Source: an uncultured Opitutales bacterium
GTDB lineage: Bacteria; Verrucomicrobiota; Verrucomicrobiia; Opitutales; Intestinicryptomonadaceae
Assembly: GCA_944389885.1 (NCBI GenBank)
Contig: CALXNZ010000001.1
Span: 1-64,000, forward strand
DNA length: 64,000 nt
Direction: 5' to 3'
Shown: positions 1-64,000 of the stretch, one piece after another
Layout: each line of letters begins with the position of its first letter
Position numbering within the stretch: the first letter of the stretch is position 1
Made by a program: the position numbers and the translations under genes
Notes under the pieces: model-generated
Seen by the model: only the letters and a program-made list of their open reading frames with translations
Databases searched by the model: none
What the model was told of the DNA's origin: nothing

Positions 1-101
1 GGTATACCCGACTGCTTATGCTCAACTTCCGCAATCGAAAAGTCTTGACCAACTCTTACCGTCCTGAGTATCTTATAACCCTTGATTAACACATTGGGCA
101 T
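1..101 (-). CDS. N-terminus of a cut-off protein, possibly a protein-kinase-like fold
   Basis: A leftward reading frame opens with ATG at 101-99 and stays open to the window edge, giving 33 residues. The start (MPNVLIKGYKIL) and the later stretch AEVEHKQSG resemble the first strands of a Ser/Thr kinase N-lobe, where 'Y-K-I-L-R' is followed by a glycine-containing loop and '-E-H-K-'. This is a weak resemblance in a short fragment and the family is not certain. No clear Shine-Dalgarno sequence precedes the ATG. It is divergent from manA. The frame is too short to appear as a normal ORF, so the call rests on the uninterrupted frame and plausible protein-like composition. Confidence 0.4.
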   Translation of the reverse strand, partial: MPNVLIKGYKILRTVRVGQDFSIAEVEHKQSGI

Positions 102-168
102 TGTAGAACATTTTTTATTCTCTTTGCCCTCTTTTTTTCTCCCATTCCACAATCTTTGACGTAGAGCG

Positions 169-206
169 AAAAAGGCTTCCATAGGTTAAATCTGGAAGCC
201 TTTTTT
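169..206 (+). terminator. Rho-independent terminator in a divergent gap
   Basis: A 12-bp stem (AAAGGCTTCCA at about 170-181 pairing with TGGAAGCCTTT at 192-202) is followed by a T-rich run on the + strand. No + strand gene ends upstream within the window; the gap lies between two divergent genes. It therefore ends either a short untranslated + strand transcript or works as an attenuator in the manA leader. Confidence 0.65.
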
Positions 207-297
207 ATTTTTATCCGCCATAAGCGGTACATTGGGCGTTTATGCCGCAATACTTTTTAATTGAAAGCGCGCAAATAAACAGTTAGCCTGCAACCAT

Positions 298-1242
298 ATG
301 AGATTTATCAGATTTAAACCCGTTTACTTTGAACGCGTATGGGGTGGCGACGGCCTCAAAAAATATTTTAATAGGCCTATTCCAAACGACTCCCCGACAG
401 GCGAGAGCTGGGAAATTTCAGACCGCCCAGAAGCAGTGTCCGTTGCCGAAGGGGGAAAATTCGACGGCATGAAAATTTCGGACATATTAAAGGAGAACCC
501 ACTTTACATAATGGGAAAAGATTTCTCCGCCCCATTCCCCGTTCTTGTAAAATGGATTTACGCCGAACAAGCTTTAAGCATACAAGTCCACCCTTCGCAC
601 AAAAGCGCCAAGCAATTAAACGCCGAAAGTAAAAACGAGAATTGGTACATAGCCGATGCTAAAGCCGGGGCAAATATTATAGCCGGATTTAACGAGGGAA
701 TCAAATCCGTGGATTCGCGAAAACTTTCGGACGGAAAATGGCTCAGGGAAAATCTCCGCAAAATAGATGTTGAACCTGGAGATTCAGTATTCATCAGAGG
801 CGGATGCGTGCACGCCATAGGGGCCGGCAATCTCATACTGGAGATTCAGGAAAACTCCGACACCACATACCGCCTTTACGACTGGGATAGAATGGGAACC
901 GACGGCAAGCCGCGCAAACTGCATATAGAGGAGTCTGCCAAATGCGTCGATTTGTCTATGCCTCCCCCAAAAATAATAAAATCCAAGCAATGCCCCGGCA
1001 AAATCATCTCATTGTGCGATTTCCCGCTGTTTAAAATCGAGCGTGTAAAGCTTCAGAAATCCGAAAGCCTAAATATCGAAAGCGGGACGCCAAAAATTTT
1101 AAGCGTTGTAGAGGGAAGCCTAACGGAATCGGGGGGGGGAACCGCAGGGCTCTCGGAAAACGTATTGATACCGGCGGGAGAATCACCTGTTTTCTCGGCA
1201 AATGATTATTGCGAATTTTTACTTACAACAATTACCATATAA
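298..1242 (+). CDS. manA: Mannose-6-phosphate isomerase, class I (short Bacillus type)
   Basis: Interconverts mannose 6-phosphate and fructose 6-phosphate in the cytoplasm. The 314-aa length fits the short single-cupin bacterial type. Family features visible are the N-terminal F-x-R-V-W-G-G (12-17), the metal-site segment LSIQVHP (Q96, H98) and GCVHAIGAGN with H172, followed by the E-x-Q-E-x-S-D-x-T-Y-R active-site strand near 182-192. The start is ATG at 298; no strong Shine-Dalgarno is seen. The ROK kinase starts 8 bp after its stop, so the two are an operon, and the convergent GH92 alpha-mannosidase explains the substrate. A run of nine G bases at 1131-1139 lies in the C-terminal coding part and is a candidate slippage site. 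Confidence 0.93.
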   Translation: MRFIRFKPVYFERVWGGDGLKKYFNRPIPNDSPTGESWEISDRPEAVSVAEGGKFDGMKISDILKENPLYIMGKDFSAPFPVLVKWIYAEQALSIQVHPSHKSAKQLNAESKNENWYIADAKAGANIIAGFNEGIKSVDSRKLSDGKWLRENLRKIDVEPGDSVFIRGGCVHAIGAGNLILEIQENSDTTYRLYDWDRMGTDGKPRKLHIEESAKCVDLSMPPPKIIKSKQCPGKIISLCDFPLFKIERVKLQKSESLNIESGTPKILSVVEGSLTESGGGTAGLSENVLIPAGESPVFSANDYCEFLLTTITI

Positions 1243-1250
1243 TAATTCAT

Positions 1251-2360
1251 ATGAAATACGATAAAGACGAAAGAGTCGTTTTCACGCTTGATGCGGGAGG
1301 AACAAATTACGTTTTCACGGCCATTAAGGGCTGTAAGAAAATAGGAGAACAGATTACACTGCCCTCCGAGGGCGACAATCTCGACAAGAGCATAGCCAAT
1401 ATAAAACGCGGATTTTCGGAGCTCGCAAAAGCCTCTGGCGCAAAACCGAGCGCGATAAGCTTCGCATTTCCCGGGCCCGCGGATTATCAAAACGGAGTAA
1501 TATTCAACATAGGAAATGTTCCCGCATTTGCCGGAGGCGTCGCGCTGGGAGACATTCTCTCTGAAGAATTCGGGGTTCCGGTATTCATAAACAACGACGG
1601 CGATCTTTTTGTCTATGGAGAAGCAATGGGGGGGGCCCTGCCCTTTGTTAACGAACTAATGGAAAAGAAAGGCAATCCGAAGCGGTATAAAAACCTTTTC
1701 GGCATAACTCTCGGAACCGGTTTGGGCGGGGGATTTGTCATAGACGGCACCCTGTACACGGGCGACAACTCAAATGCGGCCGAGGTGTGGCTGATGAAGA
1801 ACAAATTTTCTCCCGACAGTTTCGCCGAAGAAGGCGCTTGCATAAGAGCCGTCCAAAAAAGCTACGCAAAGCGCATAGGACTTGAAGATTATAAGAAGTA
1901 TTCTCCGAAAGATATAGAAGACATCGCATTGGGCAAGATGGAAGGGGACGCCGACGCCGCTAAAGCCGCCTACGCGGAAATGGGGGAAGCGCTCGGAGAC
2001 GTGCTTGCGGAAATTACAAGGATAAGCGACTGCCCTATTGTCATAGGCGGAGGCCTGTCTTATGGGCACAAGCTCTTTATGGACTCACTTATAAAAGAGA
2101 TGCGCGGCACCCTCATTAACGGCGAAAAAAAGATATTTCCTAAGCTGGTCCAGAAAATCTACAATCTTGAAGACTGCGGGCAAGCCGACGCGTTTGCCAC
2201 GGGCGGCGTAAAAGAAGTTAAAGTTTACGGCTCCTCTAAGACCGTGTTTGCCACGGAAGAAAAGCGCATAGGCATTTGCGTGTCCAAGCTTGGCACAAGC
2301 AACGCGGTGGCAATAGGAGCTTACGCATTCGCCCTCAATGAGCTCGATAAATTAGCATAG
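1251..2360 (+). CDS. ROK-family sugar kinase (probably manno- or fructokinase)
   Basis: ATP-dependent hexose kinase of 369 aa. The N-terminal phosphate loop D-A-G-G-T-N (residues 14-19), the segment FINNDGD with the catalytic Asp, and LGTGLGGGFVIDG are diagnostic of the ROK fold. The usual ROK zinc motif (C-x-C-G-x-x-G-C) is absent; the corresponding region reads SFAEEGACIRAV. Start chosen at ATG 1251, since the longer frame from 1209 would overlap manA. Placed directly after manA, it most likely supplies mannose 6-phosphate or fructose 6-phosphate. Substrate is inferred from neighbours only. An eight-G run occurs at 1628-1635. Confidence 0.82.
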   Translation: MKYDKDERVVFTLDAGGTNYVFTAIKGCKKIGEQITLPSEGDNLDKSIANIKRGFSELAKASGAKPSAISFAFPGPADYQNGVIFNIGNVPAFAGGVALGDILSEEFGVPVFINNDGDLFVYGEAMGGALPFVNELMEKKGNPKRYKNLFGITLGTGLGGGFVIDGTLYTGDNSNAAEVWLMKNKFSPDSFAEEGACIRAVQKSYAKRIGLEDYKKYSPKDIEDIALGKMEGDADAAKAAYAEMGEALGDVLAEITRISDCPIVIGGGLSYGHKLFMDSLIKEMRGTLINGEKKIFPKLVQKIYNLEDCGQADAFATGGVKEVKVYGSSKTVFATEEKRIGICVSKLGTSNAVAIGAYAFALNELDKLA

Positions 2361-2382
2361 CAAAAAATATCCCAAAAACAGC

Positions 2383-2417
2383 AAATCCCGATTTCCATGT
2401 TTGAAATCGGGATTTTT
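2383..2417 (+). terminator. Terminator of the manA-ROK operon
   Basis: Thirteen-base perfect stem (AAATCCCGATTTC with GAAATCGGGATTT) with a 7-nt loop and terminal T run, 22 bp after the ROK stop codon. Confidence 0.9.
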
Positions 2418-2430
2418 CACGGCGGGAAAT

Positions 2431-2459
2431 AAAAAAGGGGATTGCAACGCAATCCCCTT
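2431..2459 (-). terminator. Terminator of the GH92 gene
   Basis: Nine-bp stem GGGGATTGC / GCAATCCCC with a three-base loop; on the minus strand it is followed by six T (AAAAAA at 2431-2436). It lies just past the GH92 stop codon and back to back with the terminator of the convergent operon. Confidence 0.9.
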
Positions 2460-2489
2460 AAGTTTGTTCTATAATAAAAGGTATATGCC

Positions 2490-4694
2490 TTATTTTACCG
2501 GCTTATCAGTCATTTCAAACTCAAGAACGCCCCCGGCGAGGATATCGGAATGTTTAATGGTAATGCCCTTGTGTTCTTTTCCGTTAAGTTTAACGGACTT
2601 CACATACTTATTATCCTTGCTCAGGTTCTTTGCCACAATCTTAAAGCAGTTGCCGTTTGCCAAAGGAAGGACAATTTCCGGGAGTTGAGGAGCGCCCAAA
2701 ACGTACTCTGCGGAAGCGGGGTTAAACGGATAGAAGCCCATGGCCGAAAATAGATACCAAGCGCTCATTTGTCCGCAATCGTCGTTGCCGCAAAGCCCGT
2801 CGGGCTTGGGAAGATAGAATTTGTCGAACACTTCTCTCACGAGCTCTTGGGTACGCCATTTCTGGCCGGCATAAGGATAGAAGTATATAACGTGATGGCT
2901 TGGCTCATTGCCGTGGGCGTATTGCCCTATTAGCCCTGTGACGTCGCTTACAAAACCTCCGACGTTTCCATTGTCCTCAGCCTTAAAGAGCATGTTGATT
3001 CGCTCGATAAACTTGTCTTTTCCACCGAAAAGTTCTATGAGAGCCTCCGGTTCATGCTGGACATGGAAGGAATATTGCCATGCGTTGCCTTCAGTATAAT
3101 CTCCGCCTATGCTGCTGTCGTGAGAGAGCGCAAAGGGATTGAAGGGATTTCTCCAATTACCCTTACTGTCCTTCCCGCGCACGAATTTTGTCTGGGGATC
3201 GAAAAGATTCTTATAGAATTCGGAACGTTTGGCAAACCTTTCCGATAAAGCCTTGTCGCCCAATTTTGCGGCGACCAAGGAAACGCAATAATCGTCATAA
3301 CAGCCTTCAACCGTCCTCGATACGGATTCGTTCTTATATATGTCGAACGGATAATACCCGTATTTTTCCAAAAGCATTCCGTCGGACTTGGGAAGTTTCT
3401 TGTCAGATGTCACTACCATAGCGTTGAGGGCTCTTTTAGCGTCGAATCCGTCAAAACCCTTCAATATGGCTTCCGCTATAATAGGAATGGAGTGGTTGCC
3501 TATCATGCAGAAGTTTTCCTTGCCGGCGAGAGTCCATATTGGCAAATGCCCTTGGGCGTCAAAGTGGTCGAGCATTGTATTTACAAAGTCGTTTACATAC
3601 TCCGGAGCGATAATTGTAAACAGTGGATGCTCGGCACGATATGTATCCCAGCATGAGAAGGTGGAATAGTAGTCGCCATTCTTAGACTGGTAGACTTTAT
3701 TGTCCGCCCCTCTATATTTTTTATCCACGTCAGTTATATTGGAAGGATGTATAAAGGCGTGATACATGCTCGTGTAGAAATTCGTGAGCTGGTCTTTATC
3801 TCCCTTGGCTTCGGCCTTGCTCAAGAACTTATTCCATTCGGCCTTGTTCTTTGCGACAACTTCGTCGAAATCCCAACCGTCGAGCTCGGCCTTCATATTG
3901 GCCTTAGCCCCGTCTATTCCAACGCCTGAAAGCGCGATTTTCACCTTGAGGGTTTCTCCCTTTTTCAGGCCGAAATCCACATAATATTGGTCTGCTTTAA
4001 AGGCGGGATCCGCTTTTTTAATCTGAATATTTTTTATGGGCTTGTCGAACACTATATAAAAATACACGTTTCTCCTAACCCATTGGCGGACGTACTGGGC
4101 TCCGGTTATCTCAAAAGGACTTATTTGTTTTGTATCGGAACTTATGACGCGCCTTTTGAGATTTCCGGTCATGCCGCTCTGAAAGTCGAATAGCAATGAA
4201 CCTCCGTCGGCGTCGAATTTTATCTCATAGATGGCGACGCGATTTGTTGAGGATATTTTCACGTCGGCTTTTGCGTCGTCGAGATATACTTTATACAAAC
4301 CGACTTCAGCCTTTTCGTTTTCTTTCTTAAAGGAACTCTTGAAAGATTTCTTATCTGCGGAACCCGTGTAGGGAATAAAGGCAACGTCTCCGAGATCCTG
4401 GCAGCCGGTCCCGCTCAGATGGGTTTGCCCAAAATACCAAATTTCTTTGTCGTCATAATTATATCCGCTGCAATATCTCCACTTAAAATTACCGGTTTCC
4501 GGTGATGGCTGAACCATACCGAAAGGCATGCAAGGCCCAGGTATAACGTGGCCGTTATAAGCGGTACCAATGAAAGGATTCACATATTTTGTGTAATCCT
4601 CGGAGTTTTTGGCGCATTTATCGGAAGTTGACGAACATGCAGTTATCCCGATTATTGCGGACAATGTTAACAGTAAAAATGTAAGTTTCTTCAT
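2490..4694 (-). CDS. GH92 family alpha-mannosidase, lipoprotein
   Basis: Secreted, lipid-anchored exo-alpha-mannosidase of 734 aa. Residues 1-20 form a lipoprotein signal ending in I-T-A-C (Cys20). The N-terminal domain starts with Y-V-N-P-F-I-G-T, and the (alpha/alpha)6 catalytic part carries FSCWDTYRAEHP, GHLPIWTLAG, GNEPSHH (E597, the position of the general acid) and GNDDCGQM (D638/D639, the base pair), all hallmarks of GH92, a Ca2+-dependent inverting family acting on mannans and N-glycans. Length is normal and no key residue is missing. It converges on the manA-ROK pair, which would metabolise the released mannose. No Shine-Dalgarno precedes the ATG. Confidence 0.95.
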   Translation of the reverse strand: MKKLTFLLLTLSAIIGITACSSTSDKCAKNSEDYTKYVNPFIGTAYNGHVIPGPCMPFGMVQPSPETGNFKWRYCSGYNYDDKEIWYFGQTHLSGTGCQDLGDVAFIPYTGSADKKSFKSSFKKENEKAEVGLYKVYLDDAKADVKISSTNRVAIYEIKFDADGGSLLFDFQSGMTGNLKRRVISSDTKQISPFEITGAQYVRQWVRRNVYFYIVFDKPIKNIQIKKADPAFKADQYYVDFGLKKGETLKVKIALSGVGIDGAKANMKAELDGWDFDEVVAKNKAEWNKFLSKAEAKGDKDQLTNFYTSMYHAFIHPSNITDVDKKYRGADNKVYQSKNGDYYSTFSCWDTYRAEHPLFTIIAPEYVNDFVNTMLDHFDAQGHLPIWTLAGKENFCMIGNHSIPIIAEAILKGFDGFDAKRALNAMVVTSDKKLPKSDGMLLEKYGYYPFDIYKNESVSRTVEGCYDDYCVSLVAAKLGDKALSERFAKRSEFYKNLFDPQTKFVRGKDSKGNWRNPFNPFALSHDSSIGGDYTEGNAWQYSFHVQHEPEALIELFGGKDKFIERINMLFKAEDNGNVGGFVSDVTGLIGQYAHGNEPSHHVIYFYPYAGQKWRTQELVREVFDKFYLPKPDGLCGNDDCGQMSAWYLFSAMGFYPFNPASAEYVLGAPQLPEIVLPLANGNCFKIVAKNLSKDNKYVKSVKLNGKEHKGITIKHSDILAGGVLEFEMTDKPVK

Positions 4695-5054
4695 ACAAAT
4701 TTAATTATTGAAAAAAGCGGATTGTTTTTCAATGAAAAATATCGCGCTGAATTAAATTAGAATCATACTAAAAGACCAAAACTCTAAACAAAAGCCATAA
4801 GACTTCTCATAATATGTATCGTTTGAAATCCCTCTCAAAAGGAGATTTGAAAATTATTAAATGTAAATATGTTATAAATTGTAAAAATTTTTAATAAACT
4901 TTGATTGTAGCTTCTACATTATTTAAATGTAAAATTATGTTGGAATAAAAGAACTAAACCATGCGAATTTGTTGTTTTTTTTGGCTTTACATGAATATTT
5001 TTTATGAAAAAATTTTTACTGCTTGGAACAACCAAAATAAAGGAGATGAAGTAA
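4695..5054. other. AT-rich divergent intergenic region
   Basis: About 360 bp between the divergent GH92 and GH99-like genes, strongly A+T rich, with no convincing ORF. It must hold both promoters, but I cannot single out one with confidence. A good Shine-Dalgarno (AAAGGAG at about 5039-5045) sits ten bases before the GH99-like start. Confidence 0.6.
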
Positions 5055-6362
5055 ATGTTTTTGAGAAACTACATATTTAAGTTCGCGTCTATTGCCATTT
5101 CTGGAATAATCATTGCCCAATTATTGGGCTGTGCGGGAACCTCCGTCGAGAATAATCAGAAAGAGCAAAACGTCGCAGCGCCTGCCTTTCCGCCGTCAAA
5201 CACAGGTTGTAAATACGATGTAGCCGCATATGTTTGGCCGGCCTTTCAAGGAACTGAAGACTGGAAACGATACGGATTTTTTCCGGAAGGAGTCGGAGAA
5301 TGGGAATTTGTTTACGGGGCAAAGGCAAAAAAGCCGGGGCATAGACAGCCGCGCGTTCCGCTGTGGGGTTATGAGCAGGAAAACGATCCTATCGTACTCG
5401 CGAGAAAAATCGACGCGTGTTTGGCGGCGGGCGTAAACGTTCTTATTTACGATTGGTATTGGTACGAAGGCAAGCCGTTCTTGGAAGAGGGCGTGAATGC
5501 ATTTTTAAAAGCTCCCAATAACGAACGCATGAAATTTGCCTTGATGTGGGCAAACCACACAATAGACGACCAATGGGACAAAACCGTACCCGTAAAATGT
5601 AAGGATAAGAACGGATATTACAATGTACGCGCATTGGCGACGGTATCTTTAGACGAATTTAAAAACGTTCTCGTCCCGCGCTGGATAAATTATTTTAAAA
5701 AGCCAAACTATTATAAGATAAACGGCAAACCGCTGTTTCAGGTATTCTGCCCCAACGAACTCATAGGTTGGTTCGGGGGCGTTGATAAGGTAAAGGAAGC
5801 CTTTGAATATTTCGACCAAAAAGCGCGCGAAGCCGGATTTGAAGGGGTGGAATTGCAGTGTCAAAACGGGGCGCTTGGCAGCGAAGAAAGCACAAATAAC
5901 CTTTCAAAAGTAGGGTTTACCGGAGCATTCTGTTATAACTGGATGGAATTTGTGCCTTTTTCAGGCTCATATTACCAGGATTATACCGGAATGAAAGATA
6001 TGGACTATAAAGAATGGGGAGAGGCGTGTTTCGCAAAATTTGAAGACAGGGCAAAAAAGCTGAAACAATTCCAGTTTTATCCCAATATAACTTGCGGTTG
6101 GGACTCTAACCCGCGCTTTCCGGATTACGTTTACATACCTGTCACTTTAAATAATACCCCCGAAAGGTTTGAGTACTTTCTGCGCAAAGCCAAGGCCTGG
6201 GCCGACGCAAATATCCCCAGCCACAAACCTAAGCTGATAGTAATAAACGCACTCAACGAGTGGACCGAAGGCTCTTATATAGAGCCCGATACCGAAAACG
6301 GCTACGGATTCTTCAACGCCATAGCGCGCGTATTCGGAGCCCACGGACAAGCGAGGCCCTAA
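5055..6362 (+). CDS. GH99-like / WbsX-domain lipoprotein, probable glycoside hydrolase
   Basis: Outer lipoprotein of 435 aa with signal peptide and lipobox L-L-G-C (Cys26). The body matches the WbsX / GH99-like TIM-barrel family: G-E-W-E-F near residues 82-86, AGVNVLIYDWYWYEG near 130-144, LVPRWINYFKKPNY, GWDSNPR, and the C-terminal N-E-W-T-E-G (401-406) with two glutamates in the usual active-site position. WbsX-type proteins are thought to act on mannose-containing or other surface glycans; exact activity is unknown. Start is ATG 5055 with Shine-Dalgarno AAAGGAG. A paralogue at 42296-43489 shares its scaffold but has lost these motifs. Confidence 0.75.
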   Translation: MFLRNYIFKFASIAISGIIIAQLLGCAGTSVENNQKEQNVAAPAFPPSNTGCKYDVAAYVWPAFQGTEDWKRYGFFPEGVGEWEFVYGAKAKKPGHRQPRVPLWGYEQENDPIVLARKIDACLAAGVNVLIYDWYWYEGKPFLEEGVNAFLKAPNNERMKFALMWANHTIDDQWDKTVPVKCKDKNGYYNVRALATVSLDEFKNVLVPRWINYFKKPNYYKINGKPLFQVFCPNELIGWFGGVDKVKEAFEYFDQKAREAGFEGVELQCQNGALGSEESTNNLSKVGFTGAFCYNWMEFVPFSGSYYQDYTGMKDMDYKEWGEACFAKFEDRAKKLKQFQFYPNITCGWDSNPRFPDYVYIPVTLNNTPERFEYFLRKAKAWADANIPSHKPKLIVINALNEWTEGSYIEPDTENGYGFFNAIARVFGAHGQARP

Positions 6363-6378
6363 GCCAACTTTAAAGACA

Positions 6379-6441
6379 ACTCTCCGCTCCACTTGCGCCC
6401 AATCGGGCGGAAGCTGTAAATTGCGGAGAGTTTTGTTTTTT
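6379..6441 (+). terminator. Terminator after the GH99-like gene
   Basis: Ten-bp outer stem AACTCTCCGC (6379-6388) with GCGGAGAGTT (6423-6432), enclosing an inner CGCCC/GGGCG hairpin, then a T-rich run. Confidence 0.8.
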
Positions 6442-6633
6442 GCGAAATGTCCCGGGAAAATTGCAAATACCATGAATGATGTAAATTATGTCGATATTGG
6501 CGGGCAAAAAAATTGCGTCTATATACAGAATGCCGCACATCTAATAATAAATTAATTTGCAGGCGCCCGATAAAAGACAGATTCTATAAAATATGGTTGA
6601 CATTTGCGGTGAAAGACAAAGCATTCGCGGTAA
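6442..6633. other. Intergenic leader with possible promoter
   Basis: No supported gene. A TTGACA hexamer at 6597-6602 and a TATAAAAT stretch near 6585-6592 are promoter-like, but no correctly spaced pair is evident. Confidence 0.3.
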
Positions 6634-7065
6634 TTGAAACTTTTAAAATCCAGTTGCGCGCCACTACTGTATCTGCTGTGTTTGCTGACAGCGGAAGCGG
6701 CATTCGCGGCCCTTACATCCGCTGAATTCGATAAGTGCCCCATAAGCGCAACAGGCTATTGCGAGAGTCTTGCAAAGACTTGCGACAACCTTTCAAACGA
6801 AGGGTTTCCTCCGCCTGCGATTCTGCTTAATTGCGTGGAAAAGTCCGGAAATTCGGCGCGCTGCAGAAAACAAAGAGACAGAATGTCGTGCTTTGCCTCC
6901 CACGCTTCTATCGGCTCCGTATTTGAAAAAAGCCTGGAAAAATTCTACGATTTTAAGAATCGCGTAAGCGAATTTCAAACTCCAGAATATTTTACGGAAG
7001 TTTTTGCAAACAACGCGTTTTCTTTCCCGTGTTTAGGCCAGACAATACGCGTATTGTTGATTTGA
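6634..7065 (+). CDS. Small secreted cysteine-rich protein, unknown function
   Basis: A 143-aa frame with a convincing signal peptide (hydrophobic LLYLLCLLTAEAAFA, cleavage likely after A-F-A near residue 25) and then about seven cysteines in a compact soluble part. The only available start is TTG at 6634, directly behind an in-frame stop; there is no in-frame ATG before residue 93, and no good Shine-Dalgarno. I do not recognise the family. The signal peptide argues for a real gene, the poor start argues for caution: it may be a fragment or a frameshifted remnant. Confidence 0.4.
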   Translation: MKLLKSSCAPLLYLLCLLTAEAAFAALTSAEFDKCPISATGYCESLAKTCDNLSNEGFPPPAILLNCVEKSGNSARCRKQRDRMSCFASHASIGSVFEKSLEKFYDFKNRVSEFQTPEYFTEVFANNAFSFPCLGQTIRVLLI

Positions 7066-7086
7066 TTGCCGCAGTGATATTATAGT
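7057..7086 (+). promoter_or_regulatory. Candidate promoter for the OadG/OadB pair
   Basis: TTGATT (7057-7062) and TATAGT (7081-7086) with an 18-bp spacer, 140 bp upstream of the gamma-subunit start. Motif match only. Confidence 0.35.
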
Positions 7087-7226
7087 TATAAGGCGCGGAA
7101 AAAATAAATATTCCGCAATAGTTCGCGCAAATTGAGCCGCGACAAAATTTGTATACCGCCGATATGGGACGCCGAGGGAATCCATATTCGCGCTCAACCC
7201 CCTCGATAATCGTGTTTTATAATACT

Positions 7227-7406
7227 ATGTTCATTTGCGAAAGCCTAATATCCGGCAATCCGTCCATGACGCAGCTGTTAATATATTCAGCCATAGGATT
7301 TTCCGTAGTCATGCTCGTGCTTTGCATACAATCAATATTAACCTGGGCGCTTGGAAAAATCTTCGCGTCCATAGACAAACGCTCGCAATCCGGTTTAAAT
7401 AGTTAG
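7227..7406 (+). CDS. Sodium pump decarboxylase gamma subunit (OadG-like)
   Basis: Small membrane protein of about 59 aa with one transmembrane helix (LIYSAIGFSVVMLVLCIQSIL) followed by a short polar tail, the pattern of the OadG/gamma subunit that anchors Na+-translocating carboxylic-acid decarboxylases. It lies 14 bp before the beta subunit, which supports the call. Start chosen at ATG 7227; ATG 7266 is a possible alternative, since TATAAT at 7218-7223 could be a -10 element. The open frame to 7149 begins with TTG and adds no plausible protein. Confidence 0.65.
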   Translation: MFICESLISGNPSMTQLLIYSAIGFSVVMLVLCIQSILTWALGKIFASIDKRSQSGLNS

Positions 7407-7420
7407 GAGGAAGATTTATT

Positions 7421-8995
7421 ATGATAGACAGCTTAATAAGACTTTTACTCGACACCGGACTATTTTACCTCGATTGGCGAATGATAGTCATGTGGGGTGT
7501 CGTCTTAATCCTGATGTATTTGGCCGTTTACAAGCAGTTCGAGCCGTTATTGCTGGTTCCTATAGCCTTTGGGGCGCTTTTGGCGAACCTCCCCACCGAG
7601 GGCGTAATAAACAAGCCTGCCGCTCCCATAGTAGCTACGGAATCCGGAACAATACAGGGCGTGTTTGTTTCGGAGGGTCAAAATGTTTTTGTGCCAAGAG
7701 TACTGAGGCAAATTCCCACAAAGGTTTCGGATATTCCCGGAGTCGCTACGGCAACGCCGCAAGAGGCCCAAAAATTGATATCCGAATACTTCGCGTTCGT
7801 TGAGAAAAATACTTCTAAAAAGGCGCGCGAAAACACCTTTGAGAAAGCAAAGGGCATACCGGATCTCATGGCTGTAATAAGGCCAAACGATGTATCCGCA
7901 ACGAATCAAGACGCCGTATCCTTTAAAGTAAAATTTAGAAATTCGGAGCTCGAATTGAAGGGCGACGATATTTTAGTGTGGGCAAAAGCTTCCGGGAACA
8001 TAACAGAAGTATATGCCGCAAAAGGCTCGAAAGTCACCAAGGGAGCAGAAATAGTGAATGTTTACAGCCAACGCAGCGGAGGTTTGTACTACTACCTGCA
8101 AATGGGCGTATTGCTCGAGCTGTTTCCGCCTCTAATATTTTTGGGTGTTGGAGCCCTTACCGACTTCGGACCCTTGATTGCAAATCCCAAAACGCTTCTT
8201 CTTGGAGGGGCGGCTCAATTCGGGGTATTCGCCACGTTTATAGGGGCGTATCTTCTCGGATTTAGCATTCCGGAAGCCGCTTCAATAGGCATTATAGGCG
8301 GAGCCGACGGCCCGACTTCGATTTTTATAACAAATAAGCTCGCCGCCCACCTATTGGCTCCAATAGCCGTGGCGGCGTACAGTTATATGGCTCTTGTTCC
8401 CATAATACAACCGCCAATAATGCGCGCCCTAACTACGGAAGCCGAACGTAAAATTAGAATGAAAAGCATGAGGAGGGTCGGAAAGCTCGAAAAGCTCATA
8501 TTCGCCCTCGGAATAGCGATTTTCTGCATACTTGTAGTACCCGACGTTTCGGCTCTGGTGGCGATGCTAATGCTCGGCAATCTCATAAGGGAGTGCGGCG
8601 TTTGCGAACGCCTTAGCAAAGCGGCTCAAAACGAAGTTATAAACGTCACCACCATATTCCTGGGAACATCTGTAGGCATAACCATGACAGGCGACAGATT
8701 CCTAAGGGTGGATACAATTTCAATACTATTGCTTGGAGTTGTAGCCTTTGGATTCTCAACCGCCGCCGGGGTGCTTATGGCGAAATTTATGAATTTATTC
8801 ATAAAAGACAAGCTCAACCCCCTCATAGGTTCGGCCGGCGTATCAGCGGTTCCGATGGCCGCCCGCGTATCGCAGGTTGAGGGGCAGAAAGCAGACCCCG
8901 GAAATTATCTGTTAATGCACGCCATGGGACCGAATGTTGCCGGAGTTATAGGAACGGCATTGGTGGCCGGATTTTTTATCGCCACCATAAAATGA
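7421..8995 (+). CDS. Sodium-translocating decarboxylase beta subunit with inserted soluble domain
   Basis: Integral membrane Na+ channel/decarboxylation subunit of oxaloacetate- or methylmalonyl-CoA-decarboxylase type pumps. Diagnostic segments are FEPLLLVPIAFG (40-51), GALTDFGPL (244-252), IIGGADGPTS (291-300), MALVPIIQPPIM and GSAGVSAVPMAARV. Shine-Dalgarno AGGAGG at 7405-7410 fixes the ATG. At 524 aa it is roughly 90 residues longer than the usual ~430. The excess is between helix 2 and the conserved core (about residues 64-215), with two half-motifs of lipoyl/HlyD style: ESGTIQGVFVSEGQNV (74-89) and ASGNITEVYAAKGSKV (190-205). No biotinyl M-K-M is present. No alpha (carboxyltransferase) subunit is encoded nearby. 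Confidence 0.9.
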   Translation: MIDSLIRLLLDTGLFYLDWRMIVMWGVVLILMYLAVYKQFEPLLLVPIAFGALLANLPTEGVINKPAAPIVATESGTIQGVFVSEGQNVFVPRVLRQIPTKVSDIPGVATATPQEAQKLISEYFAFVEKNTSKKARENTFEKAKGIPDLMAVIRPNDVSATNQDAVSFKVKFRNSELELKGDDILVWAKASGNITEVYAAKGSKVTKGAEIVNVYSQRSGGLYYYLQMGVLLELFPPLIFLGVGALTDFGPLIANPKTLLLGGAAQFGVFATFIGAYLLGFSIPEAASIGIIGGADGPTSIFITNKLAAHLLAPIAVAAYSYMALVPIIQPPIMRALTTEAERKIRMKSMRRVGKLEKLIFALGIAIFCILVVPDVSALVAMLMLGNLIRECGVCERLSKAAQNEVINVTTIFLGTSVGITMTGDRFLRVDTISILLLGVVAFGFSTAAGVLMAKFMNLFIKDKLNPLIGSAGVSAVPMAARVSQVEGQKADPGNYLLMHAMGPNVAGVIGTALVAGFFIATIK

Positions 8996-9020
8996 CATTA
9001 AGTTTGGGAGCTTAAAATCA

Positions 9021-9059
9021 AAGAGCCGTACGGCAACAGCCGCGCGGCTCCTTTTTTTA
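9021..9059 (+). terminator. Terminator after the OadB-like gene
   Basis: GAGCCG (9023-9028) pairs with CGGCTC (9045-9050), followed by seven T. It separates this gene from the convergent beta-galactosidase. Confidence 0.8.
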
Positions 9060-9068
9060 TTTCACCGC

Positions 9069-12000
9069 TTAAAAGTTCCCTGCGGGCGGAAGCCTCACTT
9101 TCATAAGAGAATCGCGCTCGGTAGAGTCCGAGAATGGCATTAGGGTAAAGCTCCATGCTCCAAGTTTGTCCAAATCTATAACAAATTCTTTTTTAGGCTC
9201 CGGCCCGCAGGAATTCGAGCCGAGACCGGAAACCTTGTATGCTATTCTGAGATCAAGAACTTTTGGGATTCCCAGCATATAGGGTCTTTCCGCCTGAAGA
9301 AGTTCCGATTGAGTCCAAGGCAAAAGAGCCACAGGATTTGGAGAATCCGGCATAGACACGAGTATTCCCGCCCCGGAATAATCCCCAAGCGCAAAGAAGC
9401 GTACCCCTTCCCTATTTCCCGTATCCTGCAATTTTGTATAAGGCTCGAAGAAATCGGAAGCTTTTAAGGAATACATGCCAATATCAGCCGAATAGAGCCT
9501 GTCGGGATAATTGGCAAACGGGCCTCGCCCGAAAAACTTCACATTGTCAAAACTTGTGCCAATGCCCATTCTCAGGCCAAGTCTCGGCACTATCACATTT
9601 TTAGGAATATCGCCTATTTTCTTCAATGAAGCGGATACATTCACAAAGCCGTTTGGTAAAATGATATACGCAACTCTGGTCTCAAAGCCAGACTTGTTGG
9701 CGTTCAAATATTTTGAACTGCAGTTGACAACCACCCTATCCTCCAACTCTTTCACGGAAATTTCAGGGGAATTAGGAAGGAGCTTATCGAGCATGGCGGC
9801 ATCAAATCGGGCTTTCAGATGGCGGTTGAAATTATCCATCCACGCCACCTTAAAGTCGAATTCCACAGGAGAAACCACGAGTTTTTTCCCATTGTATGAA
9901 TAGGAAAGCAAAGTAGCCGAAATTTTGTCGAAAACTATCTCGGCTCCGCCGGCTTTCACAACAATCGACGAATCGCCGGCAGAGACGGACGGACGCCCAC
10001 CCTCTATGCGAATTTCCGGATAGGGTTTCTTGTCCAATGGGAATTGCGCCTTTGCCACAAGCTCGCCGCGCCTGGCGTACGGAGTATGCCTCGTGCGCAA
10101 AAAAGACAAAGTATAAAAATATTCTCCGGGCTTTGAAGAATCGTAAGCTGGCATATCAAGTTTCAGGGATTTTTTTTCTCCGGCAGGCAGATGTATCGGC
10201 TCCAAATATTTTTCGGCGATAACTTTTCCGTCGCGCTCAATGGACACTATGGGGAGAAACGAATCAACATTCGTAGATATAAACTCGTTGGAGAGCGACA
10301 ACTCTCCCGGGCGCCCAGCGGACTCAATTTGAATATCCTGATACACCCTTGCGACTTCAAAATATTTTGCCGAATAGGTTCTATCGGCGAATACGACTCC
10401 GTTTAAGCAATAATTTTCCTTATTGGGCACGGTTCCCCAGTCCCTTGCGTCCGACAAATATAAGCTGCCCGAATCGTTTTTTTGGGGCAAATAGAGGGCT
10501 TGATCCACCCAATCCCATATGTATCCGCCGTTAAGGGCGTCCTGTGAGCGTATAAAAGACCATGTGTTGCGAAAATCTCCCAAAGTGTTTCCCATACAAT
10601 GGAAATATTCGCAAAAGAAGAAGGGGCGGGTCTCATTTACATGTTTTTTAAGATGGTTTTTCATGCGTGCCGTACCGCCGTACATAGGAGAAAAGAAATC
10701 CGAATCGCCATTAGCCCTACCGTTTACGATATCTCCGGTCTCGGCTTCTGAATGAATGAAATGCCCGGATTTCGCCGATAACCTGCGCCCCTCGAGTTCC
10801 ATAGCCCGCAAAGTCTTAGTATAATACACGGCAGACTCGTTCCCCACGGAAAATATAGATATGCACGGTATATTGCGATCCCTCAAAACCATGTTGCGCA
10901 TTCTGTCAACGCTTGCCGGAATATAGATTTCCAAATCGCTCGCGGCCGGCCTATCCCTAAAGTAGTGCATTTCATGGTTACATTCGTCCATAACCATGAT
11001 TCCGAAACGCGAGCACAGCATGTAAAATCGCGAATCTTTTGGATAGTGGGATGTCCTTAGAGAATTTATATTGGCGCGCTTCATCAAAATCATATCCTTC
11101 TTCATCCACTCAAAGGACATCGCCTTTCCCTTATCAGGAGACCAATCGTGATGATTTGTTCCCTTGATAAAAAACCTCTTGCCGTTTAAGGTCAATTGGC
11201 GCTTTGATTTGTCGATATCGAATTTCTTAAAACCGTAATCCGCAGCAACGGTTTCAATGTCTCCGCCATCGGCATCTACCAGCCTGAACGCCAAAGAATA
11301 CAATACGGGATTGTCCGGGCTCCACAAGTTTACGTCCCCTACATTTTGTTTCTCGGATATCTCGTATGCGGAATTCCCTTTAAGTTCCGGAATTTCCCTT
11401 GTGAAAAGGGGAGACCCGCCTATCGGTTTACCGCCAGAATCCAATAGATAAGCCTCCAATTTGCATTTAGCCGAATCTGAAGGGGATTTATTGCGAATTT
11501 TTACGGAGAAATCAATCTCGGCCGACGACAAGTCTGCGGACAATTTTGCGGGAGCGTAATAGTCTTCTACATGCAGCGGATTGCGCGCCACGAGCAGAAC
11601 GTCTCTTACAATTCCAACAACATGCGGCATATCCTGCATTTCCATATAGGCGCCCGTCGTATATTTAAACACTTCGGCCACGATGGAATTTTCGCCATCG
11701 GCATCTATATATTTTGTAATATCGAATTCCGCGGGCGTGAAACTATCTTCGCTATACCCGACGAAATTGCCGTTTACATACAGATTGAATCCGGTTCTGA
11801 CGCCATGGAATTGCACAAAAACAGCTTTCCCATTCCAGTTGGCGGGCAATACAAATTTTTTGCGATATACGCCCACCTGCCTATGAGCCTCTGGAATATA
11901 TGGTTTTTGAGCGGCGAGTGGAACAGTTTTTTTACCGCCTATATTTCCATATTCAAAATCCGGATACATATTTCCGCTGAAGTCGAAAAAGAATTCCATA

Positions 12001-12362
12001 GGCTGGTTGTCGTAAAAGATTCTGTCGAATCCCCTGCACTGCCAAGAATTCGGGACGTCAATGTCCGCCCAAGAGGAATCGTCAAAGTCCCGCTTGTAGA
12101 AATCGCCTTTAACTTCGGAATGGGATTTTGCGAAGAAGAATTTCCAATCGCCGTTGAGGGATTTGTACGACTCCGTGGAATAGGGATTTGCAATATCATC
12201 TATAGAAAGCGGAATGCTCGCCTCTGCAAAATTCGGATAGACTATATAAAAGGCGTGAGGATTCTCCTTATTTATCCTAAATACGGAAATGTCATTCCAT
12301 GCCTCGTGCCCCGACAAGGTCGCACCGAGAAATAAAAATCCTATAATGTTTACGAGTTTCAT
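9069..12362 (-). CDS. GH2 beta-galactosidase (LacZ type), exported
   Basis: Large retaining glycosidase of 1097 aa with an N-terminal signal peptide (MKLVNIIGFLFLGATLSG). Domain order is sugar-binding jelly roll (about 55-260), Ig-like (270-385), TIM barrel (390-660) and the C-terminal small-chain domain. Acid/base Glu is in S-V-G-N-E-S (E509), nucleophile in F-F-F-C-E-Y-F-H (E585); GTNHHDWSP (401-409) and SLRTSHYP are standard LacZ signatures. Where E. coli LacZ has D-Q-D-M-W-R, this reads MQDMPHVVG, so the substrate subsite differs and galactose specificity is not certain. It is divergent from uxaC. Confidence 0.92.
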   Translation of the reverse strand: MKLVNIIGFLFLGATLSGHEAWNDISVFRINKENPHAFYIVYPNFAEASIPLSIDDIANPYSTESYKSLNGDWKFFFAKSHSEVKGDFYKRDFDDSSWADIDVPNSWQCRGFDRIFYDNQPMEFFFDFSGNMYPDFEYGNIGGKKTVPLAAQKPYIPEAHRQVGVYRKKFVLPANWNGKAVFVQFHGVRTGFNLYVNGNFVGYSEDSFTPAEFDITKYIDADGENSIVAEVFKYTTGAYMEMQDMPHVVGIVRDVLLVARNPLHVEDYYAPAKLSADLSSAEIDFSVKIRNKSPSDSAKCKLEAYLLDSGGKPIGGSPLFTREIPELKGNSAYEISEKQNVGDVNLWSPDNPVLYSLAFRLVDADGGDIETVAADYGFKKFDIDKSKRQLTLNGKRFFIKGTNHHDWSPDKGKAMSFEWMKKDMILMKRANINSLRTSHYPKDSRFYMLCSRFGIMVMDECNHEMHYFRDRPAASDLEIYIPASVDRMRNMVLRDRNIPCISIFSVGNESAVYYTKTLRAMELEGRRLSAKSGHFIHSEAETGDIVNGRANGDSDFFSPMYGGTARMKNHLKKHVNETRPFFFCEYFHCMGNTLGDFRNTWSFIRSQDALNGGYIWDWVDQALYLPQKNDSGSLYLSDARDWGTVPNKENYCLNGVVFADRTYSAKYFEVARVYQDIQIESAGRPGELSLSNEFISTNVDSFLPIVSIERDGKVIAEKYLEPIHLPAGEKKSLKLDMPAYDSSKPGEYFYTLSFLRTRHTPYARRGELVAKAQFPLDKKPYPEIRIEGGRPSVSAGDSSIVVKAGGAEIVFDKISATLLSYSYNGKKLVVSPVEFDFKVAWMDNFNRHLKARFDAAMLDKLLPNSPEISVKELEDRVVVNCSSKYLNANKSGFETRVAYIILPNGFVNVSASLKKIGDIPKNVIVPRLGLRMGIGTSFDNVKFFGRGPFANYPDRLYSADIGMYSLKASDFFEPYTKLQDTGNREGVRFFALGDYSGAGILVSMPDSPNPVALLPWTQSELLQAERPYMLGIPKVLDLRIAYKVSGLGSNSCGPEPKKEFVIDLDKLGAWSFTLMPFSDSTERDSLMKVRLPPAGNF

Positions 12363-12515
12363 ATTGGGTCAAAATTTACAATAAATTCCTATGTATTACA
12401 ATATAACGCGCCAGAACGGCATGATATGAAACACAAAAAGTGCGCATAGTCAAGCCGCGATAGAAACGCTTTATGATTAGACAAAGAATGGGAATAAAAG
12501 CGGAATAGATTTATG

Positions 12516-12544
12516 TTGACCGAATATCCACTCAATACTAAAAA
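12516..12544 (+). promoter_or_regulatory. uxaC promoter
   Basis: TTGACC (12516-12521), 17-bp spacer, TAAAAA (12539-12544). The predicted transcript start falls about 14 bases before the uxaC ATG, leaving almost no leader and no Shine-Dalgarno. Confidence 0.55.
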
Positions 12545-12564
12545 TGCCGAAAAATTAACCATAT

Positions 12565-13974
12565 ATGAAACAATTCATAAATCCCAATTTCATGCTCGGA
12601 ACAAAATCCGCGCAAAAGCTTTATTTTGAATACGCAGCTGAATTGCCTATAATAGACTTTCATTGCCATTTAAATCCCGACGAAATAGTGGAAGACAAGA
12701 AATGGGACAACGTCGCCCAAGTATGGCTCGGAGGAGACCATTATAAATGGAGGGCTATGAGAAGCAACGGCGTAGAGGAAAAATTTTGCACGGGAACCGA
12801 AACTTCAGATAAAGAAAAATTCGATAAATTCGCTTTTACGATGCCGAAACTTCTCCGCAATCCAATATACCATTGGACGCACTTGGAGATGGCCAGATTT
12901 TTCGGCATAGACGACGTCCTTTTGTCGCCGGATACAGCCGACGAAGTTTGGACCCGATGCAACAAGGTTTTGAACGAAGGTCTGACCGCCCGCTCTTGCA
13001 TGAAGAACTGCAAAGTTGAGATAGTATGCACCACCGACGACCCTATATCCGATCTTTCAGCCCATAAAAAATTGAGGGACGAAAATTTTGAGATAAAGGT
13101 ATTGCCGACTTTTAGGCCGGATAAGACGCACGCGGTAAAGAATCCCTCCGATTATATAGCCTACATTTCAAAGCTTTCAGCAGCCGCGGGCATAGAGATA
13201 AAAGATTTCGACGATCTTGTCACTGCCATAAAGCGCAGACACGACTATTTCCATTCGATGGGCTGCAGATTGTCCGACAACGGCCTCGACACTATGTTCT
13301 ACGCCCCCGCAGACGAGCATACTTTGAATACTATTTTCAAGAAGGCGATGTCCGGACAATGCCTCGACTCCGGCGAGTCAGATAAACTAAAGTCCGCCGT
13401 ATTGACTGCATGCGCGGAGATGGACGCGGAATCCGGATGGACGCGCCAACTGCACATAGGAGCCATGCGCGACTGCAACTCTGCGATGTTTAAGAAACTT
13501 GGACCCGACACCGGATTCGATTCCATAGGCGAATCCAACTACGCCGCCGCTTTGGCCCGCCATCTCGACGACTTAAATTCGCGCGGGAAACTAGGTAGAA
13601 CGATTCTTTACAATTTGCATCCAAAAGATAACGAAATGCTTGCCACAATGCTCGGGAATTTCCAAAGCAACTTGTGCCCCGGCAAGATGCAGCTCGGATC
13701 CGGATGGTGGTTTTTGGATCAGGCCAATGGCATAAGGGCTCAAATCGAGGCGTTTTCGCAGCTTTCTCTGCTGGCAAATTTTGTAGGCATGGTCACGGAT
13801 TCGCGCTCATTCCTATCCTATCCCCGACACGAATATTTTCGCAGAATACTTTGCGACATAATCGGCAGGGAAATTGAAAACGGCTCCATTCCGGAAGACT
13901 ACGAACTCGCCGGCAGGCTTGTCTCCGACGTATCGTACAACAACGCCAAGAGCTATTTGCGCCTTGGCGTGTAG
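12565..13974 (+). CDS. uxaC: Glucuronate (uronate) isomerase
   Basis: Isomerises D-glucuronate to fructuronate and D-galacturonate to tagaturonate, first step of hexuronate use. The 469-aa length is typical. Seen are the N-terminal metal-binding I-D-F-H-C-H-L-N-P (about 30-38), C-T-T-D-D-P-I in the barrel centre, and WFLDQANG and VGMVTDSRSFLSYPRHEYFRR near the C-terminus, all strongly conserved in UxaC. The start ATG has no Shine-Dalgarno. uxaB and uxaA for the next two steps are convergent, directly downstream. Confidence 0.96.
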   Translation: MKQFINPNFMLGTKSAQKLYFEYAAELPIIDFHCHLNPDEIVEDKKWDNVAQVWLGGDHYKWRAMRSNGVEEKFCTGTETSDKEKFDKFAFTMPKLLRNPIYHWTHLEMARFFGIDDVLLSPDTADEVWTRCNKVLNEGLTARSCMKNCKVEIVCTTDDPISDLSAHKKLRDENFEIKVLPTFRPDKTHAVKNPSDYIAYISKLSAAAGIEIKDFDDLVTAIKRRHDYFHSMGCRLSDNGLDTMFYAPADEHTLNTIFKKAMSGQCLDSGESDKLKSAVLTACAEMDAESGWTRQLHIGAMRDCNSAMFKKLGPDTGFDSIGESNYAAALARHLDDLNSRGKLGRTILYNLHPKDNEMLATMLGNFQSNLCPGKMQLGSGWWFLDQANGIRAQIEAFSQLSLLANFVGMVTDSRSFLSYPRHEYFRRILCDIIGREIENGSIPEDYELAGRLVSDVSYNNAKSYLRLGV

Positions 13975-14004
13975 TTCTTCAGGTTGAGAGGCATATAGGG
14001 AAAA

Positions 14005-15492
14005 CTATAGAGTGACGCCGTTTTTAAAAATAGCTATTTCCCTATAACCGTTGAGCTCGGCCTTTGTCTTTTTGCCGTTTGCCACATCGATTACGAATTT
14101 AAAAAATTCCTCGGAAATATCGTCTATATTTTTACCGCCTACGATGGGCCCGGCGTCAAAATCTATCCACGACTGTTTTTTCTCAAAAAGAGGCGTGTTG
14201 GACGAGATTTTTACGGTTGGAACCGCAGAGGCGAAAGGCGTGCCGCGCCCGGTGCTAAAGAGGATTATTTGGCACCCGGCAGCCGCTAAAGCCGCAGTGG
14301 CAACAGGATCGTTTCCCGGAGACTCCAATAGCGTAAGTCCGGAAGATTTTATGCGTTCGGCATATCTTATTACGTCCATTACCGGAGATTTTCCGCCCTT
14401 CTGAACGCAACCCAAAGACTTCTCTTCGAGGGTGGATATGCCGCCGGCTTTATTTCCGGGCGAGGGATTTTCGTAAACCGGCATTCCTGAATTTACAAAG
14501 TAGCTCTTAAAGGAGTTTATCATATCGACGATTTTATCGAACACCTCCCTGCTAATTGCCCTTTCCATAAGCAGAGTTTCCGCACCGAACATTTCTGGGA
14601 CTTCGCAGAGGGCGCATGATGCTCCGCGCCTTATTGCCATATCGGCAAAACGACCTATGAGAACATTGGCGCTGATGCCAGAAAATGCGTCGGAGCCGCC
14701 GCATTTCAATCCAACGCGGAGTTTTGACAGAGGAAGCGCCCGGCGCTTGTCAGAGCGCATATTCGCGGCAAGCTCTTTTAGGATTTCAAATCCCGACGCC
14801 AATTCGTCCGAATGGCTTTGGGCCTCAAGAAAGCGGATTCGCGAAGCATCGCAAGTATCGACAAGCTCTTTAAACTTGTCCATTTTATTGTTTTCGCAAC
14901 CGAGCCCGAGGACGAGGACGCCTCCGGCGTTAGGATTTTTGCATAATCCCGCCAATATTTTGCGGGTATTTTCGTGGTCGCACCCGAGCTGCGAACAACC
15001 GTAAGGATGGGTTAATGAAAAAACTCCGTCCAGACCTGCGGCGTATTCGGAATTGCCGAAGCGCTTTGCCAGTTCGGAAGCCACGCAGTTTACGCACGAC
15101 ACAAGGGGGACTATCCAGAGCTCGTTGCGAACGCCCGCATCGCCGTTTTTACGCAAATAACCGTTGAAACATATTTGAGGGGAACTTTCGGCATTCGCAT
15201 GCAAGCCTGGAAGCGGAGAATACTCGTAAGCTCCCGTTTGGGGAATCGCAGTTTTTAAATTCGTCTCGTTCACCAATTCCCCTATGGATACGGGGCGCTC
15301 CACCTTACCTATGCGATGCCCATACTTTATCACATAGCCGCCTTTCGGAATATCTGTTATGGCGATTTTGTGCCCGAAGGGAATGTCGTCTTTCAATTCT
15401 ATACCGACTGGTTGAAGTATGGTTCCTTTTTTAAAATTATTTAGGGCAACAACCACATTGTCGGAATTATCTATTTTTATAAAATCCTTCAT
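14005..15492 (-). CDS. uxaA: Altronate dehydratase
   Basis: Dehydrates D-altronate to 2-keto-3-deoxygluconate in galacturonate breakdown. The 495-aa protein has an N-terminal SAF domain (about 1-90, with N-F-K-K-G-T and GYVIKYGHRIG) and the C-terminal catalytic domain with conserved cysteines (THPYGCSQLG, LGLGCENNKM, LKCGGSDAFSG). Its start overlaps the end of uxaB by 26 bases, indicating translational coupling. No kdgK/kdgA follows in the window. Confidence 0.95.
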   Translation of the reverse strand: MKDFIKIDNSDNVVVALNNFKKGTILQPVGIELKDDIPFGHKIAITDIPKGGYVIKYGHRIGKVERPVSIGELVNETNLKTAIPQTGAYEYSPLPGLHANAESSPQICFNGYLRKNGDAGVRNELWIVPLVSCVNCVASELAKRFGNSEYAAGLDGVFSLTHPYGCSQLGCDHENTRKILAGLCKNPNAGGVLVLGLGCENNKMDKFKELVDTCDASRIRFLEAQSHSDELASGFEILKELAANMRSDKRRALPLSKLRVGLKCGGSDAFSGISANVLIGRFADMAIRRGASCALCEVPEMFGAETLLMERAISREVFDKIVDMINSFKSYFVNSGMPVYENPSPGNKAGGISTLEEKSLGCVQKGGKSPVMDVIRYAERIKSSGLTLLESPGNDPVATAALAAAGCQIILFSTGRGTPFASAVPTVKISSNTPLFEKKQSWIDFDAGPIVGGKNIDDISEEFFKFVIDVANGKKTKAELNGYREIAIFKNGVTL

Positions 15493-16861
15493 TTAAGAAA
15501 TCCTCCAATGCGTTCAAAATGCCATTTTTTGCAATCATATTGACATATTTTAAAACCGCCGCGCACACGGAATCGTATCCGTCAAAATCGCGGTTTCCTT
15601 CAAATATCTTGGAAAGCAAATCTTCGGAGAAAGCCCCTATATCGGAATCTTTTTTATTTCCGCCCTCCGAAAATAAATAAGTAAAATTGGCGGCGAGCCC
15701 CAAACAAGCCGCATGCGGCACTCCATTTCCGCGCTCCACATAGCGCTTCATCGGCGGAGCCACGCGAACGGCGCATTTGCTTTCTATGTTGCTGGCGATA
15801 GACTTCAAAGAATGTTGCAAATAAGGATTTTTAAAGCGCTCTATCACCGACATTCCATAAGAGCGCAATTCGTCGGAAGGGAAGTCGAGAGTTTTAAGCA
15901 ATTCTCCGAACATCAAGGCGTCGAGATAGCGCGACAACAGCTGATGTTCCACAGCTTCGCAGACGGTGGAGAGGCCGAGCTGCAGGCCTATGGCGCTTAT
16001 GAGGGTATGCGGGGCGTTCAAGAATGTGACTTTTCTCGCCCTATAACCGGAAATATCGGAGGTGTAAACTGCGTTGAGGGCGGATTTTTCAAACGGCATT
16101 TCTTTTTTCACGCATTCGGGAGCTTCTATGGCCCAAAGGTAATAGGGTTCCGCCACAACGGCAAGGCGGTCCGGTTTCCCGTCTATCATTAAATTTCCGT
16201 CGAAGTCTTTGGGGAATCCGCTTACGATTCTATCAACAAGGGTGTTGCAGAACGCGCAGTTCTGCTCTACCCAAGAGGAGAACGCCCGCGGAAGATTCCA
16301 ATGGGCGGCATATTTTAATACGCACTCCTTTAAGGAATCGCCATTGCGCTCCAAAAGTTCGCACGGCATTATTATCAAGCCCCTACTTGAATCCCCGCAA
16401 AATATTTCATAGCGTTTGAATAAAAGCAGGGTAAGTTTAGCAGGAAAAGTCGATGGCGGAGTGTCCTCAAGTTTGTCAGAAGAGTTAAAGCATATTCCAG
16501 CCTCAGTGCTGTTTGAGAATACGAACCGCAAATCCTCCGAACCCGCAAATTTAATGAACTCGTCGAATTCGGAATACGGATTTACGGCCTTTGCGATTGA
16601 GTCTATGACAGAAACCTCCACAGACGCCCTGCCGTTTTTAATGCCGCGAGATATGAGATTGTATCGCCCTTTTTGCAGCTTGATATTTTCGACGGAACCG
16701 GTATTCCTCAAATTCAAAACGCAAACGCGGCCGTCGAAAAGTCCGCATTTATTCATTTCCGCGACGATATAATCCGCAAAAGCCCGCAGAAAATTTCCCT
16801 CGCCGAATTGCAATATTTTTATGGCGCCATTAGCGCCTCCATTTTTAGAAGCTGAGTCCAT
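15467..16861 (-). CDS. uxaB: Tagaturonate reductase
   Basis: NADH-dependent reduction of tagaturonate to altronate, a mannitol-dehydrogenase-family protein of 464 aa. The N-terminal I-L-Q-F-G-E-G-N-F-L-R-A-F motif and the NLRNTGSV loop fit UxaB; K-V-T-F-L-N-A-P-H-T in the middle holds the catalytic region. Start chosen at ATG 16861; the longer frame begins with TTG at 16873 and adds four residues only. First gene of the uxaB-uxaA operon. It could be fructuronate reductase (UxuB) instead, but the partner uxaA supports UxaB. Confidence 0.88.
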   Translation of the reverse strand: MDSASKNGGANGAIKILQFGEGNFLRAFADYIVAEMNKCGLFDGRVCVLNLRNTGSVENIKLQKGRYNLISRGIKNGRASVEVSVIDSIAKAVNPYSEFDEFIKFAGSEDLRFVFSNSTEAGICFNSSDKLEDTPPSTFPAKLTLLLFKRYEIFCGDSSRGLIIMPCELLERNGDSLKECVLKYAAHWNLPRAFSSWVEQNCAFCNTLVDRIVSGFPKDFDGNLMIDGKPDRLAVVAEPYYLWAIEAPECVKKEMPFEKSALNAVYTSDISGYRARKVTFLNAPHTLISAIGLQLGLSTVCEAVEHQLLSRYLDALMFGELLKTLDFPSDELRSYGMSVIERFKNPYLQHSLKSIASNIESKCAVRVAPPMKRYVERGNGVPHAACLGLAANFTYLFSEGGNKKDSDIGAFSEDLLSKIFEGNRDFDGYDSVCAAVLKYVNMIAKNGILNALEDFLNEGFYKNR

Positions 16862-17201
16862 ATAAGAATTCAAATTACGGCTACAACGATATTTGCGCCA
16901 TATCTCATTTCAAGATTAAACTTGCCGGGCGAGCGCGGCGGACATATTGCGCGCGGACGAATCTAAAAGAATATAGATAATGCGTAAGATACTCCGTTTC
17001 CAGCTGACAATTTAAATGGGACATCTAAATGCTTAAAGCCAATGGCGTCCACATGCGGCACTTAGCCGAATAAATAATAAGTCTCCATAAGCAAAAAGGA
17101 GCGGGAAATATAGGGTTGCCGATTACAAAGTTTTCTTTGGCTAAACAACGATTTACAATATTTGGAATTTTCCAGATTTATAATTGATAAACATATAAAA
17201 A
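16862..17201. other. Intergenic region upstream of uxaB
   Basis: About 340 bp with no supported gene; it holds the uxaB promoter on the minus strand. I found no clear operator or riboswitch. Small frames here are not protein-like. Confidence 0.5.
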
Positions 17202-17243
17202 CCAAAAATGTTCGGCGCGAACAAACACACCGAACATTTTTGG
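17202..17243 (-). terminator. Terminator of tRNA-Leu
   Basis: Fourteen-base perfect stem CCAAAAATGTTCGG / CCGAACATTTTTGG followed by T-rich sequence on the minus strand. The upstream arm begins inside the CCA end of the tRNA, so tRNA and terminator overlap. Confidence 0.85.
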
Positions 17244-17325
17244 TGCTCAGAATGGGACTCGAACCCATAAGCCTTGCGGCATACGCCCCTCAAACGTACG
17301 TGTCTACCAATTTCACCACCTGAGC
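17241..17325 (-). tRNA. tRNA-Leu (anticodon GAG)
   Basis: Folds as a class II tRNA: acceptor GCTCAGG with TCTGAGC, D stem GTG/CAC, anticodon stem TACGT/GCGTA with loop TTGAGGG (anticodon GAG), long variable arm GCC-GCAA-GGC, T arm ATGGG/CCCAT with TTCGAGT loop, discriminator A and encoded CCA. GAG reads CUC/CUU leucine codons. Confidence 0.97.
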
Positions 17326-17342
17326 TATTTTGAAAGTCAAAC

Positions 17343-17370
17343 CTTGTAGCTTTTTTTTTGTTCAATGCAA
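17343..17370 (-). promoter_or_regulatory. Candidate tRNA-Leu promoter
   Basis: On the minus strand TTGCAT (17370-17365), 16-bp A-rich spacer, TACAAG (17348-17343), placing the start about ten bases before the mature tRNA. Confidence 0.45.
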
Positions 17371-17391
17371 GTTTTTTTTTACAAATCGCAG

Positions 17392-19731
17392 TTATTTTAC
17401 GGAATTCTCCGCAGGTTCCACAATCCGATTCCCCTCTACCACGATTCCCTTTGCGGATTCGTCGGCAAGCACTCCGGGAGACTTCACATTTGGCGTGGAG
17501 ACGTAAGTATTATTTACAATTTTTATATTTGAAGAGCTGAAAACGTAAAACTGCCCGCGATACGGTTTGTTTAACTTTCGGGAAGTCGGATTCTCAAAAA
17601 TATTATCCTTAAAAATCACGTTGCCCGACGACGCTATAAACGCCACCAAACCGTAAGAGTCTTTAAACCTGTTGTTTTCAAAAAGAATATTTTTTAATAT
17701 GGGATAGTTTGTCTGGGCAGTAGAAGGATCGCGCTTAAGATACACTCCCATAAAAATGTCGCGTTCATATCCGTTGTTTGGCATGCCAAAAGGATTCGAC
17801 GAGTCAAAACTGCAATTCCGTACCACGACATTGTCCACGCCTTGCCCCTCGCACCATATATTGAGAGTGTATCCCGTCTCAAATTTCATAGCCCCCATTT
17901 CATTCCGGCGGAATTTACAGTTCTCAATAGTGACGTCGTTGGTTAAGATTAACAACCCGCGGGCTCTGTTGCTATGGAAATAACAGTCCCTTACTATTAC
18001 ATTTTGCGAGCGAAACGCCCTGTTGAAAAGTACGAATCCATCGGTCTTCTGATCCGGCAAATCCTCCTCAAACTCTATGTCCCCGACATTGTTGGCTCTA
18101 TCGACAATATTGCGCGACTTTACCGTGCCTATAAAATTCAAGGGCGCGAATGCGGAATCCCTAAATTCTATTTTGGATCCGACATTGTAGAAGCCTCCGT
18201 TTCCAAAATTGTGGATTCTGATTTTGCGCTTGTCGATTTTCTTACCATAGGAGCAAGGATCGTGTATATTTAGGCAATCGTCCCCTCCCCTTGAAAATTC
18301 GCAACCGAGCAGCTTAAAATACCCTCCGGAGCTCAGAAAGAACAAGTGGTCGGCCGTGCAGGTCATAGGTCTTCTATAAATGTGAGGAACTTTTATGTTT
18401 ACGTTCTTCATCTGCCAGTGATGCTGGTATCCCCTTACATAGAAGGCTGCGCCCCTGCACGAATACACGTTAATATTCTCCAGGGTCAAATGGGTATTGC
18501 TCCAAAAAGCGAATCCGTCCGCGTCATAATAGAAATGTTGCAAGCGGTAATGCTGGCCCAACGGCGGGAAAAATTTATACCCGCAATGTATTCGCAAGAG
18601 ATTCGGTTCCAACCATTCCGTCTTAGGCCCTTTTTCCATAGAACCGTATCCGAATCCCGCTTCAAGACCGTTCTCTATTCCCACAGAATTAGCCTGAATA
18701 TCGTATGGCGACATATGCGCCACGCGGGTGACCTTCCCGTAGAGAGGATAGTGCTTAAATTCAGTAAATCGCACGTCAATCACGCTACCGGAAGGAGTAT
18801 CCTCGACCTTTTCTATTTTTACTATGGCCGCCAACGGATCGTTTTTCCAATCCCAATCCATATTGAAGTTGCGAAATTCACACCTGGTGCAATCCACTAT
18901 GTGAAAGTTGGGCATAATTTTCTTGCGCCTAAAGATAAAAGTCGATCCTCCTCCGTCAAAGGTGAAGTCCGACATTTCGTGGAATAGAATTTCAGCTTCG
19001 TCGAAGAATCTGTATGTTCCCTTTTTTACGTTAAGCCTGGACGCTCCTATATCTTTGCAATGTTTTACGGCTTTCGCCAAAGCCGCGGAGTTGTCGTCGG
19101 AATCCGGACTAACCCCGAAATCAGAAGCCTCGACAACTATTCCCTTCCCCGGGCGGGGAGCGTCTATTTCAAAATCCTCCGAGCCCGACGGCATATTCTC
19201 GATTTTACCCTCAAAAGGTTTTGCGTCCCTCGCGGCAGGATAGAACCTTGTAAAATTCCCCTCGTAGAGTTTTAAATCACGAATTTCGATGCTTGCCCCG
19301 CCGGAAGCCCAAAACATCATGCAATATTTTCTACCGTCCACGGGTACATTGAAACGCAGACTCACATTCTGAAATTCTCCGTCACCGCCGTAAAGGGTAG
19401 TCACGGCTATGTCTGAAAGCGGCGCATATGGATCCGGGCGGACAACAAATTCAAAGCGCTTATTTTTGTCGAAATCTCCAAGGACTTTAACCTTGAATTC
19501 GACGATATACTCCTTGCCGTTTTCAATGCCGGCAAGTGTTGACATGACCGGTTGAAAATATTTTTCCGGACCCGCCGTAAATTTTAAGAGCCCGTTATCC
19601 ATTTTGGAATTTGGAGACAACCAACATTTCTCGGCGGAGATGCCGTCAAATACCAACTTTCCCTCTGAATAAGCCGATCCTATTGGAAGCAAAAGCGCCG
19701 CCAATAAAAATATAAATTTAACAAATGCCAT
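17392..19731 (-). CDS. Secreted right-handed beta-helix protein, GH110-like candidate
   Basis: Exported protein of 779 aa with signal peptide (MAFVKFIFLLAALLLPIGSAYS). About residues 25-160 look like a carbohydrate-binding jelly roll. The rest is a parallel beta-helix starting with DFGVSPDSDDNSAALAKAV, the typical entry of pectate-lyase-like glycosidases, and running through repeats of N-V, V-I-F-K-D-N and similar coils. G-G-D-D-C-L-N-I-H near the middle resembles the catalytic-loop region of GH110 alpha-galactosidases, but other helix families (GH28, PL) share the start motif. Substrate is unknown. It starts 81 bp after pyrE, same strand. Confidence 0.7.
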   Translation of the reverse strand: MAFVKFIFLLAALLLPIGSAYSEGKLVFDGISAEKCWLSPNSKMDNGLLKFTAGPEKYFQPVMSTLAGIENGKEYIVEFKVKVLGDFDKNKRFEFVVRPDPYAPLSDIAVTTLYGGDGEFQNVSLRFNVPVDGRKYCMMFWASGGASIEIRDLKLYEGNFTRFYPAARDAKPFEGKIENMPSGSEDFEIDAPRPGKGIVVEASDFGVSPDSDDNSAALAKAVKHCKDIGASRLNVKKGTYRFFDEAEILFHEMSDFTFDGGGSTFIFRRKKIMPNFHIVDCTRCEFRNFNMDWDWKNDPLAAIVKIEKVEDTPSGSVIDVRFTEFKHYPLYGKVTRVAHMSPYDIQANSVGIENGLEAGFGYGSMEKGPKTEWLEPNLLRIHCGYKFFPPLGQHYRLQHFYYDADGFAFWSNTHLTLENINVYSCRGAAFYVRGYQHHWQMKNVNIKVPHIYRRPMTCTADHLFFLSSGGYFKLLGCEFSRGGDDCLNIHDPCSYGKKIDKRKIRIHNFGNGGFYNVGSKIEFRDSAFAPLNFIGTVKSRNIVDRANNVGDIEFEEDLPDQKTDGFVLFNRAFRSQNVIVRDCYFHSNRARGLLILTNDVTIENCKFRRNEMGAMKFETGYTLNIWCEGQGVDNVVVRNCSFDSSNPFGMPNNGYERDIFMGVYLKRDPSTAQTNYPILKNILFENNRFKDSYGLVAFIASSGNVIFKDNIFENPTSRKLNKPYRGQFYVFSSSNIKIVNNTYVSTPNVKSPGVLADESAKGIVVEGNRIVEPAENSVK

Positions 19732-19812
19732 AATGGCGACAATTTAGAAATAACAAACTAAAAGCGTCAATGGCAAAAGGCGCAATTTGGTATAAAATAC
19801 GCAAAAACGCAA

Positions 19813-20382
19813 TTACGAGCCGGGGTGTACGGCTTCAATCTTTTTCAATTCGTCCGGAATTTTATCGGGCTCGTAAGTCGGAAACGAAAATTCGAGCAAA
19901 CTGATGCAGGGACACTCAAAATGCGCCTTTCCCGAGCTTCTATCCACGAGAACTGCCACTGCCACGGGTATGCCCCCCTTTGATTTTACTATATCTATAC
20001 ACTCTTGAACCCTGCCTCCGCGGGTTATCACGTCTTCTGCTATGAGTATTTTTTCTCCTTCGGAGATTTTGAAATTGCGGCGCAAAACAAGGTTTCCGTC
20101 CTGTTTTTCAGCGAATATAAAACGCTTTTTCAGTTGGCGCGCAAGTTCCTGTCCAAGCACCAGCCCACCCATAGCCGGAGACAACACGGTGGCGCAATCC
20201 AAACCATCGAGCTTTTTGACGAGCATACCCACAAGCTCCTCGACCCTGTCCATGCGTTCGCAAACGCGGGCGCATTGAAAAAAGTGGCCGCTGTGGAGGC
20301 CGCTGCGAAGAATGAAGTGCCCTTCCATAAGAGCCCCTGTTTCTCTAAATATTTCTAAAATTTTTTCGTCGTCTTTATTCAT
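19813..20382 (-). CDS. pyrE: Orotate phosphoribosyltransferase
   Basis: Forms orotidine monophosphate from orotate and PRPP in pyrimidine synthesis. The 189-aa cytoplasmic protein has the PRPP-binding motif I-L-I-A-E-D-V-I-T-R-G-G, the SPAMGG loop, and RSGLHSGHFFQC near the N-terminus (about 22-33) as in PyrE. Last biosynthetic gene of the leftward dapL-purU-nudix-pyrE run, 20 bp after the nudix stop. Confidence 0.93.
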   Translation of the reverse strand: MNKDDEKILEIFRETGALMEGHFILRSGLHSGHFFQCARVCERMDRVEELVGMLVKKLDGLDCATVLSPAMGGLVLGQELARQLKKRFIFAEKQDGNLVLRRNFKISEGEKILIAEDVITRGGRVQECIDIVKSKGGIPVAVAVLVDRSSGKAHFECPCISLLEFSFPTYEPDKIPDELKKIEAVHPGS

Positions 20383-20402
20383 ATTATGCTGTTTTTCGAG
20401 AT

Positions 20403-20897
20403 TTATTGAGAGTCTTCTTCAATGAAATATTTTAAGGTTTCGCGGCAATCCGCCCTCAAAACCGTAAATCCGGATTCGCAACGCTTCTTCCATATGCTCC
20501 AAAATATTTTTCTATCGGTTTCGGGAATTTCCAAAGAATCGATTTCCGATTCCGAAAAAAGGCCGAACTTCCCCTCTATTATGGATTTTGGCAATTCGCA
20601 TATGCGCTTTCCGCAGTCGAATAAAAACATCAGCCAATGGGAACTTCCCTCATAACCTTTTTCGCTCACCATAGAAAACAAATGCAAATCAGACTCGCAT
20701 ATGTGCAAACCTATTTCTTCACCGACCTCCCTTACGGCACACTCAAACGGAGACTCGCCCTTAGCCATCTCGAGTTTTCCGCCTATCGGGCTCCAAAGCC
20801 CCTTATTCGGCTCTTTGGCCCTTGATATAAGAAGATGCCTTCCGCGGACGTCGCGAACGAACACAAGCACGCTGATTTTGAAAGGAAGTTCGCCCAT
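20403..20897 (-). CDS. NUDIX hydrolase
   Basis: Hydrolyses a nucleoside diphosphate linked to another moiety. The 164-aa protein contains a Nudix box: G-G-K-L-E, then G-E-S-P-F-E-C-A-V-R-E-V-G-E-E-I-G-L with the R-E-x-x-E-E-x-G metal-binding core. The first half has about two extra residues compared with the textbook GX5E spacing. Substrate cannot be told from sequence; the MutT-like opening suggests an oxidised nucleotide. It starts 6 bp after purU. Confidence 0.85.
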   Translation of the reverse strand: MGELPFKISVLVFVRDVRGRHLLISRAKEPNKGLWSPIGGKLEMAKGESPFECAVREVGEEIGLHICESDLHLFSMVSEKGYEGSSHWLMFLFDCGKRICELPKSIIEGKFGLFSESEIDSLEIPETDRKIFWSIWKKRCESGFTVLRADCRETLKYFIEEDSQ

Positions 20898-20903
20898 CGC
20901 ACA

Positions 20904-21761
20904 TCAATCGAATATAACGGTTTTATTCTTATAAGTCAAAATTCTGCCCTCTATATGCCAACGCACCGCATTCGCAAGAACAGAACGCTCAAGTTCCCTG
21001 CCCTTGCGCATGAGATCCTCGACGCTGTTGCGGTGGCTGACGGTAGCCACGGCTTGGGCTATAATTGGCCCCTCGTCGAGCTGTTCGGTGGCGTAGTGGG
21101 CCGTGGCTCCTATTATCTTAACGCCTCTCTCGTAGGCCTTGTGGTACGGGCGCGCTCCGGCAAAAGCCGGGAGAAAGCTATGGTGGATATTTATCACCGG
21201 ACAATTGCAGTCGGCGAGAAATTTTGAGCTTAATATCTGCATGTATCGCGCCATCACTATAAGTTCGGCGCCGCTTTCTTTTATTATGCGCACCTGCTCC
21301 GACTCAACCTCGCCCTTAGTTTCCGGGGTTATCGGGGTGTAGTGGTAATCCAGCCCGTAAATACTGCTCATCTGGCGCAACTTTTCATGGTTTGAAACCA
21401 CGCAAGAAATATCGCATTTAAGTTCCCCGCTTCTGCATCGCAATACGATATCGCTAAAGCAATGCTCAAAATTCGACACCATTAGGGCTATCTTGGGGCG
21501 GGCGCTCGAACGTATAAGTTTGGCTTCCATTCCCAGATCGAAGGAAACCATTTCCTCAAATAGGCGCATCTCGGATTCAACGTCTCCGGCGGGAATCCAT
21601 TCAAGCCTTTGGAAAAATATGCCCTCTTGAGTATCTCTATGTTGGTCGGCATGGAGAATGTTTCCGCCGCGGGCATATATCCAACCCGCCACATGCGCTA
21701 CAAGCCCCGCCCTGTCCCTGCCGTGCAAAAGGGCTATAATACTTTCTTCTTCAGATTTCAT
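20904..21761 (-). CDS. purU: Formyltetrahydrofolate deformylase
   Basis: Releases formate from 10-formyl-THF, balancing one-carbon pools. The 285-aa protein has an N-terminal ACT domain (about 5-80, G-R-D-R-A-G-L-V-A) and a C-terminal formyltransferase-fold domain with MARYMQILS, NIHHSFLPAF and the catalytic H-Y-A-T-E-Q-L-D-E-G-P-I-I-Q/A motif. Six bp after dapL. A FocA-type formate channel gene lies further along at 29255. Confidence 0.95.
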   Translation of the reverse strand: MKSEEESIIALLHGRDRAGLVAHVAGWIYARGGNILHADQHRDTQEGIFFQRLEWIPAGDVESEMRLFEEMVSFDLGMEAKLIRSSARPKIALMVSNFEHCFSDIVLRCRSGELKCDISCVVSNHEKLRQMSSIYGLDYHYTPITPETKGEVESEQVRIIKESGAELIVMARYMQILSSKFLADCNCPVINIHHSFLPAFAGARPYHKAYERGVKIIGATAHYATEQLDEGPIIAQAVATVSHRNSVEDLMRKGRELERSVLANAVRWHIEGRILTYKNKTVIFD

Positions 21762-21767
21762 ACATTA

Positions 21768-23012
21768 TCAGAATTCGTAGGAGAATGAGCCCATACGGCG
21801 CTTTATCTCGGCTACAGCCTCCCTTTCGGCGTCCAAACCGTGGGCCTCAAAGGTGACTGAAAACCTTACAAACGCGCCGGCATCGTCCCACGGCACTGTG
21901 CTTATCAACAGTTCAGTTATCATCCACTGCGAAAAATCCTCGCCTGTTTTAAACTCCGTGCGGACTCCGTCGCTGGAAATTGCCGCTTTTGGAGCGGGCA
22001 TATACAGATAGAAACTGGCGTCCGGCTTGCGCGGATTAAATCCCATAGATTTCAGCTCGCCCGCGAGCAAATCCATTCTGCGCGAATATTTTGCGGCAAT
22101 TTCCCGGGTTATTGAAGGCTTCTCCAAGCCCTTTGAGGCCGCGTGTTGAATTGCCAAGAACTGGCCGGAATCGGTATTGTCTTTCACGTCGCCGTAGGCC
22201 TTTACCATAAGGGGATTACCGCAGACCCAGCCGATTCTCCAGCCTGTCATATTATGGCTTTTGGAAAGCGAATGAAGCTCCACGGCCACATCCTTGGCGC
22301 CCTCAACCTGAAGTATAGACATCGCATTCCCGCTAAAGCTCAACGAAGCGTAGGCCGCGTCGGAAATCACTACGATTTTATTCTTTTTTGCGAAGGCCAC
22401 AAGCTTCTCATAAAATTCGCGTGTCGCGCTGGCTCCTGTAGGATTGTTAGGATAATTAACCACGATTGTCTTAGCGCGCCTGAGTACATCTTCCGGAATG
22501 GAATCGAGATCCGGAAGGAATCCGTTTTCCTCGGAAAGCTTTACGTTATAAACTTCCCCTCCCAAATATTTGGCATGGGTGCCAAATACGGGATACCCCG
22601 GAACGGTCATTATGGCGACGTCCCCGGGATTTATAAAGCAAGACGGAAGAATGCTCAAGGCCGCCTTGGACCCCATTGAATGCAAGATTTCCGTATCGGG
22701 ATCAATATCCACGCCGAATACGGCTTTCATATATGAAGCCGCCGCCTTTTTAAATTCAGCCCCCCCGTTGTCGGCATACCCGCGGTTTGCAGGATTTTTC
22801 GCGCCTTCATAAAGGGCTTCCACTACTTCCGGAAAAGCCATTTCGTCGGGCTCTCCCACACCCATATCTATGAGCTTTAAGTGGGGTTTGGCTGCCCTGG
22901 CGGCCGCTTTTGCGCGCTTTATCTTTTCAAATTTGTAAATTGCGTTGCTCTTGCCGTAGTTCGCTCCGCCGATTCTCTCGGCGAACAGACCTTGAATATA
23001 TGAATCGCTCAT
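21768..23012 (-). CDS. dapL: LL-diaminopimelate aminotransferase
   Basis: PLP enzyme converting tetrahydrodipicolinate directly to LL-diaminopimelate for lysine and peptidoglycan. The 414-aa fold-type I aminotransferase shows GVGEPDEMAFP, N-Y-P-N-N-P-T-G, and the PLP lysine in S-L-S-K-S-H-N-M-T-G-W-R-I-G, a DapL signature. Start chosen at ATG 23012 (MSDSYIQGLF); the frame stays open to 23645 but that extension is antisense to panC and not protein-like. The DapL route is typical of Chlamydiae and related PVC bacteria. Divergent from panC. Confidence 0.9.
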   Translation of the reverse strand: MSDSYIQGLFAERIGGANYGKSNAIYKFEKIKRAKAAARAAKPHLKLIDMGVGEPDEMAFPEVVEALYEGAKNPANRGYADNGGAEFKKAAASYMKAVFGVDIDPDTEILHSMGSKAALSILPSCFINPGDVAIMTVPGYPVFGTHAKYLGGEVYNVKLSEENGFLPDLDSIPEDVLRRAKTIVVNYPNNPTGASATREFYEKLVAFAKKNKIVVISDAAYASLSFSGNAMSILQVEGAKDVAVELHSLSKSHNMTGWRIGWVCGNPLMVKAYGDVKDNTDSGQFLAIQHAASKGLEKPSITREIAAKYSRRMDLLAGELKSMGFNPRKPDASFYLYMPAPKAAISSDGVRTEFKTGEDFSQWMITELLISTVPWDDAGAFVRFSVTFEAHGLDAEREAVAEIKRRMGSFSYEF

Positions 23013-23082
23013 CTTTTTAATAGGTTGATTTTTCCTGAAAAATACTGAAGATACCAAGAAATAAGTTATGGGGGTAAAATCA

Positions 23083-23922
23083 ATGAAAATAATAAGGTCG
23101 CCAAAAGAAATGGCAGAATTTGCCAAAGAGCTTAAAGCCAATTCCCAAAAAATAACGCTGGTTCCTACAATGGGAGCTTTGCATGAGGGACATTTAAGCC
23201 TCGTAAAGAAAGCCAAAGAAGAAGGCGGAATATGTGTTGTGTCGATATTTGTAAACCCGACGCAATTTGGCCCTAACGAAGACTTTGCCAAATATCCGCG
23301 CCAACTCGAATCCGATTTCAAGGCCTGCGAGAACGAAGGAGCGGACGTCGTGTTTGCCCCGTCGGCAGAAGACATATACGCCCCCGACTTCTCAACATAT
23401 GTAAACGAAGAAACTATAAGCGCCAATCTCTGCGGCAAATCGCGGCCAAAACACTTCAGGGGAGTGACCACTGTCCTCACAATACTTTTTAACATTGTAA
23501 AGCCAGATGTAGCCATATTCGGCGAGAAAGACGCACAACAAGTTTCCGTGGTAAAGCGCATGGTGCGCGACTTGTTCATGGATACAGAAATAAAGACGGT
23601 TCCGATATACCGCGAAGAAAGCGGGCTGGCCATGAGTTCCCGCAACCGCTATATGGATCCTCTCGAACGCAAAGGGGCCGCCCGCATTTACAAGGCGCTC
23701 TGCGAAGGCAAGAGAATATCGGATTCAGGTTGCACTAATGTCGATAGAATAAAAGCCGCCGTAATCAACTCCGTTTCAAACGCCAAAACGCGCGTAATAT
23801 ACGTTGAGATAGTCGATTCCGAAACATCGCTTCCAATATCGGAAGTCGTGCCCGGCAAGAGCAGAATATCAATGGCCGTATGGTACGGACAAATAAGGCT
23901 TATCGACAATATTCTCATTTAA
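23083..23922 (+). CDS. panC: Pantothenate synthetase
   Basis: Condenses pantoate and beta-alanine with ATP. The 279-aa protein has the HIGH-like nucleotide motif T-M-G-A-L-H-E-G-H-L-S-L, F-V-N-P-T-Q-F-G-P, and the Y-R-E-E-S-G-L-A-M-S-S-R-N-R-Y active-site strand. ATG 23083 is preferred because GGGGGT lies eight bases upstream; ATG 23068 is in frame and would add five residues. First gene of the rightward panC-nadB-apt operon. Confidence 0.95.
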   Translation: MKIIRSPKEMAEFAKELKANSQKITLVPTMGALHEGHLSLVKKAKEEGGICVVSIFVNPTQFGPNEDFAKYPRQLESDFKACENEGADVVFAPSAEDIYAPDFSTYVNEETISANLCGKSRPKHFRGVTTVLTILFNIVKPDVAIFGEKDAQQVSVVKRMVRDLFMDTEIKTVPIYREESGLAMSSRNRYMDPLERKGAARIYKALCEGKRISDSGCTNVDRIKAAVINSVSNAKTRVIYVEIVDSETSLPISEVVPGKSRISMAVWYGQIRLIDNILI

Positions 23923-23973
23923 AAAATCCAAACGGAACAAATACCGTCTGGGAACAATAAAAATCAAACGCAA

Positions 23974-25569
23974 ATGAAATTCGACATAGTAGTAGTCGGA
24001 AGCGGAATAGCCGGACTGAGTTTTGCCCTAAAATCCGCGAAGCTTGGACATAAGGTGGCCGTTATAACAAAAAAAGAACGCTCCGACACAAATACAAACC
24101 ATGCGCAGGGCGGCATAGCCAGCGTAATGAGCAAGACCGACGATTTTGAGTCGCACGTCCGCGACACCCTCATAGCCGGCGACGGACTTTGCCATGAAGA
24201 TGCCGTAAGGGAGATAGTCCGTTCAGGGCCGCGCGAAATTACAAACTTGATAGAAGAAGGCGTAAAGTTTACCAGCCTTGAAGACGGTTCTCCCGCGCTC
24301 GGCAGGGAGGGCGGACATTCGCAGCGCAGAATACTCCACGTCAAAGACTATACCGGAAGGGCCATAGAGGAAGCCCTGCTAAAATCCGTTGAGGGGAATC
24401 CGAACATTACCATTTTTGAACACCACTTTGCCATAGATTTAATCACCGAATCCAAGGCAAAAAGTTTTATTCACGGCGGGGAAGACAAGATAGTGGGGCT
24501 CTATGTCTTCGATACGAAAAACAGCTCTGTAAAGACTTTCCAAACATCGGTGGTAATGCTCGCCACAGGAGGCACAGGCTGCGTGTATCTATATACGACC
24601 AATCCACAGATAGCCACCGGAGACGGCATAGCCATGGCGTATAGGGCCGGAGCGGAAGTAGCCAATCTTGAATTTATACAATTCCACCCCACTGCCCTCT
24701 ACACAAGCGAAGGTGACAGATTTCTAATATCGGAGGCTGTCAGGGGAGAGGGAGCCGTCTTGCGGAATGCCAAAGGGGAAGCCTTTATGGGCAAATATGA
24801 CGCCCGAAAAGATTTGGCTCCGCGCGATATAGTGGCAAGAGCCATAGACAGCGAGATGAAAAGGCTTGGTTCCCCCCACGTATGGCTTGACATCACCCAC
24901 CGCAGCGCAGAAGAGCTGAAAAACCGTTTTCCACAAATTTACGACCATTGCATGGGGCTTGGCATAGACATTTCTAAAGACTATATGCCCGTTGTTCCGG
25001 CAGCCCACTATATGTGCGGAGGGGTTCGCACAAAGCTTGACGCTTCAACGTCGATAAGGGGGCTTTACGCCTGCGGAGAAGTAGCATGTACGGGATTGCA
25101 CGGAGCCAATAGATTGGCGAGCAACTCGCTGCTTGAAGCGGTAGTGCTGTCAAGCAACGCCGCAAAATCCGTCGACGAGTATTTGCGCGAAAATAAAGAT
25201 ACTCTACACGAGGTTCCCCTGTGGAGAGACGGAGACTTGCGCAATTCCGACGAGCGCGTAATACTGCAACACAATATGGGCGAACTGCGCAGGACTATGT
25301 GGGACTACGTCGGCATAGTCCGCACCACAAAACGCCTTGAAAGAGCCCTCAACCGCCTCCAAAACCTGCATAGGGAAATCGACGAATACTATTGGAACTT
25401 CAAAGTGGAACCCGATCTCATAGAACTGCGCAACGAAGTTCTCGTGGCAATACTCATAATAAAGTCAGCCCTTTCGCGCCATGAGAGCCGCGGTTTGCAC
25501 TACACTTTGGACTTCCCCGAAAAGTCGCCGAATATTCGGGATACAATACTGCATAAGGAAACATTCTGA
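23974..25569 (+). CDS. nadB: L-aspartate oxidase
   Basis: FAD enzyme making iminoaspartate for NAD synthesis; under anoxia fumarate can be its acceptor. The 531-aa protein starts with the FAD dinucleotide fold V-V-G-S-G-I-A-G-L, then NHAQGGIAS, the active-site GREGGHSQRRI and HPTALY, and YMCGGVRTKLDASTSIRGLYACGE before the C-terminal helical domain. Full length. 51 bp after panC, 21 bp before apt. nadA/nadC are not in the window. Confidence 0.95.
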   Translation: MKFDIVVVGSGIAGLSFALKSAKLGHKVAVITKKERSDTNTNHAQGGIASVMSKTDDFESHVRDTLIAGDGLCHEDAVREIVRSGPREITNLIEEGVKFTSLEDGSPALGREGGHSQRRILHVKDYTGRAIEEALLKSVEGNPNITIFEHHFAIDLITESKAKSFIHGGEDKIVGLYVFDTKNSSVKTFQTSVVMLATGGTGCVYLYTTNPQIATGDGIAMAYRAGAEVANLEFIQFHPTALYTSEGDRFLISEAVRGEGAVLRNAKGEAFMGKYDARKDLAPRDIVARAIDSEMKRLGSPHVWLDITHRSAEELKNRFPQIYDHCMGLGIDISKDYMPVVPAAHYMCGGVRTKLDASTSIRGLYACGEVACTGLHGANRLASNSLLEAVVLSSNAAKSVDEYLRENKDTLHEVPLWRDGDLRNSDERVILQHNMGELRRTMWDYVGIVRTTKRLERALNRLQNLHREIDEYYWNFKVEPDLIELRNEVLVAILIIKSALSRHESRGLHYTLDFPEKSPNIRDTILHKETF

Positions 25570-25590
25570 CATTAAAATTTCGCATAAGAA

Positions 25591-26103
25591 ATGGATCTGC
25601 AAAAACTCATAAAAGAAATCCCCGATTTTCCTAAAAAAGGAATAGTATTTATGGATATAACTCCGATTATGGCAAATCCATCGGCCTACGCTTACGCAAT
25701 AGAAAAGATGGCCGATATGATTTCCGCGCATAAACCGGATAAACTTTTAGCCACGGAATCGCGAGGATTCTTTTTTGGCCCTCCGATAGCTTTAAAGCTT
25801 GGAATACCATTCATTCCTATACGCAAAAAAGGCAAGCTGCCGAGGGAAACGATTGACGTTTCCTACCAGCTTGAATACGGCACGGACACAATCTGCGTGC
25901 ACAGCCAGGATATCTCCGCCGGCGACAGGCTTGCGCTGCTCGACGACATACTCGCCACTGGAGGCACTGCCGAAGCCATGTGCAAGCTTGCCAAGAGCGC
26001 CGGAGCCGACATTGCCTGCTGCGCATTTTTTATGGAACTTGGATTTCTGCACGGCAGAAAGCGCCTCAACGGAATAAATATTGAATCCGTATTCGTATAT
26101 TGA
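25591..26103 (+). CDS. apt: Adenine phosphoribosyltransferase
   Basis: Salvages adenine to AMP with PRPP. The 170-aa length is typical. PRPP motif A-L-L-D-D-I-L-A-T-G-G-T-A and the ESRGFFFGPPIA loop identify it. Its TGA stop overlaps the ATG of the next gene (TGATG), so translation is coupled. Confidence 0.95.
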   Translation: MDLQKLIKEIPDFPKKGIVFMDITPIMANPSAYAYAIEKMADMISAHKPDKLLATESRGFFFGPPIALKLGIPFIPIRKKGKLPRETIDVSYQLEYGTDTICVHSQDISAGDRLALLDDILATGGTAEAMCKLAKSAGADIACCAFFMELGFLHGRKRLNGINIESVFVY

Positions 26104-26441
26104 TGAAACCACTCGTTCCCATAGCCCTTTTAACGCTTGCAAATGTGTTCATGATGTTTGCCTGGTACGGACATCTGAAGTTCAAATCTGCACCCTTGTG
26201 CATAGTGATAGTTGTGAGCTGGTCCATAGCGTTTTTTGAGTACTGCCTACAAGTACCCGCTAACCGTTTGGGCAACCAATATTTTTCGACAGCGCAGCTC
26301 AAAACCATACAGGAAGTAATAACGCTCGTAGTATTTGCGCTGTTTTCAGTGTTGTACCTGCGGGAAGAATTCAAATGGAACTATGCCGTTGGATTCGCTT
26401 TTATTGCCTTGGGCGCATTTTTTGTTTTCAAAAAATTCTAA
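26103..26441 (+). CDS. DUF486 family membrane protein
   Basis: A 112-aa protein of four predicted transmembrane helices with the DUF486 pattern: T-L-A-N-V-F-M-M-F-A-W-Y-G-H at the start, WSIAFFEYCLQVPANRLG, and QLKTIQEVITL followed by F-A-L-F-S-V-L-Y-L. The family is related to small drug/metabolite transporters; function is not established. Start is ATG 26103 overlapping the apt stop, not the TTG three bases upstream. Confidence 0.85.
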   Translation: MKPLVPIALLTLANVFMMFAWYGHLKFKSAPLCIVIVVSWSIAFFEYCLQVPANRLGNQYFSTAQLKTIQEVITLVVFALFSVLYLREEFKWNYAVGFAFIALGAFFVFKKF

Positions 26442-26492
26442 AATGTGCAATAAAGTCTCCAGTACAACCGCACTAACAACACATACCCTAAT

Positions 26493-26867
26493 ATGAAAAA
26501 TATATTCTCCATATTTTGCCTATCGCTTCTATGCATAGTGTGCTCATCTTGCATAACAACTACTATGAACAGCATAGAAAGAGGCAAAAGCGGCGATACG
26601 AAAATCGTTTACGACAATCTCGGCATGAACGCCGCTACCCTCCATTCGAGGCTCTTAAACGCATTCAATGTCAGAAAATGGACAATTACAGACTCTGGCA
26701 ATCCCGTGAAGGCAAATATACAAACTAAAGGACAAAACGCCAAGGCTGTAGTCACCGTCAGCGATAACAAGCTTGAATTTGAAACTGCAGGTTCTACCGC
26801 ATTCGACAAGCCTTATGTTCCGATACGCTATGTCGACTTCATTATGAAATCCGTCAGGAACCCATAA
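26493..26867 (+). CDS. Small lipoprotein, unknown function
   Basis: A 124-aa protein with a lipoprotein signal (MKNIFSIFCLSLLCIVCSSC, lipid Cys20). The mature part is mixed alpha/beta with no motif I recognise. It lies 51 bp after the DUF486 gene and may end the operon. Confidence 0.6.
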   Translation: MKNIFSIFCLSLLCIVCSSCITTTMNSIERGKSGDTKIVYDNLGMNAATLHSRLLNAFNVRKWTITDSGNPVKANIQTKGQNAKAVVTVSDNKLEFETAGSTAFDKPYVPIRYVDFIMKSVRNP

Positions 26868-27162
26868 TGGAATCTATCTTGAAATTCTCTAGAATTCTAT
26901 AGCTTTACACTTTAATGTATCCGCATTAAAGAGTGAGGTAGAATGGAATCATTCTACTTGGTTGGAGTTGCCTGCTTGCATTTGTATGTCGGCGGTATAA
27001 TTGCGCATAATATTGTACGATTAAAACTTCGCCCCTTCCCCTATTCAATAGGACAGCTTACATTTCCGCATTGGGAAAAAACTACCAATTTTAATTTTCG
27101 ACTTCCCAAGCGTTTCAGAAAGGGGTCTCTTCAAGCTATATGGGGAAGCTGCCAAAAAGCGG
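26868..27162. other. Intergenic region with two stacked hairpins
   Basis: Two close inverted repeats: CTTTAATG / CATTAAAG (26910-26931) and GTAGAATG / CATTCTAC (26938-26957). Neither has a T run, so they are not ordinary terminators. A 78-codon frame starts at 26943 inside the second hairpin with GAGGT before it, but its sequence is not protein-like. Confidence 0.4.
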
Positions 27163-28458
27163 TCAATAAAGCGTTTTAATATCAGGCACTTTGAACATGT
27201 ATATTTGCCGGCCCAAGCCCTCGTGGGTGGAATCCACAAATATATAAGAGCCTTTTGCGCTGGCGCGCGGATGAAGATCGCATCTAAAGGAGCTCTTGTA
27301 TTCTTTTGGAGAAAAGAGTTCAGCTATAAGGGTTTGCTTTCCCGTCTTTGTATTATAAATATACAACATCTGCCTTCTCTCTTTCCCAAGCGGGTAAGTG
27401 TCGTTCAACACTAAATCATAGCTTTGGGGCATATAGGTATTATGGCCGTTATTAGTCATTACCCCCTTGCCTACCTGTTCTATTTTTCCGTTTTCGGCAT
27501 CTTCAAAGAGAAAGAATCCGTAGCCTTTATCGGGTATGCGCGACCAAGCCAATATGCCGTAGGAACCCTTCCAAATAAAATGTGAAGTATAATTGAATGG
27601 ATCGAGAATCCTGAGATTTTTACCGTCGGGATCTGAAGTCATCATGCGAGTTCCAAAGCCTCCCACCTCTTTGAACTGCGAATTTTTCTCTTTGTCTTCA
27701 TAACGCCATCTGTGGAGGAACTCCACGCGGGAACCGTCCGGTGAAATCAACAGGTGGTTAAACCAATGCTTAGCCCCATCCATGGCGTATTTATCGTATT
27801 TATTTGGCAGCGCCGCTATCTGCGCAATCGAAATTATGAGCTTTGATTCCCCCGTACTCAAATCTACTTTCCATATTCCGGAATCCGAAGGAGCAAGAAT
27901 ATCCTTATTCGGATCCGGAATTCCCGCATAACCATAACCCGGACGGGTATCATTCAGCCGCCTAAAATCCGTTGACACGGCCCATTTCCCGTCCGGACTC
28001 ACCGCGTAAACGGCTCTATCTATTGTGCGCAACGCCTTTGTCTTAATGTCGTAGATATGGGTGACAAACTTGCCGTCCTGCCGGTCGTTCCACAATATCG
28101 TACTTTCAGTTTGCGGCACAAATTGCAACTGGCAGCCCTGCTGCCAGCCCCACGAGCGCGACTCGCCTACCTTGTTAAATTTGCAGCTATCATGCAAATC
28201 GATATAACCAATATCTACAATATCGTCCTGGGTGGGCGGGCGCCCTTCAAAATTCACGCGCATAGCCAGAACATACCGCTCGGTCGGATCAGTTTGGAGT
28301 TTGTCATAATATGCGAACCAATAAAACCCATTGCCATCTGTAATGCGTTCGCAGGGCCAATTTATCTTGGATTTTGACAGAATATTGTCATTGCCAAGCC
28401 CAGAAAGACCTACCGTAAATATCCCAATAAAACATATAAAATCCCTAAATAAACTCAT
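27163..28458 (-). CDS. Secreted beta-propeller protein (PD40/TolB-like), unknown function
   Basis: Exported protein of 431 aa (N-terminal signal MSLFRDFICFIGIFTVGLSG). The body is repeated blades with propeller motifs such as Y-A-V-S-P-D-G-K-W-A-V-S-T-D and LLISPDGSRVEFLHRW. Segments RSWGWQQGCQLQFVP and RPGYGYAGIPDPN look strongly conserved in PVC-type propeller proteins I recall, which lack assigned function; a resemblance to oligogalacturonate-lyase propellers is general only. The DUF2147 gene is upstream, same strand, 40 bp away. Confidence 0.65.
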   Translation of the reverse strand: MSLFRDFICFIGIFTVGLSGLGNDNILSKSKINWPCERITDGNGFYWFAYYDKLQTDPTERYVLAMRVNFEGRPPTQDDIVDIGYIDLHDSCKFNKVGESRSWGWQQGCQLQFVPQTESTILWNDRQDGKFVTHIYDIKTKALRTIDRAVYAVSPDGKWAVSTDFRRLNDTRPGYGYAGIPDPNKDILAPSDSGIWKVDLSTGESKLIISIAQIAALPNKYDKYAMDGAKHWFNHLLISPDGSRVEFLHRWRYEDKEKNSQFKEVGGFGTRMMTSDPDGKNLRILDPFNYTSHFIWKGSYGILAWSRIPDKGYGFFLFEDAENGKIEQVGKGVMTNNGHNTYMPQSYDLVLNDTYPLGKERRQMLYIYNTKTGKQTLIAELFSPKEYKSSFRCDLHPRASAKGSYIFVDSTHEGLGRQIYMFKVPDIKTLY

Positions 28459-28498
28459 GTAAGTTCTTTATTATAATATTTAGAGAAAGTAAAGCCAA

Positions 28499-29059
28499 TT
28501 ATTTGGCAACTATATTTGGGACAATGGAGTTCAAATCAACGGCGGCTCCATCTGGGAGTTCGGTTGCGCGCTTCCAAAAGACGTTTTCTCCAAATATTAA
28601 AAGTTTACCTCTGATGACGAGAGAATCCTTAGAAGGAGAAAACCAAGCGTCGCAATCGTAAACTTTGCCGCTATCAGGATCAACGATTCTTCCCCCTGTA
28701 TATTTTTTCCCGTCAAACTTAAGCCCCCAAATCATGTCAAATTCGCAAAGCAATGGAGAACCTTTTATGGCTTTTGCGCGTTGTGAGCATTTTTTTGCAG
28801 TATCGGTAAGATTGCCGTAATCGTCGTAAACTGCGACCATTCTGCAATAATATATCCCGTTTTTCTCATATGAGACCACTATGCAATCGGGTTTTTTTGT
28901 CTTGGGATCCGGAACGACCCAATATCCTGCAATTTGCGATTCCTTCGGAAGCTCCACGGAGTCAGGCTTTACAACATGTGAAACTTTTCCAGCCTCCGAG
29001 TTTGGGGAAGCGCAAGCAGTAAGCATAATAGCCGAAAATATGAGCAGCGACCTAATCAT
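28499..29059 (-). CDS. DUF2147 lipoprotein
   Basis: A 186-aa protein with lipoprotein signal (MIRSLLIFSAIMLTAC, Cys16). The mature part follows DUF2147: AGYWVVPDPKTKK, a small beta-barrel with GGRIVDPDSGKVYDC and LVIRGKLLIFGENVFW. In that family the fold is fatty-acid-binding-like; function is unknown. Likely co-transcribed with the propeller gene. Confidence 0.75.
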   Translation of the reverse strand: MIRSLLIFSAIMLTACASPNSEAGKVSHVVKPDSVELPKESQIAGYWVVPDPKTKKPDCIVVSYEKNGIYYCRMVAVYDDYGNLTDTAKKCSQRAKAIKGSPLLCEFDMIWGLKFDGKKYTGGRIVDPDSGKVYDCDAWFSPSKDSLVIRGKLLIFGENVFWKRATELPDGAAVDLNSIVPNIVAK

Positions 29060-29115
29060 AAGCCATAGATGATAAAAAGAATTTTATCCGAATCAAGTTA
29101 AAGAATGTGCCGAAA

Positions 29116-29152
29116 ATATTTTGATGCAATACGACAAATATATTTTGATGCA
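29116..29152. repeat. 13-nt direct repeat pair
   Basis: ATATTTTGATGCA occurs at 29116-29128 and again at 29140-29152, 24 bp apart, in the divergent gap between the DUF2147 and formate channel genes. Same-face spacing is roughly two helical turns, so it may be a regulator site. Confidence 0.45.
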
Positions 29153-29214
29153 CATAACCTTCATATTAAAATACTGTCGGATACGAACAATTTGATAGAA
29201 TGTGAAAGGAAATT

Positions 29215-29243
29215 TTGCGATTGCATGAACTAAAACATATAAT
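29215..29243 (+). promoter_or_regulatory. Promoter of the formate channel gene
   Basis: TTGCGA (29215-29220), exactly 17 bp, TATAAT (29238-29243). The predicted start is around 29250, about five bases before the ATG at 29255, so the mRNA would be almost leaderless. Confidence 0.7.
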
Positions 29244-29254
29244 AGTTTCACCGC

Positions 29255-29905
29255 ATGAAATATTTTGTAAGCTCGATTTACGCAGGAATAATGATAGCCT
29301 TTGGGGGAGCGGTGTATATGAGTCTCCCATACAACAAATATGTGGGGGCTTTCCTTTTTTCATTGGGATTGCTAACCGTCGTCTTGCGGGAATTCGACTT
29401 ATATACCGGAAAAATAGGCTACATTACTCTCACAAAAAAAGGTTCCGACAATTCTCTTCTAAATATACGAAAAAATCCGTCTTATTTCCCCGCAATCATT
29501 GCGGGAAATTTTATCGGGGCTTGGTTGATTGGAATATTGATGCGCTCGACAAGACATGCCAATATTATAATTTCAGAATCAAACGCGTCGGTGGCCGCAA
29601 AATTGAGCGATACTCCTTTAAGCATCTTCCTGCTTTCCGCAGGCTGCGGCGTAATGATGTTCTTGGCTGTCGACGGCTATAAAAAATCCAAGAACTGGCT
29701 ATTCGTAATATTGCCGGTAATGGTTTTCATACTATGCGGATTTGAGCACAGCATTGCAAATATGTTCTACATTTCCGCCGCGGGCCAATGGTCTCCCAAA
29801 GCCTTTGCCTATGTCGCCATAATGGTTTTAGGAAATGGTTTCGGAGCGGCTGCATTTAGATTTTTTGAAAAATTTAAGAAAACTTCTTCCGATATTTCCC
29901 AATAA
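29255..29905 (+). CDS. Formate/nitrite channel (FNT family, FocA/NirC-like)
   Basis: Inner-membrane pentameric channel for formate, nitrite or a similar monovalent anion. The 216-aa protein has about six helices with YAGIMIAFGGAVY in helix 1, L-Y-T-G-K-I-G-Y in the S2 loop, and the hallmark G-F-E-H-S-I-A-N-M with the central His, as in FNT. It is on the short side of the family (about 260-290 for FocA). No pfl gene is adjacent; purU, a formate producer, is nearby. No Shine-Dalgarno. Confidence 0.88.
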   Translation: MKYFVSSIYAGIMIAFGGAVYMSLPYNKYVGAFLFSLGLLTVVLREFDLYTGKIGYITLTKKGSDNSLLNIRKNPSYFPAIIAGNFIGAWLIGILMRSTRHANIIISESNASVAAKLSDTPLSIFLLSAGCGVMMFLAVDGYKKSKNWLFVILPVMVFILCGFEHSIANMFYISAAGQWSPKAFAYVAIMVLGNGFGAAAFRFFEKFKKTSSDISQ

Positions 29906-29908
29906 AAA

Positions 29909-30349
29909 TTAGGCTCGCAAAATTTTCATCATTTGCATGTAGGGCCCTTCTTTATATCCAAGTCTTTTGTAGAGCGATATTGCCCGCGCGTTTTTTCCCT
30001 CGACTTCCAATCTTGTGCGGACTATTCCGGGAATGCTCTCGGCGTATCGGAAAAATTCCCCGCCCAGCCCCTTAGATCTGTATTCGGGCAATATGAAAAG
30101 CTCCTCCAGCCATAGAACGAATCCGCCGGCCTCTTGCGAATACATTTTACTGGTGAGTCCGTATCCGGCAATTTTGCCGCCGCTCTCTAAAATAACGCCA
30201 TCGAGATAATCGTTGGAACGCATCAACTCATCAAACGCCGCTTCGCGATTGCTCTCGGGAATCTGGCGCTCCACGGCATCCGACGCATACAGCATGCCCG
30301 AAAGTTTCAAAAATGTATCCCTGTCCGAAGGTTTTATTTTTCTAATCAT
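29909..30349 (-). CDS. GNAT family N-acetyltransferase
   Basis: A 146-aa acetyltransferase. The acetyl-CoA loop is in LFILPEYRSKGLGGEFFRYAE (R-x-x-G-L-G), and the C-terminal A-R-A-I-S-L-Y-K-R-L-G-Y-K is standard GNAT. Substrate unknown. It converges on the FNT gene with only three bases between stop codons. Confidence 0.88.
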   Translation of the reverse strand: MIRKIKPSDRDTFLKLSGMLYASDAVERQIPESNREAAFDELMRSNDYLDGVILESGGKIAGYGLTSKMYSQEAGGFVLWLEELFILPEYRSKGLGGEFFRYAESIPGIVRTRLEVEGKNARAISLYKRLGYKEGPYMQMMKILRA

Positions 30350-30390
30350 AAGAAAACTTGTTTTTTATGCGCTCCTAAAAATATATGTAT

Positions 30391-30427
30391 AAAAAAATGC
30401 GGAGAAACGCAAGCCTGCGTTCGCCGC
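30391..30427 (-). terminator. Terminator of the BI-1 gene
   Basis: On the minus strand GCGGCGAACGCA pairs imperfectly with TGCGTTTCTCCGC, followed by A and seven T, about 20 bp past the BI-1 stop. Confidence 0.75.
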
Positions 30428-30447
30428 TGCAGTGGAATATATAATCC

Positions 30448-31146
30448 CTAACGCCTCGATGATATGAGAAACTGCAATATATACCAGAACATTAGAGCTA
30501 TGGCAGAGAAGAGCCCAAGGGCAGCCGCCACATATTGGGAATTGTCATATTGATGGATTATAGCACTTGTCTGGTAAAGAACGGCTATCCCTGCAAAAAT
30601 TATCATAGCTCCCGAAAACCAAAGCCCCAGCTGCAATCCGAAGAGCAAGGCGCAAACTATTATGCCCAAGGATACGAAGAATCCCATTGTAATAAAAGAG
30701 CCCAAATAAGAGAAATTTTTACCTGAGATGAACGCATAAACGCTTATTCCTCCAGATAGAGCAGCGGTTAGAATAGCCGCTTGAGGGATTGCGTCGGGAG
30801 CAATAGCTTCCGCAAGGAGCAGAATGGGCAGAAAAATGACAGACTCTGCAATCACATAAAGGTAAAGCCCGGCATACTGTTTTCCCAATGAATACGGATT
30901 GAGCGCCCAAGAACTCGCCAACCAGGATACTCCCATAAAAGCGAGCAAAACTATGAGCCAATTATTCCCCGACACCATTTTGGCCGCCAGTTCCACGGCC
31001 GGTTGCCACGAGAGCAAAAACGCTTCGCAGGCTATAAAGGCCAAGAATGCAAAAGCCAGGTTCAGATATGTTTTTCTTATAAACTGGCTACGCTCCGACA
31101 CCGTCGCGTAGGCGTATTGACTTTGATATATTTCGTTTTCGTTCAT
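30448..31146 (-). CDS. Bax inhibitor-1 / YccA family membrane protein
   Basis: A 232-aa protein with seven predicted helices. The order RKTYLNLAFAFLAF, SGGISVYAFISGKNFSYLG, GLWFSGAMIIFAGIAVLYQTSAIIH and a final hydrophobic helix with basic tail matches BI-1/YbhL (TMBIM), a pH-sensitive Ca2+ leak family. Own terminator and a good promoter suggest a single-gene unit. Confidence 0.88.
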   Translation of the reverse strand: MNENEIYQSQYAYATVSERSQFIRKTYLNLAFAFLAFIACEAFLLSWQPAVELAAKMVSGNNWLIVLLAFMGVSWLASSWALNPYSLGKQYAGLYLYVIAESVIFLPILLLAEAIAPDAIPQAAILTAALSGGISVYAFISGKNFSYLGSFITMGFFVSLGIIVCALLFGLQLGLWFSGAMIIFAGIAVLYQTSAIIHQYDNSQYVAAALGLFSAIALMFWYILQFLISSRR

Positions 31147-31195
31147 ATTTTTGTTATCGAGAAAAATTAGTCTCCTTTTACACTTTTTTTAGACA

Positions 31196-31224
31196 ATTAA
31201 ACCGTTTTCTTGTTTCATCGACAA
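31196..31224 (-). promoter_or_regulatory. Promoter of the BI-1 gene
   Basis: Minus strand TTGTCG (31224-31219), 17-bp spacer, TTTAAT (31201-31196), about 45 bases ahead of the ATG at 31146. Confidence 0.5.
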
Positions 31225-31295
31225 GATTTTTTTATAATAGACTCAAGGCGGAGTTAATTAAATACATTTGAGGGACGATATTACAGCATAATCGA

Positions 31296-33500
31296 TTAAA
31301 AGAGGAACATTTGCCCTTCGCCTTTGACGTTTTCAGAAGGCGTATATTTGCTGTTTCCATCTTCAACCATTTCCAAAAATTCTTTTTCCCCTATTATCTT
31401 TATTCCCAATTCTTTTGCCTTTGAAAATTTTTCGCCCTCAAAGGCTCCGTCGGATACAAGAAAATCAGTTTTCGAGGATACGGAACCCGCAGTTTTCCCG
31501 CCCAGTCTTTCCACCAAAACCTTTGCTTCGGATCTACCCATACTTTTAAGAGTTCCGGTAAACACGAAAATCTTGCCCGACAACTTTCCGGAAGTTTCAT
31601 TTGACGAAGAAAAATTAAGGCCGGCTCCGCGCAATTTCTCAATTATAGCCCTATTGTGGGGATCGTCGAAAAACGCCTTAATTGAGAGAGCGCGCACGGC
31701 GGGGGAATCCTTGCTCTTGGCGCCCATACCGTCAATCTGTTTTATGGTTTCCATATCGGCGTTCATGAGCTCGTCTAAATTTGAGAATTTGCGCGCAAGT
31801 TCTTTGGCGAACTGCTCGCCTATCTCCAAAATTCCAAGCCCGAATATAAGGCGCCACAACTCGGCTTTTTTAGATTTTTCTATCGCCGCAAGTAAATTTT
31901 CGGCGCTTTTTTCTTTGAATTTGTCGAGAGTAAGAAGCTTTTCTTTTGTCAGAAAATAAATGTCTGAAGGATCCTTTACGCCAAGATTTTCAACAAGCTT
32001 ATCCACAACCGATTTTCCGAGTCCGCGAATATCCATACAATCCCTGTCGGCGAAATGTTCTATGCGCCCCCTTACCTGCGGCGGACAAGCCATATTCGGA
32101 CATCTGAAAAGCATCTTTTCACCGAACTTCTTCAAGTCCGCCCCACACTTTGGACAAGTCTTTGGAAACTCGAAAGGAACCGACGACTCTGGGCGCTTTG
32201 ATAAGACTACCCCAAGTACCGCGGGAATTATTTCACCCGCTTTCTCAACAACGACAGTATCCCCAACCCTTATATCTTTTTCGGCTATATACCCGGCATT
32301 GTGGAGAGTGGCCCGCGATACCGTTGTGCCCGAAAGCCCGTATATAGGCTCTAACTCGGCAACGGGCGTCACTACCCCCGTGCGCCCCACCTGCAAAGTT
32401 ATGGAGTCCAAAACAGTCTCAGCCCGTTGCGCCCTGTACTTCCATGCTACCGCCCAGCGCGGAGCATGACTCGTAAGCCCTGCCGCCGCATGCAATGAGC
32501 AGTCGTTCAACTTCAAGACAGCGCCGTCGGTATTGTAGGGGAAATCGTTGCGGATAGCCTCGAGTTCGGATATTTTTTCAAAGGCCTCTTCCGTGCCGCG
32601 CGCCATTGCGAACCAATTTACCGCAGGCAATCCCCATGCCTCCAAAGCTCGCGGCAATTCCGACTGTTCTTTTATATCAAAGCCCTCGACTGCCCCCAGC
32701 GAATAAAAAATCGCCATTAGGGAACGCGCCTCTAACACCGACTTGTCCAAAAGTTTTAAAGTTCCCGCGGCGAGATTGCGAGGATTTGCGGGTAAATTTC
32801 TCTCTATATCCCTAAGCTCATCTTCGCCGAGAGAATCCTCGGGGCCATTTGAAAATCCCGAAAGCAGAGAATCGCGCTCGAGTTTTTTATTCTTTTTGAT
32901 AAGCGCCTTACGCATTGCGTCTAAACGGGCAATTCCCTTTAGACGCTCAAATTCAGCGCGCGTCATATAAGCTTCACCGCGAATTTCCAAGAGCTTGGGG
33001 AAGCGAACTCCCTTCAATCTCAAAGGCAAATTTTTTATGGCGAAAGCGTTTGCGGTAATATCGTCGCCTTCCTCTCCGTTGCCGCGGGTCAATAGGCGGA
33101 CAAGATTTCCGTTTTCATATACGGCTGATATTCCCGCCCCGTCTATTTTAGGCTCCACGCAATATTCGAGCGTACTGCTCTCCATGCCCAAGACTTTTCT
33201 CAAGCGCTCGTCAAAGTCCTCCAATTCCGACAAATTAAAGACATTGTCCAAGCTCAACATCGGCGATATATGCCTTACCGTGGCAAATCCCTCCGACAAA
33301 TCGCTGCCTATCTTGGACGAAGGCGAATCCGAACGGGATAGCTGGGGATATTCAGCCTCCAGAGCTCGCAATCTGCGCATTAAGGAATCAAATTCATCGT
33401 CTGAAATTACGGGAGCATTTTCAATTCTATAAAGGCGCTCGTGTTTGGCTATCTCCGCGCGAAGGCGCTCTATGGTTTGCTTTGCCTGAATCTCGTCCAT
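31296..33500 (-). CDS. ligA: NAD-dependent DNA ligase
   Basis: Seals nicks using NAD+. The 734-aa protein has the N-terminal Ia domain with Y-x-x-D-x-x-P-like ISDDEFDSL, the adenylation lysine in V-E-P-K-I-D-G (K118), the OB fold (GRTGVVTPVAELEP), a four-Cys zinc finger (CPKCGADL ... FRCPNMACP), helix-hairpin-helix repeats and a C-terminal BRCT domain (about 648-725, KIFVFTGTLKSMGRSEA). Longer than the usual ~670 because of extra residues in the adenylation domain (about 190-245, KKNKKLERDSLL region). Otherwise normal. Confidence 0.96.
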   Translation of the reverse strand: MDEIQAKQTIERLRAEIAKHERLYRIENAPVISDDEFDSLMRRLRALEAEYPQLSRSDSPSSKIGSDLSEGFATVRHISPMLSLDNVFNLSELEDFDERLRKVLGMESSTLEYCVEPKIDGAGISAVYENGNLVRLLTRGNGEEGDDITANAFAIKNLPLRLKGVRFPKLLEIRGEAYMTRAEFERLKGIARLDAMRKALIKKNKKLERDSLLSGFSNGPEDSLGEDELRDIERNLPANPRNLAAGTLKLLDKSVLEARSLMAIFYSLGAVEGFDIKEQSELPRALEAWGLPAVNWFAMARGTEEAFEKISELEAIRNDFPYNTDGAVLKLNDCSLHAAAGLTSHAPRWAVAWKYRAQRAETVLDSITLQVGRTGVVTPVAELEPIYGLSGTTVSRATLHNAGYIAEKDIRVGDTVVVEKAGEIIPAVLGVVLSKRPESSVPFEFPKTCPKCGADLKKFGEKMLFRCPNMACPPQVRGRIEHFADRDCMDIRGLGKSVVDKLVENLGVKDPSDIYFLTKEKLLTLDKFKEKSAENLLAAIEKSKKAELWRLIFGLGILEIGEQFAKELARKFSNLDELMNADMETIKQIDGMGAKSKDSPAVRALSIKAFFDDPHNRAIIEKLRGAGLNFSSSNETSGKLSGKIFVFTGTLKSMGRSEAKVLVERLGGKTAGSVSSKTDFLVSDGAFEGEKFSKAKELGIKIIGEKEFLEMVEDGNSKYTPSENVKGEGQMFLF

Positions 33501-33556
33501 ATTACCGCTTAAAAATTAAGCCATAGAAGAGGCTATTGCCAAGAAAAATATAGCTC

Positions 33557-33583
33557 AAAAAAAAAGGACGGCCAAGGCCGTCC
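33557..33583 (-). terminator. Terminator of the sialate O-acetylesterase gene
   Basis: GGACGGCC / GGCCGTCC stem with a two-base loop and nine T on the minus strand, 28 bp past the stop. Confidence 0.9.
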
Positions 33584-33610
33584 CCGATTTTCTACGAGAA
33601 AAGAAACAAT

Positions 33611-35167
33611 TTACTTTTCTTTTAAGTGCGTAAACGAGAACACCGGCAGGCCGTCCCCATTGAAGAGCCATACGTCCGGCTGGGCCCAGCTTTTCCACAA
33701 ATATCTTACGCCCTGAACGTCGGCGACATTCCCGGAGACGGGTTTCACCAATACGCGGCGCCCGAGCATTTCGACTTTTGCGGGTTCCCATTTATCTCCC
33801 ACGAGAACCTCAAAACCTCTTGGGTCGCCTTTCCCGACAAGCTTTCTTCCATAGGTTTCAAAGAAAACTTCCACTCCCCTTGGCCCGTACTTTGCATTTT
33901 TGAGTACGGGAGCATAGGCGTGTATGCCTTTTTTACCGTAAACGTCCTTCAAGACCAACATCGCAAAACGCTTGCCTACGGTTGTTTTATCTTTGGGGTG
34001 TATATCGTTTTCTTCGCCAAGATCTATTATGTTTATAATACCCGACTTCTTAACGACATCTGCGCATTGCAGCTGCTTCCAACGAGTCAATCCCCAATCG
34101 GCCTTTGTGGAGTAGGAAGTGAGCTGAGCCCAGAAGAAATAGAGATCCTCGTTTCCCCAAGCCTTGCGCCAAGCGTCCACAAGCTTTTCAAACTGCTCCA
34201 CGAAAGATTCGAGAGAAGCTCCTCCGGCATCGCTTTCGCCCTGATACCAAATGACCCCGCGCGCGGCATAGCCTGCTATGGGCGCTATTTTCGCGTTAAA
34301 AAGCCCTGATGGAGTCTCTTGATAGCGTTGAGGACTCGTTTTATTGGGGACAGTGCGCACATTGAAGGGCGCCTGCGGAACTTCTTTTCCCTCTTTTTTC
34401 AACTTTGCGACCTCCGCATCGTAAGCTTTTTTGCGCTCGTTCCAATTTTTAAACTCGACTTCGTAGTTATAATTTTCGAGCTGTTTTTTAAACTCGGCCT
34501 GTCTGTCCTCAAGAAACTTTACACCCGCAAAAGATTCCTGGGGTATCCAAGCGCGCATTGCGCTACCGCCAAGAGGTGTTTCAACAAGTCCTATCGGAAC
34601 ATCTAAATCCTTTAGCAATATTTCCCCAAAATAGAACCCTATCGCGTTCATAGCGTCCTGGCTCTCTACGTCGTGCCACTTTGAGCCGGAGGGGGAATCC
34701 CATTCTTTTTCGAGAGATATCTGGTGGGGCTGGCGGAATACGCGCATTAAATTATAAGATTTAGCGCGCTCTTTGGCGTCTTTTGCTTCTGTGGTGTTCT
34801 TTCTGGCCCATTCCATATTCGACTGTCCCGCGGTAATCCAGACTTCGCCCACAAGAATGTCTTTTATATTCTTATCGGCCTTGCCGTTCTCAAGCAAGGT
34901 CATTTCCAAAGGCTCTTTTGACGATGGAAGAGAATCTAAAACAAATTCCCATTTTCCGTCCTTGTCCGATTTTGTCATTTTCTTTTTCCCGGCGAACTCT
35001 ATGCCGATTCTTGCATTCGGAGTAGCCTTCCCCCAAATTTTCAACGGCATATCGCGCTGTAGCACCATTCCGTCGGAAAATATTTTAGGCAGAGTTATTT
35101 CCGCGATAACCGAACCTACCGCAAACATAATTATCGCCGCAAAACAGAGTTTTTTCTTTAATTTCAT
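33611..35167 (-). CDS. Sialate O-acetylesterase (SGNH hydrolase)
   Basis: Secreted esterase of 518 aa removing O-acetyl groups, classically from sialic acid, sometimes from xylan. Signal peptide MKLKKKLCFAAIIMFAVGSVIA, then an Ig-like N-terminal domain (SDGMVLQRDMPLKIWGKA), the nucleophile in T-A-G-Q-S-N-M-E-W (S116), ETPLGGSAMRAW, G-V-I-W-Y-Q-G-E-S-D, and a C-terminal D-I-H-P that supplies the Asp/His. A sialidase-fold protein is encoded at 43879. Single-gene unit. Confidence 0.9.
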   Translation of the reverse strand: MKLKKKLCFAAIIMFAVGSVIAEITLPKIFSDGMVLQRDMPLKIWGKATPNARIGIEFAGKKKMTKSDKDGKWEFVLDSLPSSKEPLEMTLLENGKADKNIKDILVGEVWITAGQSNMEWARKNTTEAKDAKERAKSYNLMRVFRQPHQISLEKEWDSPSGSKWHDVESQDAMNAIGFYFGEILLKDLDVPIGLVETPLGGSAMRAWIPQESFAGVKFLEDRQAEFKKQLENYNYEVEFKNWNERKKAYDAEVAKLKKEGKEVPQAPFNVRTVPNKTSPQRYQETPSGLFNAKIAPIAGYAARGVIWYQGESDAGGASLESFVEQFEKLVDAWRKAWGNEDLYFFWAQLTSYSTKADWGLTRWKQLQCADVVKKSGIINIIDLGEENDIHPKDKTTVGKRFAMLVLKDVYGKKGIHAYAPVLKNAKYGPRGVEVFFETYGRKLVGKGDPRGFEVLVGDKWEPAKVEMLGRRVLVKPVSGNVADVQGVRYLWKSWAQPDVWLFNGDGLPVFSFTHLKEK

Positions 35168-35312
35168 AATTAGAATACGATTTCAATTTTAGAAACACTG
35201 GGACCCCCAATCATGGCGTAAACACCAGTACTTTGAGAATGGAGACAAGTTTTCCATGAGTCAAGAATTTAGACTTGAAGAAGGAAGCTTAAATTCCGAT
35301 TATCCATAAAGA

Positions 35313-35675
35313 ATGTTTATCGACGAAGAAAAGATACGCAAAAACGCGAAGGCTAAGGGATTTTTTGGCATAAAAGGGTGTTCCAAAACCACCGTAAAAT
35401 TCCCAAAATTTGACACTCGCGCATCAAGGCGTGGAAAGAGAGGCTATGAAGCTGCCCAAACCATCATTGGGATTTCCATATTCATAGCTATGGCAGTGGC
35501 CTCTCTGGCTTTATTGTTTACCCTTGCAAAAGAGGCCAACACTTATATCGAGCGCCAGTCTAAACCCGCTCCCGCGATAAAAATGCAAAGGGCGGAGGCT
35601 ATTTATACCCCAAAAAATATGAGGGCTGTCTCCGACGGGAAATCCGGACTTAAACTTGTTCCAGCCAATAATTAG
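35313..35675 (+). CDS. Small single-helix membrane protein, unknown function
   Basis: A 120-aa frame with a basic N-terminal part (about 1-43), one transmembrane helix (about residues 48-70, T-I-I-G-I-S-I-F-I-A-M-A-V-A-S-L-A-L-L) and a polar tail. The junction K-R-G-Y then hydrophobic residues and E-A-N-T-Y-I-E recalls a type IV prepilin start, but the usual Glu at +5 is Gln here, so this is only a weak idea. ATG 35313 has no clear Shine-Dalgarno. Confidence 0.45.
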   Translation: MFIDEEKIRKNAKAKGFFGIKGCSKTTVKFPKFDTRASRRGKRGYEAAQTIIGISIFIAMAVASLALLFTLAKEANTYIERQSKPAPAIKMQRAEAIYTPKNMRAVSDGKSGLKLVPANN

Positions 35676-35944
35676 ACGCTCTAATTTGTCTTCGCCGCAT
35701 TCAAAAAATATTTTTCATATCAAGCTTTTATATGGAATTAAAAGTCTTATTTTTAAGGGGCGTTTAAACGCTCTATTCGATTATAGATTCTAACCACTCC
35801 GGTATAAAATTTTTCCAGTTAAAAACTTCCCCCTTGCCTGTCCGCTAAAATTTAGAGCAACTTTTCGCAAAAAAAACTCTTGACGGACAAATATAATATA
35901 ATATTGCTCTAACGTTAGAACGACAAATTTACCGGGATTTGAAA
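35676..35944. other. Intergenic region upstream of the LacI operon
   Basis: About 270 bp. It holds the operon promoter/operator and an additional perfect 12-bp palindrome GCGTTTAAACGC (35760-35771). No gene seen. Confidence 0.5.
35880..35919 (+). promoter_or_regulatory. LacI-type operator and promoter region
   Basis: Perfect 12-bp palindrome TCTAACGTTAGA (35908-35919) with the central CG typical of LacI-family operators, immediately after two overlapping TATAAT boxes (35892-35897, 35897-35902) and downstream of TTGACG (35880). The best -35/-10 pairing is not clear. It lies 25 bp before the LacI-family ATG, suggesting autoregulation. Confidence 0.6.
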
Positions 35945-36922
35945 ATGGGAAAGAGGCAAAGGGCAACACTAAAAGACGTGGCAAAAGAAGCCGGAGTAAA
36001 CTTCACGCTCGTATCAAAATTTCTCACCCGCAATCCGCAGGCGAGAATGACTAAAGAAACGCAAAAACGTATAGAGAAAGCCATAAAGAAGCTAAACTAT
36101 CGGCCATCATCGTCGGCGAGAGCCCTGCGCAACGGTATGAGTAAAACGATAGGCCTCTTAAGCGGAGACCTCACCAATTCATACAGGGCCCATGTTGCCA
36201 ATATAGCACTGATAGAATTGCGCAAACTCGGATACCAAATGCTCCTCGCCCTTAGCGAAGGATTTGACGACCACAATGCTGTGCAATCCCTGCTCGCGCG
36301 CGATATAGACGGGGTAATATATATAGGCCCGGGAATACACGATTGGAAGGACCTTCCCTGCCCCGTAATAGCTACCGATAGGAATGTGGCCGGTAAATCC
36401 ACTGCAAATGTAGATTTCGACGACGCGATAAAAGAGGCTTTAAAGGGCATAGAAGGCGAAGTAGTGTCGCTCTGTTTCGACGAATCCGTATGGAAAGATT
36501 CGGTGGAAAGGGTAGGAAACATTCTCGGCCTGAAAACCGAAAACCACTTTCTTCCCTTTGACGTCCACGACAGGCTGGCCAAGCTGCATTCCATATGCAA
36601 AAAGCGCCCACAGGCGATTCTTATAAACGGGTGGCACACCGCTGAAATGCTCACCGAACTTCTCGATTCCGAGGGCGGATCATACAATCCGAAAGTTGTA
36701 ATGCACGCAAACTGCACCGGCCCGTTCATTGGGCACAAGCGAATATCCGGAGCAATATACTCTTCGGGGACCGATATGGTAAAACGCACCTGCTCCGCGC
36801 TCGTTGAAATCATTGAGGGAAAGCTTTCAGAACCTGCGGAGATTAAAATTCCTTCGCGTTACATACCTTCGGATTCTCCGGAATTTTCAAATCTGATTTG
36901 CAGGCATTTCAAGTTAACGTAA
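35945..36922 (+). CDS. LacI-family transcriptional regulator
   Basis: DNA-binding repressor of 325 aa heading the redox operon. N-terminal HTH (about 6-55) reads ATLKDVAKEAGVNFTLVSKFL, with hinge L-N-Y-R-P-S-S-S-A-R-A-L-R, then the periplasmic-binding-protein-like domain (K-T-I-G-L-L-S-G-D to about 300). Ligand unknown; it does not show a clear match to a known sugar subtype. Start chosen at ATG 35945, not the TTG 6 bases upstream. The next gene begins 13 bp after its stop on the same strand. Confidence 0.9.
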   Translation: MGKRQRATLKDVAKEAGVNFTLVSKFLTRNPQARMTKETQKRIEKAIKKLNYRPSSSARALRNGMSKTIGLLSGDLTNSYRAHVANIALIELRKLGYQMLLALSEGFDDHNAVQSLLARDIDGVIYIGPGIHDWKDLPCPVIATDRNVAGKSTANVDFDDAIKEALKGIEGEVVSLCFDESVWKDSVERVGNILGLKTENHFLPFDVHDRLAKLHSICKKRPQAILINGWHTAEMLTELLDSEGGSYNPKVVMHANCTGPFIGHKRISGAIYSSGTDMVKRTCSALVEIIEGKLSEPAEIKIPSRYIPSDSPEFSNLICRHFKLT

Positions 36923-36935
36923 TGAAAGGGCCTTT

Positions 36936-37928
36936 ATGAAATTTACGGTAGGTTGGCAAAATGACGAACTCCTTAAAAAAGCGGTGATGCAAAATCTCCG
37001 TTCCATAAGTGAAATATATTTCCCATGGGGTGGATTTTCGTCGGGTCGCGGCGTCATTATAGGTCCTAAAACCCAACGAAAGCTTGAAGCGGATCTCGAG
37101 GAATTTCGAGATTCCGGCCTGGCTGCAAATCTCCTGTTGAACGCAAACTGCTATGGCCGCAACAGCTTATCCAGAGTTTTTTTTCAGGAGATTGGCGATA
37201 CTGTTAGCGAACTATGCGAACGCTTTGGGTTGAAAAGCGTCACAACAACCTCCCCAATAATTGCAAAATTTTTAAAGGCAAATTTTCCCGACCTTGAAAC
37301 AAGGGCTTCGGTAAATATGGAAATAGGGAATGTAGAGGGAATGGAATACATTGCCCAATGGTTCGATTCGTACTATTTAAAGAGGGAGTACAACTGGCAT
37401 ATAGAAAAAATAACCGAAGCCCGCCAATGGTGCCTAAAAAACGGGAAACGCCTATATCTCTTGGCAAATAGCGGCTGTCTGAATTTCTGTTCGGCGCATA
37501 ATTTTCACGACAACCTTGTGGCGCATCAGCACGAAATTGCCGAAATGGACAACGCCTACGAATTCCACGGCGTTTGCGCCATGTTCATAAAAAAAGAATC
37601 CAATGCCGACCGCCTATTGGAACTCTCAAATTTTATACGCCCGGAAGATGTGCCATTATTTGAAAATCTTTGCGACGGATTAAAACTCGCCACGCGCACA
37701 AACCGCAATCCGTCGGCCGTCGTAAACGCATACTGCGATGGAAGGTATATAGGCAACATATTCGATATTGCGGAACCAAGCCACTCCATATACCCAAAAA
37801 TAGTCGCCAACGACCGCATTCCCGCTGAATACGCAAAAAAAAGGCTCTCCTGCAAGAAGGATTGCCGCGAGTGCGGATATTGCGCCAAAGTACAGGCCGC
37901 CGCAACAGTCAATCTTGAACACATGTAA
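36936..37928 (+). CDS. U32-peptidase-like TIM-barrel Fe-S protein
   Basis: Cytoplasmic protein of 330 aa, unrecognised at the gene level. The pattern T-T-T-S-P-I-I-A-K-F-L-K, ASVNMEIGN, YLKREYNWHIEKI and LANSGCLNFC is like the U32 family (UbiU/UbiV, RlhA, TrhP), which includes Fe-S enzymes doing O2-independent hydroxylation. Cysteines suited to a cluster are C181, C185, C214 and C246; a second set C306-x3-C310-x2-C313-x2-C316 forms a compact tail. Shine-Dalgarno AAAGGG before ATG 36936. It lies between the regulator and three Fe-S oxidoreductases (4-bp gap to the next gene). Confidence 0.55.
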   Translation: MKFTVGWQNDELLKKAVMQNLRSISEIYFPWGGFSSGRGVIIGPKTQRKLEADLEEFRDSGLAANLLLNANCYGRNSLSRVFFQEIGDTVSELCERFGLKSVTTTSPIIAKFLKANFPDLETRASVNMEIGNVEGMEYIAQWFDSYYLKREYNWHIEKITEARQWCLKNGKRLYLLANSGCLNFCSAHNFHDNLVAHQHEIAEMDNAYEFHGVCAMFIKKESNADRLLELSNFIRPEDVPLFENLCDGLKLATRTNRNPSAVVNAYCDGRYIGNIFDIAEPSHSIYPKIVANDRIPAEYAKKRLSCKKDCRECGYCAKVQAAATVNLEHM

Positions 37929-37932
37929 ACAT

Positions 37933-39021
37933 ATGAAAGAACTCACAAGCGAAATGGTGAAGGAGGCCGCTCTTGCTGCAGGAGCGGACCTTGTAGGAAT
38001 AGGCAGCATGGACCGCTTTGAAAGCGCTCCGAAAGAATTGGATCCCAGACGGGTATTCCCCGAGGCAAAAAGCGTCATAGGAATGGCTTTTCGCATTCCA
38101 CGCGGCCTACAGCGCGGAATAGAAGAAGGAACCCAATTCTACCAATATCCATCAATGGCATACGGTGGGATTAACGAAATCTTCGCTCCGGCCGTTCTCT
38201 ACCAGGTTGGAAGGCTCATAGAGGACTGCGGATACGAAGCGGCAGTGTATCGCAATACGGGGGCGCGCGGCTGCGTATCAGATATGGACGGAACTCCCGG
38301 AAACACGCTTTCTCCGGAAGAACAGATAGAAATTACAGAGATGGCAAAAAACGGAGCGCCCCTTTGGAAATACGATTATAATCGCGCGGTGACGGCGCGC
38401 CCGGCGCGCCCCGGACAAATACCTCCGGATCTTCTGATACATTTTAGACTTGTGGGAGTCGCTTGCGGACTCGGCGAAATGGGATGGAGCAAAATGTTCC
38501 TAACTCCGGAATTCGGTCCCCTGCAAAGGCTCGCCTTTATATTTACCGACGCCCCGCTAAAACCGGATCCATTATATTCGGGCAAGCCGCTTTGCCGCAG
38601 GTGCATGGCCTGCGCCCGCGAATGTCCGGGACAATGCCTTAGCACAAAGGAAAGCATAAAGGTGACAGTCGGGGGAAAAGTCTGCGAATGGGGCAAGCTC
38701 GACGAATGGAAATGCTACGCTTTCTACACGCACGGAGGGCGCAAATTCAATCCGTTTGTTCCCAAGAAAGTATGGGACGAAAATAAAAACGGAGACCTTG
38801 ACCTTATGGAGGGCAAAAAAGAGGCAAATGTCGAGGAGGTTCTCAAAGTATACGGTTCTTTGGAAAAATATTTTCCGTCATGGGTCGGATACAATATGGC
38901 AAAATGCGGAGGCTGCATAAGGGCTTGCGTAAGCATGCTGGAAAAACCCGGCGGCTGCATGCACGGACGATTCAAAAAGCCGTTGCGCCGCACCGGAAAA
39001 GCATGGGTAATGGACCGCTAA
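37933..39021 (+). CDS. Double-cluster Fe-S oxidoreductase, QueG/RdhA-like, paralogue A
   Basis: Cytoplasmic protein of 362 aa, no Tat or Sec signal. The N-terminal two-thirds fit the COG1600-type fold (G-A-D-L-V-G-I-G at 17-24; PEAKSVIGMAF; L-V-G-V-A-C-G-L-G-E-M-G-W-S near 173-186; EFGPLQRLAFIFTD). The 4Fe-4S ferredoxin motif is C221-x2-C224-x2-C227-x3-C231-P; a second set is C325, C328, C332, C342. Relatives include epoxyqueuosine reductase and reductive dehalogenases; cofactor and substrate here are unknown. Start at ATG 37933; the longer frame overlaps the previous gene. It carries a ~40-aa insert (about 270-310) absent from B and C. Confidence 0.7.
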   Translation: MKELTSEMVKEAALAAGADLVGIGSMDRFESAPKELDPRRVFPEAKSVIGMAFRIPRGLQRGIEEGTQFYQYPSMAYGGINEIFAPAVLYQVGRLIEDCGYEAAVYRNTGARGCVSDMDGTPGNTLSPEEQIEITEMAKNGAPLWKYDYNRAVTARPARPGQIPPDLLIHFRLVGVACGLGEMGWSKMFLTPEFGPLQRLAFIFTDAPLKPDPLYSGKPLCRRCMACARECPGQCLSTKESIKVTVGGKVCEWGKLDEWKCYAFYTHGGRKFNPFVPKKVWDENKNGDLDLMEGKKEANVEEVLKVYGSLEKYFPSWVGYNMAKCGGCIRACVSMLEKPGGCMHGRFKKPLRRTGKAWVMDR

Positions 39022-39042
39022 TCCAAATTAAAAGGACACACT

Positions 39043-39948
39043 ATGTTAAACGCGCAAATCATAAAGGAAAAAGCCATAGAATACGGAGCGGATCTGGTAG
39101 GGATAGGCGATATATCGCTATTTTCCGGAACAATGCCGCAACGCGATCCCAAACAAATACTGCCCTACGCTACATGCGTAATCGGTTTTGCATTCAGAGT
39201 GCCGCGCATGCTGTATAAGACGATGAAAGACAAGACACAATTCTTCAACTATACCCAGCTTGGCGTAAAATACATGGATGAAGAAATGGCCGAAGTTTTT
39301 CTTCTAAAAATGGGAGCTTTAATAGAGAACAACGGATATGACGCATGTCTGCAAAGGAACGTGTCGAATCTCCGCATAAAGGGGGATAAGACGACAAATC
39401 CTGAGCTTGGCGACACTTACGAACTAATACATGTGGAGCCTGTTTCGCCCGATAAGCCAGTGCCGGAAATAATAATGGACTTCAACCAAGCCGGACAAAT
39501 TTGCGGACTCGGGAAAGCCGGAATGTCGGGACATTTCATATCGCCAAAATTTGGCCCGTATGTGAGGTTGGCATTCATAGTGACAGACGCCCCCTTGGAG
39601 TGCGACGCTCCGTTTGAAGGCGACCTGTGCGACAAATGCGGGAAATGCATACAGGCATGCCCCGGCCACGCTATATCCGAAAACGGAACCGATACGTGGC
39701 AATGCGCGGTATATTATCGCGGAGCCCACAAATCAAACCCGTTTATGACCGACGATTTCCTCAAAGGAGATCCCGAACGCGAAGCTATTGTCAACGGGCA
39801 AAAACGCTTCACAAGCGAGAGCGCGCGGGCAATATACCCCAAGCTCGATTTTCTCCCATGCCGTCCAACGGGATATGCGCCCTGCATATGCGGCAAAGCT
39901 TGCGACACTTCATGCTATGAACATTTAAAAGAAAAGGGGATACTATGA
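39043..39948 (+). CDS. Double-cluster Fe-S oxidoreductase, paralogue B
   Basis: A 301-aa paralogue of A and C. It keeps G-A-D-L-V-G-I-G (15-22), C-G-L-G-K-A-G-M-S (154-162) and KFGPYVRLAFIVTD. Cluster 1 is C196-x2-C199-x2-C202-x3-C206-P; further Cys at 221; cluster 2 is C281, C283, C287, C291 in A-P-C-I-C-G-K-A-C-D-T-S-C-Y. Clear Shine-Dalgarno AAAGGA before the ATG. It overlaps gene C by four bases (ATGA), so B and C are translationally coupled and may form a complex. Function inferred only at the level of a redox protein. Confidence 0.7.
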   Translation: MLNAQIIKEKAIEYGADLVGIGDISLFSGTMPQRDPKQILPYATCVIGFAFRVPRMLYKTMKDKTQFFNYTQLGVKYMDEEMAEVFLLKMGALIENNGYDACLQRNVSNLRIKGDKTTNPELGDTYELIHVEPVSPDKPVPEIIMDFNQAGQICGLGKAGMSGHFISPKFGPYVRLAFIVTDAPLECDAPFEGDLCDKCGKCIQACPGHAISENGTDTWQCAVYYRGAHKSNPFMTDDFLKGDPEREAIVNGQKRFTSESARAIYPKLDFLPCRPTGYAPCICGKACDTSCYEHLKEKGIL

Positions 39949-40883
39949 GCAATCTCAAAGAGAAACTTGTCAAACACCTGAAAAAAAGCGGGATAGACAT
40001 CGTAAAATTCGGAAACGCAGAGCGCTTTAGAGACAGGCAAATCTACAAGCTAATGCCGGATGCAAAGACGGTAATATGCATAGCAGCCCGCCAGCTTCGG
40101 GGGGCCCGAAGGGGAGTCGAAGAGGGTACCACGTTTCACCATTTTTCGACCTTGGCCATAGAAACAGTTGACGAAACAGTACTGCCGTTCGCCTTGCTGA
40201 GGGGATGCGCAATGCTTGAGGACGAGGGTTTCGACGCCCTTCCCCAGCGCAGAAACCAGCTTATAATGAACGAATCCGACAGCACAAATCCCGAAGTCGA
40301 CTACGCAAAAATATACCGCGGTAAAAGCGCCGAGACTATACTCGATTTTGAGAGCTGCGCGGTGGATTGCGGACTCGGCGAGCTCGGTCTTTCCGGCTCA
40401 GTGCTTACAGAGGAGTTTGGCCCCTGCCAACGTTTCGCATTCATAATCACGAACGCCGAGATTGAACCTGATCCGCAAGTGAAGCCGCATCTATGCGATA
40501 AATGCGGCGAGTGCATAAAGGGGTGTCCCGGCCACGCCATATCTCCGGACGGCAAATTGAACCGCTGGCAGTGCGCGGCTTACTACATAGGCGCCAACCG
40601 CACTAAAAATCCGTTCATGCCGGCCTACGCCTTCGAGGACGAGCCAAATAAAGACGCGATTATAAGCGGCGAGGCGAACCTCACTCCGGACCAGGCGAAG
40701 CGCGTGATAGACGAGATACACTTCTATCCTCCGATACGCCACGCATACTGTTCCAGCATATGCGGCAAAGCTTGTGATACCGAATGTTATATACATCTCG
40801 AAAGGAAGGGTGTTTTAAAAAATAAATTTAAATCCCCCTTCAGAAAGCGGCCCGTCTGGAAATTGCCAATCGACGGGGAATAA
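39945..40883 (+). CDS. Double-cluster Fe-S oxidoreductase, paralogue C
   Basis: A 312-aa paralogue. C-G-L-G-E-L-G-L-S (142-150), EFGPCQRFAFIIT, cluster 1 C184-x2-C187-x2-C190-x3-C194-P, Cys210, cluster 2 C269, C273, C277, C281 in C-G-K-A-C-D-T-E-C-Y-I-H-L. The N-terminal G-A-D-L-V-G-I-G of A and B is replaced by S-G-I-D-I-V-K-F-G, and R-G-A-R-R-G takes the place of the neutral loop, so its active-site face has diverged. Starts inside the end of B. Basic C-terminal tail (KNKFKSPFRKRPVWK). Confidence 0.7.
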   Translation: MSNLKEKLVKHLKKSGIDIVKFGNAERFRDRQIYKLMPDAKTVICIAARQLRGARRGVEEGTTFHHFSTLAIETVDETVLPFALLRGCAMLEDEGFDALPQRRNQLIMNESDSTNPEVDYAKIYRGKSAETILDFESCAVDCGLGELGLSGSVLTEEFGPCQRFAFIITNAEIEPDPQVKPHLCDKCGECIKGCPGHAISPDGKLNRWQCAAYYIGANRTKNPFMPAYAFEDEPNKDAIISGEANLTPDQAKRVIDEIHFYPPIRHAYCSSICGKACDTECYIHLERKGVLKNKFKSPFRKRPVWKLPIDGE

Positions 40884-40905
40884 TCCGCATTTTAGAATTC
40901 AAATT

Positions 40906-40950
40906 GCCATTGCGCGTCCTTGGCGCGCGATGGCGTTTGGATTGTTTTTT
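40906..40950 (+). terminator. Hairpin between Fe-S gene C and MFS gene (attenuator or weak terminator)
   Basis: Eleven-bp stem GCCATTGCGCG (40906-40916) with CGCGCGATGGC (40924-40934), 7-nt loop, then T-rich sequence with six T ten bases later. Its place inside a co-oriented cluster suggests partial termination or mRNA stabilisation rather than an operon end. Confidence 0.55.
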
Positions 40951-40982
40951 AATTTGATAATCATAACGAGAGGAAAAGGATT

Positions 40983-42281
40983 ATGGAGAACGATTTTGTA
41001 AATACGCTGAGCCACAAGGAGCGCAAACGGTATCATATATACGCACTTGCATCAACGTGGTTTGGCTGTTTCTCGGACGTGATGATAGACAGCAGCGCAA
41101 TCCTTATCCTATATTTTGCCATGCTTGGCGCAAGCGATTCGGAAACAATGTTTACTACAGCTTTCGTTTCGATAGCGTCGATGCTATTTATGATACCGGC
41201 GTCGGGGCTTGTGAATAAATTGGGCGCCAAAAGCGTCGTGGCCATATCGAGTTTCATCGGGACTTCCGCATGCCTGCTGATGGCGATAGCCCCGATATTT
41301 GGCACTTCGTACGGATGTTTCGTAGCATTGTCGGGGTGTTTTATTTACAGCATTTCAAAGGCCACATGGCCGGTCGCCTGGTATGTCGTGCTTGGCAACA
41401 TACTACTTCCAAAAGAGCGCGGAAATTTTTTGGGGTTCATGAGATTCAGCTATTACATCTTAACGGGGATCACATTTTGGATAATAGGGCACTACATGGG
41501 AAAAAATCCTCCGATATTGTTTCTGCAGGTGGTCATAGCAATAATAGGAATCATGGTGCTCGGAAGAACATTTTTTATTTCTATGATAAGACTTCCCGAA
41601 CAGGTCTCAGGGCGACTCGACTTCGCAAAATCTTTTAAATCGGTAGTGCGCAATACGCCGCTCGTGGGATTTGCCGCCTATGTGGGATTTATATGCCTTG
41701 CATTCGCCGCGGTGCTCCCTCTGACGCTGCTATATCTAAAAAGCGGATTAAACCTCCCCGAAGGACTGGTGCAGGAAATATCCGCCGTAGGCATAGGGGG
41801 CCTCGTATTGGGCTTCTTCGTTTACGGAAGGCTTGTAAAGTTAATTGGGATTAAGAATGTCCAAATAATAGTGCATCTAATTTACATAATCACTCCCCTG
41901 TGCCTATTTTTCTGCAGCAAGGAAGTTCCATATGTGGAATGGATAGCGGGGGCGTTCTATGTATTGGGAAGCTTCGGATTCGCATGTTTCTACTGCTATA
42001 TGTCCCAAGAAATACTGGCGTTGTCGAGGCCGTCAAATCTCTCAATGGCCAGCGCATTCGTGCAAACCTATCAATTTATAGGCACAACATGCAGTCGCGG
42101 AGCGATATCTTTTCTCATCGGCAGCGGAATGCTTGCAAGCTCTTGGACAAAATGGGGAATAAACTTTACGCACTTTCAAACACTTTTCCTTATAAGTTCC
42201 GCGATAGCCGTATTTTGCCTTATAATGGTATTCTGCCTGCCAAGCGTGATAAAGGACAAAGAAGACTACTATAACCCTTAG
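40983..42281 (+). CDS. MFS transporter
   Basis: Inner-membrane carrier of 432 aa with about 12 helices; the two halves are separated by a short cytoplasmic loop around residue 215. The first helix region (ALASTWFGCFSDVMIDSSAILILYFAM) and PKERGNFLGFMR after helix 4 fit MFS. Substrate unknown. A good Shine-Dalgarno (GAGGAAAAGG) precedes ATG 40983. Being last in the LacI-headed cluster, it probably imports the substrate of the Fe-S enzymes or exports the product. Confidence 0.8.
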   Translation: MENDFVNTLSHKERKRYHIYALASTWFGCFSDVMIDSSAILILYFAMLGASDSETMFTTAFVSIASMLFMIPASGLVNKLGAKSVVAISSFIGTSACLLMAIAPIFGTSYGCFVALSGCFIYSISKATWPVAWYVVLGNILLPKERGNFLGFMRFSYYILTGITFWIIGHYMGKNPPILFLQVVIAIIGIMVLGRTFFISMIRLPEQVSGRLDFAKSFKSVVRNTPLVGFAAYVGFICLAFAAVLPLTLLYLKSGLNLPEGLVQEISAVGIGGLVLGFFVYGRLVKLIGIKNVQIIVHLIYIITPLCLFFCSKEVPYVEWIAGAFYVLGSFGFACFYCYMSQEILALSRPSNLSMASAFVQTYQFIGTTCSRGAISFLIGSGMLASSWTKWGINFTHFQTLFLISSAIAVFCLIMVFCLPSVIKDKEDYYNP

Positions 42282-42295
42282 AGCCAGCGCCAAGA

Positions 42296-43489
42296 CTACC
42301 TCGCTTGGCCATGGGAACCAAATACTCCGGCCACGGCATTGAGAAAATCGTATTCCGATTGTTTTCCGGAATCGACTCCGGATTCAAGCGCGCTTTTTCC
42401 GAGCGAATCTATGATTATAAGCTTAGATTTTTTCCCGCTGATATTTCTATCAGTCCACAACTTCGCCTTGCGCAAGAAATACTCGAACTTTTGTCTATTT
42501 CCGCCGATTACCACAAAATCCCCATTGGCGGACTGCAGAGAAATCTGTGGAAGAATGTCGCAAGAAACATTAGGATAAAATTGAAGTTGCGGGTAGGTTT
42601 TTGCGAGGGAATCAAATATCGAGAAAAATATGTCGCCCCAAACTTTATAATCCAATCGTGTTTTCCCTATGAGATTTAGTTCTTCAAAATCCGAGAAATG
42701 CACGGTCTCAAGCCAGTTTAGGCAGAAGACGCTTTTAAATCCCATTCTGAAACATAATTCCGCATTATCCGGGTTTGACATAGGCCCAAGCGCACATTGA
42801 AACTCTACGCCGTCGAGTCCAGCTTCTATTGCTTTTTTCTCAAAATATTTGAAATTCGACAATACCCCGTCCGGCCCCCCAAACCATCTTGCCAGAGAAA
42901 CCGGATTTGAAACTTGAAACAAGGGCTTGCCATTCACCTTATAATAATTCGGACGTTTAAAATATTCTATCCAACGCGGGACAAGCACATGCCTAAATTC
43001 ATGCTCCGAAATTTCCGCGGTTTCATTTAATCCTATGCCGCGAGCTCCCCAGATATCGCATACAGGAACCGGCATTTTCCAAAAATCTTTTGCGCTCCGA
43101 TTGGTCCAAACTATCGCAAACATCATGCGCTCCGAATTTGGAGCCTTAAAAAAATCGCATAGGCCATTTTCAATAAAATCTCCATTTTCAAGAACTCTCC
43201 AATCGTAGATAAATACGTTAATTCCAGCGGCAAGGCACGAGTCTATTTTGTGTGCCAGCTCTTTGCCCCCAGAGCCGCTGTGTTTTTCGGAAGCCACAAA
43301 TGGAGCCTGCGGCATAAAAATAGCCACATCATATTTTGAGCTTAATTGTCGGGGCTCTCCGTCCGAAATATTTTTATTCGACGCGTCCGAAAGGCATGAA
43401 ACTTGCGGCAACGGCACGACGACCGCCAAAACAATGGCGAAACACAATCCGCTGCATTTAGTTCCGATAAGCGATTTGAGGCGTTTCAT
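42296..43489 (-). CDS. GH99-like/WbsX paralogue that lacks the active-site motifs (pseudoenzyme)
   Basis: Exported 397-aa protein, clearly a paralogue of the 5055 lipoprotein: shared AAGINVFIYDW, KAPNSERMMFA, VPRWIEYFKRPNYYKVNG, KFEYFLRKAK and the end G-V-F-G-S-H-G-Q-A-R. In the same alignment the enzyme motifs are gone: YDWYWYEG became YDWRVLENG, GWDSNPR became DILPQIS, NEWTEGSYIEPD became SLGKSALESGVD, and the ~40-residue segment with G-E-W-E-F is missing. It has a signal region (VLAVVVPLPQVSC, possible lipobox Cys). It probably binds but does not cleave a glycan. Frame is intact, so not a decaying gene. Confidence 0.75.
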   Translation of the reverse strand: MKRLKSLIGTKCSGLCFAIVLAVVVPLPQVSCLSDASNKNISDGEPRQLSSKYDVAIFMPQAPFVASEKHSGSGGKELAHKIDSCLAAGINVFIYDWRVLENGDFIENGLCDFFKAPNSERMMFAIVWTNRSAKDFWKMPVPVCDIWGARGIGLNETAEISEHEFRHVLVPRWIEYFKRPNYYKVNGKPLFQVSNPVSLARWFGGPDGVLSNFKYFEKKAIEAGLDGVEFQCALGPMSNPDNAELCFRMGFKSVFCLNWLETVHFSDFEELNLIGKTRLDYKVWGDIFFSIFDSLAKTYPQLQFYPNVSCDILPQISLQSANGDFVVIGGNRQKFEYFLRKAKLWTDRNISGKKSKLIIIDSLGKSALESGVDSGKQSEYDFLNAVAGVFGSHGQAR

Positions 43490-43583
43490 ACTATTCTTTT
43501 ATTACAAAGCCGATTTGCGTCAAGATTTACAAGCCGAGATTTATTGTTGACGCATTTACGAAATAATAACAGAACTGCCGGCG

Positions 43584-43895
43584 ATGAAGAGGAAAAAATA
43601 CAATCCGTCGCCCTTGGATTTTACAGAAGTAAAGTTGTCGGACGAGATGCTTGAATTGACCGACAGCCTCGCCCGAAACGTGCACGAAATATGGGCGAAA
43701 AATAGAATTGAGCATGGCTGGAGCTATGGCCCCGCACGCGACGACGCCCTAAAACGACACCCCTGTATAATCCCCTATGACGAACTTTCGGAGGAGGAAA
43801 AACTATACGACAAAAATACGGCCATGGAAACAATCAAGGCCATATTGTCGCTTGGTTTTGAGATTAGGAAAGCCCCCACTACTTCAGGGCATTAA
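43584..43895 (+). CDS. RyR (ryanodine receptor) domain protein
   Basis: A 103-aa cytoplasmic protein consisting almost entirely of one RyR domain: Y-N-P-S-P-L-D, L-S-D-E-M-L-E-L, N-V-H-E-I-W-A, R-I-E-H-G-W-S-Y-G, H-P-C-I-I-P-Y-D-E-L, E-K-L-Y-D-K-N and L-S-L-G-F-E-I at the end. Bacterial RyR-domain proteins occur widely but have no settled role. Start ATG 43584. Its last 17 bases overlap the convergent sialidase-like gene. Confidence 0.88.
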   Translation: MKRKKYNPSPLDFTEVKLSDEMLELTDSLARNVHEIWAKNRIEHGWSYGPARDDALKRHPCIIPYDELSEEEKLYDKNTAMETIKAILSLGFEIRKAPTTSGH

Positions 43896-45654
43896 AATTG
43901 CCAACGGCTTCCGACACGCTCAAAGCCCTGTCATAAAAGCGTACGACATCTACCTTTAAATTGTCGGAAACGCCTATTTCCGATGTGGAAGCCCAACAGT
44001 TGACGTCGGTCATAGTTTTGTCGAATCTCTTCCACCCGCAATAAGAGTATTCGCCGCCGTCGCAAAGCCTGCCGTCTATAATGCAAGAGACTATTCTCGC
44101 ATAGGCGTCAACTATCAATACGATGTGGTGTTTTTTCCCCTCGGAAATCGAGGAAATATCGCTGCAATATGTGAAGTTTATCCTATAATTGCTTAAAGTA
44201 AGAGCTATGGAGGAGTTTCCTCCAACGAGGAGTTCGGTTCCTCCCCCAAATGGATTCATACCCCTGTATATGACGTCTCCTTTTTTAAGTTTTTTAAAAT
44301 CCACCACAAATTCCATAGTAAAAGACGACTTATCTAATTTCGGCAATTTCACTGCATTTATGGTTTTGCCGCCTTTTGGTATATCCAAAGCTTCAAAGAA
44401 AACGCCTCTATTGGTTGCGGTACGCGTCACGGATTGATTCCAAAGGGCTTCAAGAAAATCCGCGGGAATTTCGCGTACGCGCGCTTTCACCTTTTGAGTC
44501 TCGCTCACCCAATAACGACCCTTGCTCTCAATGAAGTCGGGATAGCTATAACGCCCCGTTTCCGGAGTGGTATCTTCGGGATTGTGCAGGAGTATCTCCG
44601 GCTGGCTCCACTCTATTTTGCCGTCTTTCTCCACTCCGCCTGCAACCCATACGGGATTGCGGTTGATGAGACCGCGCTGGGAATGATTGTGAAACCATAA
44701 TAGATACTTGCCGTTTAAAGCCTTGTACAGCTTGGGACAAGCGCGCGGAGTCTTCATTGGGCGGCCGTCGGGATATCTTACAAAGTCCGGCTCCGACCAT
44801 GTTTTGCCACCGTCGCGGCTGTACGAACATGCCGGATATCCAAGCGTGGTTCTATATACACAATATAGGGATCCGTCCGAAAGTTCCACGAGGTTATGCT
44901 CCTCTTGAACGGAACCGAAGTTCGCATTGCGTATGCCGTAATCGCCCTCAGGAAGCATAACCCAATCAAGCTTTTTAGGATCGCGCTCTGTCTGTATATT
45001 GTCGCAGCGGAACATCCAGCCCTCTCCCATATCCTGCATATATTTTCCAAGTTTTGAAAAGCAAAAAGCCACAGCGCCATTGGCAAGGCGCTTCGGTTTG
45101 TCTATTCCCCAAAATATTTGGACTTTTCCCTTCCAATCGTTCTCGCGGTCGCATGCGGTGACCCTTACTGGAAGCCTATGGCGCTCCGACCATGTGGAAC
45201 CGCAATCGTCGCTATATCTATAACAGTACCAACCAAGCATATCGTTGCGCGGAATTTTTTTACCATTTAGAGAATCTATATTGTCGCCGTTAAAGTCGTA
45301 AAATACATAAATGCGGCCGTAATCCGTTATGAACGGAATAGCCCATGATGAGGAAGGCCCGTCCGAAGTCTCTATTGGGCAGGGCTTAGACCAAGTCTTG
45401 CCGTTATCGGAAGAAAGCATGGACACTATATGTTGTCCCTTGCTGCCCTCCTCGCCCTCGGCTGTTGTAAAGACGCAAAACCAGCGGCCGTCCGGAAGTA
45501 CAGCCATGTAAGGCTGGTCAACATACCCGTTGTCATATATGGAGTGTCCATTTGGCGCATAGCGCCAATCGTCGGACAAATTTATGGCATGAGATGAAGC
45601 CGCACATGCTATAAATGCAGCCACCATTGAGATAATTTTCTTTATTTGCGTCAT
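43879..45654 (-). CDS. Secreted sialidase-fold protein with C-terminal LamG-like domain
   Basis: Exported 591-aa protein (signal MTQIKKIISMVAAFIACAASSHA). Residues 25-400 form a six-bladed BNR propeller with three Asp boxes: SSDNGKTW (81-88), SDDCGSTW (148-155), SRDGGKTW (279-286), and the early Y-V-D-Q-P-Y-M-A-V-L-P-D-G strand. Residues about 430-590 look like a concanavalin/LamG jelly roll. Likely exo-sialidase or a sialidase-like hydrolase; the Arg triad of GH33 cannot be assigned with certainty. It is 14 bp after the heme-c gene, so a two-gene operon. Confidence 0.75.
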   Translation of the reverse strand: MTQIKKIISMVAAFIACAASSHAINLSDDWRYAPNGHSIYDNGYVDQPYMAVLPDGRWFCVFTTAEGEEGSKGQHIVSMLSSDNGKTWSKPCPIETSDGPSSSWAIPFITDYGRIYVFYDFNGDNIDSLNGKKIPRNDMLGWYCYRYSDDCGSTWSERHRLPVRVTACDRENDWKGKVQIFWGIDKPKRLANGAVAFCFSKLGKYMQDMGEGWMFRCDNIQTERDPKKLDWVMLPEGDYGIRNANFGSVQEEHNLVELSDGSLYCVYRTTLGYPACSYSRDGGKTWSEPDFVRYPDGRPMKTPRACPKLYKALNGKYLLWFHNHSQRGLINRNPVWVAGGVEKDGKIEWSQPEILLHNPEDTTPETGRYSYPDFIESKGRYWVSETQKVKARVREIPADFLEALWNQSVTRTATNRGVFFEALDIPKGGKTINAVKLPKLDKSSFTMEFVVDFKKLKKGDVIYRGMNPFGGGTELLVGGNSSIALTLSNYRINFTYCSDISSISEGKKHHIVLIVDAYARIVSCIIDGRLCDGGEYSYCGWKRFDKTMTDVNCWASTSEIGVSDNLKVDVVRFYDRALSVSEAVGNFNALK

Positions 45655-45668
45655 GGTTGATTGCTGTA

Positions 45669-46805
45669 TTAACGTTTATTTGCCGAGTGTGAATTGGTCT
45701 CAAAGCCTTCCGTATCCGCCCGAGGTGCCTTTTTGAGCCTATCGTAGCCTCTTTTAATTATCGCGAGGGCTTGGCCATACGCGTCTTTTTCGGAGCGAAC
45801 ATTTAAGAGGATTTCCGAATTCCCGGGAGTGTCGAAAGACAAAAGTTCATATGGGTATATTTTCCACGATATGCGATTCCCTCCTTCACCTATCAAGGGA
45901 CTTTTGGATCTGCATATCTCAAAAATTTTTTTTATTTCGGCGGACGTCAAAGGAGATCTCCCCTCTGGATTGGCTGCGTAAGGAGTTTCCAATGTATCGT
46001 AATACGGCAGATCGAGATCTATCCAAAGGCGCAAAGCGGCAAATTCATCTTCCGACATTTTAACGCCTTGATGCCCGTCTCGTATTAGATTTACTATATA
46101 GCTGTTGCGCGCTCCCCATGATTCTCCTCCGACCTTAGGCCTTCCGCGCACGCAAAAACTCGAAATCAGCTCCATGTACGAGCGGTTGAAAACGATTCCC
46201 CTATCCCCGGATAGAACTATGCGCGACGCCCCTTCTCCGCCCAAATCGTGGCATGCCAAACAATGCGAATCAAGTATGGGTTGCACATTCTTTACATACG
46301 AAAAATACTCCCCGCACAAAGAGTCAGGTTTCTTGGAAAGTTCAGTTTCTTTAATCTTAGAAAAGTCAAAATCTTTTAATGGAATGCGCTTTGCAGAAAA
46401 AGATTCCCCGAAATAATCCCCACCCGCAAGAACTTCGTTTGGATTTGTCTTGAACGCTGGAGATTCAAAAACCATATCGAAATTTTTGTCGAGCCACTGC
46501 AAGATTATGTTTGCCCCGGAAGGCACCTCAAACAATACACCGGGCGCGTCAACTTTCACAACTCCAAGGCAAGCCGAACGTCCTCTCCCGTCAAATCCGA
46601 GAGCAGGCGGTTTATTTGAAGGCGGGGGCTCCGAACGCACAACCCGCACATAGTCTCCCAAAGCTTTCCCGGCATTCTTTTTTAAAACGCTTTCACAGAG
46701 ATTCCCGATATAAATAAAGGACTTATCCTCCCCCTTAGAGAAGGGGCAAAGCCCAAATACAAATACCGCATAGGCAAAAAAAATCCGTGTTGCGTTAAAT
46801 ATCAT
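45669..46805 (-). CDS. Exported single-heme c-type protein related to HzsA-like/planctomycete cytochromes
   Basis: A 378-aa exported protein. Start at ATG 46805 gives a clean signal peptide; the TTG at 46844 only adds a basic prefix. One heme motif C-L-A-C-H (C182, C185, H186) sits in V-Q-P-I-L-D-S-H-C-L-A-C-H-D, and L-R-L-W-I-D-L-D-L-P-Y-Y follows, the style of planctomycete-type and HzsA-like (hydrazine synthase alpha) cytochromes. Those usually have a second heme after 'P-G-E' and an N-terminal propeller; here the corresponding stretch (NPNEVLAGGDYF) has no cysteine and the propeller is missing. Function unknown. Upstream of the sialidase-like gene. Confidence 0.65.
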   Translation of the reverse strand: MIFNATRIFFAYAVFVFGLCPFSKGEDKSFIYIGNLCESVLKKNAGKALGDYVRVVRSEPPPSNKPPALGFDGRGRSACLGVVKVDAPGVLFEVPSGANIILQWLDKNFDMVFESPAFKTNPNEVLAGGDYFGESFSAKRIPLKDFDFSKIKETELSKKPDSLCGEYFSYVKNVQPILDSHCLACHDLGGEGASRIVLSGDRGIVFNRSYMELISSFCVRGRPKVGGESWGARNSYIVNLIRDGHQGVKMSEDEFAALRLWIDLDLPYYDTLETPYAANPEGRSPLTSAEIKKIFEICRSKSPLIGEGGNRISWKIYPYELLSFDTPGNSEILLNVRSEKDAYGQALAIIKRGYDRLKKAPRADTEGFETNSHSANKR

Positions 46806-47052
46806 AAAGTTAAACCTTTTAAAGATTAAGCTCACGACTCTCAAGAGGAAAATTGCATATATAAAAAAACGATTTACAATACAATCTCAGCGCCTTCATC
46901 TTTTGTTTATGTGGATTTTAAAATTTACAAAAATGTTAGAAATGGAAAATAAGATGTCATTATGAATACTTGCCATTGCGCGGGAAAGCCCTAAAATTTT
47001 TTTGCGAACGGCGGGACGTCGCCAGCGTATAATAACGACAATCAATAAGAAA

Positions 47053-48843
47053 ATGGCATTCAAAATAATAAGTTTAGGAAAAGCGTTTATAACAATATTT
47101 TTCTTTTTTAGCGCAATCATATTAAAGGCCGAAAATGAGGAAAGTGAGTTGTTTTCCAATGCGGAAGTCGCCGTAAAAAATATAAACGGGAAAGAGGAAA
47201 TAATGCGAGTGGCTCTCGAAAAGCGCGACGACGGCGCATGGAGATTCAACATGCCCAAAAGCGCGATTCCCGCGGACGCCGATTGGATAGACGTCATAAT
47301 ACCCGCCGCATACGCAAAAAAAGGCGACGATGGCTTTTTTATAACGACAACCAGCGCCATAGGCACATTTTCGCGCGAAAATGGAGAATTTAGGAGCACG
47401 CGCAACTATTACGCATTCTTTGGAATGAAAACTCCGGAGGCTGCATGGACTGCCATAATAAAGGGCTTGGAACTGGAATTTGAATATGTGGCAAAAGCCC
47501 AAAACGGAATATACCGGATATTTCCGCGATTTAGAATAAAAGACATAGGCTTTCCTCCCTACGAAGACATCACAGTAGATTTCTATCCCATGGGCGGAAA
47601 CGCCAGCTACGCGGACATGGCGCGCAAATACCGCAATTACCAGTTGGACAGAGGCGAAGTTGTACCTTTGCGCGAGCGCATAAAAGACAATCCAAAGCTC
47701 GAGCGCATGGCGAAGTCTATACTTTTCAGAATACAACACGGCGGCAAAAAACTATATATGGAAAATGGAAAGAGGGTTCCGAAGGACTTTACGCCTGAAA
47801 CCGAACTTCCACTCAGAGTTGCTTGCACATTCGCCCAGGGAACGGCCGCCATACGCGCCTTGAAGGCCGCCGGCTGCGACTACGTTGACATACACGAAGT
47901 AGGTTGGAACATACGCGGGCACGACGGCAGATATCCGCAGCTTTTTCCCGTAGAGCCAGCATTGGGCGGAGAGGAAGGCTTGAAGGAAACTGTGAGGGCT
48001 GCAAAAGAATGCGGATACAATATATCCGCCCACACAAACCACACCGACGCCTACACGGTCGCGGACTGTTGGAGCGAAGATTATATCGCAAAGCTGCGCG
48101 ACGGAAAGCTGATGTATGTGGGCGCGTGGTCCGGAGGCAAAGCATACACGCCTTGTCCCGCGGCTATTTTCAACAGATTTGTCAAAAAAGATTACAGGAA
48201 AATCTTGGATCTCGGCTTTAACGGGTTGCACCATGTAGATGTGATATCGGCCATATCTCCGCGGACATGCTTCGACCCCGAACACCCGCTAAACCGCAAG
48301 GAATGGACTAAAGCGTACCTAAAGATAATGAAATACGCAAAAAAACTTACGGGGGGCTTCACGTCGGAATGCGGGTTCGACCATGTCATAAAACATTTGG
48401 ATTACGCCTTTTATATCAACCACAAGTTTAAAATATCCAATAATATGCTCGATAGGTACGTCCCCATATGGCAGATAGTTTACCACGGCATAGTTCCAAG
48501 CCAGGCTTCATACGACGACACCAATCCTTCAATAAAGCCCGAAGCCGAAGCAAAGGCCGCCCGTTTAAGGCTTGCGGAATTTGGCGGCAGGCCCGTATTC
48601 TACGCCGGCTGGAGAGACCTCGTGCACATTCCAAGAATCAAGAAGACCTACGACGAATACCAGAAAATGAGCCGCCTCCAGCTTGAATTTATGGAGGACC
48701 ATAAAAAACTTTCAGACGACGTATATCTGACAGTTTACGGAGACGGAACCGAAATTGTCACCAACTATACGAAGAAGCCATTTGAATATAAGGGCATAAA
48801 AGTGGCTCCCGAGGACTATGCCATGATAGAGCCTATGAAATAA
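47053..48843 (+). CDS. Exported TIM-barrel protein (DUF5696/GH101-like), putative glycosidase
   Basis: A 596-aa exported protein; signal peptide MAFKIISLGKAFITIFFFFSAIILKA after ATG 47053 (the frame to 47002 begins with TTG). N-terminal beta domain (about 27-190, with Y-P-M-G-G-N-A-S-Y-A-D-M-A-R-K-Y-R near 195), then a barrel with DIHEVGWNIRGHDGRYPQ, AHTNHTDAY, and LGFNGLHHVDVIS with candidate acidic residues. Looks like DUF5696, which is GH101-related, but I cannot confirm the catalytic pair. Convergent with the DUF6259 gene. Confidence 0.55.
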   Translation: MAFKIISLGKAFITIFFFFSAIILKAENEESELFSNAEVAVKNINGKEEIMRVALEKRDDGAWRFNMPKSAIPADADWIDVIIPAAYAKKGDDGFFITTTSAIGTFSRENGEFRSTRNYYAFFGMKTPEAAWTAIIKGLELEFEYVAKAQNGIYRIFPRFRIKDIGFPPYEDITVDFYPMGGNASYADMARKYRNYQLDRGEVVPLRERIKDNPKLERMAKSILFRIQHGGKKLYMENGKRVPKDFTPETELPLRVACTFAQGTAAIRALKAAGCDYVDIHEVGWNIRGHDGRYPQLFPVEPALGGEEGLKETVRAAKECGYNISAHTNHTDAYTVADCWSEDYIAKLRDGKLMYVGAWSGGKAYTPCPAAIFNRFVKKDYRKILDLGFNGLHHVDVISAISPRTCFDPEHPLNRKEWTKAYLKIMKYAKKLTGGFTSECGFDHVIKHLDYAFYINHKFKISNNMLDRYVPIWQIVYHGIVPSQASYDDTNPSIKPEAEAKAARLRLAEFGGRPVFYAGWRDLVHIPRIKKTYDEYQKMSRLQLEFMEDHKKLSDDVYLTVYGDGTEIVTNYTKKPFEYKGIKVAPEDYAMIEPMK

Positions 48844-48880
48844 AACCGGGCAAAATATAGAGATATTTTTACAAGCCATG

Positions 48881-48911
48881 CGATATCGGGATATCCCGAT
48901 ATCGTTTTTTT
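48881..48911 (+). terminator. Terminator after the DUF5696-like gene
   Basis: Fully symmetric stem CGATATCGGG / CCCGATATCG with ATAT loop, followed by seven T. Confidence 0.92.
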
Positions 48912-49006
48912 AAGGCAAATACTTCAAAAGAGGAGCCCGTGAAAACCCTCGCCGCAAAACAAGCGGCACGATTTTAAAAACGGCAGAGTTTAGAAATCAG
49001 AAGATA

Positions 49007-51946
49007 TTAAAGGGCCTCCAGCTCCCAAAGTATCGGATATGCGATATCATTTTTAGGCAAGACAAATTTTACCGCATTCTTGCCGCGTTCAAACTCCAAC
49101 GGTTTTCCCGAAAGGTTGAGGGAAGTGATATTCTCCGCGGGGACAACAACCTCTTGCCCGCCCTTAGCATAAACTTTAAGTCTCGTTTTCCGACCCGCCT
49201 TTTCCGACGCGAACAAAGACGGTTCTTTGACCGCCATTTCCCCTATTTTGAGAACACCTCCCACGCAGGTATCAGGAGCGCGAAGCAGAAAAGATTCAGG
49301 GGCTATTGTCACATCGCCCTCCTGCAATGCCTTTGAGTTTGCGTTTGCAACTATGTTTACCGACCCGTATTTTGAGCGTATGATTGAAGCTCCATCGGGC
49401 GAATTAACATCGGCCCATTCGTGCTCGAAGCGCTTCATAGGCTTGCCTATATATTTTGACGCGCCCGCTTTCTGAACTGCGTCCAGCCATTTTATCCACT
49501 CAAAATTCTGAGGGGTATATTGAATTCTGTCCCCATAGTTGACCGACGCTATCAAGTGCATTCCATAAGCCACTGACAGCGCGAGTTGGCGCGGTTCCTT
49601 TATATTGCCGCCGAGATTGTGGTGCGTGATAGAAAGTTTGTCCTGGAAGAGGGCGCCGACATAGTTTGCCATGCGCACAGTATCTTTTGGAAGGGTCTCC
49701 CAGAATAGATTCCATACAGCCGCAGCGCCATTCGAGCGAGGCTCCATAATTCCGAAGGTGAAGCCGCAAAACTGTATTTCGTAGTCCGAGAGATGGGCCC
49801 AGCCGTCCTCCGTGGACAAGAGCTTTGAGCGAGAGTCCATAATGGTGGTATATAGAAGTCCGCCTCTATACGAATTTATAGACGGAGCTTCCGGATTGTA
49901 ATCAGGAATAGCTCCCCGGCTTCCGGTTTGATCCTGAAACACGATGTCGGCAGGATAATCCTCGGTGAACTGCCTTATGATCTCGGCGTTGGCGGCGCGC
50001 ACGGTTGGATGCCACTGGCATGCCGTAAAACCGGTGTTTGCCCCGTATTCTTCAGGATTCGGCAAGCCCTTTGCATTTTTGCTCAATGGAGCATCGCCAT
50101 ATTTTTCAAAAGTTGGCCCTTTAGGATTGTCGCACCACCAAGTATTGTTGGTATATGGCATAAATATGCTTCCGCGCGAATGTATAAAATCTATTAGCCC
50201 CCTAAAATCTTCCGGACTCGAATATTTAGGATTAGGCGGCAAATGGTCGGGATATTGTTTGTCAAAACCGCCGTGCAAATAGCAGGCTACATGCAACAAC
50301 GCCGGCGCCGGCATATTTTCGGCAACTTTGCGGGTGGTTTCGGAGCTGTTTCCGCTTATCTTTACTATTAAAGATTCTTTAAACTTATTTATGAACTTCG
50401 GATCTGATTTTTCGTCAAGTTTCTTGAGAATTTTATTATCCGCACAGAAACTTTTTGCCGCCTTCAAAAGAGTTTCGCCAAATCTAATGCGCGTAATCGG
50501 GAGTTCCAACGTGTCACCGCGGGAGAGAAAAACCGGAAAATTCCGCGTGAATTTAGCCCCCTGCTCGGTCCCCTCAAAATCCATTCTTCCGTAAATCAAG
50601 GGTTTCCCCTCGCGAATGTTTTTAGAGTCAACCTGCTGAACGCTGTAAATCGAAAATGAGGCGCCTTTCATCTTAAAATGGGCGAAGTCCGCGGAAGCTC
50701 CGGAATCCGTATTCAACCAGCGCGCGCCCGTTATTTCCCTGAAGAACGGATAGCCACCGCATTCAAACCAGTAGCCGCCGCCTCGCACAAAATCCTTCAA
50801 CATTCCCATGAATTCCATCATTGACGCGCCGCGTGGCGTTAAACAATCCTCCTTGTATGGATTTATTATCATTAGGGTTTCCGGAGATTTTATCGCCTCA
50901 AGCAAATCGTCGGGAGAATTTATAATAAAAAACTTGTCCCGCAAATACCCAAAGTGGATACGCATTTTTTCAAGCCTGCGCTTATCGTCGAACCTATTGT
51001 ATATTACGCTTATCACCCCGACCTTCCGGCGGATATTATCTCCGCGCTTTTTAGTTTCCGCCAAAGCCGCTTTATACGCCCTAAACTGGAGCAACGGCAA
51101 TTCCGACCTCTCGTTGGAATATTCCATCGACCCGCCTATTCTAAATATGGCTCCCTTGCCTCCCAAGCGGGTGCCGCCAAAATAAACGCCGTCGTCGGAG
51201 TCTATTATGTCTATGTCGGCAAGTTCTTTTGCGAGCGGCCGGGAAGTGGTGGTAGCTATTTTTCCCATCAATTCCGCGGCGTCGTCGCCTATCCAAGATT
51301 TTGCGTCTTTGCCCAATCTCAACGGCGATTTCCTATCCATTGGAAGAAGGGGTATTTTTTTACCGTACAAGAGGTCGTGGGCGGCGCCTTCATTTCTGGC
51401 TCCCGGCACATATTCAAGCGCAATGGAATTTGAATCTCGCGGCATAAAAAATTTTGAATTTATCTCAAACCCCATATTTCTTGGCCATAAACGATGAAGA
51501 GTTATGCCCTCTATGTCGGACGGATTGGCAAAAATGCGCGCCGGGAAATAGGCATTTGTAATCACTCCAGTTTTAGAAGTTAACTTTGCGGTGAAATCCA
51601 ACGCCTTACTATGCGGCGTGATATAAATTGAATAATCTACGTCCGGATGGGTAAAATCAAAAACAAGCGTGCCGTTTACGACTTTAGAGCCTTTGCACAC
51701 AGAGTTTTTCAGCTCGTCGAAACGTGAATTTAATCGCAATCCAAGTATCAAAGGATTCTTTATTTCAAATTTTTTTCCGGAAACTTCAAATCCGTTCAGA
51801 TTGCCCTGCTTTGAAAATTCTAATATATAGTCGGAACCCGATACGAGCCAGCTTGCCCCTGTATCCTCGATTTTTTCCGCAGCCTCAAGAGCCGACATCG
51901 AAATAAGCGCAGTGATAAAAAGAATAAGTATGTATAAATTTTTCAT
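49007..51946 (-). CDS. Exported DUF6259-type protein, putative large glycosidase
   Basis: A 979-aa exported protein; start chosen at ATG 51946 (MKNLYILILFITALISMSALEAA, signal peptide) since the extra frame to 51997 only adds an unlikely prefix. N-terminal beta-sandwich (about 25-300), a Rossmann-like part near 335-420 with ESPETLMIINPY, then a TIM barrel with FMPYTNNTWWCD, ADIVFQDQTGSR and ILWELEA near the end. These match DUF6259 as I know it; no activity has been settled. A 222-bp gap separates it from the transporter upstream. Confidence 0.6.
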   Translation of the reverse strand: MKNLYILILFITALISMSALEAAEKIEDTGASWLVSGSDYILEFSKQGNLNGFEVSGKKFEIKNPLILGLRLNSRFDELKNSVCKGSKVVNGTLVFDFTHPDVDYSIYITPHSKALDFTAKLTSKTGVITNAYFPARIFANPSDIEGITLHRLWPRNMGFEINSKFFMPRDSNSIALEYVPGARNEGAAHDLLYGKKIPLLPMDRKSPLRLGKDAKSWIGDDAAELMGKIATTTSRPLAKELADIDIIDSDDGVYFGGTRLGGKGAIFRIGGSMEYSNERSELPLLQFRAYKAALAETKKRGDNIRRKVGVISVIYNRFDDKRRLEKMRIHFGYLRDKFFIINSPDDLLEAIKSPETLMIINPYKEDCLTPRGASMMEFMGMLKDFVRGGGYWFECGGYPFFREITGARWLNTDSGASADFAHFKMKGASFSIYSVQQVDSKNIREGKPLIYGRMDFEGTEQGAKFTRNFPVFLSRGDTLELPITRIRFGETLLKAAKSFCADNKILKKLDEKSDPKFINKFKESLIVKISGNSSETTRKVAENMPAPALLHVACYLHGGFDKQYPDHLPPNPKYSSPEDFRGLIDFIHSRGSIFMPYTNNTWWCDNPKGPTFEKYGDAPLSKNAKGLPNPEEYGANTGFTACQWHPTVRAANAEIIRQFTEDYPADIVFQDQTGSRGAIPDYNPEAPSINSYRGGLLYTTIMDSRSKLLSTEDGWAHLSDYEIQFCGFTFGIMEPRSNGAAAVWNLFWETLPKDTVRMANYVGALFQDKLSITHHNLGGNIKEPRQLALSVAYGMHLIASVNYGDRIQYTPQNFEWIKWLDAVQKAGASKYIGKPMKRFEHEWADVNSPDGASIIRSKYGSVNIVANANSKALQEGDVTIAPESFLLRAPDTCVGGVLKIGEMAVKEPSLFASEKAGRKTRLKVYAKGGQEVVVPAENITSLNLSGKPLEFERGKNAVKFVLPKNDIAYPILWELEAL

Positions 51947-52168
51947 CTCTACCAAAATACTGATTGAAATATGAATAGAGTATAACAAGAAAAACAAAAG
52001 CGATTCAACAAAAAATAAAATCGGTATGCTAAGCTTTTTTCAAAGTTTGCCGTCAAAAAGGGATTAAACAATGAAATTCCCGAAAGAACGGGAATTTCGA
52101 TTTGCGTAAGACCGCCTGTATGACTATATATAAATGCTTTCGAGCACTATCAATGCTCTATAAGAATG
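51947..52168. other. Intergenic region with AT-rich promoter and hairpin
   Basis: Holds the DUF6259 promoter on the minus strand. A 10-bp stem GAAATTCCCG / CGGGAATTTC (52073-52098) has a 6-nt loop but no T run; it may protect the 3' end of the transporter mRNA. Confidence 0.4.
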
Positions 52169-53527
52169 CTAAGATTTATTTTCTTCGTATCCGTTTGCAG
52201 GAGCGTTCCACATATAAATAAATATGCACATTCCGACGATGGCCATGCCTATCATAACCATATATACGGCATTCCACCCGAAGTGTTGCGCCACATATCC
52301 GAATCCGACGCCGGAAATTAGAGTGCTCATGTATCCGAACATGCCTTTTAATCCGTTAGCCGTACCCGCGGCTTTTTTGGTTGCCAGATTCGCCGCGGCA
52401 ACGCCTACGAGTCCCTGGGGCCCGTAAATGCAAAATCCCGCCCCGCAAAGGGCGAACGAATAAATCCACGACGGCATTCCGGCTGGAAGAAACCAAAATA
52501 TCGCCACCATAATGGCCGCTCCAATCATGCAAAACATGCAGCTTTGATGGGATTTCCCTTTTAGGAATTTATCCGTGGCCCAACCGGCAAACATTATTCC
52601 CGTTATGCCCGATATCTCAAAACCGGCCACGAGCCACCCTGCGTGCTCAAGAGTGACATGTTTAGATTGGCTTAAGAGGGTCGGCCCCCAATCGAGTATT
52701 CCGAAACGCACAACATATACAAAAAAATTCGCAAAACAGAGTATCCAAATTAACGGATTCTTAAAGACGTGGCGCACAATAAACTCCTTTGCCGCCGCAA
52801 CGTCAGAATCGTCTTTAGGGGCGTCGGCCGACTCCGTTCCCTCGAGTTCAGGCAAGCCCACCGACTTAGGAGTATCCCTTATGGTGGCAAATAGGATTAA
52901 CGCTCCCAATCCGGATATCATCGCCGGGACTAAAAAGCAATACCGCCATGCCCCTACATGTGATTCACCACGCCCCATATGTGTCATTAGGTATCCGCAT
53001 AGAATGACAACCAAACCCGCTCCAATGGAATGTGAGGTGTTCCATATAGACATTTTTGTAGCGAGCTCATGCGGAGGCACCCAATGGGTAAGGAGGCGGG
53101 CGCATGGTGGAAATCCCGCAGACTGGCACATTCCGTTGAAAACCCATGTAATTCCCATGACCAATATGGTCACCCGCAAGAAAGCGTCTCCCGATGAATC
53201 TCCTGTTATGGCTTGCGATATTGCATCGGAGAATCCAAATACCACATTGGCGCACACGCACAACAACAATGCCGTAGTCATATACCAGCGGGCGTTTTTG
53301 CGATCAGAAAAAGTTCCGTTAATAAACTGGCACACTCCATATACAACGCCCTGCAAGGTGAGGAACAGCCCGAGATCCGTCTTTGTTATTCCGAGATCGG
53401 CTTCTATTACAGGCATAGCCATCGACAAATTTTTTCTTACGAAATAAAACAGCGCATACCCGAAAATCGTTCCTATTATTGTGCGGTATTGCCATTTTTT
53501 AAATTCCTTTTTCTGGATATCCGTCAT
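52169..53527 (-). CDS. OPA-family organophosphate transporter (GlpT/UhpT-like)
   Basis: Inner-membrane antiporter of 452 aa with 12 helices. The N-terminal RKNLSMAMPVIEADLGITKTDLGLFLT, FINGTFSDRKNARW and G-F-P-P-C-A-R-L-L-T-H-W-V-P are characteristic of GlpT/UhpT/UhpC carriers that exchange organic phosphates for phosphate. Specific substrate is not visible. It follows the glycerol-1-phosphate dehydrogenase by 12 bp, which suggests glycerol phosphate or a glycerophospho compound. Confidence 0.88.
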   Translation of the reverse strand: MTDIQKKEFKKWQYRTIIGTIFGYALFYFVRKNLSMAMPVIEADLGITKTDLGLFLTLQGVVYGVCQFINGTFSDRKNARWYMTTALLLCVCANVVFGFSDAISQAITGDSSGDAFLRVTILVMGITWVFNGMCQSAGFPPCARLLTHWVPPHELATKMSIWNTSHSIGAGLVVILCGYLMTHMGRGESHVGAWRYCFLVPAMISGLGALILFATIRDTPKSVGLPELEGTESADAPKDDSDVAAAKEFIVRHVFKNPLIWILCFANFFVYVVRFGILDWGPTLLSQSKHVTLEHAGWLVAGFEISGITGIMFAGWATDKFLKGKSHQSCMFCMIGAAIMVAIFWFLPAGMPSWIYSFALCGAGFCIYGPQGLVGVAAANLATKKAAGTANGLKGMFGYMSTLISGVGFGYVAQHFGWNAVYMVMIGMAIVGMCIFIYMWNAPANGYEENKS

Positions 53528-53539
53528 AATTTCTCCACC

Positions 53540-54877
53540 TTAAATTTCCCAAATTCCACCTTTCCCGAAAAGCTTATCGAGCCATTTGTCGAATATCCCA
53601 ATCCGAACCGCCACATCCACTGAAGAAAACCTGCTCCTCATATACGGAATGACTTTGCAGGACTTCAAAAGCCGTTTGCGGGAAATTCCGATTTGTTCCG
53701 GCTCGGTAGGCGCGCCGACCAATTCGAGCCTCTTTTTCACGCTGCCGAAAGGTATTATCTGCTCCGATATTCTCTCTTTCAAATGCGGCCAATTCGACTT
53801 CAACAGGGCAATTTGTTTGCGCAAACCTTCGGCGTCCGTATATTTATTTCTTGTCTCGGCCGTGCATCGCTCCACAAACTCCGCATCGCCGTTGAAGGCA
53901 TCTACAATATCTTTTTGCGTATCTTCAAAACTTTTCCACTTCTCCGCGCACGAATCCTCGTTGACCGCCGGAATATCCTCCTCCAACAGAAGCTCCAAGA
54001 AGGCCGTAGAAACGAGCGTGCCTATTCCGACTTTAAAACCGTGCGAAACAGATTTTCCACCGAAAGTCAAATGCTCCATATCCCAAAGATGGCTGAATTG
54101 GTGCTCTATGCCAGAAGCCGGGCGGGAATTTTGGCAAGCCTGCATGGCAAATCCGCTCAGCAAAAGTCCCTCCGCGAGCTTTTCCACTTCAGCCTCGTCA
54201 CCCGCGCGTATGGCCGCGGGATCTGAAAGCGCGTTTTTCAAACCTTTTTGGACAACGTCGAATGCAAAGGAATTTATTTTTTCAATTCCCGCGCATTCGG
54301 CTATAATCCAATCGGCTCCCGCGGGTATTTTTGCGATAAGATCCGCATATCCAGATGCCGACATCTTATATGGAGCTGCCGCCGCTATCGAGGAATCCAT
54401 CACAAACCCCAAAGGCGCCGGACAGTCGAAAGTGCGTTTGTTTCCTTTAAATGTTATCGACGCTCCATAAGCCGTATAACCGTCCATAGAGGCTGCCGTC
54501 CCAACGCATACATAGCGCCTTCCGAGACGGAAAGACGCAAGTTTTGTCAAATCGTTTATGACTCCCGATCCCACCGCCACAGGCACCGCGTCGGAAACCT
54601 TGAGGGCATTTTCCACCGCCTCCATGTAAGACCATTCAGCGTAAAGATTCGGATCGGATATTATAAAAGGAGACTCCACAGTTATTCCGCCGCTTTCAAG
54701 AAGAGATTGCACAAGATTTCCCGCCGCCTTCCAAGTGTTTGTATCGGCTATTACAAGCGCCTTGTCGCCCGGGAATAAGCGGTTGAATATTAGCGGCGTC
54801 TTTTTTACGGCTCCAGATCCTATTTCAAGAGCTTTTGTATCCGTAGTGCGCGAAAGCGCATTTTCAATTTGATTCAT
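53540..54877 (-). CDS. sn-glycerol-1-phosphate dehydrogenase (AraM/EgsA family)
   Basis: NAD(P)-dependent, metal-dependent reduction of DHAP to glycerol 1-phosphate. 445 aa. Seen: V-G-S-G-V-I-N-D-L-T-K (nucleotide loop), G-T-A-A-S-M-D-G-Y-T-A-Y-G-A-S-I, the metal Asp in ADLIAKIPAGADW, His in SGIEHQFSHLWDM and in KSVSHGFKVGIG. Bacterial members are AraM-like (Bacillus) or of unknown role; this one is a little longer than AraM (394 aa) at the C-terminus. First gene of a pair with the OPA transporter. Confidence 0.88.
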   Translation of the reverse strand: MNQIENALSRTTDTKALEIGSGAVKKTPLIFNRLFPGDKALVIADTNTWKAAGNLVQSLLESGGITVESPFIISDPNLYAEWSYMEAVENALKVSDAVPVAVGSGVINDLTKLASFRLGRRYVCVGTAASMDGYTAYGASITFKGNKRTFDCPAPLGFVMDSSIAAAAPYKMSASGYADLIAKIPAGADWIIAECAGIEKINSFAFDVVQKGLKNALSDPAAIRAGDEAEVEKLAEGLLLSGFAMQACQNSRPASGIEHQFSHLWDMEHLTFGGKSVSHGFKVGIGTLVSTAFLELLLEEDIPAVNEDSCAEKWKSFEDTQKDIVDAFNGDAEFVERCTAETRNKYTDAEGLRKQIALLKSNWPHLKERISEQIIPFGSVKKRLELVGAPTEPEQIGISRKRLLKSCKVIPYMRSRFSSVDVAVRIGIFDKWLDKLFGKGGIWEI

Positions 54878-54953
54878 ATCCGAAATATTGAAGTATAAAG
54901 TCTTTAATATATGCGATAAGCGCCGATTCTCAAGAAAAATCCTATAAAAACGG

Positions 54954-55886
54954 CTAACTGGAGACTCTCAGGCGCGACCTGAAAGCCTTAGGCGTGATGC
55001 CATGGAAGCGTTTAAACGACTTTGAAAAGGAATATGCGTCGGAAAAACCGAGATAGGCGGATATTTCCGACAATGTTTTTTTGCCCGAGCTTAAAATATC
55101 TCTGGCCATTTCCATGCGTTTTTCGCAAATATACTTAGCCATATTTATCCCCTTGGCTTTGTAGCACATTTTATCCAATTCATACTTCGATATTCCGAAT
55201 CTTTTCGCCAAATACTTTGCGGTTATTTTCATTGAGGGATTATCGAGAAAATCTGCCAGCAGAGCGTCCAATATACAGTTGCGAGAGTTTAAATCCTCAA
55301 AATCGTCCTTTATCCACGAGCAAATTAGAATCGTCAAAGAATCCAGAATCTCGACTTGCGGAAACGCTTTCCTCATTTCCTCAAGATACTTTTTAGCGGC
55401 GAATTCAATGTTGGATATATTCAAGGACTTTTTTACACAAATTTTATCTCCCAACATGCTATTCCAATAATCCGAATTTTCTACATGGAACCAAATTTTA
55501 GTCCAACTTGATTTTACTGAAAGATCATATGCGTTCCCCGCGGGTATAAACATAATATCGCCTTTTTTTATCCTGTAAGAGCGTTTGCCGCTCTTCAAAA
55601 TTCCAATGCCTGACAAGGTGTAGGAAAGGAAGTGGAAATCCGTGCTGAGACGCGACATATAATAGGGACTTGACAACTCCACTATCGCCGAATTTGAAAT
55701 GCCGCGGGCCTTAAGTGAATCGAAAAGCGGAGGGCATGGTATAAAAAAATTTTTTGAATTTCGCACCCCAGCAAAATGCGACCCCGCAGGCTGCGGCTGC
55801 AGAAAGTACTGTTTAGAGTTGCTTGACCATAACTGTAAGATTTCGTTGCTCTTACGCGTCCATAATAAATTTTCTCCAATCGGCAT
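54954..55886 (-). CDS. AraC-family transcriptional regulator
   Basis: A 310-aa regulator. N-terminal cupin-like sensing domain (about 60-180, with Y-T-L-S-G-I-G-I-L-K and KGDIMFIPAGNAYDL) and C-terminal double HTH (about 215-305: ITAKYLAKRFGISKYELDKM and LSEISAYLGFSDAYSFSKSFKRFHGITPKAFR). Ligand unknown. It is divergent from the PEP-CTERM gene, and repeats suited to an AraC site lie in the 155-bp gap. Confidence 0.93.
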   Translation of the reverse strand: MPIGENLLWTRKSNEILQLWSSNSKQYFLQPQPAGSHFAGVRNSKNFFIPCPPLFDSLKARGISNSAIVELSSPYYMSRLSTDFHFLSYTLSGIGILKSGKRSYRIKKGDIMFIPAGNAYDLSVKSSWTKIWFHVENSDYWNSMLGDKICVKKSLNISNIEFAAKKYLEEMRKAFPQVEILDSLTILICSWIKDDFEDLNSRNCILDALLADFLDNPSMKITAKYLAKRFGISKYELDKMCYKAKGINMAKYICEKRMEMARDILSSGKKTLSEISAYLGFSDAYSFSKSFKRFHGITPKAFRSRLRVSS

Positions 55887-55911
55887 AGTGCAAATATCTA
55901 ATTTATAAAAA

Positions 55912-55940
55912 AAATGTCAAAAATAAAAAATTAAATGTCA
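55912..55940 (+). promoter_or_regulatory. Putative AraC-type operator (direct repeats)
   Basis: AAATGTCA at 55912-55919 and 55933-55940, 21 bp apart, i.e. two helical turns. They lie just upstream of the PEP-CTERM promoter -35 and just upstream of the AraC start, as for AraC half-sites. Confidence 0.55.
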
Positions 55941-55950
55941 TTACAATAAC

Positions 55951-55979
55951 TTGTCTTTTCTCCAAAATACGACTAAAAT
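55951..55979 (+). promoter_or_regulatory. Promoter of the PEP-CTERM gene
   Basis: TTGTCT (55951-55956), 17-bp spacer, TAAAAT (55974-55979). A strong Shine-Dalgarno AGGAGAGGG (56026-56034) follows before ATG 56042. A small AAGGT/ACCTT hairpin with TTTT lies in the leader. Confidence 0.65.
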
Positions 55980-56041
55980 TTCTTTACTACGAAGGTGTTA
56001 TACCTTTTGTCACTCATGATATTATAGGAGAGGGTATATTT

Positions 56042-57961
56042 ATGAAAAAGCTGGCAATATGTTTATTTGGAACATTTCTCTGTGCTCTATCGTTTGCCGA
56101 AGAAATCGCAATTAATGAAAACTGGACAGGCACAATACTTGGAAGCAATACGACTTATGTATTCGGGGCAAATGACTTATCCATGACCCATACATATACC
56201 GGGCCAAGACATCTATCTTCGACCGTCGTGTTCGATCTTGGATCGCACATGGGAATCGAAATAGTGGACGATGCCAATGTAATCAACTATCCAAGCAATT
56301 ACTTTGGTTGGAATGGAGCTACCATTACCGGCGACTACGCAAGTTCTGCAAATCTTTCGGCCACCGACAACGCCACTCCCCTCTGGATATCAGGAATAAA
56401 AATCGAGAGGGCTACGGTAAATTTGAATTACGGCGACAAAGTTGCCATCATGGAAAACAGGACTCCAACATTCACCATAAGCGACAATGCAACCCTGATT
56501 TACAATACAGCATTTTCGGAGAGCGAATCATCGGCAACAAATATTCTCTTTTCAAATCCCAATACAGATACCCTTCCCGGACAAGTTATATTCACCGACA
56601 AATCCCTTACTACATTGTCCGATTCAACCAAGGCAATATATAACGCCTCATTCTCAGGAAATCTCATAGTGCAATTCGACAATTCTCTCGGCTCCGATTT
56701 CACGATGAAAAATGCTCTCGATTTCACTACCGGAACCGCGGCATTTGAACTTACCGACGGACAAACTCTCAATATTTCCGGCGATAAAAACGTCAATATT
56801 GCAAACTCTACTTTTACCGGACTCGGAACTGTGCCGTCGCAAATCAACATAGAAGGAAATCAAATAAACGTCGGTACCATAACAGCAAACAACGCGACAA
56901 TTTCCCTCAATTCCGCAATTAAAGACGAATCGATTATTACTTTAAAATCGGAAAATAACGGAAAAATAATAATAAATACCGACGCCAACTTATCTTATCT
57001 GAACGGAGATTCCGTCGGAGCTCAAAATTTTGAAATAGGCGCGGACAAAACTGTAAACCTTTCGGGAAGAATAAGTGCAAACCTCGCAAATATCACAATC
57101 AATAGCGGCGCTACGCTTGAGAGCAAGGGATTCTCGCTAACGTCAACCGTAGGGAATAATATAATAGGCTCATTAACGATGGAAAAAGATTCCACTCTTA
57201 TTATTGCCGGAGGCGTCAGATTTGGCAAAGCCAATATCGACGGCACAATAAGAATAAACGGCAGCGGTTCCACCGCCAATATTAATGACGATACTTTCAT
57301 ACTTGGATTAACCAACGGGACAATCACATTCGGCGAAAACTCTCAAATAATTCAAACTTACATAGCAGACAGAGCCTCCAACTGGGCCAGATGCTCAAAT
57401 CTGGTTGTAAATGCCGGCACGGGTAAAATCAATCTCCAAAACGGGCTTAACCTGGCAAAATCCACTACGGTCATACTGAATACCACCGACGCCTTTGTTT
57501 TGGGAAAAGATGCGGTATCCCAGGCTGATTCAACTTTCAACATAGCTATGCATTACGATACCTATACCCATTCCAACAACATAACTTCTTTTGAAATAAA
57601 CGCCCCAAACAACATAGGCTCTTTCAATTTCGGCGAAGACGACCATATTATATCTTTAGCCTTCGGCGAAAACGGTTATCTGACAGTCGGAGAAGATTCG
57701 CAACTGACATCTTTTACGGGAGATTACCTCGGCGAGAATTGCATAATTCTCAAAGGAAACGTCTACATGAGACTTAAAGTCTATGACCTCACCGAAAGCC
57801 AAATACTATCATATTTTAAATCTGAAGGCTCCGACATATATGTCGTGGACGCCGGAGACGGCGCATACTGGGTGAACAACGCCCTCATACCGGAACCATC
57901 TACCTTTGCTGCCATATTCGGGATTATCGCGATGGCCGCCGCTGTAAGGCGCAGAAAATAA
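56042..57961 (+). CDS. PEP-CTERM surface protein with beta-helix/autotransporter-like repeats
   Basis: Exported 639-aa protein. Signal peptide MKKLAICLFGTFLCALSFA, then long Asn/Thr/Ser-rich beta-strand repeats typical of extracellular passenger-like helices (TINSGATLESKG, IDGTIRINGSGS, and similar). The C-terminus (617-639) is the sorting signal P-E-P-S-T, a hydrophobic helix and R-R-R-K, recognised by exosortase and linked to matrix or surface polysaccharide. No enzyme motif. Exosortase is not in the window. Confidence 0.88.
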   Translation: MKKLAICLFGTFLCALSFAEEIAINENWTGTILGSNTTYVFGANDLSMTHTYTGPRHLSSTVVFDLGSHMGIEIVDDANVINYPSNYFGWNGATITGDYASSANLSATDNATPLWISGIKIERATVNLNYGDKVAIMENRTPTFTISDNATLIYNTAFSESESSATNILFSNPNTDTLPGQVIFTDKSLTTLSDSTKAIYNASFSGNLIVQFDNSLGSDFTMKNALDFTTGTAAFELTDGQTLNISGDKNVNIANSTFTGLGTVPSQINIEGNQINVGTITANNATISLNSAIKDESIITLKSENNGKIIINTDANLSYLNGDSVGAQNFEIGADKTVNLSGRISANLANITINSGATLESKGFSLTSTVGNNIIGSLTMEKDSTLIIAGGVRFGKANIDGTIRINGSGSTANINDDTFILGLTNGTITFGENSQIIQTYIADRASNWARCSNLVVNAGTGKINLQNGLNLAKSTTVILNTTDAFVLGKDAVSQADSTFNIAMHYDTYTHSNNITSFEINAPNNIGSFNFGEDDHIISLAFGENGYLTVGEDSQLTSFTGDYLGENCIILKGNVYMRLKVYDLTESQILSYFKSEGSDIYVVDAGDGAYWVNNALIPEPSTFAAIFGIIAMAAAVRRRK

Positions 57962-57984
57962 CTCCTATAACAAAATGCTACGCA

Positions 57985-58016
57985 GACGAAATCCGCCCTA
58001 CTTGGCGGATTTCGTC
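57985..58016. terminator. Symmetric hairpin shared by two convergent genes
   Basis: Thirteen-bp stem GACGAAATCCGCC / GGCGGATTTCGTC with a 6-nt loop. It follows the PEP-CTERM stop, and its right arm lies in the last codons of the convergent esterase gene. T tracts are short on both sides. Confidence 0.7.
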
Positions 58017-58840
58017 CGTTTTAGGCAATCGGATATAAAATTATAAATGAGCCCGGCGCTCGGCTTAGCACAATCGTGCCCATAACCTCCCAAAACAAAC
58101 ATGCGGGCTAAGGGGCTCTTCCCTATCTTCTTTACGCTCGCTATCAGCAGCCTATTCTCCGCCACTCTGCATGGCCATTCAAGTTCGTCGTCCCCGGTCA
58201 CTATCAAAAGCGGGGAAATATCGTTTTCTACAAAATTCAAAACCGCATATTTGTCTATTACAGGGAGAAATTGCCCGCCGGAATATTTTAAATCGCTCTT
58301 AACGCGAAAATGGGTCGTCATCTGGCCGCTAATCAGACACATTCCGGCAAGGTCGGTATTTTTATATCCGAACTTTTCCAGATATTGAGGGTCAAATCCG
58401 ACCATTCCGGCCAAATATGCCCCGGCTGAATGTCCGCCTATAAAGACGCGTTTCGGATCGCCTCCAAATTTCTCAATATTTCCGAGCACCCATGCAACGG
58501 CTTCGGCAGCGTCCCATATGGCTTCGTTGGCTTTTATTTTTGGAGAAAGCCTGTAATTAACGGCAACCACCCCTATGCCTTTTTCGGGAAATTCCCTTGG
58601 GAAAAGATGTTTCTTCCCGGCAGATATGCCACCCCCGTGAAACCACACAAAAACAGTATAATTTTTCTTATCCTTTGGCGCGTATATATCCAAGACGCAA
58701 CGCTCCGTGCGATAATCGTCCCCAGAAGCCACATAACGCAAATTATCAAATAACTTAAAGGAGGCTCCTTTCGCAAATAACGATGCCGAAAAATAATAAA
58801 ACAGCACCACAGAAAAAACAAATTTAGACGCATATCTCAT
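57998..58840 (-). CDS. Secreted alpha/beta-hydrolase (esterase/lipase-like)
   Basis: Exported 280-aa esterase; start chosen at ATG 58840 (MRYASKF..., signal peptide) over the longer frame from 58894. Oxyanion hole H-G-G-G (68-71), nucleophile G-G-H-S-A-G (S138), acid in TGDDELEWP and the catalytic His in G-Y-G-H-D near the end. Resembles acetyl-/feruloyl-esterases used on hemicelluloses. Substrate not known. Confidence 0.85.
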   Translation of the reverse strand: MRYASKFVFSVVLFYYFSASLFAKGASFKLFDNLRYVASGDDYRTERCVLDIYAPKDKKNYTVFVWFHGGGISAGKKHLFPREFPEKGIGVVAVNYRLSPKIKANEAIWDAAEAVAWVLGNIEKFGGDPKRVFIGGHSAGAYLAGMVGFDPQYLEKFGYKNTDLAGMCLISGQMTTHFRVKSDLKYSGGQFLPVIDKYAVLNFVENDISPLLIVTGDDELEWPCRVAENRLLIASVKKIGKSPLARMFVLGGYGHDCAKPSAGLIYNFISDCLKRTKSAK

Positions 58841-59164
58841 TTGTAAAATATATATGCACAAGTTTACGCAATTCAAGTTTTTTTTATTCCTCAATGAAAT
58901 GAATTAATTTGCGACAATTTCTATACCACTTTATTGAAAATATGCATAATTTTTCCAATTTATAATAAGCTAAAACGCCACAAAACCGCCTAAGAACGAG
59001 TTAAAATAAATTTCCCACAACGCGAGTGATTAGAAAAAATAATATATTCAAATCAGACATATGAATTGAATAAGGTGCCTAAAACATGACCAAAAGCAGC
59101 AACACGAGATAGGATTGCCAGATAAAAAATGCCCCAATAAAAAATGCTGACTAATCCGCGCAAA
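58841..59164. other. AT-rich intergenic region
   Basis: About 324 bp without a supported gene; it holds the esterase promoter. I saw no clear hairpin or tandem repeat. Confidence 0.5.
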
Positions 59165-59548
59165 CTACATGCGCCTGCGCGGAATTCCCGTAGAATAAAG
59201 ACGTTCCTTTATGATTTTCTCAAGCCGCATAAGTTGATAATCGGAACGGTTGCGAATAAGATTTTCCAAAGCTTCCATAAACGATTCGGGTGTGTAATTT
59301 GCCGTTTCAAGCAAAAATATGACAAGGGCGTCCTTATGCACGCGCATATAAGTTTTTTTCTCCTCCCCGCGACCCGCCAACCCGTTTGACTGATGACCGA
59401 ATATTTTTCCGCTATAAAAACAATTGCGTACGAATTGATCGGATCTCCCTATTATATGCCCAACTTCCTTGGGGCTGAACCATTCCTGCCCCTTCGGCAG
59501 CAAGTGTGCAAAATGTCCGTACGCGTCGCTGAATTCTATGCTTTTCAT
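59165..59548 (-). CDS. Small HTH (MerR/excisionase-like) DNA-binding protein
   Basis: A 127-aa protein. The segment W-F-S-P-K-E-V-G-H-I-I-G-R-S-D-Q-F-V-R-N looks like the HTH of excisionase/MerR-type proteins (about residues 21-40), followed by a winged GRGEEKKTYMRV and helices. The start is ATG 59548 (MKSIEFSDAY); the frame continues to 59689 in very AT-rich sequence that is unlikely to be coding. Role unknown. Confidence 0.55.
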   Translation of the reverse strand: MKSIEFSDAYGHFAHLLPKGQEWFSPKEVGHIIGRSDQFVRNCFYSGKIFGHQSNGLAGRGEEKKTYMRVHKDALVIFLLETANYTPESFMEALENLIRNRSDYQLMRLEKIIKERLYSTGIPRRRM

Positions 59549-59657
59549 ATCTAATATATATCCGTCTTTTTTTATAATACTGTCATTCAAATTATTTTTG
59601 ATTGCCTTTTCACTTTTTTTATTCAATATAAATTTATCATATATTATTATTTTATTT

Positions 59658-59698
59658 AAATAATAAATCCATTCTATAAATACTAACAATTATTATTT
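59658..59698. promoter_or_regulatory. Inverted repeat before the XRE gene
   Basis: AAATAATAA (59658-59666) and TTATTATTT (59690-59698), 23 bp apart, in very A+T-rich sequence between two divergent DNA-binding genes. It suits an operator of either protein. Low base complexity weakens it. Confidence 0.35.
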
Positions 59699-59710
59699 GT
59701 CAAGCAAAAA

Positions 59711-60145
59711 ATGAAAAAATTGCATAAAAAAATGGAAAAATTACACTTTACTAATAGGGACGACGAATTCGCAAAAAGATTCCGAACCCTTTTAGGCAAT
59801 AGGAACTTAAAGCTTAGAGATATAGCCGAGGCAACTGGGTGCGCCATATCAACCGTAAGCACATGGAAAAACGGGCGCAGGCCGAAACGCGAAGCCACAT
59901 TGATAAAGCTTTGCGGAGCCTTCGACGTATCTCCCTCCTATCTGCTGAAAGGGGAAAAGGAACGTTCGGAATACATATTCTCGAACGAGGCGGACGACAG
60001 AATATTTAGGGCGGCGTCGCCTGAAAAAAGCGACATAGAAGAGTACGTCAGACAGCTAATAGAAGCCGCGGAAAAGCGCGAGGGCGGGCTTGCCCATCTG
60101 CGCTTCGAGCTTCGCCGCAAGCTTCCGTTAAGGCTCTATTCGTAA
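59711..60145 (+). CDS. XRE-family helix-turn-helix regulator
   Basis: A 144-aa protein. HTH_3-type domain at about 18-80: L-R-D-I-A-E-A-T-G-C-A-I-S-T-V-S-T-W-K-N-G, followed by L-C-G-A-F-D-V-S-P-S-Y-L-L-K-G, the Cro/CI pattern, then a helical, charged C-terminal part. Divergent from the small HTH gene 59548, with the 162-bp AT-rich gap between them. May be a repressor pair left by a mobile element; no recombinase is present. Confidence 0.8.
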   Translation: MKKLHKKMEKLHFTNRDDEFAKRFRTLLGNRNLKLRDIAEATGCAISTVSTWKNGRRPKREATLIKLCGAFDVSPSYLLKGEKERSEYIFSNEADDRIFRAASPEKSDIEEYVRQLIEAAEKREGGLAHLRFELRRKLPLRLYS

Positions 60146-60173
60146 GGGCTCAGCAATAACCTGAGAGATTGCG

Positions 60174-62141
60174 TCAGTTGAAGAATATGTAGTTAAACTG
60201 CGCAGAATCGAGCGGCCAGCTGTCGGATGTAATGCCCCAAGATATGCCGTTGGATTCGCTTCCGCTATCGTCGCAATCGTAATAGGCGACGGCCCCCTTG
60301 AGGCGCAGCGATTTTTCATACGCCCTCAGGCCTATATCGGAAGCGGGAATTTTTATAGTATAAAAATGTTCCCCGTTGACCGTCGAATACCTTGATGCCA
60401 CAAACTCCGAAGTTGCCCCGGCAAACTGTTCGCGTATTTTGGAGGATTTGACCTTTTCGTCAGCGGTTGGACGCACTTCAAATTGTGTCGCCGTCTCAAT
60501 TTCGCGTTCCGCGTCGAATACTTTTAAGGAAACCACTATTCTATCCGAGGGTCCCTGCCCCGTATATTCCACGACATTGCCGTCTTTTACAGAGATTTTA
60601 AATGTTAGGAAATCCTTGTCGTAAGAGGCCGAAAAACTTCCGGAAGACTTTTTCTGCGATTGATTTCCCCTCATTGAAGTCAAATTATAATTCTGCTCAA
60701 ATGGTTTTTCCGCCCGCAACACAGCGGCATTCTTTGCGGTTTCAAAAATCCGCTTCACGGGAAGTTCGGAAGTTTTAAACTCTATTTCCGCAATAAAATC
60801 CAGATCTGCCCCGGCAAGGTTTCCGCGAACTATTAAAGGGGTCTGAGAAATGGTGAAGGAAACAGAGTCGCGACGCAAAGTTCCGTTGGGTTTTCCCCTT
60901 GCGGAAACGAATTCCCTAAATCCCCAGTCCATGGTTGTCTTAGCCTTCCCTACATGATAGACTGTCAAAGGTTTTAAATCGACATTCTTTGCCTTAAACA
61001 CAGCCTGGGCCTGTTTGTCGGCGTCGGTGCACCACATGGCCAGAATATCCTCGGAATCCAGTTTAAATTTTAATATGTGCACAGATGGAATGGAGGTCTG
61101 AATTTCTCCGAGATAATCGGCCTTTGTAATTATATCGGCGATGCTTTTAAGGGCGTAATATGACGGTTTGGGAGTTCTGTTGTCGTCTATCAGTCCGAAA
61201 TTATGCCCCATTTCGTAGTGGTCGGAACCGTAATTCTGGAACTCGTACCACCACATGCCCTTGACCCATGGGATTGTGCGCGCAAGCAGATATAATCGGG
61301 CAGCGTAATCGGCCGATGTGTTATAGGAATATCCTATGCGGTTTGAAGGGGTGGTAAACCCCATTTCAGTCACATAAAGCGGCATATCCTTTCCGCCGTT
61401 GTATTTTCTAATAATTTCTCCGGATTGGAGCATACGCTTATGCCAAGCTTCCGGGGTGCGGTTAAAACCGCGCTCGCTATGATTGTATGTGTGCAAGCTC
61501 AATACGTCGCAGTCTTGAATGACGCCGCACTTTAAAATATCTTCAAACTCTTTTAATCCGCGGCATATACTGTTTAGTACAATAAGCGAATCGGGGCTTG
61601 CGCGCTTCACCTCCGCCGCGCTCGCCTTGAGCAGCTTTGCATAGCCTTCCATTGTCTTCTTATCCTTGAATTTCGCAGGCATGCCGCAACCGCCGTCCCA
61701 TTCATTCCAGACCTGCCAAAGCTTTATTTTCCCTTTAAAAGCGACGGCCATCTTAGAGGAATATGCCGCAAAACCGGCCCGGGCTGATTCGCTTTCGGGA
61801 TAAGCTCCGCCGTCATAGTTAGGATTGGAATAGTCCAAAATCATAAGCGGAAGAAGTCCGTAAGATAGGGCGCTGTCTATATATTCCAAACACCTCGGCG
61901 GAATCTTAAACTCACCCTTTCTCTCTTCTACAACGCACCACATGCACTCGTCTCTTATAGAATTGAATCCCCCCTCGGCTATCATCTTCATATTTTCAGA
62001 TATGTCTCCAAGATTCTGCCCGAAGTGCGTACAAGTACCCATGATAAATTTAGGGAGATCGGCCGGATATTCCGAATTCGCCCCGAACATTTGAGATGAT
62101 ATGGCCAACGATGCAAAAAACGCCGAAAGAAATTTTTTCAT
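60174..62141 (-). CDS. Exported clan GH-A glycosidase (GH39/GH5-like), copy 1
   Basis: Exported 655-aa enzyme (signal MKKFLSAFFASLAISSQMFG). TIM barrel about 30-350: acid/base in W-N-E-W-D-G-G (E147), nucleophile in Y-V-T-E-M-G-F (E259), with G-G-F-N-S-I-R-D-E and LSLHTYNHS strands as in clan GH-A families GH39/GH5. After a linker domain (about 360-490) comes a C-terminal CBM9/DOMON-like beta-sandwich (about 495-650). It is one of a tandem pair; the upstream copy ends 10 bp before its ATG. Confidence 0.78.
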   Translation of the reverse strand: MKKFLSAFFASLAISSQMFGANSEYPADLPKFIMGTCTHFGQNLGDISENMKMIAEGGFNSIRDECMWCVVEERKGEFKIPPRCLEYIDSALSYGLLPLMILDYSNPNYDGGAYPESESARAGFAAYSSKMAVAFKGKIKLWQVWNEWDGGCGMPAKFKDKKTMEGYAKLLKASAAEVKRASPDSLIVLNSICRGLKEFEDILKCGVIQDCDVLSLHTYNHSERGFNRTPEAWHKRMLQSGEIIRKYNGGKDMPLYVTEMGFTTPSNRIGYSYNTSADYAARLYLLARTIPWVKGMWWYEFQNYGSDHYEMGHNFGLIDDNRTPKPSYYALKSIADIITKADYLGEIQTSIPSVHILKFKLDSEDILAMWCTDADKQAQAVFKAKNVDLKPLTVYHVGKAKTTMDWGFREFVSARGKPNGTLRRDSVSFTISQTPLIVRGNLAGADLDFIAEIEFKTSELPVKRIFETAKNAAVLRAEKPFEQNYNLTSMRGNQSQKKSSGSFSASYDKDFLTFKISVKDGNVVEYTGQGPSDRIVVSLKVFDAEREIETATQFEVRPTADEKVKSSKIREQFAGATSEFVASRYSTVNGEHFYTIKIPASDIGLRAYEKSLRLKGAVAYYDCDDSGSESNGISWGITSDSWPLDSAQFNYIFFN

Positions 62142-62151
62142 AATACACCTT

Positions 62152-64000
62152 TTATTCGAGAACTATCATATTAAAGTTTGAAATGTCCCTTGACACGCGC
62201 GAGATACCCCAAAGGGCAATGGGACAATGGTCCGTATCCATTTCTGCGTCGTCTCTATCCTGCAGGAAAAATCCGCACGGGAACATGTTTCCGGGATTAA
62301 ATCCCGACAGCCCGAAAGCCTGCGGAGAGATATTCAAAACATACCTTGTATGCTCTCCGTCGCGGGATATTGAGACTTTTACAAAATCCGATGGCGCGCC
62401 ATTCCATTTCATTTGGCATTTGCCGTCAACAAGCGCAGCCGAAAAATCAAGCATTTTGCGGACCCCGTTTATCGAATTTGGCGATTGTATGGCAAAAGTC
62501 AGAGAATCTCCGTTGGAAATGTCGGAGGAAAGGGGGAAATGAATGTTATCTACGGCGTCTATCTCTATTCTCAGGGAGTCGAAGCTATAAGAAGCCGATA
62601 TAAAACACGAAAGATTTGAGGGTTTAAAATCTTTCCAATTTCTGCCCGTATAAATCTGTCCCGACAGATCGATAGCTTTCTTATCCGCGGCGGCCCTCGA
62701 TGCGAAAATCACAAATTTTGGCGAATCAAGCTTTCTCATTTCCACATTCGACGGATTTACCCTGAGCCCGACTATGCCGGTTTTTGACATATCCCCGGAA
62801 ATTATAACGGGATTCGAGCGAATCGTAAACTCGGCTTCGCCGAAGCTTCCGCTTTTGTCCCTCTTCAAATTGACCTCGCGCGGCTCATTGCCCGCCACAA
62901 AGAATTTTAGAGGCTTCGCGGTTTCTGAAAAATCCCGGAGCCGCAATCTAACTTCGCCATCAACCGAAGAATTCCACATAGCCAGGACGTCGTCGCCGCG
63001 CAGTTTGAAATGGAGAATCCACAAAGAAGGAATTTCAGTCTTTATGAATTTAACAAAGTCGGCATTTTTTACTATGTCGGAAACGGTCTTGGCGGAATAG
63101 AAAGCTGGTTTTGGAGTGAGGTCGCACCTCACTATGCCGAAATTATTTTCGTTGTATTTGCAATCATAACCGTCGTCCTGAAAATCATACCACCATATTC
63201 CCTTCAGCCACGGAAACGTTCTTGCCAACAAGTATATTTTGGCTATTTCAATCGCGGTTCTTTCATAAGTGGACACATTCCCGCCCATGGTGTGATTGGG
63301 AAATCCCATCTCTGTTATAAAGAGAGGCTTGTCTTTTCCACCATTGTACTTGCGGTTAAGTTCACCCACTCCGACCATTCTCTTATACCAAGCTTCGGCT
63401 CCATTTGAGAGTTCCCTGCTGTAATTGTAAGTGTGCAGGCTGCTTATATCGCAATCCTTAAAAACTCCGCATTTTAGGGAATCTTCGTAAAAGTCGTCCC
63501 CTCTACAAATACTGTTTAGAACGACAAGGGCCGAAGGATCAGCTTCTTTTATCCTCTTGGAAGTTTCCTTCAATAACGCTGCATATCCCTGGGGAGTCTG
63601 ATTCCCTACGTCGCCGCTGTTGCCCATACCGCAACCGCCGTCCCATTCGTTCCAAATTTGATAGTAGCGGACTTTTCCCTTAAAATGATTCGCCACAAAT
63701 GCCGCATAACGGGCAAAGCCCGCTATCGCATTTGGAGTTTGGGGATATTTGCCGTTATCGTAATTCCGGTTGGAATAATCCAAGCATATAAGGGGATCTA
63801 TACCTCTTTTTAGGGCGGCGTTTATATATTCGTCAACTTTTGCGGGCATTTCCAATTTATCCTTAACCGGCTCGAGCCCGCCCCAGGATGCTTCATCGCG
63901 CAAAGAATTGAAACCTCCATCTGCAAGCAAATTCAAATTGGAATCCACTATGCCCTTATTTTGCCAAAAGTGGGTGCATGCCCCCATTAAAAACTTTGGA
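62152..64000 (-). CDS. Exported clan GH-A glycosidase, copy 2 (5' end off the window)
   Basis: Partial, open to position 64000. Read upstream of the internal ATG at 63987 the frame gives P-K-F-L, matching P-K-F-I of copy 1, so the true start and signal peptide lie outside the window. Same architecture as copy 1: barrel with W-N-E-W-D-G-G and I-T-E-M-G-F, WWYDFQDDGYD where copy 1 has WWYEFQNYGSD, and a C-terminal beta-sandwich. The two differ throughout, so the duplication is old. Catalytic residues kept. Confidence 0.8.
   Translation of the reverse strand, partial: PKFLMGACTHFWQNKGIVDSNLNLLADGGFNSLRDEASWGGLEPVKDKLEMPAKVDEYINAALKRGIDPLICLDYSNRNYDNGKYPQTPNAIAGFARYAAFVANHFKGKVRYYQIWNEWDGGCGMGNSGDVGNQTPQGYAALLKETSKRIKEADPSALVVLNSICRGDDFYEDSLKCGVFKDCDISSLHTYNYSRELSNGAEAWYKRMVGVGELNRKYNGGKDKPLFITEMGFPNHTMGGNVSTYERTAIEIAKIYLLARTFPWLKGIWWYDFQDDGYDCKYNENNFGIVRCDLTPKPAFYSAKTVSDIVKNADFVKFIKTEIPSLWILHFKLRGDDVLAMWNSSVDGEVRLRLRDFSETAKPLKFFVAGNEPREVNLKRDKSGSFGEAEFTIRSNPVIISGDMSKTGIVGLRVNPSNVEMRKLDSPKFVIFASRAAADKKAIDLSGQIYTGRNWKDFKPSNLSCFISASYSFDSLRIEIDAVDNIHFPLSSDISNGDSLTFAIQSPNSINGVRKMLDFSAALVDGKCQMKWNGAPSDFVKVSISRDGEHTRYVLNISPQAFGLSGFNPGNMFPCGFFLQDRDDAEMDTDHCPIALWGISRVSRDISNFNMIVLE

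Follow-up and report, generated by a model that had tools for sequence, protein, structure and literature searches.

A 64,000-nucleotide stretch of DNA from an uncultured Opitutales bacterium (contig CALXNZ010000001.1, positions 1 to 64,000; hereafter the window) carries a six-gene cassette that we read, with a probability of roughly 55%, as an inducible pathway for anoxic conditions, in which a glycosidase would free a compound, an MFS carrier would import it, and a putative cobamide/Fe–S reductase (A, with B and C) would transform it together with a cysteine-rich barrel protein, U32L. The distant relatives of A, B and C, namely RdhA and QueG, are vitamin B12 enzymes that remove chlorine from pollutants and oxygen from tRNA, and their superfamily is best known for its roles in dehalogenation and in making queuosine. 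The cassette appears to join new branches of this superfamily and of the U32 barrels in a mobile, inducible unit.

Inspection of the open reading frames placed all six genes in one direction on the + strand, in the order lacI, U32L, A, B, C and MFS, with intergenic distances of 13, 4, 21, −4 and 99 bp, exactly as originally described. Pfam and NCBIfam profiles matched the outer two genes, which encode a LacI-family regulator (35945–36922; PF00356, 3e-12) and an MFS carrier (40983–42281; PF07690, 5e-15). The lacI frame is open from TTG 35939, but ATG 35945 is the more likely start because the congeneric lacI genes (49–53% identity) point there. Between them lie the genes for U32L, a divergent U32-type TIM barrel (36936–37928), and for the three RdhA/QueG-superfamily paralogues A (37933–39021), B (39043–39948) and C (39945–40883), the last overlapping B by 4 bp. 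The gap between C and the MFS gene contains a stem-loop (about 40906–40934, + strand; MFE −32.3, z −3.2) with perfect 13-bp pairing and no clean U-run, which resembles an attenuator or terminator, suggesting that the MFS gene may be partly uncoupled from the core. Orthologues of the carrier occur in genomes G291, G292 and G300 (49–66% identity), and other carriers take its place elsewhere.

The palindrome noticed before the first gene in the original prediction proved to be conserved in congeners, and LacI control of the cassette is accordingly well supported at the level of predicted sites. The palindrome, TCTAACGTTAGA (35908–35919), lies inside a LacI-type operator, GCTCTAACGTTAGAAC (35906–35921), and a TTGACG box is located at 35880–35885 on the + strand. 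By itself, a 12-base palindrome is weak evidence, with 1.8 sites of up to two mismatches expected per window. The operator GCTCTAACGTTAGA was found upstream of lacI in four congeners (the window, G292, G293 and G300), 14–16 bp of it being identical in the three diverged genomes G292, G293 and G300, and a TTGAC box stood 26–32 bp upstream of the operator in 4/4 congeneric operons (the window and loci L104, L105 and L107). The lacI–U32L gap of G292 and G293 holds a second copy. Sites were also present in two genomes of other families, with one mismatch in the lacI–U32L gap of G112 and with two mismatches upstream of lacI in G168.

Genome scans for the operator revealed one more exact site in G293 (C26), a one-mismatch site in the window's own genome (G000; C11:54353) and a two-mismatch site in G292 (C8) that is orthologous to the one in G293. 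Each of these three sites is positioned directly 5′ of a secreted DUF5696 gene, which is followed in G292 and G293 by a gene for a GDSL esterase. DUF5696 matches numbered 12 in the window's genome, where some are fragments of a single gene, 11 in G292 and 9 in G293; since the regions upstream of such genes make up, by a rough estimate, well under 1% of a genome, an operator at this place in 3/3 genomes is not expected by chance. The predicted operator is autogenous, palindromic and common to the regulon members, as in LacI-regulated sugar operons. Matches inside a gene of G112 (C146) and inside a coding frame of G300 (C51) were judged to be due to chance. A further match, in G168 (C100), precedes a radical-SAM-like gene.

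The DUF5696 proteins match the structures of an α-N-acetylgalactosaminidase (5WZN) and a 3,6-anhydro-D-galactosidase (5OPQ), both of which we take to be enzymes of family GH129. They are homologous to these glycosidases but secreted and of low identity, and their alignment places an Asp and a Glu at the expected catalytic positions, presumably the catalytic residues of GH129 enzymes. The window itself encodes such a GH129-like protein (47002–48843, + strand; PF18952, 1.9e-40; 5wzn α-N-acetylgalactosaminidase, 9e-18), at which no operator was found, a point against the glycoside pathway. DUF5696 genes adjoin the cassette at loci L035, L040 (by similarity) and L107. In other carrier genomes the neighbours comprise GH78, GH106, GH28, GH63/MGH1, DUF5696 and DUF4838 proteins as well as an aldose epimerase, sugar-type carriers and transporters of several families. 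Because these genomes contain many glycosidases, the neighbourhood alone is weak evidence. The operator before GH129-like glycosidase genes favours a glycoside-derived substrate, and operator and regulon together make the search for a function testable for one inducing glycoside.

U32L was present in 72 of the 289 genomes of the phylum that were searched. An A-type gene was located within 3.5 kb of it in 39 of 42 loci read, so that the gene order turned out to be conserved and the relatives did not occur as isolated genes. These loci held A, B and C together in 21 cases, a two-gene form in one and a single A-like gene in 15, and two were cut by a contig end; the complete order U32L-A-B-C is seen in about 25 loci, which are spread over five families of the phylum and include members of the Lentisphaeria. 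Named carriers were uncultured Lentisphaeria, Victivallales and Opitutales and one bacterium deposited as Verrucomicrobiaceae. Within the window's genus the cassette is patchy (6/14 genomes). The entire order LacI-U32L-A-B-C-MFS was recovered in G292 and G300, LacI-U32L-A-B-C in the congener G293, and U32L, A, B and C plus MFS in G291, while in G297, also of the window's genus, A-B-C are divergent from U32L and accompanied by a different carrier. The outer flanks were not alike among congeners. In keeping with the initial impression that no such system had been described, literature searches for the gene set U32L-A-B-C found none.

Profile, sequence and fold matches agreed that A, B and C are COG1600-type (QueG/RdhA) proteins, as had been proposed. 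Profile comparison with the reductive dehalogenase/QueG superfamily gave an E value of 7e-22, and hhalign to QueG (99.4%) indicated profile homology over the core. By sequence, PceA and QueG were found as PDB matches of A, the best being a reductive dehalogenase (RDase). The predicted fold of A (pLDDT 82) retrieved PceA, QueG and NpRdhA as best Foldseek matches (E 1e-8 to 1e-6), with TM-scores of only about 0.4 and a poorly predicted loop at residues 110–155. These three structurally solved enzymes are cobamide plus double [4Fe-4S] proteins. All three paralogues match Fer4 and contain a C-x2-C-x2-C-x3-C motif plus a second four-Cys set; in A, seven of the eight cluster cysteines (C221/224/227/231 and C261/(325)/328/332) are invariant, corresponding to the two [4Fe-4S] motifs of RdhA. 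A also has the GLG-x-FGP-x-R core in common with RdhA (PceA, 4UQU; NpRdhA, 4RAS). A plasmid search returned only one remote RDase.

Both curated cut-offs were nevertheless missed: TIGR02486 scored A, B and C at 58.6, 54.5 and 35.5 bits (cut-off 160, of which 37% was reached at best) and TIGR00276 at 27.7, 44.3 and 37.5 bits (cut-off 200). Like QueG (COG1600, TIGR00276), A is a short soluble protein with a homologous core, but an alignment with 25 QueG proteins revealed no clear counterpart of the DxGPxxE acid motif or the GKN motif of QueG, and the QueG-type C-terminal tRNA-binding part is missing from A, B and C. The window's genome has a separate QueG gene, while most carriers outside the genus have none, which speaks against A–C being queuosine housekeeping enzymes. 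As both cut-offs were missed, the QueG motifs are absent and a distinct QueG gene is present, we assign A, B and C on sequence grounds to a third branch that is neither QueG nor RdhA. In a hand alignment, the helix of A facing PceA Tyr246 had no conserved Tyr, though this region aligned poorly; lacking a clear counterpart of DxGPxxE or Tyr246, A could differ in its chemistry from QueG and PceA. Sequence alignment gave no equivalent of QueG Asp134 in A, where an acid stands one position away and the gap is ambiguous.

The description of three tandem paralogues with double clusters stood, but the copies do not stem from a recent tandem triplication: each of A, B and C formed its own supported group in the tree, with families interleaved, so that the three are old lineages conserved independently of one another, with A set against B+C. 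The catalytic core is probably A, as it is by far the most conserved across families (about 77%, with B at 70% and C at 61%), represents the type found alone, and retains, together with the single A-like proteins, a GLGE-x-G-x-SK motif that was lost from B and C. We give slightly less than even odds to the view that A-B-C assemble into a single hetero-oligomer with A as its sole catalytic subunit, B and C serving to transfer electrons or to keep the complex intact. Besides these features of A, the existence of single-gene and two-gene forms, the fixed gene order with its 4-bp overlap and the lack of any B or C apart from A among the loci read agree with such a complex, while the retention of both cluster motifs by B and C argues against it. 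Successive steps, the alternative in the original prediction, would mean three reductases working one after another on a single polyoxygenated substrate, which seems rather unlikely; eight cysteines and an acid (D/E) at one common place before the GLG motif are kept in all three proteins, but the strict 1:1:1 conservation, the unequal rates and the loss of active-site motifs in B and C fit subunits better.

We consider it improbable that A–C are true reductive dehalogenases for natural organohalides, even though A finds its top PDB match in an RDase, and TIGR02486 scores highest among the NCBIfam models for A and B. Scores of 35–59 bits against a cut-off of 160, the absence of a twin-arginine leader on A, which starts at the core domain, the absence from the operon of a small membrane gene for an RdhB anchor, the lack of a clear Tyr246 equivalent and the glycosidase-linked context all oppose this reading. 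The arrangement of three cytoplasmic paralogues with U32L under LacI-type regulation likewise sets the cassette apart from RdhA systems.

The U32-like, Cys-rich barrel of the original prediction was supported in its fold, but its cysteines are not spaced as in U32 oxidases. The AF2 model of U32L (pLDDT 93.9) matched MK0906 (5D88) best among 350,542 chains in Foldseek (E 2.4e-11, TM 0.74 by target). U32L had no Pfam match, with none to PF01136 at E 0.1, and direct HMM comparison with the genome's own U32 proteins reached E 0.1 at best; its assignment to U32 therefore rests on the fold. The cysteine spacing CX6CX15CX3C described for U32 oxidases (PMC11574389) occurred in 0/45 U32L relatives but in both classical U32 proteins of the window's genome. 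Instead, C72, C181, C185 and C214 were invariant in 45/45 relatives, and a C-terminal CX3CX2CX2C was present in 39/45. U32L thus resembles the U32 oxidases UbiU/UbiV, RlhA and TrhP (PMC11574389) and MK0906 in its TIM-barrel fold and cluster-type cysteines but differs in the cysteine set and in the additional four-Cys motif, and we regard it, on the strength of the model, as a new branch of U32 barrels. A second QueG-like RNA-modification pathway with a U32 hydroxylase is very improbable: both superfamilies hold RNA-modifying enzymes (QueG; RlhA and TrhP, PMC11574389), but the cassette is patchy within the genus, is combined with LacI control and a carrier, shares its operator with glycosidase genes, lacks the QueG-type C-terminal part and coexists with a separate QueG gene and two U32 genes of the classical type.

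In the glycoside pathway that we favour, the secreted GH129-like enzyme would release a small molecule from an α-glycoside, the MFS carrier would take it up, and LacI would come off GCTCTAACGTTAGA. A would then act as a cytoplasmic cobamide plus 2×[4Fe-4S] reductase that breaks a C–O (or C–X) bond of this molecule, with B and C as derived copies serving as partner subunits or consecutive reductases. The two-cluster barrel U32L may catalyse the step coupled to this reduction, transferring or removing a hydroxyl of the same molecule, or supply electrons to the A-type reductase. The window's genome contains two cobalamin riboswitches, one of which precedes a BtuB-type TonB-receptor plug, and a cobamide is presumed in A. 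We hold only tentatively the narrower proposal of a new biochemical system in which a hetero-trimeric cobamide/Fe–S reductase A-B-C and U32L, as a new class of Fe–S barrel, together take away or shift oxygen on a molecule derived from sugar, with no need for O2. We know of no earlier carbohydrate-catabolic use of the RdhA/QueG superfamily; if true, this would be the first.

The cassette has been exchanged horizontally among anaerobic gut Verrucomicrobiota and Lentisphaeria, because the similarity of A holds across families (79–84% identity within the genus, 68–80%, mostly 77%, in other families) while that of RpoC from the same genomes drops from 78–88% to 45–62%. QueG identity was only 51–53% even within the genus. 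Misbinning is possible for short contigs; several carriers are on contigs above 60 kb. In one pair, genomes of two different genera shared an identical A.

Three genes flanking the cassette in the window lie on the strand opposite to it: a SASA esterase gene (33611–35167) on one side, and a WbsX/GH99-like gene (42296–43489) and a BNR sialidase-like gene (43879–45654) on the other. These neighbours suggest use of host glycans. The expansion of DUF5696/GH129-like glycosidases was found to be very uneven among congeners. The genus-wide count yielded, for example, 70 DUF5696 matches in G297, 41 in G300, 32 in G291 and 12 in the window's genome, where some matches are pieces of one gene, and none in the congeners G298, G299 and G301.

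At locus L066 (G260), a two-gene form, U32L-A-B′, is located behind a GH106 rhamnosidase gene and is intermediate between the one- and three-gene cassettes. At L073 (G083), a gene for a QueG-like protein with a DUF1730 domain (5119–6366) lies directly upstream of a pair of single A-like and U32L genes, which are themselves separated by an IclR-type regulator gene. U32L-family genes had no RdhA-like partner beside them at L072 (G123:C6, 7795–12499), L074 (G103) and L077. The first two of these loci are tandem arrays of four and three U32L-family genes, respectively, and the G123 array neighbours genes for a B12-dependent methionine synthase and for a fusion of homocysteine methyltransferase with MTHFR. 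One U32L homologue match (G073:C23:74888–75874) carried an in-frame TAA at the frame edge.

Elsewhere in the window's genome, a cobalamin riboswitch (L109, G000:C14:54039–54255) was observed 5′ of a ribonucleotide-reductase-like gene, whose family was recognised by eye and whose N-terminus is of the ATP-cone type.
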